From Candidatus Hydrogenedentota bacterium (GTDB lineage: Bacteria > Hydrogenedentota > Hydrogenedentia > Hydrogenedentales > CAITNO01), in the NCBI GenBank assembly GCA_012730105.1, contig JAAYBJ010000202.1, positions 1-41,195 on the forward strand: a stretch of 41,195 nucleotides of DNA, written 5' to 3'. Made by a program: the position numbers and the translations under genes. The notes beneath the pieces are model-generated. The model saw only the letters and a program-made list of their open reading frames with translations, did not search any database and was not told the origin of the DNA. Positions 1 through 41,195 of this stretch are shown in pieces. Position 1 is the stretch's first letter; each line of letters starts with the position of its first letter.

Positions 1-153
1 AAATACGTTGATACGGGTGTGTTTCACGTGTTTGTTTCTGACTGAGATGCTGCGTTTCGGTTGCGCCAAAGGCGCCACTTCTTCCGGGCGAAGTCCCGGA
101 CGAAGCGTAGTACCTTATGGAAAATTTACTGTCAACAAAAACAAGAAGTTCCG

Positions 154-230
154 TATGTTGTTCACGCTTTAGCGTGCTAAGTTGTTCACGACTTTTGTGT
201 TAACACGCACACTGAAGTGTGAACAACATA
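154..230. repeat. REP-like imperfect inverted repeat, 23-bp arms
   Basis: Arms 154-176 and 208-230 are reverse complements of each other: the outer 12 bases (TATGTTGTTCAC) match exactly and the inner part differs at a few positions. Each arm also contains its own small palindrome (CACGCTTTAGCGTG in the left arm, CACACTGAAGTGTG in the right). The nested layout resembles bacterial REP/BIME elements mobilised by REP-associated tyrosine transposases (RAYT). No transposase gene is present here. Confidence 0.6.
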
Positions 231-336
231 CTCAGAATGTATTCTTTCTGGGTTGCTGGCAATGCCTGTGTTGGTAGATTATCGAAAATATGCTATCAGA
301 AAAAACAAGAAGTTCTTTACGAAAAGGCTTCAGGGA

Positions 337-381
337 GAATCGAATAGAAATAAAGGACGCAAAGGACAAAAAAGACACCTT
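337..381 (+). repeat. 9-nt-period GGAC array A
   Basis: Five consecutive 9-nt units begin at 337, 346, 355, 364 and 373. GGAC occupies positions 355-358 and 364-367, with AGAC at 373-376; the rest is purine-rich and degenerate. It lies about 110 bp upstream of the predicted promoter of the XPB-like gene, with GGAC on that gene's coding strand. It belongs to the same family as the arrays at 7179, 15960, 18882, 29594 and 32413. Confidence 0.5.
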
Positions 382-486
382 GCTTAATGGCGCCGCAGTT
401 GGCCCTTTTTGTACTTTAATCGCGTCCAGGACAAAAGGCCCGACGGTGCCTGCACCCGGGGCCGGCAACGGACACGATCCCCGCAC

Positions 487-516
487 TTGTCCAAAAATCC
501 CTTTATTTTATATAAT
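487..516 (+). promoter_or_regulatory. Sigma70-like promoter of the XPB-like gene
   Basis: TTGTCC (487-492), an 18-bp spacer and a perfect TATAAT (511-516) lie 51 bp before the start codon at 568. This predicts a leader of about 45 nt. Confidence 0.55.
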
Positions 517-567
517 GTAGGATTATTTTTCCGGGGTTTCCGTATTCCGGCAGGAGGAAGTATAACC

Positions 568-2406
568 ATGCGGCACAGCGCGAGTTTATTGGCATCGCTC
601 GAAGGGATGGGCCGCGCCGCGTTTTTGATCGCGAAGGAACTGGCCCAAAACAGCCGCACGGGACTGACGCCCCGTTTTCTTTCGAAGAAGCTCGATATGC
701 CCGTGGAGGAAATCGAGTACCTGGTGGATGTGAACCACAAGCTGCTCTACACCGACCTGACCCGCATCCGCCTTGTGCCGGAAGGGTTCCAGGCAATGAA
801 GCGCATTCTGGTGGGCCTGGAAAGCCACGGGGATGTCGACGCACTCAAGCAGCACGTGCGGTCCCTGCCGGATCTCGACCTGCAGGCCTTGGAAGAACGA
901 CTGGAACTTGACGCCGATCTCTCCAAGAAAGACATGGCGGAGCAGGTGCTGCTGCGCCTGTACAGACAGCCCGATTCGATCCTGCACCATGTCGCCGGGT
1001 GTGATTTTTCACCCCGGGCGCGGGACCTATTTGACGCGCTGTGGCAGTCCCGGGACGGGATCCTGTCCATCTCCCAGATCTACGCGATGCATAAACGCTC
1101 CGAGTACGAAGCGGAACAGGCGCTATCGGAACTGCTCGCGGGCTGCGCCTGTTTCGAGCTGTTCCGTTTCGACGGGGAACAGCGGCTGGTACGGGCAGTG
1201 GCGCTGCTGAAGGAAGTGCGGGACTACTACCGTGCCAACAAGGAACGTTCGCGGGACGCGTCACCAAAATTGAAGGAGTTCCGCGACGACGTGGAGGCGA
1301 CCCGTTCGGAGGGGATGATTTTTTCCGAAACTGTCTGCCGCGTGGTCGCGGCGATCGCGGCCCGCCCTGCGCGCCTGCGCAACGACGGGGAACTTTTCCG
1401 CGAGGACCGGCGGCGGCTGGAGCAAATCCGCTCCGACGAAGAAGAGCCCTCGTTAAACACGTGCCTGTGGGCCGCGGAAGGACTCGGCTGGATTGCGCGG
1501 GTGGACAATGTGCTGCGCGCGGGCGACGTGGAAACGCTTGTGGACCTGGACCGGCTGGACCGGCACCGGCTACTTTATGACTGGCTGACTTCCCAAAGCG
1601 ATATCGCCCCGGCACGGGGTATCCTGGAAAAGGCGCTCGAGGAATTGCGCCCGGACGCCTGGTATTCCATCATGGATTTCATTGCCTACGCGCGCGGTTA
1701 TTCTGACCAGTCGGCAGCGCCGGCGCTCAAGTCGACGGGAACGCATTACGAGTATGTCGCGCCGGGCGGCGGCGGCCGCCTGGAAACACGGCTGGCGCGC
1801 GCCCTGGAAGAAAGTTTCTACTGGCTGGGTGTGGCGGCCCGGGGATACGCGGGGGACACTCCCTGCTTCCAGATCACCCTGCTGGGACGCGCCCTGCTGT
1901 CCGGAGAAATCCCCACCGCCCTGCGCGAGCAGTATCCTTCCTGGTCGGGCGGCATCGTGGTGCAGCCCAATTATGAAGTGGCCGCCGCCCTTCAGGATAT
2001 CGACCCCCTGCTCACCACCCCCCTGGACACCTTCGCTGTCCGGGTCAGCGAGCAGCCCGTCATTATTTACAAGCTGACGCGCGACGCGTTTTTGCATGCC
2101 ATGCAGCAGGGGCATCCCGCGGATGGGTTCATCTCCTTTCTGCTGAACCATAACCGGGGCCCGCTCCCGGACAACGTGCTGATCACGCTGCGGGACTGGT
2201 GCGGCACGGCGAAACAGGTCCGGCTGCGCACCTATCATGTCGTGGAGTCGGACGACCCGCTGGTAATAGCGGAGATTGAGCATCAGCGGCAATGGCACAA
2301 GCATGTGACGCCGGTTGACCCCCACAAGACACTGCGGTACCAGGGACTTTCCCGGTCCGAGATGAAGGCCGCCCTGGAAAAGGAGGGGTATATTGTGGGG
2401 GAATGA
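568..2406 (+). CDS. XPB/Ssl2 N-terminal-like (helicase-associated) domain protein
   Basis: A 612-residue cytoplasmic protein. The start is the ATG at 568, preceded by AGGAGG at 552-557; the frame is open further upstream but that part is low-complexity and lacks a ribosome site. Residues about 460-545 (beginning IVVQPNYEVAA, then the KLTRDAFLHA and PLPDNVLITLRDW blocks) match the pattern of PF13625, the domain found at the N-terminus of archaeal and bacterial XPB/Ssl2-like helicases and in stand-alone proteins. The N-terminal part (residues 1-90, ending near LTRIRLVPEG) looks like winged-helix DNA-binding folds. No Walker A, Walker B or helicase motif is present, so it is not itself a helicase; a DNA-binding or partner role is inference. 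It has its own promoter, and the next gene has another. Confidence 0.6.
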   Translation: MRHSASLLASLEGMGRAAFLIAKELAQNSRTGLTPRFLSKKLDMPVEEIEYLVDVNHKLLYTDLTRIRLVPEGFQAMKRILVGLESHGDVDALKQHVRSLPDLDLQALEERLELDADLSKKDMAEQVLLRLYRQPDSILHHVAGCDFSPRARDLFDALWQSRDGILSISQIYAMHKRSEYEAEQALSELLAGCACFELFRFDGEQRLVRAVALLKEVRDYYRANKERSRDASPKLKEFRDDVEATRSEGMIFSETVCRVVAAIAARPARLRNDGELFREDRRRLEQIRSDEEEPSLNTCLWAAEGLGWIARVDNVLRAGDVETLVDLDRLDRHRLLYDWLTSQSDIAPARGILEKALEELRPDAWYSIMDFIAYARGYSDQSAAPALKSTGTHYEYVAPGGGGRLETRLARALEESFYWLGVAARGYAGDTPCFQITLLGRALLSGEIPTALREQYPSWSGGIVVQPNYEVAAALQDIDPLLTTPLDTFAVRVSEQPVIIYKLTRDAFLHAMQQGHPADGFISFLLNHNRGPLPDNVLITLRDWCGTAKQVRLRTYHVVESDDPLVIAEIEHQRQWHKHVTPVDPHKTLRYQGLSRSEMKAALEKEGYIVGE

Positions 2407-2410
2407 CGCT

Positions 2411-2439
2411 TTGCCGGCCGCACACCGCGCGCGTATAAT
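2411..2439 (+). promoter_or_regulatory. Sigma70-like promoter of the 2583-5878 gene group
   Basis: TTGCCG (2411-2416), exactly 17 bp, then TATAAT (2434-2439). It starts 5 bp after the stop codon of the preceding gene and would give a leader of about 137 nt before the ATG at 2583. Confidence 0.55.
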
Positions 2440-2582
2440 ACCTTCGTTTCAACGGCAGGACATACAGCGCACGCCAATATGCCCGACGGTAACACGCATA
2501 CGTATAGGGTATGGAGAGCGTAGGGTCAAGGCGGCACCCGCCGCGACATCGCTCATCAGGGCGCTGGAGAGGCAGTAGAGCC

Positions 2583-3326
2583 ATGCAAAAATTGTTCAAA
2601 GAGGCGGTCAACGACCTGCGGCGTCAGCCCGGCGTTGTCGCCCTCTATCTGTTGTCCAGCCTGGCGATCCTGGCCGTTTACAGGATACTGGCGCATCTCC
2701 TGGGCGGTGGCGACACCCCCGTCCTGCCGGCGCCCGCGGCATCGCTGTTGCGCCTCGCGCTGACCCTGTACCTGGCGGTAACGGCCAGCGCCGTGCAGGC
2801 GGTCTTTTTGGCCGCCCTCGGCGCAGGAATTGCCCGGCCCCTCTGGAAATACAAGGGTTGGCACGACGCCCTTCGCAGATTCTTCATTCCCTGGCTAATT
2901 CTAAACCTGCTGCTTGTCACCATCACGGACATTTGCGCACGCCTGATGCAGGCGGAACAGACGGATGTGGCGGCAACGCTTGAATTGCTGCTGCTCGCGG
3001 TTCATATGGCAACAATTCCCGTGGGGGGCGCCATTATGTTCTGGGGCGGGCTCGAATGGCGCGAGCTGCCCACCGCGCTGGCCCCGCTGGGACGCTTTTT
3101 CCAGTGGACCCTTCTTCCCCTCGCAGTCGCCCTGCTCCAGTATATGCTGATTGAACTGCGCTCGGTCCTCCTGGAAGGAGGAGGCGCCGTCACGCTCGCG
3201 GGCTATTCCGCGACAGACCTCCCCCTCGTGTTGATAGACCTGCTTATTTTCGCCCTCGTCTGGCGCATCTGCCTGCACAATCAAATGAACCCCGGGGACA
3301 ATGATGAAGACCCCCTTGATTTTTAA
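2583..3326 (+). CDS. Integral membrane protein of unknown function
   Basis: 247 residues with about six hydrophobic segments (near residues 18-38, 50-75, 95-120, 130-155, 170-190 and 215-235) and an acidic C-terminus (GDNDEDPLDF). I do not recognise a family; the layout resembles small multi-pass membrane proteins of the DUF4013/YciC type, but no motif fixes this. The ATG at 2583 was chosen because it begins just before the first hydrophobic segment; the longer upstream frame (from 2511) is arginine-rich and unlike a coding N-terminus. The ribosome site is weak (GGAGAGG, about 10 bp upstream). It is followed after 48 bp by a secreted protein and then larA, all on one strand, suggesting an operon driven from 2411. 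Confidence 0.6.
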   Translation: MQKLFKEAVNDLRRQPGVVALYLLSSLAILAVYRILAHLLGGGDTPVLPAPAASLLRLALTLYLAVTASAVQAVFLAALGAGIARPLWKYKGWHDALRRFFIPWLILNLLLVTITDICARLMQAEQTDVAATLELLLLAVHMATIPVGGAIMFWGGLEWRELPTALAPLGRFFQWTLLPLAVALLQYMLIELRSVLLEGGGAVTLAGYSATDLPLVLIDLLIFALVWRICLHNQMNPGDNDEDPLDF

Positions 3327-3358
3327 GAACCCTGCGGGCCAAGCCCGAACAGCCGGAT

Positions 3359-3376
3359 ATGGGAGTGTTCTCCCAT
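3359..3376 (+). promoter_or_regulatory. Hairpin covering ribosome site and start codon
   Basis: ATGGGAG (3359-3365), loop TGTT, CTCCCAT (3370-3376) is a perfect 7-bp stem with a 4-nt loop. The left arm contains the only Shine-Dalgarno candidate (GGGAG) and the right arm contains the AT of the ATG start at 3375. In mRNA this would close both, as in translational control by local structure. Confidence 0.4.
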
Positions 3377-4598
3377 GCTGAAAGCCCTGGCAGCCTGTTC
3401 TGGAGTCCTTCTCCTTGCCCTGGTTGGGGCCCGGGCTGAAACGCCCGCATCACCCCAGCACCCTGCGGGCGTCTTTGCCGGGCGCTTTGACGCCATCGCC
3501 CACGTAAAAGTGCAGCAAATCTCGCATACCCTGCGTCCTTCGGATGTTCGACGGATGGAACAGGGCGCGCCGCCGCCCTTGATTCCCTACAAAGTCCTGA
3601 TGCTTGTAAAGCAAAGCGTCCCGGAAACCGGGCTGCACCGGCTTATTTTTGACGGACTCACCACCGCCACGTGGATGCCGGATCAAGAAAGCACAGGTAT
3701 CCTGCTGCTCGTTTCGGAAGGCGGGAAATTTTATCCCGCGGACAACTTTCCCACAGGAAATTTCCTGCCGGAACGTGTGGTCGAGGGGCAGCGTCTGGTG
3801 AATTTCCCACCGGAAAAGGGCGTGCCGGTTCCCTTCACCCTGGCATGGGACTGCCTGTGCGATTTGCTGAACACGCGCAAGACGCCGGCCAGCCCGGAAC
3901 GCATCGAAACCTATACCCGGTTCCTCCTGGATGGGGGGCCGGATAAAATGGCCACCGGGCTGTTTTTCCTGGTACACGTTTCCGGAGCCGGCCTTCCCTG
4001 GACCGCCCTTGGCCGCCGCCTGTCCCTCACCGGTAAAAGCCGCCTGGAGACGCTGCCATTAGCTTCAGTGGTGGACATGCTCGCCATCTATGCGCAACCG
4101 GAACAGGCAAGCCCGGCGCTGGAAATGGTGTTGACTGTCCTGCCCGGACAGGGGGCGCCGGTCGATTTGGAACAGACGGCGCGGGCCTGCCTTGAACTGG
4201 CCGCACGGGCAACGGAAGCGGAGCAGGCGGTATTGCTGGAGAACGTCCTAACGCGCGAGTATGACCTGCCGGGCGGCAAACAGGCGCTGGTGCAGAATCT
4301 TGCCCCGGCCGAAGCCGTCCTGGCCGGACTTAAAGGGGAAACAAACGCGGCCCTGCTCACACGGATGTTGCGGGAGCCGGCCCGTTTTCCGGCACTGCGC
4401 AATGCGGAAACGCTCGGGGCTTTCTGGAAACTGCTTGATGGACGGAAGCACCCCGGTTTGCCGGCCTATCTCCAGGTTTTTTTACAGCAACCGTCCGCCG
4501 CCCTCCCCGGCATTCACCTGACCGAGGCGGAAGTTCAGAAACTAGTCCGTATTGCCAGCAAGGTGGGCGCAGGCGCAAAGGCGCCGGAGAAGCCATGA
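3375..4598 (+). CDS. Secreted protein of unknown function
   Basis: 407 residues with a Sec signal peptide (hydrophobic residues about 5-20, probable cleavage after the ALVGARA segment near residue 21). The mature part is mostly helical and rich in Ala, Leu and Pro, with no membrane segment and no recognised catalytic motif; the N-terminal third (about 30-150, with KVLMLVKQSV and ILLLVSEGGKFYP) looks like a small beta domain and the rest like an alpha-helical repeat. The ATG at 3375 sits 9 bp after GGGAG, but both are inside a perfect hairpin. Its stop overlaps the start of larA by 4 bp (ATGA), so the two are probably translationally coupled. Function unknown. Confidence 0.6.
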   Translation: MLKALAACSGVLLLALVGARAETPASPQHPAGVFAGRFDAIAHVKVQQISHTLRPSDVRRMEQGAPPPLIPYKVLMLVKQSVPETGLHRLIFDGLTTATWMPDQESTGILLLVSEGGKFYPADNFPTGNFLPERVVEGQRLVNFPPEKGVPVPFTLAWDCLCDLLNTRKTPASPERIETYTRFLLDGGPDKMATGLFFLVHVSGAGLPWTALGRRLSLTGKSRLETLPLASVVDMLAIYAQPEQASPALEMVLTVLPGQGAPVDLEQTARACLELAARATEAEQAVLLENVLTREYDLPGGKQALVQNLAPAEAVLAGLKGETNAALLTRMLREPARFPALRNAETLGAFWKLLDGRKHPGLPAYLQVFLQQPSAALPGIHLTEAEVQKLVRIASKVGAGAKAPEKP

Positions 4599-5878
4599 GC
4601 ACGACACTTCCAATCAACCGGGAAACCCTGCAAGACCTCGCTCCCTGGGCGCGCCTGCTGGACACGCTGGTTCCGAACCCGCTGGAACCCCTCCCGAATC
4701 CGGTCGCGGCGCTCCGGGAATCACTGGAACATCCCGTCGGCATGGATGGCCCCGCTATGGGGCGCTTTCGTTCCCACGACCGGGTAGCCATTGCCGTGCC
4801 CGACGCGTCGCGGAAGGCGGGCCTGCACCTGCTGTTTCCCGAACTGCTCCGCCTCCTGGAAAAGCAGGGGGTTGCGGAACGGGACATTTGGTTTTTCTTC
4901 GCCTTGGGCGTACACCGGCCCGCAACGGCGGAGGAACAATGCCGCATACTGGGTTCGAGCGTTTATGAACGGTTCCGGGAACGATGCCGCAATCACGATG
5001 CCCGGAACCCGAAAGACCTGGCATACGCCGGGCGGACAGCACGGGGCACGGAAGTATACCTGAACCGTGAGGCCTGCGAATGTGACCGGCTCATTCTGAC
5101 CGGGTCCGTGGTGCCCCACTATTTTGCCGGGTTCGGCGGCGGCCGCAAGGCCCTGGTGCCCGGCCTCGCCGGAGCCGAAACCATCGCGCACAACCACGCG
5201 TTGAACCTGCACCCGACGGAACCGCGCCTGGACCCCCGGGTGCGCATCGCGGCGCTGGATGGGAACCCCGTGGCGGAAGACCTGCTGGAAGCGGCCCGGC
5301 TGCACCCCCCGGATTTCATCGTCAATACCGTGCTTACCGCAACGGGGGATATCGGCGGCTTGTATGTCGGAGAACTGGACGCGGCGCACCGGGCCGCATG
5401 CACCCTTGCCGCGCAGGTCTTCTGCGTGCCCATTCGGGAGCGGGCAGACCTCGTGATCGCCTCCATCGATGACGCGCCCAATTTCATTCAAAGCCACAAG
5501 GCCCTGGTAAACGCCTGCGCCGCGTTGAAGCCCGACGGACGCGTCATTCTGCGCGCGCCCGCGCCGGAAGGACTCGGCGGGGCGGGTTACCGGCGCTATT
5601 TGGAGATGGGGGAGCCGGAAAAAGTCATCGCCGCCTTGCGGGAACAGGCCGATATCAACGGCCAGACCGCCCTGTCCACCCTGGAGAAAGGACCACGGAC
5701 CCTCCTGATCTCCGAACTTTCCGAAAGCGATACCGGCCTGCTGCGGATGGAAAAGGCCGACACCCTGGAATCCGCCTTGACGCGCGCGCGGGAACATTTC
5801 CGGCAGGCCGGCATTGCGCATCCGACGTGCTATTTGATGCCCCAGGCGGGGATCACCGTTCCCCTGCCGGGGGTATAA
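4595..5878 (+). CDS. larA: LarA-family nickel-dependent racemase (DUF2088)
   Basis: 427 residues, the usual LarA length. LarA interconverts 2-hydroxyacid enantiomers such as D- and L-lactate using a nickel-pincer nucleotide cofactor. The signature residues are visible: His107 (ALGVHRP), His175 (VVPHYFAGF), Lys185 (GGGRKALVPG, the lysine that carries the cofactor) and His199 (TIAHNH), matching His108, His174, Lys184 and His200 of the Lactobacillus plantarum enzyme. No LarB, LarC or LarE cofactor-synthesis gene lies in the window, so these must be elsewhere. The start overlaps the stop of the upstream secreted-protein gene by 4 bp. LarA homologues act on varied hydroxyacids, so lactate is only the family default. 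Confidence 0.85.
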   Translation: MSTTLPINRETLQDLAPWARLLDTLVPNPLEPLPNPVAALRESLEHPVGMDGPAMGRFRSHDRVAIAVPDASRKAGLHLLFPELLRLLEKQGVAERDIWFFFALGVHRPATAEEQCRILGSSVYERFRERCRNHDARNPKDLAYAGRTARGTEVYLNREACECDRLILTGSVVPHYFAGFGGGRKALVPGLAGAETIAHNHALNLHPTEPRLDPRVRIAALDGNPVAEDLLEAARLHPPDFIVNTVLTATGDIGGLYVGELDAAHRAACTLAAQVFCVPIRERADLVIASIDDAPNFIQSHKALVNACAALKPDGRVILRAPAPEGLGGAGYRRYLEMGEPEKVIAALREQADINGQTALSTLEKGPRTLLISELSESDTGLLRMEKADTLESALTRAREHFRQAGIAHPTCYLMPQAGITVPLPGV

Positions 5879-5899
5879 ACGCTAACCCGCCGCACAGGC

Positions 5900-7177
5900 T
5901 CAATTTCCGGAAACAGTCTGGCTATACTGCAGTTGCTGTTCGATATTGTTTATGTAGCGCTGCGCGTTTTCCGCAGCATTCGAGCCGGGCTCAAGGGCGA
6001 TGATTTCACTGTAGGCGCCCAGGGCGCCCTCATAATCGCCGTTTTGCATGTGCACCGTGGCCAGCCTGCCCAGGGTGTCGATGTCGCTGGGCCTCAGATT
6101 CAAAGCGGCTTCATAATTCGACTGTGCCTGCGCGTAGTCCCCCACCCGGCGATAAATGTCGCCCATCTGGCGGTAAAGCATGGGATTATTCGGCATAACG
6201 GCCGCCAGGGCTTCGTATTGGGACAAGGCGACATCATAACCGCCTGTCCGGCGATTATAATCCGCCCAGGCCTGTTGCGCATCCACAGATTCCGGCGCCG
6301 CCGCCAGCCATTGGGACAATACGCGCCCCTCCTGTTCCCGGTCCTCAATCTGGCGGTACAGGGAGGCCGAAAGGGTATAGTTGGTCACCTCGTTGCCCGA
6401 GCGCGCCTCATATTCGCCTATGTAGTATCGCGCGTCATCATCGCGTCCCAGCGCCGCGTAGGTGGACGCAAGTTTATAATAGGGGGCCGCGTCGGCCGGG
6501 CTCGCCTCCATCCACTGCAGGTAGGTGTCTATTTCCGCTTCCGTATACCCCATTTTATGCTGAAGACGGGCCATTTGCTGCCAGGCCGACTGGTTTTGGA
6601 CATCTTCTTCCAGGCTCTGCTGCAACAACGCTTCCGCCTGGTCATACTGTCCGGTCCTCATCAGGTCCTGGGCCTGGACCACCAGGGAATTGGACTTTGC
6701 GGTGCGTTGCGCGCGTTCGGCCTCCTGTTTTGCGGACTGTCCCCCTGCCTTGCCCCCGGTGCGGCGGCGTTTGCTGGAATCGGACCCCCCGGAAGCGCCG
6801 ACGGCTGATTCTTTGCCGTTCCCGGTGCCCACCTGTAAAGCGGAATTCGCGCCCGTGCTTTCCTTTCCCGAAACATCCTTTCCCTGCGATGATTTTGCCA
6901 TTCCAACCGCACTTTTTTCGCCGTCCGCCGATCCGAATTCCGTGCCCGTCGCTACCGCCGGCGTATCATTGTCTTCTGTGTCGTCTTCGCCGCCGCGCCC
7001 TGAACGGTCTAGGCCGAAGGCAAAAAGCCGGCCTTGAGAACTGCCAAGGGCCTTTTGTGAAATTTCAGGCCCGGCAACGACCTGAAGACGTTTCAGGGCA
7101 AAGCTCTGGTGCAACCCGAATCCCAGAGACAAAACCAGCAGCACGCCCAGTAAAATATTCACGCGCGTCGGTGTCAT
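5900..7177 (-). CDS. Membrane-anchored TPR protein
   Basis: 425 residues from the ATG at 7177. An N-terminal transmembrane anchor (about 6-24) is followed by a Ser/Gly/Lys-rich linker (about 50-145) and at least seven tetratricopeptide repeats from about 150 to 415 (for example GQYDQAEALL, GDYAQAQSNYEAALNLRP, GDYEGALGAYSEIIALEP). It is probably a scaffold for envelope protein assemblies with the repeats in the periplasm; the partner is unknown. The start is uncertain: the frame is open to ATGs at 7222 and 7237, but none of the three has a classical ribosome site. The 9-nt GGAC array at 7179-7206 sits directly before 7177, with one GGA about 8 bp from it; starting upstream would translate the array as a Lys-Arg-Thr repeat. 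Confidence 0.65.
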   Translation of the reverse strand: MTPTRVNILLGVLLVLSLGFGLHQSFALKRLQVVAGPEISQKALGSSQGRLFAFGLDRSGRGGEDDTEDNDTPAVATGTEFGSADGEKSAVGMAKSSQGKDVSGKESTGANSALQVGTGNGKESAVGASGGSDSSKRRRTGGKAGGQSAKQEAERAQRTAKSNSLVVQAQDLMRTGQYDQAEALLQQSLEEDVQNQSAWQQMARLQHKMGYTEAEIDTYLQWMEASPADAAPYYKLASTYAALGRDDDARYYIGEYEARSGNEVTNYTLSASLYRQIEDREQEGRVLSQWLAAAPESVDAQQAWADYNRRTGGYDVALSQYEALAAVMPNNPMLYRQMGDIYRRVGDYAQAQSNYEAALNLRPSDIDTLGRLATVHMQNGDYEGALGAYSEIIALEPGSNAAENAQRYINNIEQQLQYSQTVSGN

Positions 7178-7178
7178 G

Positions 7179-7206
7179 CGTTTTGTCCGTTTTGTCCGTT
7201 TTGTGC
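7179..7206 (-). repeat. 9-nt-period GGAC array B, in frame at a gene start
   Basis: On the minus strand GGACAAAAC is repeated with an exact 9-nt period; GTCC on the plus strand lies at 7185-7188 and 7194-7197, with a degenerate third copy at 7203. It directly abuts the preferred start codon of the TPR gene (7177). If translation begins upstream it encodes Lys-Arg-Thr three times. Confidence 0.55.
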
Positions 7207-7479
7207 TTCCGGCCGCATTCATTTTCGGCTTAAGCATAAGGCACGCTCACATACCGGTAACGTACATAAAACCGCCGGGGATAACCCTTTTTAACAAACC
7301 TATGAAACCTTTTTCGTTCAAAAAGCGGTTCACCCCGCTCAACGGGCGCCAAACGTCCCCGGCTTTATGAACCTATATTTCAACCGTGCCTGTCTATTAT
7401 GGCATAAAACGGTCTTCCCGGAAACAAATGTCTTTATACTTCCAACACGGGCATTGCCCAAAACCCAATGTTTTACATC

Positions 7480-7516
7480 TTTTGGAGTGCGCAAGCATGG
7501 CTCGCGCACTCCAAAA
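7480..7516. repeat. REP-like palindrome, perfect 13-bp arms
   Basis: TTTTGGAGTGCGC (7480-7492) and its exact reverse complement (7504-7516) flank an 11-nt centre that itself contains AGC/GCT pairing. It lies 15 bp from the 31-bp dispersed core at 7532-7562; the other core copy at 17649 is also followed by a related TTTTGGAGCGAGCC word. Confidence 0.65.
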
Positions 7517-7531
7517 CAGCATCCATGCAAC

Positions 7532-7562
7532 GATTCAACTTCTTGTTTTTTATCGCGGCTAC
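7532..7562 (-). repeat. Dispersed 31-bp core, copy 1
   Basis: Read on the minus strand, this 31-bp segment (TAGCCGCGATAAAAAACAAG followed by AAGTTGAATCG) matches 17649-17679 at 29 of 31 positions. Its inner word AAAAACAAGAAGTT also occurs at 137-150 and 301-314. Confidence 0.6.
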
Positions 7563-7662
7563 GAGCTGAGAGACTACTAAAAACAAACGCTTATGTGCTA
7601 GTATTTCCCGGACGTACTCAACCCAAAAACAGGTTGTCACCCTGTTCTGAAAGGACAAAACA

Positions 7663-8805
7663 ATGTCGACACCAAACGGCGCTGACCGGTTTTTCTCAAA
7701 ACGTGCGGTTTACACGCTACTCTTGTTTTTTTGCGGCATGATCCTGATGCCGACAGCGTGGACCGGAGACACAGGAACAGCAACTGGCCAGTGGTCGGGC
7801 CGGACCGAACTCAGCCGTGTGCCTTGGGATCAGAAGTCGTTGCCCGGCGGCGGCAAAGTGGTCTACGGTACGGATGACCGCATCGATGTCTACCAGGAAA
7901 CCGACCCGGACCGGCTCGCCTGGGCTGCGGCCACCTGTGCCCTGACGGATTCCTATGCGCTTACAAACAACGGCGACGGCACCTATACCCTGGCCGCTTA
8001 TGCCTACGAGATAAGCGGGTATCCCCCCTGCGCGGGAGAACCTTTTGCCGACCAGCCTACCGCGGCCTGGTGCACCGGTTTTAAAGTCGGTGACGATATC
8101 ATAGCGACAGCCGGCCACTGCATCGGGGAGGGAGATCTGTCTTCCACACGTTTTGTCTTCGGCTTTGACATGCAGGACGCGACAACGCCCGTGCTTACGT
8201 TCAACGCCGACCAAATCTACACAGGCACGGAAATCATTGCCCGCGAATATAGCAGCACCCATGATTTCACGATCGTCCGGGTGGACCGCCCCATAACCGT
8301 GGCGGCGGCGCTGCCTTTGCGGACGGAAGGATCGGTTGCGGTGGGCACACCCGTGGGCGTTATCGGCCACCCATCCGGCCTCCCCAAGAAGATCGCCTTC
8401 GGCGCCAACACCCTGGTGCGGGACAACAGTTCACGGGGCTATTTCACCGCCAACACGGATGACTACGCCGGCAACTCGGGTTCTCCAGTCTTCAACGCCC
8501 TGGACGGTGTTGTGGAAGGCATTCTCGTACGCGGCAATCAAGATTATAACATTGAGGGCAGTTGCTTCCTTTCCAACGTGCTGCCGGACAACATGGTCCA
8601 AAGCGAGGAGATCAGCAAGAGCGTCACCTTTGCCGCCTATGTCTATGGTGAAGGGGAAATCGAAGATTCTTGCTGCGGCGGCGCCTGTGAATGCAGCCCC
8701 GGAATGCCGACGCCGGAAGGATTGAGGCGGTCGCTGGGCGACCTGCTCCTCATCGGCGCGAGCCTGATGGTGCTGGCGGCCTTCGGTAGCCGTTCGCGCC
8801 ATTAA
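7663..8805 (+). CDS. Exported trypsin-like serine protease with C-terminal anchor
   Basis: 380 residues. A signal peptide or anchor occupies about 15-33. The chymotrypsin-fold triad is visible: His152 in TAGHC, Asp201 in STHDFTIVRVD and Ser272 in GNSGSPVF, so it should cleave peptide bonds outside the cytoplasm. A Cys-rich stretch (SCCGGACEC, 337-344) is followed by MPTPEG, a hydrophobic segment (about 359-374) and a short basic end (RSRH). This tripartite tail resembles PEP-CTERM/MYXO-CTERM-style sorting signals without matching one I can name. The start at 7663 has AAAGGA 7 bp upstream. It ends in front of a hairpin shared with the convergent peroxidase gene. Confidence 0.8.
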   Translation: MSTPNGADRFFSKRAVYTLLLFFCGMILMPTAWTGDTGTATGQWSGRTELSRVPWDQKSLPGGGKVVYGTDDRIDVYQETDPDRLAWAAATCALTDSYALTNNGDGTYTLAAYAYEISGYPPCAGEPFADQPTAAWCTGFKVGDDIIATAGHCIGEGDLSSTRFVFGFDMQDATTPVLTFNADQIYTGTEIIAREYSSTHDFTIVRVDRPITVAAALPLRTEGSVAVGTPVGVIGHPSGLPKKIAFGANTLVRDNSSRGYFTANTDDYAGNSGSPVFNALDGVVEGILVRGNQDYNIEGSCFLSNVLPDNMVQSEEISKSVTFAAYVYGEGEIEDSCCGGACECSPGMPTPEGLRRSLGDLLLIGASLMVLAAFGSRSRH

Positions 8806-8830
8806 TCCCGTCTTTCCCCGCCATAAATAA

Positions 8831-8869
8831 AACCGGGCCGGCCCGTGGCAATCGCGGACCGGCCCGGTT
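8831..8869. terminator. Bidirectional hairpin terminator
   Basis: AACCGGGCCGG (8831-8841) pairs perfectly with CCGGCCCGGTT (8859-8869) between the convergent protease and peroxidase genes. A-rich sequence on the left and TTGTGT on the right are compatible with termination in both directions. Confidence 0.75.
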
Positions 8870-8886
8870 GTGTCAGCAAAACGGAT

Positions 8887-10272
8887 TTACAGGCAAAGCA
8901 TAAAGGCTACCAGGTCTTCCTTCTCCTGGCCGGTAAGTTTCAATCCCTGAATGAGATTGAAGAACTCAACCGTGTCGGCCAAGGTCAGCAACCGGCCGTC
9001 ATGCATGTACGTGGGCGATTCTTTGATGCCGCGCAGGGGGAAAGTTTTGATGGGACCGTCCGCGCTGGCCTTGCGCCCGTTGACCATCTGCTCATTGAAG
9101 AAGCGTTCCGCTTTCAGGTTGTGCATGGTGCCGTCGGTATAATAAGGGGCGGGATGGCACTCGGCGCACTTTGCCTTGCCGATGAAAAGCGCTTCGCCGC
9201 GCAATTCCTGCTCCGTCGCCTTCTCCGGATCAAGTTTTCCGTAAAGGTCCAGCTTGGGCGCTGGCGGGAAATCCAGAATGGACTGGAACTCCGCCATGAA
9301 ATGAGCCTGGCTGCCGCGTTCAATCACATTGACGCCTTTCTTGGTGGCTATGACAGGGTCGCCGTCAAAATAAGCCGCGCGCTGTTCGAATTCGGTAAAG
9401 TCTTCGATGCTGCGCAGAGCGCGCTGCGATCCGAACAGGCTCTGTACATTCACACCGCGCAGCGGCGGAATGTCCAGCCGGTGCCGGTGCTCCTGCGGGC
9501 GGATATCACCCACCAGGTGGGTCGCGCCATTGGCATGACCGTTGACGTGACAGTCAAAACAGGTCACGCCGCGGCTGGGCAGCGCGGATCGCCGGTCTTC
9601 GGTCTGGTTGAACTGCTGCTGCGGGAAGGGCGTAACCAGCAAACGAAGCCCTTCGAGCTGCTTCGGATTCAGAATACCGTTGAACATTTCATAGTAGTTC
9701 ATCAACGTCACGGTCTGGCCTTGGGACACATCGCCCAAATCAGGCCGGGTTGTCAGGTAGATGGCCGGCGGAAATTCCGGCAGGAAATGCTCGGGCATAT
9801 CCAGATCCATGTCAAAGCGGGTAAGGTCGCGGCCCTCCTGGCGGTTGATTTCATCAATTTGGAATTGCGGAAACACCATGCCGCCATCCGCATGGTTGGG
9901 ATGCGGCAAAGGCAAAAAGCCCTTGGGCCACAGGTCTTTGGATTTGACTTCCTCGGGAGTCATATTCGCCAGATCTTCCCAACTGACCCCTTCAGGCAGT
10001 TTCACGCGGACACCACCCTGGACCGGCTTGCCACGGCCTGCGGAGGCCACACCGGGTATCGGGCTGTCACTAAGATCATACCGTTCCTCCAGAAGGTCCA
10101 TCTGCCGCTGCATCACCTCCGGTTTCGCGGCTTCCATGCGTGTTTTAACCGCCTCAAAAGGCTCGGTCAAGGCCACCGGCGAATAACTGGTCGGCTGCTG
10201 CGCGATTACAACCATTGGTACAGCCAGTAACAGTATTCCTACTGTCGAGACGAGTCGTCGCATTGTACACAT
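8887..10272 (-). CDS. Dihaem cytochrome c peroxidase / MauG-family protein
   Basis: 461 residues from the ATG at 10272 (AAGGGA upstream). The signal peptide is about residues 5-25. Two CxxCH haem c sites are seen: CFDCH at 238-242 and CAECH at 369-373. The C-terminal block ending in SPTYMHDGRL-LTLADTVEFF is typical of the bacterial CCP/MauG family, which reduces hydrogen peroxide or carries out oxidations in the periplasm. The N-terminal about 230 residues are longer than in classical CcpA (about 320-340 residues) and contain no haem motif; I do not recognise that part. A TTGATA-N16-TACAAT promoter lies at 10339-10366. A second, trihaem relative lies at 13018. Confidence 0.75.
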   Translation of the reverse strand: MCTMRRLVSTVGILLLAVPMVVIAQQPTSYSPVALTEPFEAVKTRMEAAKPEVMQRQMDLLEERYDLSDSPIPGVASAGRGKPVQGGVRVKLPEGVSWEDLANMTPEEVKSKDLWPKGFLPLPHPNHADGGMVFPQFQIDEINRQEGRDLTRFDMDLDMPEHFLPEFPPAIYLTTRPDLGDVSQGQTVTLMNYYEMFNGILNPKQLEGLRLLVTPFPQQQFNQTEDRRSALPSRGVTCFDCHVNGHANGATHLVGDIRPQEHRHRLDIPPLRGVNVQSLFGSQRALRSIEDFTEFEQRAAYFDGDPVIATKKGVNVIERGSQAHFMAEFQSILDFPPAPKLDLYGKLDPEKATEQELRGEALFIGKAKCAECHPAPYYTDGTMHNLKAERFFNEQMVNGRKASADGPIKTFPLRGIKESPTYMHDGRLLTLADTVEFFNLIQGLKLTGQEKEDLVAFMLCL

Positions 10273-10338
10273 AACATTTTCCCTTTCTAGAAACGCTTCC
10301 CTGATAACCCGTTGAACAAACACACCTGTTTTTTCTCA

Positions 10339-10366
10339 ATTGTATGCTCTTGAGACCCATTATCAA
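10339..10366 (-). promoter_or_regulatory. Sigma70-like promoter of the dihaem peroxidase gene
   Basis: On the minus strand, TTGATA (10366-10361), 16 bp, TACAAT (10344-10339); the predicted leader is about 60 nt to the ATG at 10272. Confidence 0.5.
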
Positions 10367-10519
10367 TTTTAAGTAAGCAACAGTCTATCACAAACCCTGG
10401 GAGAATACAACCTCATTTACAAGGTAAAAACGGGTAAGACCGGCGTTCTTCCAACATTTCTATTCCACAAATTCCGGGGATTTGTTTGAATTCAAAGCGG
10501 GTTGTAGACAAAGCCCACC

Positions 10520-12781
10520 TCAGAATATCAGGCGCCAGGCTACTGGTGCGCTTGTCTCACTTTCAATACGGACCCGGGCCACAGCATCCTGTACGGACCG
10601 GGTGACAATGATTCCCCCCTCGCATTCGGTATGAGTGATAGCGTTATAGATGGCATCCGGCGGCAGCGCGATACGCAGTTCATAGGGGTCGCCGCCTACG
10701 ACCCGGCTGACGCCAGATAGCGTCCGGGAGGATTCATCCCATTCTTCTTCCAGTAGATCCACCATGCCCTGCGTAACATGGCGTGACGTGCTGACAACCA
10801 CGGGATGATCCACCACCTGTCGCAGGGCAAAAATCTTGCAGGACGCGGGCGGCAGCACACATTCTATGGTGTTGCCTCCCGTTGCAACAGGCAGGTTGCT
10901 CCAATACTCAAAACAGGAGAGGGATCCCGTACCCAGCCGGGCAAGGGGCACCTTTATCTTCTGTTCCTTTTGCGCGTCCCAATTGAACACGGCCACAATA
11001 TGCCGTGCCGCGGCGCCTTCCCCTTTTGAAAGCAGCCACGCGCGCGGCGTTCCATTTTCGAAGAGATCCAGGGGACGGGCGTTCAACCCGTGGTTGGGCA
11101 TGGAACGTTTAACAAGATCGAGGCGCTCGGCAGGCAACCCCGGAAGCCACTCGCTGACCAGGTTCATCTGTCCGCTGACCGCAATCCATGACGCCCAGGC
11201 GCGGGCCTGGTCCAGGGTGAGCGGCTCCCGCAGCATAAGGCAATCGGGATCGTTGTACCAGACGCGGTTGTGGAGAAAATACAGGCGCGAACCCATCTCC
11301 ACGCAGGGCAGGATGTTGCCCCAGTCCGCGCCGATGTCACGGCCGACCCGCATGCCGTCCACCCGTCCCATGCTCGCGCCGAGGGTACGCATGTTCTGGG
11401 CGATGTTGCAGCCCAGAATGAACACGTCATCCCCCGCCGCTTCGCGCACCAATGCCAGCCCGTCACGGTAGGCTTCAATGTTGGTTTTGGACGGGTCGGC
11501 GAAAACGGCCCCGCCCAGGTCGTCCTCACGGTAATCCGGCTCCGGGTACAGGCAGGTCGTGGCCATGCCGGACCACAGGCCGTCAATCTTGATGTAGTTG
11601 AATCCCCATTCCTTCATGATGCGATGCGTCACCTGGCGCACATAGTCCCGCGCGCCGGGATGGGTCATGTCAAGGCTCCATCCTGCCCAATAGACATAAT
11701 AGGGATCGCCTCCGGCGGTTTTGACAAACCATTCCGGGTGTGCGGCGGCGGGATCATTCGCCGGGTCCCCCGCGAAGGGAATGAACCAGAGGCCCGGCGT
11801 CATGCCCAGCGCATGGATGGTATCCGCGGCAGGCTTAATGCCGTCGCGATAAGGCCCCCTGGGGTGATGTTCGAGGAAGCCCAGGCGCGGCCCGCTGGAT
11901 TCCTTTGGACGCGCCCGTCCCGACTGCCACTGGTCGTCGATCTGGATGACATTGAACCCGAAGGGGGCAAGGTGTTTCGCGCAAAAAGCGGCCAGTTCGG
12001 CAAGATTCTTCTGGTCACAGGCCCCGCCGTGGGGTTGCGAGTACCAGGTGCAGTATCCCGAGGGAATAAGCTTGTTCAGGATGATACCGTTTGCTTTGGC
12101 AATCGCGTCGCCGTAGGCTTCCAGTCCAGCCAGGGGATCGGCAAAGAGGCCGACCGCAAAGGATTCCAAAGCCTCGCCCGATTTGGGCAAATGTCGGGGC
12201 AGCCCATATTCCGCGCGGCCGCGCAAAGCAGGCTTACCGTCCACGTTTTCAGAAAGGGCAATGCCACTCGCCCGGTTCTGGGTCAGCCAACCCGTGATTA
12301 CAGCGCCCTTTCCGTCCGGTCCCGCCGCCGCCAGGAAGGTGTAACCCGCGCGAGACGCGGTCCCGTCTTTCAGGCCGTCGCAACCCAGTATACGAATTTC
12401 TTCCGGCGCCGTGTTGAATGCGGTCACAAAAACAGGCGTTTCAAGAACGCCCGAAGGAGGGGCCGGAGCGTCGGACGCGCGCGATACCGCAACCTCCAGG
12501 AACGGGCGGCCGGGTTTGAGTGTGAAGGCAAACAAACAACCGCCCGAGGCGCAGACAAGAGAATTGGCGCCGACCGCCTCACCGGGGGCTACGGTTACCA
12601 TCTCGCCAAAACTTCCCGTGCATCCCGGCAGCCCGGGTTCTTTGCTCTCCAGAGTGTAAGCGCCGCGATTGCCGTCCAGGACAAAACGGAGCAACTCGTT
12701 CTCAAGGATATCCGCTTCCGCAAAGGCGAATCCGTGGACCATCATAATCATCATTAAGAATCCGGTTACGCGGAAATACAT
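10520..12781 (-). CDS. Secreted GH36/GH27-like glycoside hydrolase
   Basis: 753 residues from the ATG at 12781, preceded by AAGGAGAGG. The signal peptide is about 1-21 (VHGFAFA). An N-terminal beta domain is followed by a TIM barrel: substrate-site block IQIDDQW (280-285), the KxD nucleophile motif YIKIDGLW with Asp400, and the acid/base candidate Asp482 in MRVGRDIGADW. A C-terminal beta domain ends the protein. These features fit clan GH-D (families 27, 31, 36) and most resemble alpha-galactosidases or related GH36 enzymes; substrate specificity cannot be read from sequence. It is flanked by two peroxidases on the same strand, but the gaps (over 230 bp) argue against one operon. Confidence 0.75.
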   Translation of the reverse strand: MYFRVTGFLMMIMMVHGFAFAEADILENELLRFVLDGNRGAYTLESKEPGLPGCTGSFGEMVTVAPGEAVGANSLVCASGGCLFAFTLKPGRPFLEVAVSRASDAPAPPSGVLETPVFVTAFNTAPEEIRILGCDGLKDGTASRAGYTFLAAAGPDGKGAVITGWLTQNRASGIALSENVDGKPALRGRAEYGLPRHLPKSGEALESFAVGLFADPLAGLEAYGDAIAKANGIILNKLIPSGYCTWYSQPHGGACDQKNLAELAAFCAKHLAPFGFNVIQIDDQWQSGRARPKESSGPRLGFLEHHPRGPYRDGIKPAADTIHALGMTPGLWFIPFAGDPANDPAAAHPEWFVKTAGGDPYYVYWAGWSLDMTHPGARDYVRQVTHRIMKEWGFNYIKIDGLWSGMATTCLYPEPDYREDDLGGAVFADPSKTNIEAYRDGLALVREAAGDDVFILGCNIAQNMRTLGASMGRVDGMRVGRDIGADWGNILPCVEMGSRLYFLHNRVWYNDPDCLMLREPLTLDQARAWASWIAVSGQMNLVSEWLPGLPAERLDLVKRSMPNHGLNARPLDLFENGTPRAWLLSKGEGAAARHIVAVFNWDAQKEQKIKVPLARLGTGSLSCFEYWSNLPVATGGNTIECVLPPASCKIFALRQVVDHPVVVSTSRHVTQGMVDLLEEEWDESSRTLSGVSRVVGGDPYELRIALPPDAIYNAITHTECEGGIIVTRSVQDAVARVRIESETSAPVAWRLIF

Positions 12782-12930
12782 AGGTCCTCTCCTTTTTTTG
12801 AACGGGCCTCGGCGGGACAACGAAAAAACAGGTAATGGCTTCATTATATACAATGGGCCGGTTATCTGGCGTGTATTTTTTACAGTGGCGGCCGGCCCTG
12901 ATTCCAGGCAAAAGCCCCGCATATGCCGCA

Positions 12931-12968
12931 AAAACGGGAAGCGGGAAGGCGCGTTCGCCTTCCCGCTT
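12931..12968 (-). terminator. Terminator of the trihaem peroxidase gene
   Basis: A perfect 13-bp stem (12939-12951 with 12956-12968, loop CGTT) is followed on the minus strand by CCCGTTTTTG, a typical intrinsic terminator about 50 bp after the stop at 13018. Confidence 0.8.
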
Positions 12969-13017
12969 GTAGATATTCCGTAACCGGACCGTGATTCCAC
13001 GCGACCGGCCTATGGCG

Positions 13018-14445
13018 TCAACTGAACGACTCCATGAATTTCACCGCTTTTTGTAAAAGTGAGGGCGTGGCCGCGCCAGGTTCGTATTTGCCCGTAAGGG
13101 AATGCAGGAACGACACAAGCGCCTGATTCTCTTCCTGGGTCACCGTTTTGCCCACCTGGTACTTGACCATGACGTCCACGGCCTCTTCCAAGGTTTCGAC
13201 CGTGCTGTCATGCATGTAGGGGAAGGTGTCGGCAACATTACGCAGGGTCGGCGTTTTCAGACGGAAGCGATCATATTCGTCGCCGGTAACATTAAACCTG
13301 CCGTAGTCCCGCTTGATCACGTCACCCCGGTCACCGAAATAATCAGCGCGCAGCCCCATCTTTTCATAGGATTTCCCGCCGAGTATAACGCCCGTGTGGC
13401 ACGTGTAGCATCCCAGGGTGTTAAACAGTTCATAGCCTTTTTTCTGCTGATCGTCCAGGGCCGACTTGTCGCCCTTCAAAAAGGCGTCGAAGGGCGCCGG
13501 GGTAAGCAGGGTGCGCTCGAACTCCGCGATGGCCTCGACAAAATTCTCTTTCTTATAGCCGTCGGGATACACCGCGAGAAATTCCTGCGTGAAGGCAGCA
13601 TCCTGGTTCAGTTTTGCGGTCACTTCTTCCCAGTTGGACGCCATTTCGATGGGATTGTTCACCGGACCGTCGGCCTGTTCCTCCAGGTCCGCCGCGCGGC
13701 CATCCCAGAACAGGGCAAACTGGAAGCCGGAATTGAACACCGTCGGGTCATTGATGTCACCCTCCGCACCACCAACGCCCTTAGAGAAAGGCAGTTGATC
13801 CGCGCCACCCTTGTCAACGTCGTGACAAGTCGCGCAGGAAACCGTATTGTCCTTGGAAAGGCGGACATCGTTAAACAACTTCTCACCCAGGGCCACTTTC
13901 TTCGCGTCCACTTCCACGGTGTCCGGCAGGGGCTGCAGCGCGGCCTGCATGACTTCCGGCGGATTGCCCGGCGTGGCATGGTGCTTTTCACGTTCCTGGC
14001 GTATCCAGGTCAGCAACGCCCGGTCATCCGCTTCCTTCATGAACAGGTCCCAATGCATGAGCAGGAAGGGCGGCGGCGGCATGGTCCGGTTTACCGTCGT
14101 GAATTCGATCTTCGACAGCATCACCTCCGAAACGGGGCCGGGCTTGGCCGGGAAGAATTCCCGGATAAAATCACTGTGATCCGTGCCCACCTTTATATCA
14201 TGTGCGATGATCTGTTTGGCCACGGGCAACTTGGCATACCACGGCAGCTGCACTTCGCTGGTATGGCAATGCACGCACTTCTTTTCCAGCACATGCAGCG
14301 CCGAAGCCATGTCGGGGCTTTTCGGTTTCAGGGTGGCCAGTTTGCTGGCCGGCAGCGGCATGGCCAAGTTCAGCAGCGGCAGGGCTACACCCGCGGCCGC
14401 ACCCAGAATAATCAGCACGATCAGGACACGCAGTTTCTTTTTCAT
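13018..14445 (-). CDS. Trihaem CCP/MauG-family peroxidase with N-terminal haem domain
   Basis: 475 residues from the ATG at 14445 (AGAGGAAC upstream). An N-terminal membrane anchor or signal is at 6-28. Three CxxCH sites are present: CVHCH (57-61), CATCH (204-208) and CYTCH (346-350). The first lies in a segment resembling the haem_bd domain (PF14376: CxxCH followed by LPWYAKLP and AHDI); the other two belong to the dihaem CCP core, which also shows FWDGRA and FPYMHDSTVETLEEAV. The expected role is periplasmic peroxide reduction or another haem oxidation, with the extra haem as a built-in electron-transfer partner (inference). It is divergent from the Tat Gfo/Idh gene, sharing a 182-bp promoter region. 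Confidence 0.8.
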   Translation of the reverse strand: MKKKLRVLIVLIILGAAAGVALPLLNLAMPLPASKLATLKPKSPDMASALHVLEKKCVHCHTSEVQLPWYAKLPVAKQIIAHDIKVGTDHSDFIREFFPAKPGPVSEVMLSKIEFTTVNRTMPPPPFLLMHWDLFMKEADDRALLTWIRQEREKHHATPGNPPEVMQAALQPLPDTVEVDAKKVALGEKLFNDVRLSKDNTVSCATCHDVDKGGADQLPFSKGVGGAEGDINDPTVFNSGFQFALFWDGRAADLEEQADGPVNNPIEMASNWEEVTAKLNQDAAFTQEFLAVYPDGYKKENFVEAIAEFERTLLTPAPFDAFLKGDKSALDDQQKKGYELFNTLGCYTCHTGVILGGKSYEKMGLRADYFGDRGDVIKRDYGRFNVTGDEYDRFRLKTPTLRNVADTFPYMHDSTVETLEEAVDVMVKYQVGKTVTQEENQALVSFLHSLTGKYEPGAATPSLLQKAVKFMESFS

Positions 14446-14499
14446 GGGACAGGTTCCTCTGTTGAATATGAACTGAACACTCCTTTGAGCATGTCGCAT

Positions 14500-14528
14500 A
14501 CTATACAATACTCATTACTATAAAACAA
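14500..14528 (-). promoter_or_regulatory. Sigma70-like promoter of the trihaem peroxidase gene
   Basis: On the minus strand, TTGTTT (14528-14523), a 17-bp spacer, TATAGT (14505-14500), about 55 bp before the ATG at 14445. Confidence 0.6.
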
Positions 14529-14560
14529 CTGTTGATACAGCATAAATGGCCGCGGCTTGC

Positions 14561-14590
14561 TTGCAATCTAAGGGTTCAACGCACCATAAT
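14561..14590 (+). promoter_or_regulatory. Possible promoter of the Tat Gfo/Idh gene
   Basis: TTGCAA (14561-14566), 18 bp, CATAAT (14585-14590), 37 bp before the ATG at 14628. It is back to back with the promoter at 14500-14528. Confidence 0.4.
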
Positions 14591-14627
14591 AACAACTCAT
14601 GTTTTAACCCGCACAGGAGTCTATAGA

Positions 14628-15917
14628 ATGTCTAATCATAATCCCCTTACCCGCCGTTCATTTCTAAAGAAAACCCTCGGGAGCGGCGCCGCGCTGACCG
14701 CGGGTCCCCTGATTCTGCCGTCGGGCATTCTGGCCGCGCAGGGAAACCCAGGTGCGAACGACCGCATCGGCGTAGGCGTGATCGGGCCGGGTCGCCAGGG
14801 CAGCAGCCTCATGGGACAGTACCCCCGGGACGGCGCGGAACTGGTCGCTTTTGCGGACTGTTACCAGGCGCGGCTGGACCGGGCGCTCTCCAAATTCCCC
14901 AAGGCGAAGGCCTACCGGAATTATCGCGACCTGCTGCAGGATCCCAATGTGGACGCGGTCATGATCGCCACGCCGGATCACTGGCACGCCCTGAACACGA
15001 TCCACGCCTGCGAGGCGGGCAAGGACGTCTATGTCGAAAAGCCCATGTGCCTGACCGTGCGCGAAGGCCAGTTAATGGTGGCTGCGGCGGAGACGCACGG
15101 GCGCATCGTCACCACCGGCAGCATGCAGCGGTCCATGGAAGCCTGCCGCATCGGCTGCGAAATGGTGCGCAACGGCCGGGCCGGCAAGATACACACTGTC
15201 CATACCAACAACTATCCCAGCCCCTGGGAATGCACCCTGTCCGAGCAGCCCGTGCCCGAAGGGCTGGACTGGGATTTCTGGTGCGGCCAGACCGACCCGC
15301 GCCCCTACCATGAATTGTTGTACGCGCCGCGCGGCAACGGCAAGAAGGACGAGCGCGGCCCGCTGGGCTGGATTTCCTACCGGCCCTATTCCGGCGGCGA
15401 AGTGACCGGCTGGGGTCCCCACGGTCTGGACCTCATCCAGTGGGCGCTGGGCATGGACAATGACGGGCCCGTGGAACTCTGGCCCGAAGGCGAGGGCGGT
15501 TGGGCGCCCGTGTCTTTCCGCTACGCCAACGGCGTCACGGTGCATCTGGACGACAAGGGGCCTGCGGGCGGCGGCGTCTTCGTGGGCGATGCCGGCGAGA
15601 TCATGATAGACCGAAATAAGTACGACGCGCGGCCGAAAGAGATTGTTCAGGATCCCATCGGCGCGTCCGAAACGCACCTGGAAGTCAGCAAGGATCATAT
15701 GCAAAACTGGCTGGACTGCATCCGCTCCCGCCAGAAACCCATCACCGAGGTCCATGTGGGACACAGTACCACCACCCTTTGTCACCTGATCAACATTACC
15801 CGCTGGGTCGGCCGCAAACTGCACTGGGATCCAAAGACGGAACGCTTCACGGATGACGAGGCCAACGGCCACCTCAAGCGGCACATGCGCGAGCCCTACA
15901 GGCTGGAAGAAGCGTGA
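14628..15917 (+). CDS. Tat-exported Gfo/Idh/MocA-family dehydrogenase
   Basis: 429 residues from the ATG at 14628 (AGGAG, 8 bp upstream). A twin-arginine signal is seen as TRRSFLKK (8-15) with a hydrophobic stretch to about 36. The mature protein has the Rossmann motif GVGVIGPGRQG, a TPDHWHA block, the family EKP motif (YVEKPMCLT) and the C-terminal Gfo/Idh beta domain (WGPHGLDLIQWAL). Members oxidise or reduce sugars or inositols with tightly bound NAD(P); Tat export would carry the folded, cofactor-loaded enzyme to the periplasm. The substrate is unknown. The class is strongly expanded in PVC and Hydrogenedentes-like genomes. It is followed by a 9-nt array and the convergent hemN. Confidence 0.85.
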   Translation: MSNHNPLTRRSFLKKTLGSGAALTAGPLILPSGILAAQGNPGANDRIGVGVIGPGRQGSSLMGQYPRDGAELVAFADCYQARLDRALSKFPKAKAYRNYRDLLQDPNVDAVMIATPDHWHALNTIHACEAGKDVYVEKPMCLTVREGQLMVAAAETHGRIVTTGSMQRSMEACRIGCEMVRNGRAGKIHTVHTNNYPSPWECTLSEQPVPEGLDWDFWCGQTDPRPYHELLYAPRGNGKKDERGPLGWISYRPYSGGEVTGWGPHGLDLIQWALGMDNDGPVELWPEGEGGWAPVSFRYANGVTVHLDDKGPAGGGVFVGDAGEIMIDRNKYDARPKEIVQDPIGASETHLEVSKDHMQNWLDCIRSRQKPITEVHVGHSTTTLCHLINITRWVGRKLHWDPKTERFTDDEANGHLKRHMREPYRLEEA

Positions 15918-15937
15918 GGGTCTGAGACCAAGATATA

Positions 15938-16052
15938 CACGAACCACGCGAAAAAAGAGTAGTAGGACATGTTGGACCAGTAAGACGGGCAGGACAGATA
16001 TAGGAGGAATATTTCTTCTGTGTCTGTGTTTTCGCCTAGTTTCTCGCGTGGT
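15938..16052. repeat. Composite 9-nt repeat block with inverted flanks
   Basis: Between the convergent Gfo/Idh and hemN genes, ACCACGCGA (15943-15951) and its reverse complement (16044-16052) enclose about 92 bp. The left flank has CACGAA at 15938 and CGCGAA at 15947 (9 nt apart). The middle is the GGAC array C (15960-16005). The right flank read on the minus strand repeats GAA-containing units at 9-nt spacing. The whole looks like one structured element rather than random spacer. Confidence 0.45.
15960..16005 (+). repeat. 9-nt-period GGAC array C
   Basis: GGAC or a close variant starts at 15965, 15974, 15983 (AGAC), 15992 and 16001 (TAGG): five units with an exact 9-nt period and variable 5-nt spacers. 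It is the longest clean example in the window. Confidence 0.65.
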
Positions 16053-16066
16053 CGCTCTTTTGGGGC

Positions 16067-17443
16067 TCATATCGTCCGTGAAAACAGCGCCTTGCCCGTG
16101 TTTTTCAGATATGCGTCAAAGACCATGCACAGGTTGCGGATGAACGGCGCGCCCAGGGGGGTGACGCGCCAGCAATCCGGCTGCAGGTCGATCATGCCCT
16201 CGTCCCGGTAGGCCTCGAGCAGGGCGCGCTCCTTACTGAAGTACGCTTCTCCGTCAATGTCGAAGAGCCCGTTCAGCTGGGCGAGATCCACTTCGAAGGC
16301 GCACATCAGCCGCCGGATCACCCAGCGGCGGATCACGTCCTCCCGGGACAGCGCCATGCCCCGCTCCACGGGGAATTCCCCCTTGGCGAGGCTTTCGTGA
16401 TACAGGTCCAAATCCTTGGTGTTCTGGGAATAACAGTCGGCGACCTCGCTGATGGCGGAGCCGCCGAAGCCTATCTGATCCGGGGCCTGCCGCACGGTAT
16501 AGCCCATGAAGTTGCGGTGCAGCGTGCGGTTGTCCAGAGACCGCGCCAGTTCGTCGCCAGGCAGGGCGAAATGATCCATGCCGATGGGGCGGTAGCCCGC
16601 TTCGATCAGGCGGTTGCGCGCCGCGGCGAAGAGGGCATACTTCTCCGCCGTGTCCGGCCGGGGCAGCCCGTCCAATGCACGCTGATGCTCGAAACGCGAC
16701 GGAAGATGGGCGTAGCTATACACGGCAATGCGGTCAGGGCGCATGGCGGCCACCTGCTCGATGGTTCGCATCCAGGGCTCCATCGCCTGCAGGGGCAGCC
16801 CGTAGATCAGATCCATGTTGATGCCCCCAAAACCAAGGGCGCGGCATCGGGCCAACATGGCCTCCGTCTGCTCCGGAGTCTGGCAGCGCCCCACCGCGCG
16901 CTGCACCTCCGGGTTCAGGTCCTGCACGCCGAAACTGATGCGGTTAAAGCCCAGCCCGCGCAGCGTTTCGAGCTGGCTGTCGGTCACGGCGTTCGGATTG
17001 GTTTCCACGGCGATTTCCGCATCGGCGTCGAAAGCAAAACGGTCCGTGAGCGATTGGAACAGACGGCGCATCCGAGCCTCGTCGAGATAGGTCGGGGTGC
17101 CGCCGCCCCAGTGGCACTGGGTGACGGTTTTCCGCCCGCCCAATAGCGCCGCCACGCGGTTGATTTCCGCTTCGACATCCTCCAGGTAGCGGGACACCTT
17201 GTGCTCAACGGGCGCGGTGACGGTGTTACATCCGCAGTAGGCGCAACGCTGCGCGCAAAAGGGAATATGCACATAAAGAGACAGGGGCGCATCGACCGCT
17301 CCGGCGGCTTCCCTGAGCGCGTCCCGATACTGGCTGCCGCCGAAGGCATCAGTCCATTCCGGCACGGTGGGATAACTGGTATAGCGCGGGCCGGGCCGGT
17401 CATACTTGGCCAGCAACGCCGGGGTAATTTCTGGTGCAGTCAT
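16067..17443 (-). CDS. hemN: Oxygen-independent coproporphyrinogen III oxidase
   Basis: 458 residues, as long as Escherichia coli HemN (457). A cytoplasmic radical-SAM enzyme that decarboxylates coproporphyrinogen III to protoporphyrinogen IX in haem synthesis without oxygen. The HemN-specific cluster motif C-x3-C-x2-C-x-C is at Cys63, 67, 70 and 72; the PRYTSYPT start, the GGGTPTYL block and ISFGVQDLNPEVQRAVGR are also seen, separating true HemN from the HemW type. The ATG at 17443 has AAGGAAG 8 bp upstream; an in-frame ATG at 17464 has no ribosome site. Haem made by this route would serve the multihaem peroxidases nearby. It converges on the Gfo/Idh gene. Confidence 0.9.
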   Translation of the reverse strand: MTAPEITPALLAKYDRPGPRYTSYPTVPEWTDAFGGSQYRDALREAAGAVDAPLSLYVHIPFCAQRCAYCGCNTVTAPVEHKVSRYLEDVEAEINRVAALLGGRKTVTQCHWGGGTPTYLDEARMRRLFQSLTDRFAFDADAEIAVETNPNAVTDSQLETLRGLGFNRISFGVQDLNPEVQRAVGRCQTPEQTEAMLARCRALGFGGINMDLIYGLPLQAMEPWMRTIEQVAAMRPDRIAVYSYAHLPSRFEHQRALDGLPRPDTAEKYALFAAARNRLIEAGYRPIGMDHFALPGDELARSLDNRTLHRNFMGYTVRQAPDQIGFGGSAISEVADCYSQNTKDLDLYHESLAKGEFPVERGMALSREDVIRRWVIRRLMCAFEVDLAQLNGLFDIDGEAYFSKERALLEAYRDEGMIDLQPDCWRVTPLGAPFIRNLCMVFDAYLKNTGKALFSRTI

Positions 17444-17648
17444 AAGGGTCTTCCTTTTCGGCATGATATCGCAGGGCCTTGTCCATAAACAATTCGGCCG
17501 GGAGAACATTCCTGTTGGTTGGATTCTTTGTTTTCATATCTTCCATCATAACAATACCTAGCCTTCTTGAAAAGTGCTTCCTGCCGCACTTTTTCCGGAA
17601 TACAACATAGGATTTTCTGGTTATACAGGTTACTGAATCATCGGCCCA

Positions 17649-17679
17649 TAGCCGCTATAAAAAACAGGAAGTTGAATCG
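17649..17679 (+). repeat. Dispersed 31-bp core, copy 2
   Basis: Matches the minus strand of 7532-7562 at 29 of 31 positions. A TTTTGGAGCGAGCC word about 28 bp further on echoes the palindrome arm beside copy 1, suggesting a shared larger module. Confidence 0.6.
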
Positions 17680-17746
17680 GCGTATCCCGCCCGCTGCTAC
17701 TTTCCATTTTGGAGCGAGCCCTGAACCACCAGGGAAGGTTTCTCTT

Positions 17747-17814
17747 TTGTGGTGCAGGCATCCTGCCTGCGCAAAGGCCTTGCGCATTGGGCAGGCAGGA
17801 TGCCTGCACCACAA
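17747..17814. repeat. 68-bp cruciform, perfect 24-bp arms
   Basis: 17747-17770 and 17791-17814 are exact reverse complements over 24 bp (left arm TTGTGGTGCAGGCATCCTGC plus CTGC). The 20-bp centre holds a further GCGCAA/TTGCGC pairing. It lies about 97 bp before the msrBA start codon, between hemN and msrBA, and resembles REP elements. A transcript through it would form a very stable hairpin. Confidence 0.8.
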
Positions 17815-17910
17815 CAAGGCAGACCAGCAAGCAGGACGAGAACCCCGAACTTCAACACGCTAAATCTTAAACAACATACATGAAACAAGGAGCGTAAAGG
17901 AGCGCGATCC

Positions 17911-18828
17911 ATGCAACACCTTTTGATTTACTTTTTCCTGGTGTCCATGCTGTATGTCTGCGCGGAAGAGAACACCAGCAACCTCACCCCGGAAGAAGAG
18001 CGCGTCATCGTTCACAAGGGCACGGAAATGCCTTTCACCGGCAAGTACTATAACCATTGGGAGACGGGAGACTACCACTGCCGCCGTTGCGACGCGCCCC
18101 TGTACAAGTCGGATACCAAATTTGACGCGGGCTGCGGCTGGCCCAGCTTTGACGATGAGATTCCCGGCGCGGTCAAACGCGCGCCTGACGCGGACGGCCG
18201 GCGCACCGAAATCCTTTGTGCGAAATGCGGCGCCCACCTCGGCCACGTGTTCCTGGGGGAAGGGTTCACCCCCAGAAACACACGACACTGCGTCAATTCC
18301 ATTTCCCTGACCTTCAAACCCGAAGTGAACGAAAGAAGCGACATGAAAACGGAAAAAGCCGTGTTTGCGGGGGGCTGTTTCTGGGGCGTGGAGTTCCTCT
18401 TTCAGGACCAGCCCGGCGTAATTGCCACGCGGGTCGGCTACACGGGCGGCCGCACGGAACAGCCCACCTACGAACAGGTATGCGGAGGCGATACCGGCCA
18501 CGTGGAAGCGCTGGAGGTGACTTTCGATCCGTCTGCCACCACCTATGAAGCCCTTGCAAGGCGTTTCTTCGAAATTCACGACCCCACCCAGGTCAACCGG
18601 CAGGGTCCGGACCGGGGCGAACAGTACCGCTCGGCGGTGTTTTATCTAGACGACAAGCAACGTGACACCGCCCTGAAGCTGATTGAAGAACTAAAAGCGA
18701 AAGGGTATGCCGTCGCCACCACCGTGGAAAAGGCCGCCGCCTTCTGGCCCGCCGAGGACTACCACCAGCGGTACTACACCAAGAAGAACGGGCGCCCCTA
18801 TTGCCACACCTACCAGAAGCGGTTCTAG
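17911..18828 (+). CDS. msrBA: Exported MsrB-MsrA fusion, methionine sulfoxide reductase
   Basis: 305 residues. A signal-like hydrophobic N-terminus (1-17) precedes the MsrB domain (about 25-140): zinc cysteines Cys57/Cys60 and Cys103/Cys106 and the catalytic RHCVNS with Cys127. The MsrA domain (about 147-305) has catalytic Cys156 in GGCFWG and a GYTGG block. MsrA repairs S- and MsrB R-methionine sulfoxide, so one polypeptide reduces both forms, here probably in the periplasm. The domain order is B then A, the reverse of the MsrA-MsrB order in PilB-type proteins. The ATG at 17911 has GGAG 8 bp upstream. It fits the oxidant theme set by the two peroxidases; its electron donor is not in the window. 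Confidence 0.9.
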   Translation: MQHLLIYFFLVSMLYVCAEENTSNLTPEEERVIVHKGTEMPFTGKYYNHWETGDYHCRRCDAPLYKSDTKFDAGCGWPSFDDEIPGAVKRAPDADGRRTEILCAKCGAHLGHVFLGEGFTPRNTRHCVNSISLTFKPEVNERSDMKTEKAVFAGGCFWGVEFLFQDQPGVIATRVGYTGGRTEQPTYEQVCGGDTGHVEALEVTFDPSATTYEALARRFFEIHDPTQVNRQGPDRGEQYRSAVFYLDDKQRDTALKLIEELKAKGYAVATTVEKAAAFWPAEDYHQRYYTKKNGRPYCHTYQKRF

Positions 18829-18881
18829 TTGTACAGTGGGGGGCCTCGGGTGTATCGTGTTTGGGGAAAGCGTTTGAGTAA

Positions 18882-18917
18882 CAAAAGGACATACGGGACT
18901 TTAAGGACTCAAACGAC
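18882..18917 (+). repeat. 9-nt-period GGAC array D
   Basis: GGAC starts at 18887, 18896 and 18905, with CGAC at 18914, at exactly 9-nt steps. It is 122 bp upstream of the start of the secreted glycosidase gene at 19039, with GGAC on its coding strand. Confidence 0.6.
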
Positions 18918-19038
18918 GAAGAAACACGGCAACCCGCGCCGGCTTCGCGGATAGGCCACCTATACGGCGTGTCCACTGGTAAAAGCGAAGGGCCGGGTAC
19001 GCCATTGCTGTTCCATGCACAACAAGGAGGACCGGTCC

Positions 19039-21174
19039 ATGCTCAGTGTTCTTGTGGTATGTTTGTCCCTGCTTCAAACCCCCGAGGCGCTGGCGCCGCG
19101 GGTTGAAACTCTGCGGTTTCACGTGGAACGACTCGGGGCTGTCACGGTTCCCGAGGCCCTGCAACCGGAAAAGGAAGCACGCCTGGCGGAACTGAAACGG
19201 ATGCTGGACGGCGGCATCGCCGATGAACCGGCCTTCAATGCCTGCTATGACGCCATTGACGCGGTGCGGCAATGGCTGTGGAAAGAAGCGGCGGACCGTC
19301 CGCGCATGCCGGAAGGCAGTTTCGAGGAAACACCGGAAGCCTGGCTGCTCCATAGCGAAGGCCTGGCACTCTCTTTGGCGCGCGATACCCTGACCCTGGA
19401 AGTGCACACGCCCGGAGCGCCTTGGCAGTTTCTCCCGGCGGACGACAACGACCTGGAGTTTGAAGGCCTGAACGCAAGCCTGGCCTCAGCGTCCTCCATC
19501 ACAGCGGAAGCCTTCCATACTGGCTGCAGCATCGGCATGCTTGTAACCTTCAAAGACTTCCCCAACCTGCCCGGTTTTGAATTGCGCAGCACCTTCCGTC
19601 TGTTCGGGCCGGAGTTGGTGATTGACATTGCCGCCCGGGAAGACGCGCAGACCCTGCTTTATCTGAACTGGCCCAAGGCGGTCCTCCTGGACAGCGCGCC
19701 GGACACGCTGTCCGTTATTCCAAAAATGCAGGGCATGCTACTGCCGGGCGACTGGCCCCAGCACATCGAGGCCACGGACCTGTGCAATTCCCGTTCCTTT
19801 TACATGGGCTGGTGGGGCCATATCCGGAAAAGCGCGGGCGTGCAGGTCATCCTGGAAACCCCCGATGACGCAGGCGGTTCTTACAAACATTTGAAAGGCG
19901 GGCCGACCGTGGCCGCACCGCGCTGGTATGGCAGCCTGGGAAAACTTCAGTACCAGCGCACCATCCGCTATGTGTTCGACGATGCTTTCGATTACGTCAA
20001 AATGGCAAAACGCTACCGGCGTTACATGAAGGAAAGCGGCCGATTCGTGTCGCTCCGCGAAAAACTGGCGCGTACGCCCGCCCTCGACCAGGTAATCGGC
20101 AAGCCGGTTATTCATCTGGGCGCGTTATACCACTTTGTAAAGGAAGCCTCGCTGTATAACAAGGAGCGCGTCGAGGCCAACCACAGCCTGCAGACCTTCG
20201 ACCAGTTACGCGAACAACTGGAGGGCCTGAAAGCGAAGGGCGTGAACGCCGCCTATGTCCATCTTGACGGCTGGGGCTTTTACGGCTATGACAACGGCCA
20301 CCCCGACGTCATGCCGGTCGGCGAAATCCAGGGGGGCTGGGAAGGCCTGCGACAACTGGCCGACGCCTGCGCGAATATGAACTACCTTTTTGCCGTGCAT
20401 GACCAGTATCGGGATTTCTATTTGAACGCGGTCTCCTATGATGAGCGCCTGACGCTCACGCACCGGGACGGCACCCGCGACCTGCACAGCGTCTGGTGCG
20501 GCGGGCCCCAGACTTTTTTGAACGCCCGTTTCGCGCCCGAATATGTGCGGCGCAATCATGACCTCTTCGCCGCCAATGCGATCAACGTGCGCGGCGCCTA
20601 TCTCGACGTGTTCTCCGTGGTGCCCCTGGAGGAAAGCGCCCAGCCGGCCCATCCCATGACCCGCTCCGAATGCGCCCGATACCGCCGCGAATGTTTCGAC
20701 TTGCTCCGCGCCCGGGGCTATGTCGTCAGTTCAGAGGAGCCGGTGGACTACCTGGCGCCTTCGCTGGATCTTGTGCACCACGGCCCCTACCCCACCTATC
20801 CGAACCTTGGCGGCGGCGACGCCACCGGCATTCCTGTGCCTCTCTTCAGCCTGGTCTACCATGATTCCATTCTGCTGCCCTGGGAAATGGGCGAGGACGG
20901 CGGTTGGGGCATTCCCAAAGGCGATTCCGGACGGTTACACTGCCTGTTGAACGCGGGCTTGCCCTATTTGTGGCCCGGCGCCGATGACGCCCAGGTCGCG
21001 CGCACCCTTGAAGCGGCCGACTGGGCACGCCACTGCGCCTTTGAAGACATGGTCAGCCACGAATTTCTCGACGAAGGCCGGCGACGCCAGCGCGCTACCT
21101 ATTCCAACGGCGCCACCGTCACCGTGGATTTTGTCACGGGGGAGAGCCAAATACGAAAGGTGGAAAACTATTAA
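19039..21174 (+). CDS. Secreted DUF5696-like glycoside hydrolase-type protein
   Basis: 711 residues. The ATG at 19039 has AAGGAGG 8 bp upstream, favouring it over the in-frame ATG at 19015. A short signal peptide is seen (MLSVLVVCLSLLQTPEALA). An N-terminal helical part and beta-sandwich (to about 320) precede a TIM-barrel-like domain: VHLDGWGFYG with Asp410, VHDQYRDFY, GAYLDVFS with Asp523, SSEEPVDYL with Glu566/567, then VHHGPYPTYPNLGGGD. This arrangement is like DUF5696 proteins, distantly related to GH101-type enzymes; Asp523 and a glutamate near 566 are the natural catalytic candidates (inference). The substrate is unknown, probably an extracellular glycan. A small hairpin at 21179 follows the stop. 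Confidence 0.55.
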   Translation: MLSVLVVCLSLLQTPEALAPRVETLRFHVERLGAVTVPEALQPEKEARLAELKRMLDGGIADEPAFNACYDAIDAVRQWLWKEAADRPRMPEGSFEETPEAWLLHSEGLALSLARDTLTLEVHTPGAPWQFLPADDNDLEFEGLNASLASASSITAEAFHTGCSIGMLVTFKDFPNLPGFELRSTFRLFGPELVIDIAAREDAQTLLYLNWPKAVLLDSAPDTLSVIPKMQGMLLPGDWPQHIEATDLCNSRSFYMGWWGHIRKSAGVQVILETPDDAGGSYKHLKGGPTVAAPRWYGSLGKLQYQRTIRYVFDDAFDYVKMAKRYRRYMKESGRFVSLREKLARTPALDQVIGKPVIHLGALYHFVKEASLYNKERVEANHSLQTFDQLREQLEGLKAKGVNAAYVHLDGWGFYGYDNGHPDVMPVGEIQGGWEGLRQLADACANMNYLFAVHDQYRDFYLNAVSYDERLTLTHRDGTRDLHSVWCGGPQTFLNARFAPEYVRRNHDLFAANAINVRGAYLDVFSVVPLEESAQPAHPMTRSECARYRRECFDLLRARGYVVSSEEPVDYLAPSLDLVHHGPYPTYPNLGGGDATGIPVPLFSLVYHDSILLPWEMGEDGGWGIPKGDSGRLHCLLNAGLPYLWPGADDAQVARTLEAADWARHCAFEDMVSHEFLDEGRRRQRATYSNGATVTVDFVTGESQIRKVENY

Positions 21175-21178
21175 TGTG

Positions 21179-21195
21179 AACACGGTGTCCGTGTT
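21179..21195 (+). terminator. Small hairpin after the glycosidase gene
   Basis: AACACGG (21179-21185), loop TGT, CCGTGTT (21189-21195). No immediate T-run follows, only AT-rich sequence, so it is a weak terminator candidate. Confidence 0.3.
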
Positions 21196-21274
21196 AACAT
21201 ATATTATTTGTTTGGGGCTATTTTAGTGTTTTATTCTCAATAGTGGACCGCTGTTATGGTGGGAGAGTTCAACT

Positions 21275-21562
21275 TTGAAATATACCTCCATTGAGTTCAG
21301 TGCTCATGCGGTTCAGCGTATGTTTGAACGCGAAATAGGAGCAGACGCGGTAATCTCTGTTGTGCAGAAGGGTGAATTCATTGCCAAGTACGATAACGAC
21401 ACCCCTTTCCCAAGCGTTTTGATGTGTGGCGATTACGAAGACATAACATTGCATGTAGTCGTTGGCTTTGACACAGAATCAGACACGGCCCGTATAATAA
21501 CCGTATATGTACCATCTTTGGATTTATGGGAAGACGGGTATAAGACAAGGAAGAAAAAATGA
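21275..21562 (+). CDS. DUF4258-type putative toxin
   Basis: 95 residues. Resembles DUF4258 proteins (FSAHAVQRMFEREIG, then the GDYEDITLHVVVGFD and ARIITVYVPS blocks), small proteins often paired with MqsA-like zinc-finger antitoxins and thought to be RNase-type toxins of RelE/MqsR-like fold. The only sensible start is TTG at 21275, with GGGAG 9 bp upstream. Its last 4 bp (ATGA) overlap the antitoxin start, so the pair is translationally coupled in toxin-first order, as in mqsRA. The base composition is visibly more A/T-rich than its neighbours, in keeping with horizontal acquisition. The activity is inferred from family and context. Confidence 0.7.
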   Translation: MKYTSIEFSAHAVQRMFEREIGADAVISVVQKGEFIAKYDNDTPFPSVLMCGDYEDITLHVVVGFDTESDTARIITVYVPSLDLWEDGYKTRKKK

Positions 21563-21783
21563 AGTGCGTGCTATGTAGAGAGGGCGAAACCAGCCCCGGA
21601 AAAGTAACCGTAACACTTGAACGCGGGGGCACGGTAATCGTCATTAAAGAAGTGCCTGCGGAAGTATGCAGCAACTGCGGTGAGTATTATTTAGCGGAAG
21701 AAATCACCCGCGAGGTGTTGCGCCTGGCTGAAGCCGGTAAAGAGAAAGGTGTTGAAGTGGAAGTTATTCGCTTTGCCGCGTGA
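21559..21783 (+). CDS. MqsA-family (YgiT-type zinc finger) antitoxin
   Basis: 74 residues. Two CxxC pairs (CVLC at 3-6 and a second CSNC near 37-40) form the zinc site of YgiT/MqsA N-terminal domains; EVCSNCGEYYL is the typical second half. It should bind and neutralise the DUF4258 protein encoded just upstream, which overlaps it by 4 bp. Unlike full-length MqsA (131 residues) it has no C-terminal helix-turn-helix, ending shortly after the zinc domain at EVEVIRFAA, so it probably cannot act as a DNA-binding autorepressor by itself. Confidence 0.75.
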   Translation: MKCVLCREGETSPGKVTVTLERGGTVIVIKEVPAEVCSNCGEYYLAEEITREVLRLAEAGKEKGVEVEVIRFAA

Positions 21784-21861
21784 TATCTTCCTTGTAAGAT
21801 TCCATCTTGTTCTTTTAAATGTCCCCACAAGGGCCACAATAAGAAATAAAGGGAATATTCC

Positions 21862-23124
21862 ATGCCTATGACCTCCCGCGAACGTGTGCAAGCCGCGTTA
21901 AACCACCAGGAACCGGATCGCGTGCCGCTGGACCTCGGCGCCACGGCGGTCACGGGGATGCATGTGAGTTCGGTATACCTGTTGCGACAAGCGCTGGGTC
22001 TGGACGCGCCAGGAACGCCGGTCAAGGTGGTAGAGCCGTACCAGATGCTCGGCGAAATCGCGCCGGATCTTCAGGAGGCCCTTGGCGTGGACGTGGTGGG
22101 CATCGGCGGCCCGCGCAACATGTTCGGTTTCCGCAATGAAGGCTGGAAGGAATGGCGCCTCTTCGATGGCACGCCGGTGCTGGTGCCGGGCGCGTTCAAC
22201 ACGGCGCCGGAGGCCAACGGCGACATTCTCATGTATCCCGAGGGGGACACCTCCCTGCAGCCCTGCGGACGCATGCCGAAAGACGGCTTTTATTTCGACA
22301 CCATCATCCGTCAGGAACCCATTGACGACAGCAAACTCGATGTTGAAGACAATCTGCAGGAATTCACACTTATCAGTGAGGCGGACTTGGACTGGTACCG
22401 GGCAGAGACGCAACGCCTGGCCGGCACGGACAAGGCGGTCATCGGCTCCTTTGGCGGCACGGCCTTTGGCGACATCGCGCTGGTACCCGGACAATGGCTG
22501 CGCCATCCCCGTGGCATCCGCGACGTGGCGGAATGGTACGCCAGCACCCTCTGCCGCCGGGATTATGTGTATGAGGTCTTCGAGTGCCAATGTGATATCG
22601 CGCTGGCTAACCTGGAAAAGATACACGAGATCGTGGGCGGCCTGGTGACCGGTATTTTCGCCACGGGCACCGATTTCGGCACCCAGCACGGATCCTTCAT
22701 TTCCCGCGAGGCGTACCGCGACCTGTACCTGCCCTTCCACAAACGTGTGAACGACTGGATGCACCAAAATACCCCGTGGAAATCCTTTATTCATTCCTGC
22801 GGCAGCGTCCGCGCGCTCATCGATGACTTCATCGAGGCCGGTTTCGATATCCTCAATCCCGTTCAGTGTTCCGCCTGCGCCATGGACCCGCAGGAACTGA
22901 AGGACCAGTACGGAGACCGCCTGGGCTTCTGGGGCGGCGGCGTGGACACACAGCAAACGCTGCCTTTCGGCGCGCCGGACGCAGTGGCGGCCCAAGTCCG
23001 CGAGCGGGTGCGCATCTTCGGGCGCGGCGGCGGCTTCGTGTTCAACACCATTCACAACGTGCAGGCCCGCGTCCCCCTGGAAAACCTGCTTGCCTTGTAC
23101 AATACCTTCGCGGAATGCCGTTAG
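21862..23124 (+). CDS. Uroporphyrinogen decarboxylase-family methyltransferase-like protein
   Basis: 420 residues, cytoplasmic, no signal. It belongs to the URO-D superfamily: N-terminal TSRERVQAALNHQEPDRVP, then the C-terminal FIHSCGSVRALIDDFIEAGFDILNPVQ and VFNTIHNVQARVP blocks. The HSCG region is the zinc-binding part of cobalamin/methyl-transfer enzymes such as MtaA and CmuA, so methyl transfer is more likely than haem synthesis. True HemE (about 350 residues) lacks this form and is not seen here. The substrate is unknown; no corrinoid protein lies nearby. The ATG at 21862 has AAGGGA 7 bp upstream. The zinc-site reading is family knowledge, not proved by sequence alone. Confidence 0.75.
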   Translation: MPMTSRERVQAALNHQEPDRVPLDLGATAVTGMHVSSVYLLRQALGLDAPGTPVKVVEPYQMLGEIAPDLQEALGVDVVGIGGPRNMFGFRNEGWKEWRLFDGTPVLVPGAFNTAPEANGDILMYPEGDTSLQPCGRMPKDGFYFDTIIRQEPIDDSKLDVEDNLQEFTLISEADLDWYRAETQRLAGTDKAVIGSFGGTAFGDIALVPGQWLRHPRGIRDVAEWYASTLCRRDYVYEVFECQCDIALANLEKIHEIVGGLVTGIFATGTDFGTQHGSFISREAYRDLYLPFHKRVNDWMHQNTPWKSFIHSCGSVRALIDDFIEAGFDILNPVQCSACAMDPQELKDQYGDRLGFWGGGVDTQQTLPFGAPDAVAAQVRERVRIFGRGGGFVFNTIHNVQARVPLENLLALYNTFAECR

Positions 23125-23607
23125 GCGCGTATCATAGACAGGATGTTGTGCGCGGGAAACACCGGAAACGAGATTATTCTGACACTCCCCTTGGAAACAA
23201 TCTCAGACTTCCTGGCCTCGTCGAAATTGCGTATGGCACCTGTAAACAAATAAAAAGACGGAGCAAAAAGGGACTGATGACGAAATAGCCATTCGTAACG
23301 CAAGGATACAGGTACTTTGCTGCCATAGGCTATTTCGTTGTCTGTCCCTTTCTTGCAGCTTATACGAAGAGGTCTGTAAAAAAGTGCCAACACGGATTCC
23401 GAAATAGCATCATCAAACCAGGTCGAGATCAGGAAGTCTGAAGCTACGTTGCTCTGCATGTCGGGCATATCCGCAAACTATGTGTCTGGCGGGTAAACAC
23501 CAGCATGACAAAAGTGAACAACGAACAGCGGAGTATCCTATAGGGAAACCCGTAGAGGTCGGGCAGTGGAATTGTTCCCGGTTTTCCCTCACATGTATTT
23601 CAATGAA
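23125..23607. other. Intergenic region with an inverted-repeat element
   Basis: About 480 bp between the URO-D-like gene and the RelE-type toxin. A minus-strand open frame at 23121-23468 has no recognisable protein character or good ribosome site and I do not call it. The clear structure is the inverted repeat at 23270-23348. The word GGGAAACCCGTAGAG (23543-23557) recurs with one change at 38686-38700. Confidence 0.5.
23270..23348. repeat. RAYT/REP-like inverted repeat, 21-bp arms
   Basis: Arms 23270-23290 and 23328-23348 are complementary at 18 of 21 positions around a 37-bp centre; pairing continues loosely outwards (GCAAAAAGGGAC against GCAAGAAAGGGAC). The right arm read on the minus strand begins GGGACAGACAACG, a word I associate with REP-type repeats near REP-associated tyrosine transposases in other genomes. 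No transposase is present, so it would be non-autonomous. Confidence 0.6.
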
Positions 23608-23871
23608 TCAACCGCTGTACACGTCCCGCCGATGACCCACCCGTATGACTTCTATTACCAGTTCATTGGCGAAGACACGATAAACAATCCGGTAATCACC
23701 CACTCGCAAGCGAAACGCCCCCTGAACGGTTGCCATTTTACGCGCTCCAGGTGGAATAGGGTCGCTCCCCAGCGCTTCAACGTGTTGAATTATTCGCTTT
23801 ATGACATCTTTCGGAAGTTTGCGCAATTCCCGTGCGGCGGAAGACTTCCAACGAATTTTATAGGAGGCCAT
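23608..23871 (-). CDS. RelE/ParE-family toxin
   Basis: 87 residues. N-terminal YKIRWKSSAARELRKLPKDV and C-terminal FRLRVGDYRIVYRV...VIRVGHRRDVY are classic RelE signatures; such toxins cleave mRNA in the ribosomal A site and arrest growth until bound by their antitoxin. The conserved basic and aromatic residues of the C-terminal sheet (Arg and Tyr in GDYRIVYRV, His and Arg in GHRRDVY) are present, so it looks active. The start (ATG at 23871) overlaps the end of the antitoxin gene by 14 bp, giving the antitoxin-toxin order of relBE. It is on the minus strand, opposite to the DUF4258 pair 2 kb away. Confidence 0.88.
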   Translation of the reverse strand: MASYKIRWKSSAARELRKLPKDVIKRIIQHVEALGSDPIPPGARKMATVQGAFRLRVGDYRIVYRVFANELVIEVIRVGHRRDVYSG

Positions 23872-24058
23872 CTCGTTTCAACTCGTCGACTACTTGTTCA
23901 TGCGGCAAGGTTTCTTCGTCCCTGCGTTCAGCAAGAACAACAAGGTCTTCCAATTCCTCCATCAAGGCATCGAAGGCATCCAGGGACAAAAGCACACCCG
24001 ACTTATTGCCATGGTCGTCAACGACATATTGTACATGCAGTTCGCGTAAATCCACCAT
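23858..24058 (-). CDS. Phd/YefM-like antitoxin of the RelE pair
   Basis: 66 residues from the ATG at 24058, which has GGGAG 8 bp upstream; a longer in-frame start at 24115 has none. The pattern MVDLRELHVQYVVDDHGNKS-GVLLSLDAFDALMEELED-LVVLAERRDEE fits Phd/YefM/RelB-type antitoxins: an N-terminal DNA-binding part and an acidic helical tail that wraps the toxin. It overlaps the toxin gene by 14 bp. It should repress its own promoter; ATTGT-N5-ACAAT at 24118-24132 is a candidate operator. Confidence 0.7.
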   Translation of the reverse strand: MVDLRELHVQYVVDDHGNKSGVLLSLDAFDALMEELEDLVVLAERRDEETLPHEQVVDELKRDGLL

Positions 24059-24440
24059 AAGCACGGCTCCCACGCGGATTCTGCCCGCAGACCGCGTCAC
24101 ACTAATTTCATACACTTATTGTCAAAAACAATATGCCAATACATCGGTATTTTCCCTGTGAGTATCGCACAAGGCAATCAACAATCGCAAGATCACGAAT
24201 TACCGGGTCACGCCTGCAGGCGCCCGCCTTTGCTTTTCATGACGGCATGCAGATGTGATACCATAAGTGGCCTTGTTACTGCCCTTTCCGGGAAAAAATC
24301 CAGAGGGCCTTCAGGCGTTTTTTCCCGCCGTGCGGGGTCCATAACCCATACTTTGTTCCTTTTTTTGGCAACCGGCGCCGTATCCCTGGTTCAGGGCAGC
24401 CTATAATCGCGCCGGGCAACCCAGAATGGAGTACTATCCC
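24059..24440. other. Divergent intergenic region, TA operator and ceramidase leader
   Basis: About 380 bp between the antitoxin (-) and the ceramidase-like gene (+). It contains ATTGT-CAAAA-ACAAT (24118-24132), a possible antitoxin operator, and an isolated perfect TATAAT at 24402-24407, 34 bp before the ceramidase start but without a good -35 box at 16-18 bp. No gene is seen. Confidence 0.4.
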
Positions 24441-26282
24441 ATGTTTTCAGAAACTTCTTTTATCCGCAGGCATAAAATCCTTACCGTACTGCTGATTCTC
24501 GTCCTCCTGATTGGCGCGTGGATCTACAAGATGCGCCGGGGCCCCTATCATTCCTACGAGCTGGACTTCATGATTCCGGCCGGTGGCCAGCCGTCACAGG
24601 CGCCGGGACAACTGGAAGTGGGCGTTGCAAAACGGGACATTACCATCGATTTCGACGCTCATGACACCTGGGTGGACGGCAACAACAACAGCGAATATGA
24701 TATCTGGCCGGACACGCTCAAACCCTGGCAAAAAGCGCTGTTCTCCGTGGTTAACAAGAAATTCAAGTTCTACGACCCGGAAAAGGCCGCCCAGTCGGGC
24801 GATTCCTACGTGGACAAAAATGGCAACGGCCGATTCGACCCGGTCTGGATCGCGGGCTTCAACGTCAACCGTCCCGCGAAGGGTGTCAACGATCCCCAGT
24901 GGACGCGCGCCATCGCCCTGCGCAACAACGGGGTCACCGTGGTCATGGTAACGCTGGACGCCATCGGCATTTACCACAACGACTGTATCGCGATCCGTAA
25001 AGCGGTCAATCCCGCGCTCAATATCGACCATATCATCTTTTCGTCCACCCATTCCCACGAGGTGCCGGACACCATGGCCATCTGGAGCGGTCCCGTTCCG
25101 GTGTTGAACTATGACAAGTCCTACATGGCCTCCATACAGCAAAAGACCATAGAGGCCATCGAGGAGGCCGTCGCGGCGCTACGGCCCGCTGACATGTACT
25201 GCGCCACTGTGCAACTGCCCAGGGAAGGTTTTGTTCACGACTCCCGCAAGCCCGAAGTGCTCGATGACAACCTCAACCTGTGGCGCTTCACCTGGCCGGG
25301 ATCCCAGACCACCATCGCGACCCTGGTCAACTGGGGCAACCATCCCGAGGCCCTGGGCGGAAGCAACGGCTACCTGACCTCCGACTTCGCCCACTGGCTG
25401 CGGCTCGGCCTGGAAGCGGGCGTTCCCGAACCCAATGGTGTGGAGGGCTTCGGCGGCATTTGCCTCTATTTCCAAGGAAAAATCGGCGGCCTGGCCAACC
25501 CGCTTCATGCTGATGTTCCCAAGCGGGACGGCTCCGGTATCATTGAAAAAAGTTCTTTTGAAAAAGCGGAGCACCTGGGCTACAACGTGGCCATCGAGGC
25601 CGCCAAAGCGTTGCGCGGACCCGATGCCTGGCTGAACGAAACACCAATGCTGGCCGTGGCGGGCAAGACCCTTTACGCGCCCATGGCGGGCAACTTCAAG
25701 TACGGCATCATGCTCGGCCTGATCCATGACGGGTATTACTGGGGCGGCTATGCCAAGACGGAAGTAAACGCGCTGCGCGTGGGCAGTGCCCTGGTGGCCA
25801 CGGTTCCCGGCGAACTGTACCCGGAAATCGTCGTGGGCGGCATCGAGGCGAAACCCGGCCGCGACTTCGAACTGGACCCGGTGGAAATGCCGCCCGTGCG
25901 CACGGAAAAATTAAAATTCGCGCGCCAGGCATTCACCCTGGGGCTCGCTAACGACGAAATCGGATACATCATTCCCAAGACCCAGTGGGACACGCAGGAG
26001 CCCTTCGTCTATGGCAAGGATCAGTACGGCGAAGAAAATTCCGGTGGACCCGAAGTAGGCCCGGCCATTCACGCAGGTATGATGGAAATGGTTAAACGCG
26101 TCAACGCGTCCTATGAAACACAGCCGGCGGCGCCCATCCCCGACCCGGCGCCGGTAGCGGAACAGGTCCCTGCAGCGGAACCGGCATCGGTGACACCGGC
26201 AGAACCCACCCCTACAGTGGAATCCACACCGGCCGTCCAGGTAGCGCCGGTCCCCGCTTCTGAGACCGCTCCGGCGCCATAA
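24441..26282 (+). CDS. Membrane-anchored neutral ceramidase-family hydrolase
   Basis: 613 residues from the ATG at 24441 (GGAG 9 bp upstream). An N-terminal anchor is at about 12-30. The body resembles the neutral/alkaline ceramidase N-terminal domain (PF04734): QLEVGVAKRDIT, SSTHSHEVPD with His204 and His206, NWGNHPEALG with His301, and VATVPGELYPE, corresponding to the zinc ligands of ceramidases. True ceramidases split ceramide into sphingosine and fatty acid; bacterial relatives act on varied amides, so the substrate is open. Oddities: two EF-hand-like calcium loops (D79-x-N-x-N-x3-D87 and D125-x-N-x-N-G-x2-D133) and a C-terminal tail from about 560 made almost only of Pro, Ala, Glu, Thr and Val, probably a flexible linker or wall-spanning segment. 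Confidence 0.75.
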   Translation: MFSETSFIRRHKILTVLLILVLLIGAWIYKMRRGPYHSYELDFMIPAGGQPSQAPGQLEVGVAKRDITIDFDAHDTWVDGNNNSEYDIWPDTLKPWQKALFSVVNKKFKFYDPEKAAQSGDSYVDKNGNGRFDPVWIAGFNVNRPAKGVNDPQWTRAIALRNNGVTVVMVTLDAIGIYHNDCIAIRKAVNPALNIDHIIFSSTHSHEVPDTMAIWSGPVPVLNYDKSYMASIQQKTIEAIEEAVAALRPADMYCATVQLPREGFVHDSRKPEVLDDNLNLWRFTWPGSQTTIATLVNWGNHPEALGGSNGYLTSDFAHWLRLGLEAGVPEPNGVEGFGGICLYFQGKIGGLANPLHADVPKRDGSGIIEKSSFEKAEHLGYNVAIEAAKALRGPDAWLNETPMLAVAGKTLYAPMAGNFKYGIMLGLIHDGYYWGGYAKTEVNALRVGSALVATVPGELYPEIVVGGIEAKPGRDFELDPVEMPPVRTEKLKFARQAFTLGLANDEIGYIIPKTQWDTQEPFVYGKDQYGEENSGGPEVGPAIHAGMMEMVKRVNASYETQPAAPIPDPAPVAEQVPAAEPASVTPAEPTPTVESTPAVQVAPVPASETAPAP

Positions 26283-26300
26283 GGGAAACGGCCCGGACTT

Positions 26301-26347
26301 GAAAAAATTCGGCCCGCATCTCCCGGCAAGGGTGAATGCGGGCCGAA
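26301..26347 (-). terminator. Terminator of guaBA
   Basis: TTCGGCCCGCAT (26308-26319) pairs perfectly with 26336-26347; on the minus strand the stem is followed by a TTTTTT run (26307-26302), 17 bp after the guaA stop. On the plus strand it lies after the ceramidase stop and may serve both. Confidence 0.8.
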
Positions 26348-26363
26348 CTGCATTCGAAGGAAA

Positions 26364-27911
26364 TTATTCCCACTCGATCGTTCCCGGCGGTTTGGACGTA
26401 ATGTCGTAGAGGACACGGTTGATATGGGCGACCTCATTGCAGATGCGGTTTGATATGCGGCGCAGGGTTTCCGCGTCGAAGCGGTACCAGTCCGCCGTCA
26501 TGGCATCGGTCGAGGTGACCGCGCGCAGACTGCACACCTCCTCATGGGTGCGTTCATCCCCCTGAACGCCCACGCTCTTCACGGGCAGCAGGCACACCAG
26601 CGCCTGCCAGATATCATTGTACAGGCCCGCCTTGCGGATTTCCTCGATAAAGATGGCGTCCGCCTCGCGCAGCGTGTCCAGCCGCTCCCGGGTCACCTCG
26701 CCCACGCAACGCACGCCCAGGCCGGGTCCGGGGAAGGGGTGGCGCGACACGATTTCTTCGGGAAGCCCCAGCTCGCGCCCGAGAGCGCGCACCTCGTCCT
26801 TGAACAGTTCGCGCAGAGGCTCCAGCAGATCCAGGCGCATTTCATCGGGCAGGCCACCGACATTGTGGTGGCTTTTGATGGTGGCGGACGGACCGCCCGT
26901 GGCGGACAGGCTCTCGATCACATCGGGGTAAAGCGTGCCCTGCGCCAGGAAATCCATATGACCCAGTTTATGGGCTTCCTCTTCAAAAACATCGATGAAT
27001 ACGGCGCCGATGATCTTGCGCTTCTGTTCTGGATCCGTCACCCCCGCCAGCGCGTTCAGAAACCGGTCCTCCGCGTCCACATAGACAAGGTTGATATGGA
27101 AATGATCCCGGAACACGCACTGCACCATCTCGGGCTCGTTCTTGCGCAGCATGCCGTTGTTGACGAACACGCAGGTCAGGTTGTCGCCCACGGCCCGGTG
27201 GATCAGGGCTGCCGCCACGCTGGAATCCACGCCGCCACTCAGGGCGCACAACACCTTCTTGTCGCCCACCCGTTCGCGGATTTCCCGGATAGCCGTATCA
27301 CTGAAGGAACCCATGGTCCAGGAGTCGCCGCACCCGCAGATCTTATGGACAAAATTCATGAAAACATGCATACCCTCGGGGGTGTGCACGACTTCCGGGT
27401 GAAATTGTACACCAAAGAAGCGGCGCTCAGGGTCCGCGATGGCGGCATAGGGCGAATTTTCAGTGGCTCCGACGGCGGCGAAACCCGGCGGCAGGACCTC
27501 AACCCGGTCGCCGTGGCTCATCCACACCTGCGTGGGCGAGTTCATCCCGTCCAGCAGTTCCGAATCATGCCCATGTTCCAGGTGGGCGATCCCGTATTCA
27601 CGCCGATCTGCCCTGGCTACGCGTCCACCCAGCAGGTGGGCGAAAAGCTGGGTCCCGTAACAGATACCCAGAATGGGAATGCCGAGTTCAAAAATACCCG
27701 GGTCGGGGTGGGGTGCGCCGTCCTGATGGACGCTGGCCGGGCCGCCGCTGAGGATAATGCCCGAGGGCGTCATCTCACGCAGCGCTTCCGCGGTCACATT
27801 GTAGGGGACGATAACACTGTATACGTGCGCCTCGCGAACGCGTCGCGCAATCAATTTGCTGTATTGCGCCCCGAAATCCAAGACTACAACCGGTTTGCGA
27901 ATGCCTTCCAT
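26364..27911 (-). CDS. guaA: GMP synthase (glutamine-hydrolysing)
   Basis: 515 residues, normal length. Converts XMP, ATP and glutamine to GMP in the cytoplasm. The class I glutamine amidotransferase domain is first: Cys84 in GICYGTQL and a HPEVVHT block with the catalytic His/Glu. The ATP-pyrophosphatase domain follows with the P-loop [12 protein letters not shown], then the C-terminal dimerisation domain ending KPPGTIEWE. The ATG at 27911 has AGGAG 8 bp upstream; the frame is open further upstream but that would run into guaB. It lies 52 bp downstream of guaB on the same strand and ends at a clear terminator, so guaBA form an operon. Confidence 0.96.
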
Positions 27912-27963
27912 GAATACTTCTCCTGCTCCGGGATTATCGCTCCATTGCTTACAGGATGACCGC

Positions 27964-29436
27964 TCAGGTGGGAATCTGGTAATTGGGGGCGTCTTCGATG
28001 ATGGTAACGTCATGGGGATGGCTCTCACGCAGGCCCGCGGCGGTCATGCGGATAAACCGGGTGTCTTTCTTCATGGCCTCCAGATCGCCGCAACCACAAT
28101 AGCCCATGGCGGCACGCAGACCGCCCATCAACTGGTATACATAACCGGAGAGATTGCCCCGGTAGGGAACACGCGCTTCGATGCCCTCCGGCACCATTTT
28201 CGATGCATCGTTTTCGAACTGCATATAGCGGGTTTTACTGCCCTTCTGCATGGCCTTGACGGAACCCATGCCGCGCACCAGTTTATAGGTGCGTCCTTCG
28301 TAGAGCACCTTCTCACCGGGGCTTTCCTCGGTTCCGGCGAACAGGCTGCCAATCATGATAGTGTCCGCGCCGGCCGCGATCGCCTTGGCAATGTCACCCG
28401 AATATTTGATGCCGCCGTCGGCAATGACCGGAACGCCTTCCTGCCTGCAGGCGGCGGCCACGTTCATAATCGCCGTGACCTGGGGCACGCCCACGCCGGC
28501 AATCACGCGGGTCGTACAAATGGCGCCCGGACCGACCCCGACCTTGACCGCGTCGGCGCCGGCCGCAATCAAGTCGCGCGCCGCATCCGCCGTTACCACG
28601 TTGCCGGCAATGACCTGTGACTCCGGGAAGGCCCGCTTCAGTTCGCTCAACGCCTTAAGCACCAGATTGGAGTGACCGTGGGCGGAATCCAGCACCAGCA
28701 CATCGGCCCCGGCCGCAAGCAGCGCTTCCGCCCGCGTCATTTCACCCGGCCCGATGCCCACGGCGGCGCCCACGCGAAGCCGGCCCATGTCGTCCGTGCA
28801 GCGGTTGGGGAAATCCCGGGCCTTCATGATGTCCTTGATGGTGAGCAGGCCCACCAGTTTGTCGTTCTCGTCCACCAGGGGCAGTTTTTCGATGCGGTGC
28901 TTGTGCAGCAATCGCTTGGCGTCGTCGATATCCGTGCCCGGCGACACGGTAATCAGCCTTTCGCGGGGAGTCATGATATCGGAAACCGGCACATCCAGGT
29001 CTTCTTCGAAACGCAGGTCGCGGTTGGTCAGGATACCCAGCAGGTAGCCCCCCTTGTCAGTGATGGGCACGCCTGAAACATGGTAGCGCGACATCAACGC
29101 CTCCGCGTCGCGCAGCTTATGATCCGGGGTCAAGGTAAAGGGATGGGTGATGATACCGGCCTGGGACCGCTTCACCCGGTCCACCTCCTCGGCCTGCTCT
29201 TCCACCGTAAGGTTTTTATGGATAATACCAATACCGCCCTCCTGGGCGATGGCAATGGCAAGGCGCGCCTCGGTGACGGTGTCCATGGCCGCGCTCAGCA
29301 GCGGGATTTTAAGGGAAATGGAGCGGGTCAACCGCGAGGTTAGATCAACATCGCGCGGCACGTATTCAGACCGGGCCGGCACCAGCAGTATATCGTCAAA
29401 AGACAATCCTTCTTCTATAAGATGTTCGGGTTCCAT
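27964..29436 (-). CDS. guaB: IMP dehydrogenase
   Basis: 490 residues, as in most bacteria. Oxidises IMP to XMP with NAD+, the committed step to guanine nucleotides. It starts [17 protein letters not shown], has paired CBS domains at about 95-205 inserted in the TIM barrel, the active-site loop [10 protein letters not shown] with the catalytic Cys307, and the [14 protein letters not shown] phosphate site. The ATG at 29436 is preceded closely by GAGGAG (short spacing, 2-5 bp). It is cotranscribed with guaA. The upstream 325 bp contain a 9-nt array with GGAC on the guaB coding strand. Confidence 0.96.
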
Positions 29437-29761
29437 GGCTCCTCGAAAATGGTTGTAACCCTGAAGTTTCAGGGAAAGGTGATGTGTGCTGAAAAACAGA
29501 GTATACAACACTTTCCGGCCGATCCGCTACTCAGGTTCTTCAAGGGAAACAGAACACGCCTAAATGTACCTGGGTGTGGGAAGGAATCCATCTGATCGGT
29601 CCGGTCCGCCTGATCTTTCCGGTCTGCCCGAAAAAGCATTTTCTCCGGGTTTATTTGACGGGGAATCTTGGGGTATGATGCACAAGCAATAAATCGCAGT
29701 TCTTTCAGCATCACGCAAGCCCGGGCCGGCAGGACCGGCCATAAGTTCAGGAAGCCATGGC
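29437..29761. other. Divergent intergenic region guaB / GT2
   Basis: 325 bp with no gene. It contains the 9-nt array E at 29594-29629, a TATACT word (minus strand, near 29500) that could be part of a guaB promoter without a matched -35, and a TTGACG/TATGAT pair (about 29660-29680) with too short a spacing to call for the GT2 gene. Confidence 0.4.
29594..29629 (-). repeat. 9-nt-period array E (GATC/GGTC variant)
   Basis: Four 9-nt units on the plus strand start GATC (29594), GGTC (29603), GATC (29612) and GGTC (29621); read on the minus strand this gives alternating GACC and GATC at 9-nt steps, with GGAC at two places. It lies about 160 bp upstream of guaB, reading in its direction, and is the most degenerate member of the family. 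Confidence 0.45.
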
Positions 29762-30691
29762 ATGAACACAGACACGCCGAAACTGTCCCTTGTGATCCCG
29801 GTGTTTAATGAAGCCCCCGGCCTGCAGGAACTGCACCAGCGCACCACGGCCGCGCTTGAGGGACTGGCGCAGCCATGGGAGGTGATCGCGGTGGACGACG
29901 GAAGCCAGGACGCATCCCTGGAGATGCTGCGTTCTTTTCGGGAACAGGACAAGCGCTGGCGCGTGGTCCGGCTTTCCCGGAACTTCGGGCAAAGCGCCGC
30001 CCTTTATGCAGGATTTTCCTACGCCCGGGGCGAATACGTGCTGATGATGGACGCCGATCTGCAGGTCTTTCCGGAGGACATTCCGCTGCTGTACGCGAAA
30101 CTGGCCGACGGATGCGACATGGTCAGCGGCTGGCGCGTGAACCGGCGTGACAGCCTGTTCCGCAAGGCCATATCGCTGCTGCTGAACCGTTACACGGAAA
30201 AAGTCACCGGTTTCAAAATTCACGACCACGGTTGTTCTCTGAAGGGCTTCAGCCGCCGGCTCGTAGACAACATGCTGCAATTTTCACACCGGTGCCGGTA
30301 TCTGCCCGTGGACGCCGCCATGCTCGGCGGCAGGGTGGAAGAGGTGGAGGTGCGCCACGCCGAACGGCGGCACGGGGCCAGCAAATACAGCCTGTTCAAG
30401 CTCCTCCGGACCGGTTTTGACATGGTCACTTCGATCACCATCATGCCGCTGCAGTTGATCGGCCTTCTGGGCGGCCTCTGTGCCATAACCGGTTTTGCCA
30501 TGGGACTGCGCGTCCTTTATATACGTCTTCTGTACGGCAATCTGCTGCAACTGGAGTCCGTCATCGCCGCTTTCTTTTTTCTCAGCGGCATGCAGCTCAT
30601 GGTGACAGGCCTCATGTGCGAATATGTCGGCCGTATCTATATCGAAACCCAGCGAAAACCCCTGTTCGTCATCCAGGAGGAACTGGAATAA
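29762..30691 (+). CDS. GT2 glycosyltransferase, GtrB/ArnC/DPM-like, with two C-terminal membrane segments
   Basis: 309 residues. The N-terminal GT-A domain starts LSLVIPVFNEAPGL, with DDGS (45-48) and the metal-binding DAD (97-99 in MMDADLQVFP), then KVTGFKIHDHGCSLKGFSR and the RRHGASKYS block. Two hydrophobic segments (about 225-250 and 260-285) anchor the C-terminus. Such enzymes load a sugar from a nucleotide-sugar onto a polyprenyl phosphate at the inner membrane for later transfer to lipid or glycan. The ATG at 29762 follows GGAAG by 7 bp. It is followed after 62 bp by an acyltransferase gene that probably acts on the same envelope glycan. Confidence 0.82.
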   Translation: MNTDTPKLSLVIPVFNEAPGLQELHQRTTAALEGLAQPWEVIAVDDGSQDASLEMLRSFREQDKRWRVVRLSRNFGQSAALYAGFSYARGEYVLMMDADLQVFPEDIPLLYAKLADGCDMVSGWRVNRRDSLFRKAISLLLNRYTEKVTGFKIHDHGCSLKGFSRRLVDNMLQFSHRCRYLPVDAAMLGGRVEEVEVRHAERRHGASKYSLFKLLRTGFDMVTSITIMPLQLIGLLGGLCAITGFAMGLRVLYIRLLYGNLLQLESVIAAFFFLSGMQLMVTGLMCEYVGRIYIETQRKPLFVIQEELE

Positions 30692-30753
30692 TCCACGCTC
30701 TGCCTGCGAACTCCGGTGGGCCGCAAAGGCGGGTGTCATCAAGGAGAACACGA

Positions 30754-31359
30754 GTGGACAGACTGATACGCCGCATACGGTCCTGGCGGCACGGGCTGAA
30801 GTTCGCCAGGAAAGGCAGGCATTGCCGGTTTCAGGGCAAGGAACTTGTCATTGAGGGTCATGTCGCGGTGGGCGATTACTGCAGATTCCGCGACCACGTC
30901 ATCCTGCGCGCCCACGGCGAGGGTAAAATCATTTTCGGCAACCATTCCGGCTGCAGCTATTACTGCCTTATCGAAGCGGAGGCGCTGGTCCGAATCGGGG
31001 ACAATACAGCCATAACGGAATTCTGCGTGATTCGCGACACCAACCATACCGTTTACGGCACGGACCATCATTGGGCGCTCACGCCCCACATAACCAAGCC
31101 CGTCCTCATCGGAGACAACGTGCTGGTGGGCAGCCGCAGTTACATCCATCCCGGCGTCATCATCGGCGAGGGTGCGATCATCGGCGCGGGCAGCGTGCTG
31201 ATCGAAGACACCCAGGTGGGCCCCTATGAAATCTGGGCAGGCGCCCCCGCGAAGAAAATCGCGCACCGTGTCAAGGATGTGCCACCTGAAAAACTGAAGG
31301 AAACCCAGGAACGGATCGCCCGGGAGGGGTTACGAAAGTTCCGATACGACGACCTGTAA
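30754..31359 (+). CDS. Left-handed beta-helix (hexapeptide) acyltransferase
   Basis: 201 residues from a GTG start at 30754 with AAGGAG at 30741-30746; longer in-frame starts overlap the GT2 gene and have no ribosome site. The hexapeptide repeat is clear from about residue 40 to 175 (IGDNTAITEF, LIGDNVLVGSRSYIHPGVII, GEGAIIGAGSVL), with the typical ITKPVLIGDNV loop and a final IWAGAPAKKI as in sugar O- or N-acetyltransferases of the WcaF/NeuD group. It probably transfers an acetyl group from acetyl-CoA to a sugar in the cytoplasm. It sits 62 bp after the GT2 gene and is likely cotranscribed for surface glycan assembly. The exact substrate is unknown. Confidence 0.8.
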   Translation: MDRLIRRIRSWRHGLKFARKGRHCRFQGKELVIEGHVAVGDYCRFRDHVILRAHGEGKIIFGNHSGCSYYCLIEAEALVRIGDNTAITEFCVIRDTNHTVYGTDHHWALTPHITKPVLIGDNVLVGSRSYIHPGVIIGEGAIIGAGSVLIEDTQVGPYEIWAGAPAKKIAHRVKDVPPEKLKETQERIAREGLRKFRYDDL

Positions 31360-31389
31360 TCCGACCCATTTCGTCATAGCACGGAACAA

Positions 31390-32478
31390 TCATTGACCCG
31401 AAGGCTCTACCCGGCAGACGTCAAATTGGGGTGTGGATACCTCCCTGAAATGGTTTGCCTCCGCATCATGGACCAGCAACATCACCGCAAGGTCGTGTTC
31501 CCGTGCAAAGGCCGCGGCCTTTTCCGGGCCGAGCGCCATGAGCGCCGTGGCATACCCATCCGCCCACATGCAGGAGGGATGAATCACGGAAACCGAGGCA
31601 AGGGCGTGCGGCACGGGATAACCGGTGTGGGGATCGATGGTGTGTGAAACAAGACGGCCTTCCAGTTCATACATGTTGCGGTAATCACCGGAGGTTGCTA
31701 GCGCCTCCTGCCCGATACGAACGGCGGTACGCAGATCCCGGACACCCGGTTTGGGTGATTCAATGCCGAGGGTCCAGTCCAGGCCGTGCGCGTTTTTCCC
31801 GGATACCCGGATTTCGCCGCCAACCTCAACCATGTAGTTCCTGATGCCGGCCTCCTCAAAGACCTCCGTCACCGCGTCCACCGCATATCCCTTGGCGATG
31901 GCGGAAAGATCACAGTACAGGTCGGGCCGCGCCTTGGAAATTTTATTTTCAGGATGCAGCGTCAGTTTTTGATAGCCGACCCGTTCGAGGAGGGCGTTAA
32001 TCGCGGCGGCATCCGGGGGGTGCTGAAGCGCCTCGGGACCGAAGCCCCAGGCATTGACAAGGGGGCCCACGGTAACATCAAAAGCCCCGCCGCTTTGTTC
32101 GGCGATCGTCTGGGCCGCCTCAAAAACCTTGTAGGTTTCCCCGCTCAGTTGAAAAGGCGCCGCCCCCTCATACCGGTTGAAACGGCTTAATTCAGAATCC
32201 TCAAGGTAGGTGGACATCAACCGGTTTACCCGGTCCAGCGCGCTGTCAGCCAGACGCTTCGCGTTCGCCTCTGACATGGCCGCGGGCGGTTCCGCGATAC
32301 TGATGGTATAGAAGGTGCCCAGCGCCTCGCCATGCAGAGTAAACGCTTTGGGGGCGGAACCGCAGCCATTTAACAAAAAAATGCAGCAACATGAGAACGT
32401 CGTAGCAAGGAGTGTATAGGTCCTATAGGACGTATAGGACCTATGCTCTTTAAAAGTTGTGCGCGCGGCAGGCATCAC
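31390..32478 (-). CDS. apbE: FAD:protein FMN transferase (lipoprotein)
   Basis: 362 residues. ApbE attaches FMN covalently, from FAD, to Thr or Ser of target proteins including NqrB and NqrC, so its place as last gene of the nqr operon is functional. A lipobox LNGC (Cys39) after a hydrophobic stretch indicates a periplasmic lipoprotein. Family blocks [69 protein letters not shown] and SHTIDPHTG are present. The ATG at 32478 overlaps the nqrF stop (ATGA). Residues 12-22 ([11 protein letters not shown]) are encoded by the 9-nt array F at 32413-32445, placed between start codon and signal core; they are not typical of ApbE. Confidence 0.92.
32413..32445. repeat. 9-nt-period array F, inside the apbE reading frame
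   Basis: TATAGG recurs at 32415, 32424 and 32433, followed by GTC, GAC and GAC: a near-perfect 9-nt repeat of about 3.5 units. It is also a partial palindrome (ATAGGTCC at 32416-32423 with GGACCTAT at 32437-32444). It is translated in frame as a Ser-Tyr-Arg/Thr three-residue repeat of the ApbE leader. Confidence 0.65.
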
Positions 32479-33707
32479 CCGAAGTCGTCGTACATGATCA
32501 TTTCTTCTTCAACGCCAAGGCTCCCCAGCATCTTTGTGCAAGCGGAAAGCATCATGGGCGGACCGCACAAGTAGTATTCCACTTCCTCCGGCTCCGGGTG
32601 CTTGCTCAGGTATTCATCGTAGAGCACCTGGTGGATGAAGCCGGTCAGACCGGTCCAGTTGTCCTCGGGTTGCGGCTCGGAAAGGGCGGTATACCATGTG
32701 AAGTTTGGATTCTCAGCCGCGATACTATCGAAATCCTCCTGGTAGAACATTTCGCGCAGGCTGCGCGCGCCGTACCAGAAGGTTGCCTTGCGATGGGTCT
32801 TGATCCGGCGGAACTGGTCGAAAATATGGGAACGCATGGGCGCCATACCCGCGCCGCCGCCAATGAAGCACATCTCCCGTTCCGTTTCCTTGGCGAAGAA
32901 CTCCCCGTAAGGACCGGAAATGGTCACCTTATCACCTGGCTTAAGATTGAAAATAAAGGAGGACATGATACCGGGCGGAATGCCGTTGGAGCCCGGGGGC
33001 GGCGTGGCAATGCGCACGTTCAACATTATAATGCCGAACTCCTCGGGATAGTTGGCCATGGAGTAGGCGCGCGTTACCGTCTCGTCCACTTTTGACGTAT
33101 ATTGCCAGATATTGAAGCGGTCCCAGGCGTCACGGTATTCCTCTTCGATGGCAAAATCCTTGTAGTTCACCGTGTGCGGCGGACACTCGATTTGTATATA
33201 CCCGCCGGCGCGGAACGGCACCGACTCGCCCTCGGGCAGTTCCAGCACCAGTTCCTTGATGAAGGTGGCCACGTTGTGGTTGGACCGGACCGTGCATTGC
33301 CATTTGCGGACATCGAAGACTTCCGGCGGAATTTCAATCTTCATGTCGTTCTTGACTTTAACCTGACAGGCCAGACGCTGATGTTCGTGGGCCTGGCGCC
33401 GGTTGATATGGGCCTCTTCCGTCGGCAACAGCGATCCGCCGCCTTCGTGAACTTTTACCTTGCACACGCCGCAGCTGCCCTTGCCGCCGCAGGCGGAGGG
33501 CACAAAGATCTTGTTCGCCGCAAGGGTGTTCAACAGGGTACTGCCAGCGGGCGTGGTAAGCGCCTTGGACTCGTCCTCATTGATGAGTATTTTCACATCG
33601 CCCGAGGCCACCAGTTTCCATTTTGCCGCCAGCAGCACGCCCACCAGCGACAAAACGACAAAACAGAACATGACCACGCCCATGACAATGGTAACCAGAC
33701 CGCCCAT
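32475..33707 (-). CDS. nqrF: Na+-NQR subunit F (NADH dehydrogenase, FAD, 2Fe-2S)
   Basis: 410 residues. The electron-input subunit of the sodium-pumping NADH:quinone oxidoreductase: takes hydride from NADH onto FAD and passes electrons to a 2Fe-2S centre. One N-terminal membrane helix (about 5-27), a plant-type ferredoxin domain with Cys73, Cys79, Cys82 and Cys114, then an FAD domain (RAYSMANYP) and an NADH domain ([18 protein letters not shown]), ending with the typical MMYDDFG-like tail ([10 protein letters not shown]). AGGAG precedes the ATG at 33707. It is 21 bp downstream of nqrE and overlaps apbE. Confidence 0.96.
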
Positions 33708-33728
33708 GAAGGAAGTCTCCTTTGTTGG

Positions 33729-34343
33729 TTATAACTGAATGCCCGAGAAGGACATGAATCCCAGGGCCATAAGTCCCGTCAACATGAAGGCGATACCGAG
33801 CCCCCGCAGCGCAGGCGGCACCTGGCTGTACTTCATGCGCTCCCGGATGCCGGCCATGCAGGTGATTGCCAGGCCCCAGCCGAAACCCGCGCCGAAACCG
33901 TAGACCACGCTTTCCCCGAAATCATAACTGCGTTCCACCATGAACAGCGCCGCGCCGAGGATCGCGCAGTTCACCGCAATAAGGGGCAGAAAAATACCCA
34001 GCGCCGCGTAAAGCCAGGGCACATAGCGATCCAGCGTCATCTCAAGAATCTGCACGATGGCGGCAATGACGCCGATGAAACTGAGGAAATACAGAAAGGA
34101 AATGTCCACATCACCCAGGGACGGGTGTATCCATGCCATGGCGCCCGGCGCCATCAGGTAGGTATAGACCAGGTTGCAGATGGGCGTGGTGATGGTCATG
34201 ACCGTAACCACCGCGACGCTGAGCCCGACGGCATTGGTCACTTTCTTGGAACAGGCGAGAAAGGAACACATGCCGATGAAAAAGGCCAGCGCCATGTTTT
34301 CGATAAACACGGCCTTGACGAAAAGACTCAAGTAATGTTCCAT
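33729..34343 (-). CDS. nqrE: Na+-NQR subunit E
   Basis: 204 residues, six predicted membrane helices. With NqrD it holds an iron centre in the membrane core of the Na+ pump; the conserved cysteines are Cys26 ([10 protein letters not shown]) and Cys126 ([11 protein letters not shown]). The block [12 protein letters not shown] near the C-terminus is typical. The ATG at 34343 follows the nqrD stop by 1 bp, indicating tight coupling. Confidence 0.95.
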
Positions 34344-34344
34344 G

Positions 34345-34974
34345 TCAGTTTTCCTCCACCTGTTCGGGCTTCCAGATGCGCAGCAGCCAGATAAGCGTGC
34401 CTATCAGGAAAAAGGCGCTGGGCGCCAGCAGCATCAGGCCGTTGGGCTCGTACCAGCCGCCGTCGGCAGTGCGCTGCAGTATGGTGAAACCGAAAAGCGA
34501 ACCGGAACCGAAGAGTTCGCGAACGGTGCCCACCATCACCAGGATGAGGCTGTATCCAAGCGCGTTGCCTACGCCGTCCAGAAAACTGAGCCAGGGGCCG
34601 TTCTGCATGGCGTAGGCCTCGGCCCGGCCCATGACGATACAGTTGGTGATGATCAATCCTACGAACACGGACAACTGTTTGCTGATGTCAAAGACATAGG
34701 CCTTGAGGATCTGGTCCGTGAGGATCACAAAGGAGGCGATAATGGACAGCTGCACGATGATGCGAATACTCGGCGGGATACTGTTGCGGATGGAGGCGAC
34801 CGCAGCCGAACTGCCGCCCGTGACGAAAATCACCGCAATGCTCATCACCAACGCCGTGGACAGCTTCGAGGTGACCGCCAAAGCGGAACACACCCCCAGC
34901 ACCTGGAGGGCGATGGGATTGTTGTTGAAAATGGGGTCCAGTAGCGCCTGCCGTTGTTTTTGATTTAATATCAT
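34345..34974 (-). CDS. nqrD: Na+-NQR subunit D
   Basis: 209 residues, six predicted membrane helices. It pairs with NqrE; Cys29 ([13 protein letters not shown]) and Cys112 ([14 protein letters not shown]) are at the same positions as in Vibrio cholerae, where they help to coordinate the intramembrane iron. Typical [17 protein letters not shown] and [11 protein letters not shown] blocks are present. The start lies 3 bp after the nqrC stop. Confidence 0.95.
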
Positions 34975-34977
34975 GTA

Positions 34978-35739
34978 TTATGCCCTCCCGCTTTCCCTGA
35001 ACGATTTCAGGAACGGCGCGAATCCGTTTTCTCCAAGCCAGAATTGCAGCATATTGGTGACACCGCGGCTGGTCAGCGAAGCGCCGCTGAGCCCGTCCAC
35101 AGCGTGGGGATTCTCTTCAACACTTCCGGCAGGGCCCTTGATGACGGCAATTTTCACGTTCCAACTATCATCGTAGGCAAGACGGCCCGGCCACAGGGCT
35201 TTCCACTTGGGATTGACCACCTCGCCGCCCAGGCCCGGTGTTTCCGCCTGGTCATAGTAGGTCAGGCCGCGGATCGTGCGGGTGTCAGCATCCAGCGCCA
35301 GGAAACCGTGCATGGTGGACCAGAGTCCTTTCCCCACGATAGGAAGCACGAACATGGACACCTTGTCCCCGTCCATGATCTCATAGATCTTCACCTGCTC
35401 CTTGATCTCGCGAATGCCGGCGTTGTTGACCGGGGCCGGAATTTCCGGCGCCTTTTCCTCATCGAAGGCCTCGGCGTCCACCTCCTCGAGCACCTTGCCC
35501 GTGGCCAGATCCACCACCCGCGGACGCACGTTCTTGAAAAGTTCCTCCACCCGGGCGCGGTCGATCTTTTCTCCCGGCTTCACCAGCCACGCCGCCTGAA
35601 GCACACTCTTTTGCTTGTCCAGTTTCTTGTTGATTTCCTGGCGTTCACGGAGACCCACGTTCGCGGAGGATATCAAAATCGAGCACACGAAGCAGAGTGC
35701 TGCCGCAAAGCCGAATATATATTTCATGCTATACTGCAC
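34978..35739 (-). CDS. nqrC: Na+-NQR subunit C (covalent FMN)
   Basis: 253 residues from a GTG at 35739, which has AGGAGGG about 9 bp upstream and overlaps the nqrB end by 11 bp; an ATG at 35727 is the alternative but is farther from that site. One N-terminal membrane helix and a periplasmic FMN-binding domain with GKGLWSTMHGFLALD and AETPGLGGE. The flavinylation motif reads DGLSGAS with Ser221, where most NqrC have SGAT (Thr225 in Vibrio cholerae). ApbE can use the hydroxyl of Ser or Thr in principle, so the site is probably functional but changed. NqrC passes electrons between FMN groups during Na+ pumping. Confidence 0.93.
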   Translation of the reverse strand: MQYSMKYIFGFAAALCFVCSILISSANVGLRERQEINKKLDKQKSVLQAAWLVKPGEKIDRARVEELFKNVRPRVVDLATGKVLEEVDAEAFDEEKAPEIPAPVNNAGIREIKEQVKIYEIMDGDKVSMFVLPIVGKGLWSTMHGFLALDADTRTIRGLTYYDQAETPGLGGEVVNPKWKALWPGRLAYDDSWNVKIAVIKGPAGSVEENPHAVDGLSGASLTSRGVTNMLQFWLGENGFAPFLKSFRESGRA

Positions 35740-36994
35740 TGCGCGCGACCCTCCTGTTTATGTTTCTTGCCACCACGACATAATCAATCAAAGGGGCCAG
35801 AATGTTCATGAACAATATGGCCAGCATCACGCCTTCGGGGAAGGCGGGGTTAACCACGCGGATAAGGGCGGTCATGACGCCGATACCGAGACCGTACACA
35901 TACTTTCCGGTAAGCGTATAAGTGCCGGTAACCGGTTCCGTCGCCATGAAGACCATGCCGAACGCGAAGGCGCCGATTACAAAATGCCAATGGAAGGGAA
36001 GGTTCATCATCTCGTTCGTTTTCGAGTTTGCGAGGTTCAGCAACAGCGTCATGCCAAAACACCCGGCGGCCATGGACACCATGATGCGCCACGAGGCGAC
36101 GCCAGTAAGAATAAGCAACGCCGCGCCCAGCAGGCAGGCCAGGGTTGACGTCTCACCCATGGAACCGGGAATCCAGCCCAGGAAGGCGTCCATCCACGTC
36201 ACCGCCTTGCCGTTGATGACCAGGCCGTTGACGGCGGCCTCATAGGCGCGATCCGCCGTATCCGGCGGAATTTCCGCGATCCGCGCCAACAGCGAGGCAC
36301 CGCTGAACCCGTCGATAGCCTGTTCCGGACGGACCGCCACCCAGACCTTGTCGCCGGAATTCTGCGCGGGATAGGCAAAGTACAAAAACGCCCGCGTGAC
36401 CAGGGCGGGATTGAAAATATTCATGCCCGTGCCCCCGAAAATTTCCTTGCCGATCACCACGCCGAAGGCCGTCGCCAACGCCACCTGCCACAGCGGAATC
36501 GTGGGTGGCAGAATGCACGGAATCAGGAATCCCGTAACAAAGAAACCCTCATTGACTTCATGTTTTTTCAGCATGGCGACGAACACCTCGATGCCGCCGC
36601 CGACAGTAAAGGCGACTATCAGCACCGGGATGAAATACAAGGCGCCGTGCACGAGGCAGGCGAACAGGCTGCCCGGGTCGAAACCGATGCCTAGCGCGGC
36701 AATCAGGGCGCCCCGCCACCCTTCCGGCGTCATACCGGATGCCAGCGCGGCATTTGCCTGGAAGCCGACATTCCACATGCCCATGAACATGCAGGGCACC
36801 AGGGCGATCACCACGGTAAACATGAGGCGCTTGAGATCAAGCGCGTCCCGGACGTGCGGCGCGCACGCGGTAACCTTGCCGGGCGTAAAATTAAAGGTAT
36901 CTATCGCCTCGTACAACGGGTAAAAGAATTCCAGTTTGCCGCCTTTCTTGAAAAGCGGCGCCGGTTTGTCCATCAAAGTACGGAGGAATTTCAT
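35729..36994 (-). CDS. nqrB: Na+-NQR subunit B (covalent FMN, riboflavin)
   Basis: 421 residues, about ten membrane helices, the main membrane subunit of the Na+ pump. Family blocks: KRLMFTVVIALVPCMFMGMWN, VGGGIEVFVAMLKKHEVNEGF, EIFGGTGMNIFNPALV, FAYPAQNSGDKVW and GTYTLTGKYVYG. The flavin site reads DGFSGAS with Ser234 in place of the usual Thr (Thr236 in Vibrio cholerae), the same Thr-to-Ser change as in NqrC here. The start lies 7 bp after the nqrA stop. Quinone reduction and Na+ translocation involve this subunit. Confidence 0.95.
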   Translation of the reverse strand: MKFLRTLMDKPAPLFKKGGKLEFFYPLYEAIDTFNFTPGKVTACAPHVRDALDLKRLMFTVVIALVPCMFMGMWNVGFQANAALASGMTPEGWRGALIAALGIGFDPGSLFACLVHGALYFIPVLIVAFTVGGGIEVFVAMLKKHEVNEGFFVTGFLIPCILPPTIPLWQVALATAFGVVIGKEIFGGTGMNIFNPALVTRAFLYFAYPAQNSGDKVWVAVRPEQAIDGFSGASLLARIAEIPPDTADRAYEAAVNGLVINGKAVTWMDAFLGWIPGSMGETSTLACLLGAALLILTGVASWRIMVSMAAGCFGMTLLLNLANSKTNEMMNLPFHWHFVIGAFAFGMVFMATEPVTGTYTLTGKYVYGLGIGVMTALIRVVNPAFPEGVMLAILFMNILAPLIDYVVVARNINRRVARSAV

Positions 36995-37001
36995 GGGCCT
37001 C

Positions 37002-38453
37002 TTACCCTTCCTTCTCTATAATTTCCAGGTTCCTGCGCAGTATCGGACCAAAATCCGTCTTGCCCGGATCCACAAAACTGCAGAGGGCAAGATCTTCTTC
37101 ATCCAGTTCCAGGCAGCCCAGTTTTTCCGCCTGTTCCACGTCGTTCACACACAGTGAGCGCAACAGGTACGTGGGTTGAATGTCCATGGGCATCACCTGT
37201 TCATACAGCCCGATGGGCACAATGGCGCGGGGACTGCCGTTGGTGCCGGTATGCATGCCGAACAGTTTTGATGGCGCCAACTTGGACAGGAACAGCCTGC
37301 TAATGGAGAACTTGTTCGTACCCGGCGCCAGCCAGCCCATGAACTCCCGCTCACGCCCCTCGCGCAGCACGCACACCTGGTTGGCGAAACGACCGAGATA
37401 GCCGAGGGACTCCCCGGACGCGGTGCGTCCGTTGAAGACGGAACCGGACAACACGCGATTGTCACCCGGTTCCACTTCCCCTTCCACCAGCGTGTCCAGC
37501 GTGGCGCCCAGCCGGGTCCGGAGCAGACGAGGATTTTTAACCGCGGGGCCGCCGAGGCTGATAATGCGGGTCACGTCAAGTTTCCCGCTTAAAAACAGGT
37601 CGCCGACGGAAAGCAGATCCTGCAGGCCGATATGCCAAACCGTTTTGGCCCCGCCCACGGGATCCAGAAGATGAATATGCAATCCCAGGTGATCCCACCG
37701 AGGCCGGCGTTCCGTCGTCCGCAAGCCGATGGGGTCAAGCGTGTGAATATGCACGCCCACGGTGCCGCTGGGATGGGGACCAGAAAAGTTCTCCACTTGA
37801 AGATTGGGCGCAGAAACGGTGGGGGCAAGCTTGTCGCCGGCGCCTTTGCAGAAATAAATTGTGCCCGGTGTCAGTTTGGTCATGGCCAGGACGCCCGCGT
37901 CCAGCGCGGCTTGGCGCCCTTCGGCAATGACATCCATCGAAGGCGCAAGGGGATTACTGTCACAGGCGGTAATGAAAATGGAATTGGGCACACTCTCCGG
38001 ATGGGGCACATGACTTAAGGGACGGGTGCGCAGGGAAACCCAAAGCCCAGATTCCACGAGAAGGTCGCGCACCGCTTCCCGAGTCAGGGACTCCACAGAC
38101 GCGCCGCTATACGCGGCAAAAGACTGGTAGTCCGTTTCAGCCGGTGAACCTGCCGCCTCGCCCGGTGTCAGTTCTATGACCACCGAATGCAGAGCGCGTC
38201 GTTCACCGCGATGCACATCGGTAACGGTGCCCGCGCCCGGCGCCGTGAACAGCGCACCCACGGCCTTCTTGTCCTCGAAGAGCGCCTGTCCTCGTTTCAC
38301 CGCATCCCCCGGCTGAACGAGCATGCGGGGTTTCAAGCCCACATAATCCAGTGCCATGACAGCGATGCGGTTTACCTCTTTTGCCGTAACCATTTGCCGG
38401 GGTTCGCCCGCAAGCGGAAGATTCAACCCCTTTCGGATTTGGTGATTGCCCAT
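37002..38453 (-). CDS. nqrA: Na+-NQR subunit A, with a 24-residue insertion
   Basis: 483 residues, longer than the usual about 445. The cytoplasmic peripheral subunit of the Na+ pump. Conserved blocks are present: IRKGLNLPLAGEP, LFEDKKAVGALFTAPGAG, VSLRTRPLSHVPHPES, LAPGTNKFSISRLFLS, VPIGLYEQVMPMDIQPTYLLR and LGCLELDEEDLALCSFVDPGK. After FSGPHPSG, where other NqrA have one HxHFLxPV segment, this one has two: GVHIHTLDPIG, then about 12 residues, then GLHIHLLDPVGG before KTVWHIG, an extra 24 residues with an evident internal repeat. The first gene of the operon; the ribosome site before the ATG at 38453 is distant (AAGGA about 14 bp), and the promoter could not be fixed. Confidence 0.94.
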   Translation of the reverse strand: MGNHQIRKGLNLPLAGEPRQMVTAKEVNRIAVMALDYVGLKPRMLVQPGDAVKRGQALFEDKKAVGALFTAPGAGTVTDVHRGERRALHSVVIELTPGEAAGSPAETDYQSFAAYSGASVESLTREAVRDLLVESGLWVSLRTRPLSHVPHPESVPNSIFITACDSNPLAPSMDVIAEGRQAALDAGVLAMTKLTPGTIYFCKGAGDKLAPTVSAPNLQVENFSGPHPSGTVGVHIHTLDPIGLRTTERRPRWDHLGLHIHLLDPVGGAKTVWHIGLQDLLSVGDLFLSGKLDVTRIISLGGPAVKNPRLLRTRLGATLDTLVEGEVEPGDNRVLSGSVFNGRTASGESLGYLGRFANQVCVLREGREREFMGWLAPGTNKFSISRLFLSKLAPSKLFGMHTGTNGSPRAIVPIGLYEQVMPMDIQPTYLLRSLCVNDVEQAEKLGCLELDEEDLALCSFVDPGKTDFGPILRRNLEIIEKEG

Positions 38454-38829
38454 GGCTTTAATCCATATCCTTCCACAACCTATTGAAAAACTATTGGTTA
38501 TCCTTCAAATTGGTGTCTTCAAGCGTACAGGCTGCCTACACTACGCATAGCCTCGCCTCTTTTTCCGCATCGTATAACTACCGGTAATTATATCACCCGA
38601 ATACCCATGCTGCAACAAATACACCCCACGACTGCCAACCCCAAAAATCGGCGCCGTCCACCCGTAAAAACCCAGCCTCCGTAACGGGAAACCCGTGGAG
38701 TGGGCCAACACCGAATATAATAGCCAAAATACCAGTTGGCTGCAATAAATCCCACCGGCGTCCCGTCAAAGAAAATCCCCCCTGAAGATTCAGGGGGGAT
38801 GGTTCTTGACGGTATCGTATCCAATGATA
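38454..38829. other. nqr upstream region
   Basis: 376 bp between the nqr operon and the Gfo/Idh gene, both on the minus strand. It holds the Gfo/Idh terminator at 38772-38800, a small hairpin ACGGG-AAA-CCCGT at 38684-38696, and presumably the nqr promoter, for which I find no clear -35/-10 pair. No gene is seen. Confidence 0.45.
38772..38800 (-). terminator. Terminator of the second Gfo/Idh gene
   Basis: ATCCCCCCTGAA (38775-38786) pairs perfectly with 38789-38800; on the minus strand the stem is followed by TTTTC, 30 bp after the stop at 38830. Confidence 0.7.
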
Positions 38830-40083
38830 TCAGGCGCCGGGAACGGGAATCGGGCCGACCGGGTAGGCCTGCGCGAAATCCAGCACGGTGGGCACCAGGC
38901 TCAGATCGGAATTCATGGCCTCATCCCAGGTAATCTTTTTACCGGTGTAGGCGGCCATGCGGCCCATGATCGCCGTAAGCGTGCTTTCGGCGGTCTGCAC
39001 GCCCTGGTTGATGTATTCCCGCTCGCCACGGATACTCTGTAACAGGGCGATATGTTCATTCACATAGGGGTCCGAGCTATCCTTGCCAAGATTGCGGCAA
39101 TCGCTCTTGCCCTTGGTGCCGGTCACTTCTTCAAACACGTCGTTCTGGCTGTTGTTCCAATGACGGGCCATGCTGAGCATATGCACGCCGCTGGCGTATT
39201 CGTAGTCGCAGGAGAAGTTGTCCCAAATGTCGCCGTATTTTTCCTCGGTCGGTTTCCAGGCGCGTCCGCCGGAGGCCACCACGCTGACCGGGTGCTCGCC
39301 CAGAACCCAGTTGATGACATCGAGGTTGTGCACGTGCTGTTCGACGATGTTATCCCCGCAGGTCCAGATATAGTTGTACCAGTTGCGGAAACGGTATTCC
39401 AGGTCGGAGTACTGGGGCTCGCGCTCATTGCAGAAGGGCAGGCTGCCGTTCCAATAGGCGCGCGCGGCAAGAATCTGGCCGATTTCACCGTCCTGCAGCC
39501 TCTTGACCGTTTCCATGTAGGAGGTTTGGTAACGGCGCTGCGGGCCGGTCACAATACGCAGGCCCTTTTCTTCAGCGGCCTTGGCGGCGGCGATGCAGCG
39601 GCGGATGCCGACGGGATCGACCGCAAAGGGCTTTTCGACAAACACATGTTTGCCCGCCGCGACAATCGCTTCGAGGTGCTGGGGACGCGCGTAGGGCGGT
39701 GTGGCGTGGATAACAATGTCCACATCGGTGGCAAGCAGTTTTTCAAAGGCGTCCAGGCCGACAAAACACAGATCGTCCTGAATATCGATTTTCGGCTGCA
39801 CCCTCGGGTTTTTATTGTTGCGCAGATCGTTGCGCCGGGCAACCAGCTTGTCTTCGAACACATCCGCCATGGCCACAAACTTGACGTTGTCATTTCCCGT
39901 CAGGCAGTTGACCACCGCACCGCCGCCCCGGCCACCGCAGCCGATCAGCCCGATCTTAAGCGTATCCACCGTATCCTGCGCCACCCCGGACTTGCCGGAA
40001 AGAATGGCAAATCCCGCGGCAACCGCGGATGCCTTGGCAAAATCACGCCGTGACATGCCACCAGTAGTAGACTGTTTGTTCAT
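38830..40083 (-). CDS. Tat-exported Gfo/Idh/MocA-family dehydrogenase
   Basis: 417 residues. A twin-arginine signal is seen as MSRRDFAKASA (10-20) with a hydrophobic stretch to about 30. Rossmann motif GLIGCGGRGGGAV, a TPPYARPQHLEA block, FVEKPFAVD for the EKP motif, and WTCGDNIVEQHVHNLDVINWVLG in the C-terminal domain. It is a paralogue of the protein at 14628 in class, but the two differ clearly in sequence. Role as for that family: NAD(P)-dependent sugar or polyol oxidoreduction, probably with bound cofactor in the periplasm; the substrate is unknown. AGAGAGG lies about 10 bp before the ATG at 40083. It ends at its own terminator and is divergent from the DUF6786-like gene. Confidence 0.85.
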   Translation of the reverse strand: MNKQSTTGGMSRRDFAKASAVAAGFAILSGKSGVAQDTVDTLKIGLIGCGGRGGGAVVNCLTGNDNVKFVAMADVFEDKLVARRNDLRNNKNPRVQPKIDIQDDLCFVGLDAFEKLLATDVDIVIHATPPYARPQHLEAIVAAGKHVFVEKPFAVDPVGIRRCIAAAKAAEEKGLRIVTGPQRRYQTSYMETVKRLQDGEIGQILAARAYWNGSLPFCNEREPQYSDLEYRFRNWYNYIWTCGDNIVEQHVHNLDVINWVLGEHPVSVVASGGRAWKPTEEKYGDIWDNFSCDYEYASGVHMLSMARHWNNSQNDVFEEVTGTKGKSDCRNLGKDSSDPYVNEHIALLQSIRGEREYINQGVQTAESTLTAIMGRMAAYTGKKITWDEAMNSDLSLVPTVLDFAQAYPVGPIPVPGA

Positions 40084-40390
40084 AATCCTGAACCTCTCTG
40101 TTGGTGCTTAATTTCTTCCAGGAAGATGCCGGGAAAATCTTTCGGACAGACTTTGACACCCGGTCTCCCTTGCATGAGAATAACGATACTCCGGTCTCCG
40201 AGGCCGGCGCATTGCTTAGCATAACAGAAATAAATGACAAAATCACACTCCATTGAATACGTTTTAGCCTGATTTTGATCATCATCATATTTGTGATAAG
40301 CTAAACATCGCAAGTGAAATTCCGCTATTCCTGGTTGTGCTTGCCATAAGCGCCTACCCATTTTTGCCATTGAGCAGAAGAAAGGATGCT
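40084..40390. other. Divergent intergenic region Gfo/Idh / DUF6786-like gene
   Basis: 307 bp, more A/T-rich than the flanks, with no gene. It must carry both promoters but I find no well-spaced -35/-10 pair. No repeat array is seen here. Confidence 0.4.
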
Positions 40391-41195
40391 ATGCTGTACT
40401 TGCTGTTTATTCTCTGTGTGGCTGTGTTTGTTCCTGTTTATGGTGCGGGCGCTTCCTCCTTCCGGGAAGATGTGGAATTCCTTTCAAACTATGTTGAGGT
40501 GGTTGTTCTAAAAAGTAAGGATGGTATGGCGCAAGTGGCGGTGGTGCCTGCATATCAGGGCCGCGTTATGACCAGCACCGCCACCGGCCCCGATGGGCAA
40601 AGTTTTGGCTGGATCAACCGTGAACTCATTGCTTCCGGTAAAATCGAGCCGCATATTAATGTTTTTGGAGGCGAAGACCGATTCTGGATGGGCCCGGAGG
40701 GCGGGCAGTTTTCTATTTTTTTTGCGGAAGACGCCCCCTTTGATCTCGAACATTGGCAAACGCCCGCATGCATAGACACAGAACCTTTTACGCTTGTTTC
40801 GCACAGCCAAAATGAAGCGGTCTTTACCCATATGGCCACAGTATCCAACCGATTCGGCACCACATTCAAAGTGAAAATAGACAGGACCATCAGACTAAAC
40901 GAACCCCCTGATTCCAGTATCGGCGGCGTATCAAAAGCCAGCATTGTAGATTATGTCTCCGAGAACACGATTACCAATGTGGGCGATGCGCCATGGACAA
41001 AGGACAGCGGTTTATTATCCATCTGGATACTAGGCATGTTTTGTCCTTCTCCAGAAACCACGGTTGTAATTCCTTTCCGCCCCGGTCCTGAAACTGAATT
41101 GGGCCCGAAAGTAAATGACGCCTATTTTGGTAAAGTTCCTGAGGACAAACTGAAAGTCGGTGACAGTGTCCTGTTTTTCAGTGGCGATGGCACGT
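40391..41195 (+). CDS. DUF6786-like secreted protein, cut by window end
   Basis: An open frame of 268 residues running off the window. The ATG at 40391 follows AAAGGA at 40381-40386. The signal peptide is about 1-19 (MLYLLFILCVAVFVPVYGAG). The blocks GQSFGWINRELIASG, HINVFGGEDRFWMGPEGGQFS and APFDLEHWQTPA are those I associate with DUF6786-family proteins of Planctomycetes and Bacteroidetes, beta-rich secreted proteins often placed near glycan-degradation genes and perhaps related to carbohydrate-binding or mutarotase folds. No function is established. The 3' end lies outside the window, so the total length is not known. Confidence 0.65.
   Translation, partial: MLYLLFILCVAVFVPVYGAGASSFREDVEFLSNYVEVVVLKSKDGMAQVAVVPAYQGRVMTSTATGPDGQSFGWINRELIASGKIEPHINVFGGEDRFWMGPEGGQFSIFFAEDAPFDLEHWQTPACIDTEPFTLVSHSQNEAVFTHMATVSNRFGTTFKVKIDRTIRLNEPPDSSIGGVSKASIVDYVSENTITNVGDAPWTKDSGLLSIWILGMFCPSPETTVVIPFRPGPETELGPKVNDAYFGKVPEDKLKVGDSVLFFSGDGT

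What the first reader, a model, noticed from the sequence alone, without database searches (positions are those of the whole stretch)
15960..16005. Family of dispersed 9-nt-period GGAC arrays at six loci
Arrays at 337-381, 7179-7206, 15960-16005, 18882-18917, 29594-29629 and 32413-32445 share an exact 9-nt period and, in five of the six, a GGAC core with variable 5-nt spacers. The loci are unrelated otherwise, so this is a family and not one local duplication. Four (A, B, D, E) have GGAC on the coding strand of the gene just downstream. They are too short and degenerate for normal tandem-repeat callers. Possible roles, all inference: binding sites for a helically phased DNA-binding protein (9 nt is near one helical turn), sites for an RNA-binding protein of the CsrA/GGA type, or remnants of a slippage-driven mobile repeat.
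Basis: partly seen in the sequence, partly recalled or inferred. Interest (0 to 1): 0.8.

Follow-up and report, generated by a model that had tools for sequence, protein, structure and literature searches.

The report
Repeat arrays bracketing small helical-protein genes
The odd 9-letter repeats in this window are real, occur by the hundred in these bacteria and in many other phyla, and turn out to be the signature repeats that bracket a small, apparently mobile gene for a four-helix-bundle protein, which links two unexplained features of bacterial genomes.

Summary
The arrays are real and genome-wide: 83 four-unit GGAC/9-nt matches in the host genome against 0 in the reversed control, mostly intergenic, with no strand bias. 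51 of 68 genomes of the phylum have them, and other phyla do too. Neither CsrA sites nor plain slippage explains them. They bracket genes for a four-helix-bundle protein with a "suffix" domain (NCBIfam TIGR04258; S23/23S-IVP fold): 73 of 94 such genes have flanking 9-nt arrays, Y1-transposase controls 0/21. Arrays also sit in frame inside the gene. Units match within a gene and track protein relatedness. In an independently searched class 23 of 28 genes have 9-nt arrays and at most one any other period. S23/IVP genes without the suffix carry 7-nt arrays instead, here and on cyanobacterial plasmids, where empty sites show array–gene–inverted array inserting as one cassette. Best reading: the window's arrays are solo or decayed relatives of such cassettes, and the protein binds the repeated units and drives their spread. 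Association and insertion are shown; binding and mechanism are inferred. Nearest analogues, REPIN–RAYT and the 23S rRNA intervening sequence, both fail a membership test.

The parts
337..381 (+). Array A: solo 9-nt array of AAAGGAC type (GGACGCAAAGGACAAAAAAGAC), upstream of a Helicase_C_3 protein gene
   Evidence: the same unit type flanks the TIGR04258 gene on G000:C278
7179..7206 (-). Array B: near-perfect CGGACAAAA repeats at the 5' end of a TPR-protein ORF; in frame it reads as TKR repeats
15960..16005 (+). Array C (the cited locus): degenerate GGAC array, 3 of 4 cores exact, mixed GTAGGAC/TTGGAC units, in a convergent gap between a GFO/IDH/MocA gene and a HemN-like gene
18882..18917 (+). 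Array D: AAAGGAC-like array, 3 exact cores plus CGAC, before the ORF at 19015
29594..29629 (-). Array E: GATC-containing variant with an 18-nt (2 x 9) repeat, in the gap between the divergent ORFs 27964-29511 (-) and 29762-30691 (+, glycosyltransferase)
   Evidence: GATC units flank the TIGR04258 gene on G000:C112
32413..32445 (.). Array F: palindromic TATAGGACC/TATAGGTCC array at the junction of an NqrF-like gene and an ApbE gene (inside the ApbE ORF as called from its upstream GTG)
   Evidence: CTATAGGAC units flank the TIGR04258 gene on G000:C271

Best explanation
The arrays are the cis-acting repeats of a family of small, probably selfish cassettes. SHOWN: a cassette is an array of short tandem units, a gene for an S23/IVP-type four-helix-bundle protein, and a further array, most often inverted (5' GGAC ... 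GTCC 3'). In the suffix-bearing subfamily (TIGR04258) the unit is 9 nt with a (G)GAC core, freely varying positions after it and type-specific positions before the next core, and a third array often lies in frame in the linker before the suffix. In the suffix-less subfamily the unit is 7 nt. Cassettes lie between genes and inside operons, in many phyla. The same 9-nt arrays are dispersed by the hundred as inverted pairs, solo arrays or parts of a MITE; the window's six are of this kind. INFERRED: the protein, perhaps a ring-shaped oligomer like its fold relative Xcc0516, binds the regularly spaced cores on DNA or RNA and promotes copying of array-bounded segments with host enzymes. Solo arrays are then non-autonomous or decayed copies, and neighbouring genes are bystanders.
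For: Genome-wide excess over controls. TIGR04258 genes: lag-9 arrays upstream 63%, linker 37%, downstream 48%; other lags 0-5%, the two domains 0%, far flanks 1-3%; 73/94 flanked against Y1 transposases 0/21. Independent class: 23/28 at period 9, at most 1 at any other period. Genome level: arrays and gene co-occur, 36/43 against 6/25. Units match within a gene (6.74 against 4.89 of 9) and track protein identity, also between phyla. Inverted polarity 67:5, around genes 43:2. Suffix-less S23 genes have 7-nt arrays, 24 inverted and 3 direct, also in cyanobacteria. Filled and empty sites: array-gene-array missing as one block, no array at the empty site. Array-to-array homology of two cassettes in unrelated flanks. 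Core positions conserved in diverged MITE copies. Fold match to S23 family; some members carry a DNA-binding Zn ribbon.
Against: No binding or transposition was observed. No catalytic motif is recognisable, so host enzymes must be invoked. No fixed target duplication was found for the gene cassettes. Empty sites were found only for the 7-nt class. The unit-type match is not strict: G012 has one gene of GTC type but mostly NAT/NGT arrays, and seven genomes with at least 5 four-unit matches show no TIGR04258 hit (several are incomplete). Flanking arrays of one 9-nt gene are direct about as often as inverted when only the best one on each side is taken. The window's own arrays are weak singly.
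Confidence: 0.72

Rival explanations
1. Regulatory network: the four-helix-bundle protein is an ordinary regulator or nucleoid-type factor and the arrays are its operators, flanking its own gene (autoregulation) and dispersed at target genes.
For: Arrays are mostly intergenic (61/77); the unit follows the protein; core positions are conserved.
Against: No orientation or 5'-leader bias; arrays at gene 3' ends, in convergent gaps and inside coding sequence; patchy presence and cross-phylum relatedness; the array travels with the gene in empty-site comparisons; several paralogues with different units in one genome.
Confidence: 0.13
2. Slippage microsatellites: arrays arise by replication slippage and are functionally empty.
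For: Whole units are gained and lost between close relatives; some genomes have long runs.
Against: Only one period and core stand out; unit number peaks at 4; the free spacer positions have diverged while the core has not; tight linkage to one gene family.
Confidence: 0.04
3. Arrays are pre-existing landing sites into which the four-helix-bundle genes insert.
For: Solo arrays greatly outnumber genes; arrays lie on both sides of genes.
Against: Empty sites in four cyanobacterial cases have no array; arrays also lie inside the gene.
Confidence: 0.06
4. Hitchhiking: dispersed arrays were spread only by ordinary transposases through MITEs and have nothing to do with the protein.
For: One AAAGGAC subfamily lies in a MITE with CCTAAAAACGGC terminal repeats and 5-bp target duplications.
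Against: Shared flanks were seen for only some array families; array positions are kept while the MITE flanks drift (8.6% against 21% mismatch); cassette homology ends at the arrays.
Confidence: 0.05

Closest known systems
REPIN-RAYT system (REP doublets and REP-associated tyrosine transposases; PMC3116915)
   Same: Hundreds of short extragenic inverted repeat pairs; a dedicated protein gene flanked by the same repeats; repeat type tracks the protein; repeats outnumber genes.
   Different: Protein is a four-helix bundle, not a Y1/HUH transposase; repeats are tandem arrays of 7 or 9 nt, not palindromic REPs; Y1 loci in these genomes carry no such arrays.
23S rRNA intervening sequences with S23/IVP ORF (PMC4990558)
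   Same: Same protein family and fold; small selfish cassette with inverted ends.
   Different: Here in intergenic DNA and operons, with tandem-array ends and dispersed solo arrays; TIGR04258 adds a suffix and 9-nt units.
Cyanobacterial heptameric short tandemly repeated sequences (STRR; from memory)
   Same: 7-nt tandem intergenic arrays; S23 genes on Nostoc-type plasmids are bracketed by heptamers.
   Different: The window family is 9-nt; identity with published STRR sets was not tested.
MITEs
   Same: One AAAGGAC subfamily has terminal inverted repeats and 5-bp target duplications.
   Different: Other array types were not seen to share such terminal repeats; the gene cassettes end at the arrays themselves.
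Avd of diversity-generating retroelements (relationship from memory)
   Same: Related four-helix-bundle family reported to bind nucleic acid.
   Different: No reverse transcriptase or template repeat was noticed beside these cassettes, but none was searched for.

Membership tests
REPIN-RAYT | Y1/HUH transposase as the partner protein | tested here: not met
   Partner is TIGR04258/PF05635; Y1_Tnp loci have no arrays, 0/21
REPIN-RAYT | Repeats as inverted doublets that can form hairpins | tested here: met
   67 inward pairs against 5 outward and 20 direct
REPIN-RAYT | Partner gene flanked by the same repeat type | tested here: met
23S rRNA IVS | ORF of the S23/IVP four-helix-bundle family | tested here: met
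   PF05635 below the curated cut-off, TIGR02436; fold match 2gsc/2rld
23S rRNA IVS | Located in 23S rRNA and removed by RNase III | tested here: not met
   Examined cassettes lie between protein genes, e.g. hsdR/hsdM, cas6/cas4, nrdB/nrdA; RNase III cleavage was not tested
MITE | Terminal inverted repeats with target duplication | tested here: inconclusive
   Met for one AAAGGAC subfamily; not examined systematically for the other types
CsrA/GGA sites | Sites on the transcribed strand, in 5' leaders | tested here: not met
   14 sense, 12 antisense; 16 arrays in convergent gaps
Cyanobacterial STRR | 7-nt unit | tested here: not met
   The window family is 9-nt; 7-nt arrays belong to suffix-less S23 genes

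The most novel reading that the evidence does not exclude
S23/IVP four-helix-bundle proteins define a widespread, previously unrecognised class of mobile DNA. Each subfamily reads a tandem array of fixed period (7 nt without, 9 nt with the suffix), uses it as the ends of its own cassette, homogenises it, and spreads it through the genome without any known transposase, recombinase or reverse transcriptase. Many unexplained short tandem repeats in bacterial genomes, including cyanobacterial heptamers, and the 23S rRNA IVS would be products of it.
Probability: 0.4. Interest if true: 0.95.

Novelty: categorically new. Interest (0 to 1): 0.87.

Why it matters
It ties two old puzzles together: what the abundant S23/IVP four-helix-bundle proteins do, and why some bacterial genomes hold hundreds of short tandem intergenic arrays of fixed period. 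It predicts a protein-to-repeat specificity code (unit and period follow the protein) that simple binding assays can test, and a small mobile cassette with no known recombinase, which would be a new kind of mobile DNA. It also explains in-frame tripeptide repeats (SDR, TPS, NGL) in some proteins as array sequence read in frame. My paper searches found no earlier description of the link, but the library holds only open-licence papers.

Tried and rejected
CsrA/GGA RNA sites: no strand bias. Y1 transposase (RAYT) as partner: genome counts correlate somewhat, but no Y1 locus has arrays. Regular hairpin with paired spacers: free spacer positions in opposite arms are no more complementary than shuffled units. 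Strict one-gene-one-type rule: holds for G039 and G022 and nearly for G001, fails for G012. One-mismatch pattern search of the genome: too permissive (475 against 358). Phage search with the suffix-type protein: no match. Literature searches on Hydrogenedentes repeats, four-helix-bundle suffix, TIGR04258 and nonanucleotide repeats: nothing relevant; the heptamer paper I remembered is not held. An earlier count said 17/30 TIGR04258 loci with 3-unit arrays; the correct count is 14, or 15 with the 10-nt one.

Full report
1. What is in the window. The six places exist. A-D are GGAC arrays at 9-nt steps, F is a palindromic TATAGGACC array, E a GATC-bearing variant with an 18-nt repeat. With a tolerant rule the window holds 6 GGAC-at-9 arrays on both strands, against 0.28 +/- 0.51 in 200 dinucleotide shuffles, maximum 2; two of the six are probably accidental coding matches. 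The host genome (G000, 5.63 Mb) has 201 three-unit matches against 35 for the reversed pattern and 83 four-unit matches against 0. In 650 kb, of all 4-mers at periods 5-30, GGAC/GTCC stands out at period 9 only. In 1.19 Mb (enriched for array contigs) 77 arrays were found against 7 in the reversed control; 61 lie outside ORFs although 89% is coding; there is no strand bias; unit number peaks at 4 (44/77).

2. Anatomy. Within an array GGAC is nearly invariant, the next two bases vary freely (identity 0.27 and 0.48) and the last two spacer bases are array-specific (0.91, 0.82; between arrays 0.36, 0.38). Types in G000 include AAAGGAC, ATAGGAC, ATGGGAC, NATGGAC, NGTGGAC and GTAGGAC. Neighbouring arrays come mainly as inverted pairs of fixed polarity, GGAC> ... 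<GTCC: 67, against 5 of the opposite kind and 20 direct, in a non-redundant set from many genomes.

3. Distribution. 51 of 68 genomes of the phylum have four-unit arrays. The phylum is Hydrogenedentota by inference (one order; named array hits include several Hydrogenedentota); it was not confirmed directly. A scan of named genomes for one type hit Lentisphaerae, Sumerlaeota/BRC1, Chlamydiae, Chlorobi, Cloacimonadota, Geobacter relatives, Desulfomicrobium, Phycisphaerae, Spartobacteria and others; some single hits in actinobacteria and proteobacteria may be coding accidents.

4. The partner gene. Two array pairs in G000 bracket a small gene whose protein matches the four-helix-bundle family (TIGR02436/PF05635) and the suffix domain TIGR04258. 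A phylum search found TIGR04258 in 42 of 68 genomes. Array-rich genomes have it (36/43), array-poor ones mostly not (6/25; p = 1.5e-6; Spearman 0.69); shared ancestry inflates these p-values. For 94 distinct complete genes, period-9 tandem sequence occurs upstream in 63%, in the linker between the two domains in 37%, downstream in 48%; other periods 0-5%; none in the two domains; 1-3% further out. Controls: 0/21 Y1 transposase loci; 2/32 suffix-less IVP loci at lag 9 (one of them a run of N), none with a 3-unit GGAC array. Of 40 named genomes picked only because they hold an ATGGAC array, 22 have TIGR04258; none of 14 control genomes has. A class-wide search around Oligosphaera, not conditioned on arrays at the gene, gave 23/28 genes at period 9 and at most 1 at any other period.

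5. Specificity. Arrays of one gene share their unit (6.74/9 against 4.89 between genes). Protein identity predicts unit similarity (Mantel rho 0.36, permutation maximum 0.11), also between phyla only (0.37, maximum 0.13). Members with a topoisomerase-type Zn ribbon (PF01396) mostly use GATC-bearing units. In G000 the genes on C278, C271, C7, C114 and C112 carry the AAA, CTATA, TAT, NGT and GATC types, which cover most dispersed types. A C69 gene has 10-nt spacing and C343 uses TTGAC units. The rule is not strict (G012).

6. Evolution and mobility. Orthologous genes in sister genomes keep arrays in place but gain or lose whole units. Two cassettes in different bacterial families share 744 bp at 80% identity from array to array and nothing outside. 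A Hydrogenedentota and a Thiosymbion protein are 81% identical over 211 residues, so transfer between phyla is likely (bin contamination not excluded). One AAAGGAC subfamily sits in a ~175-bp MITE with CCTAAAAACGGC ends and 5-bp duplications such as TTGAA, TTTAA, ATAAC. In its diverged copies core and type positions mismatch at 8.6-8.8%, free spacers 31%, centre 36%, flanks 21% (BLAST seeding favours kept cores somewhat).

7. Generalisation. Suffix-less S23/IVP genes have arrays too, of period 7: at lag 7 or 14, 26/32 upstream and 22/32 downstream in this phylum. On cyanobacterial plasmids S23 genes are bracketed by heptamers such as (AGTAGGG)n and (CCCTACT)n; a few have 8-nt units. Together 42/47 have a 7-nt array; of 27 with both flanks 24 are inverted and 3 direct; upstream units are G-rich, downstream C-rich. 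Near-identical plasmids without the gene give empty sites: cas10|cmr3 in Picosynechococcus 7002 against 7003, cas6|cas4 in Dolichospermum against Anabaena 90 (where the empty site differs by more than the cassette), nrdB|nrdA in Calothrix against Nostoc, and a Nostoc plasmid operon. The missing segment is array, gene and inverted array together, and the empty site has no array.

8. Protein. AlphaFold model of the G000:C271 protein: pLDDT 92.7, three helices plus a long helix from the suffix. The suffix therefore probably supplies the fourth helix of the bundle, with the internal array in the loop before it; this is inferred from the helix layout and fold match. Best solved folds are Xcc0516 (2gsc, probability 1.00, TM 0.79 by target, E 0.22) and an S23-family protein (2rld). 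Xcc0516 is reported as a homopentameric torus (PMC4990558, citing Lin 2006). 18 residues are invariant in 64 sequences from several phyla. No catalytic motif was recognised.

9. Mechanism. Shown: flanking tandem arrays, inverted polarity, unit-protein coupling, insertion as one cassette (7-nt class), dispersed solo arrays. Inferred: an oligomer reads cores at fixed spacing, and host enzymes copy or move array-bounded segments. It works like REPIN-RAYT (PMC3116915) and recalls the 23S IVS (PMC4990558), but fails a defining test of each (no Y1 transposase; not in 23S rRNA).

10. Verdict. For the window itself the finding is six solo, partly degenerate relics; the interest lies in what they lead to.

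Noticed in passing
L411 (G000:C112:11000-14700): A GATC-type TIGR04258 gene with a Zn ribbon lies between an HsdR-like and an HsdM-like gene (named by eye), and array units are inserted in frame in the HsdM-like gene (SDR/SDP tripeptides).
   Followed up: partly
L456, L461, L466: Suffix-less S23 cassettes sit inside CRISPR operons of cyanobacterial plasmids (cas6|cas4, cas10|cmr3).
   Followed up: yes
L072:6391-6562 and at least 7 other copies in G000: MITE of about 175 bp, ends CCTAAAAACGGCAGTT...AACTGCCGTTTTTAGG, 5-bp target duplications, array pair inside; its transposase was not identified (an IS1380-like origin is a guess from memory).
   Followed up: partly
L363 (G000:C69): TIGR04258 gene flanked by GTCGGACNNN arrays of 10-nt instead of 9-nt period.
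   Followed up: no
L410 and L408 (G000:C343, G003:C33): TIGR04258 genes whose arrays use ATTGAC units instead of GGAC, with an inverted-array hairpin on each side in G003.
   Followed up: partly
L332 and L352 (one Lentisphaeria genome): Two gene copies 86% identical in DNA whose arrays, on both sides, switched together from GGAC to GGGC units, as if homogenised.
   Followed up: no
window 7179-7237: Array B reads in frame as a TKR repeat at the N-terminus of a TPR-protein ORF; the true start may be the ATG just after the array.
   Followed up: no
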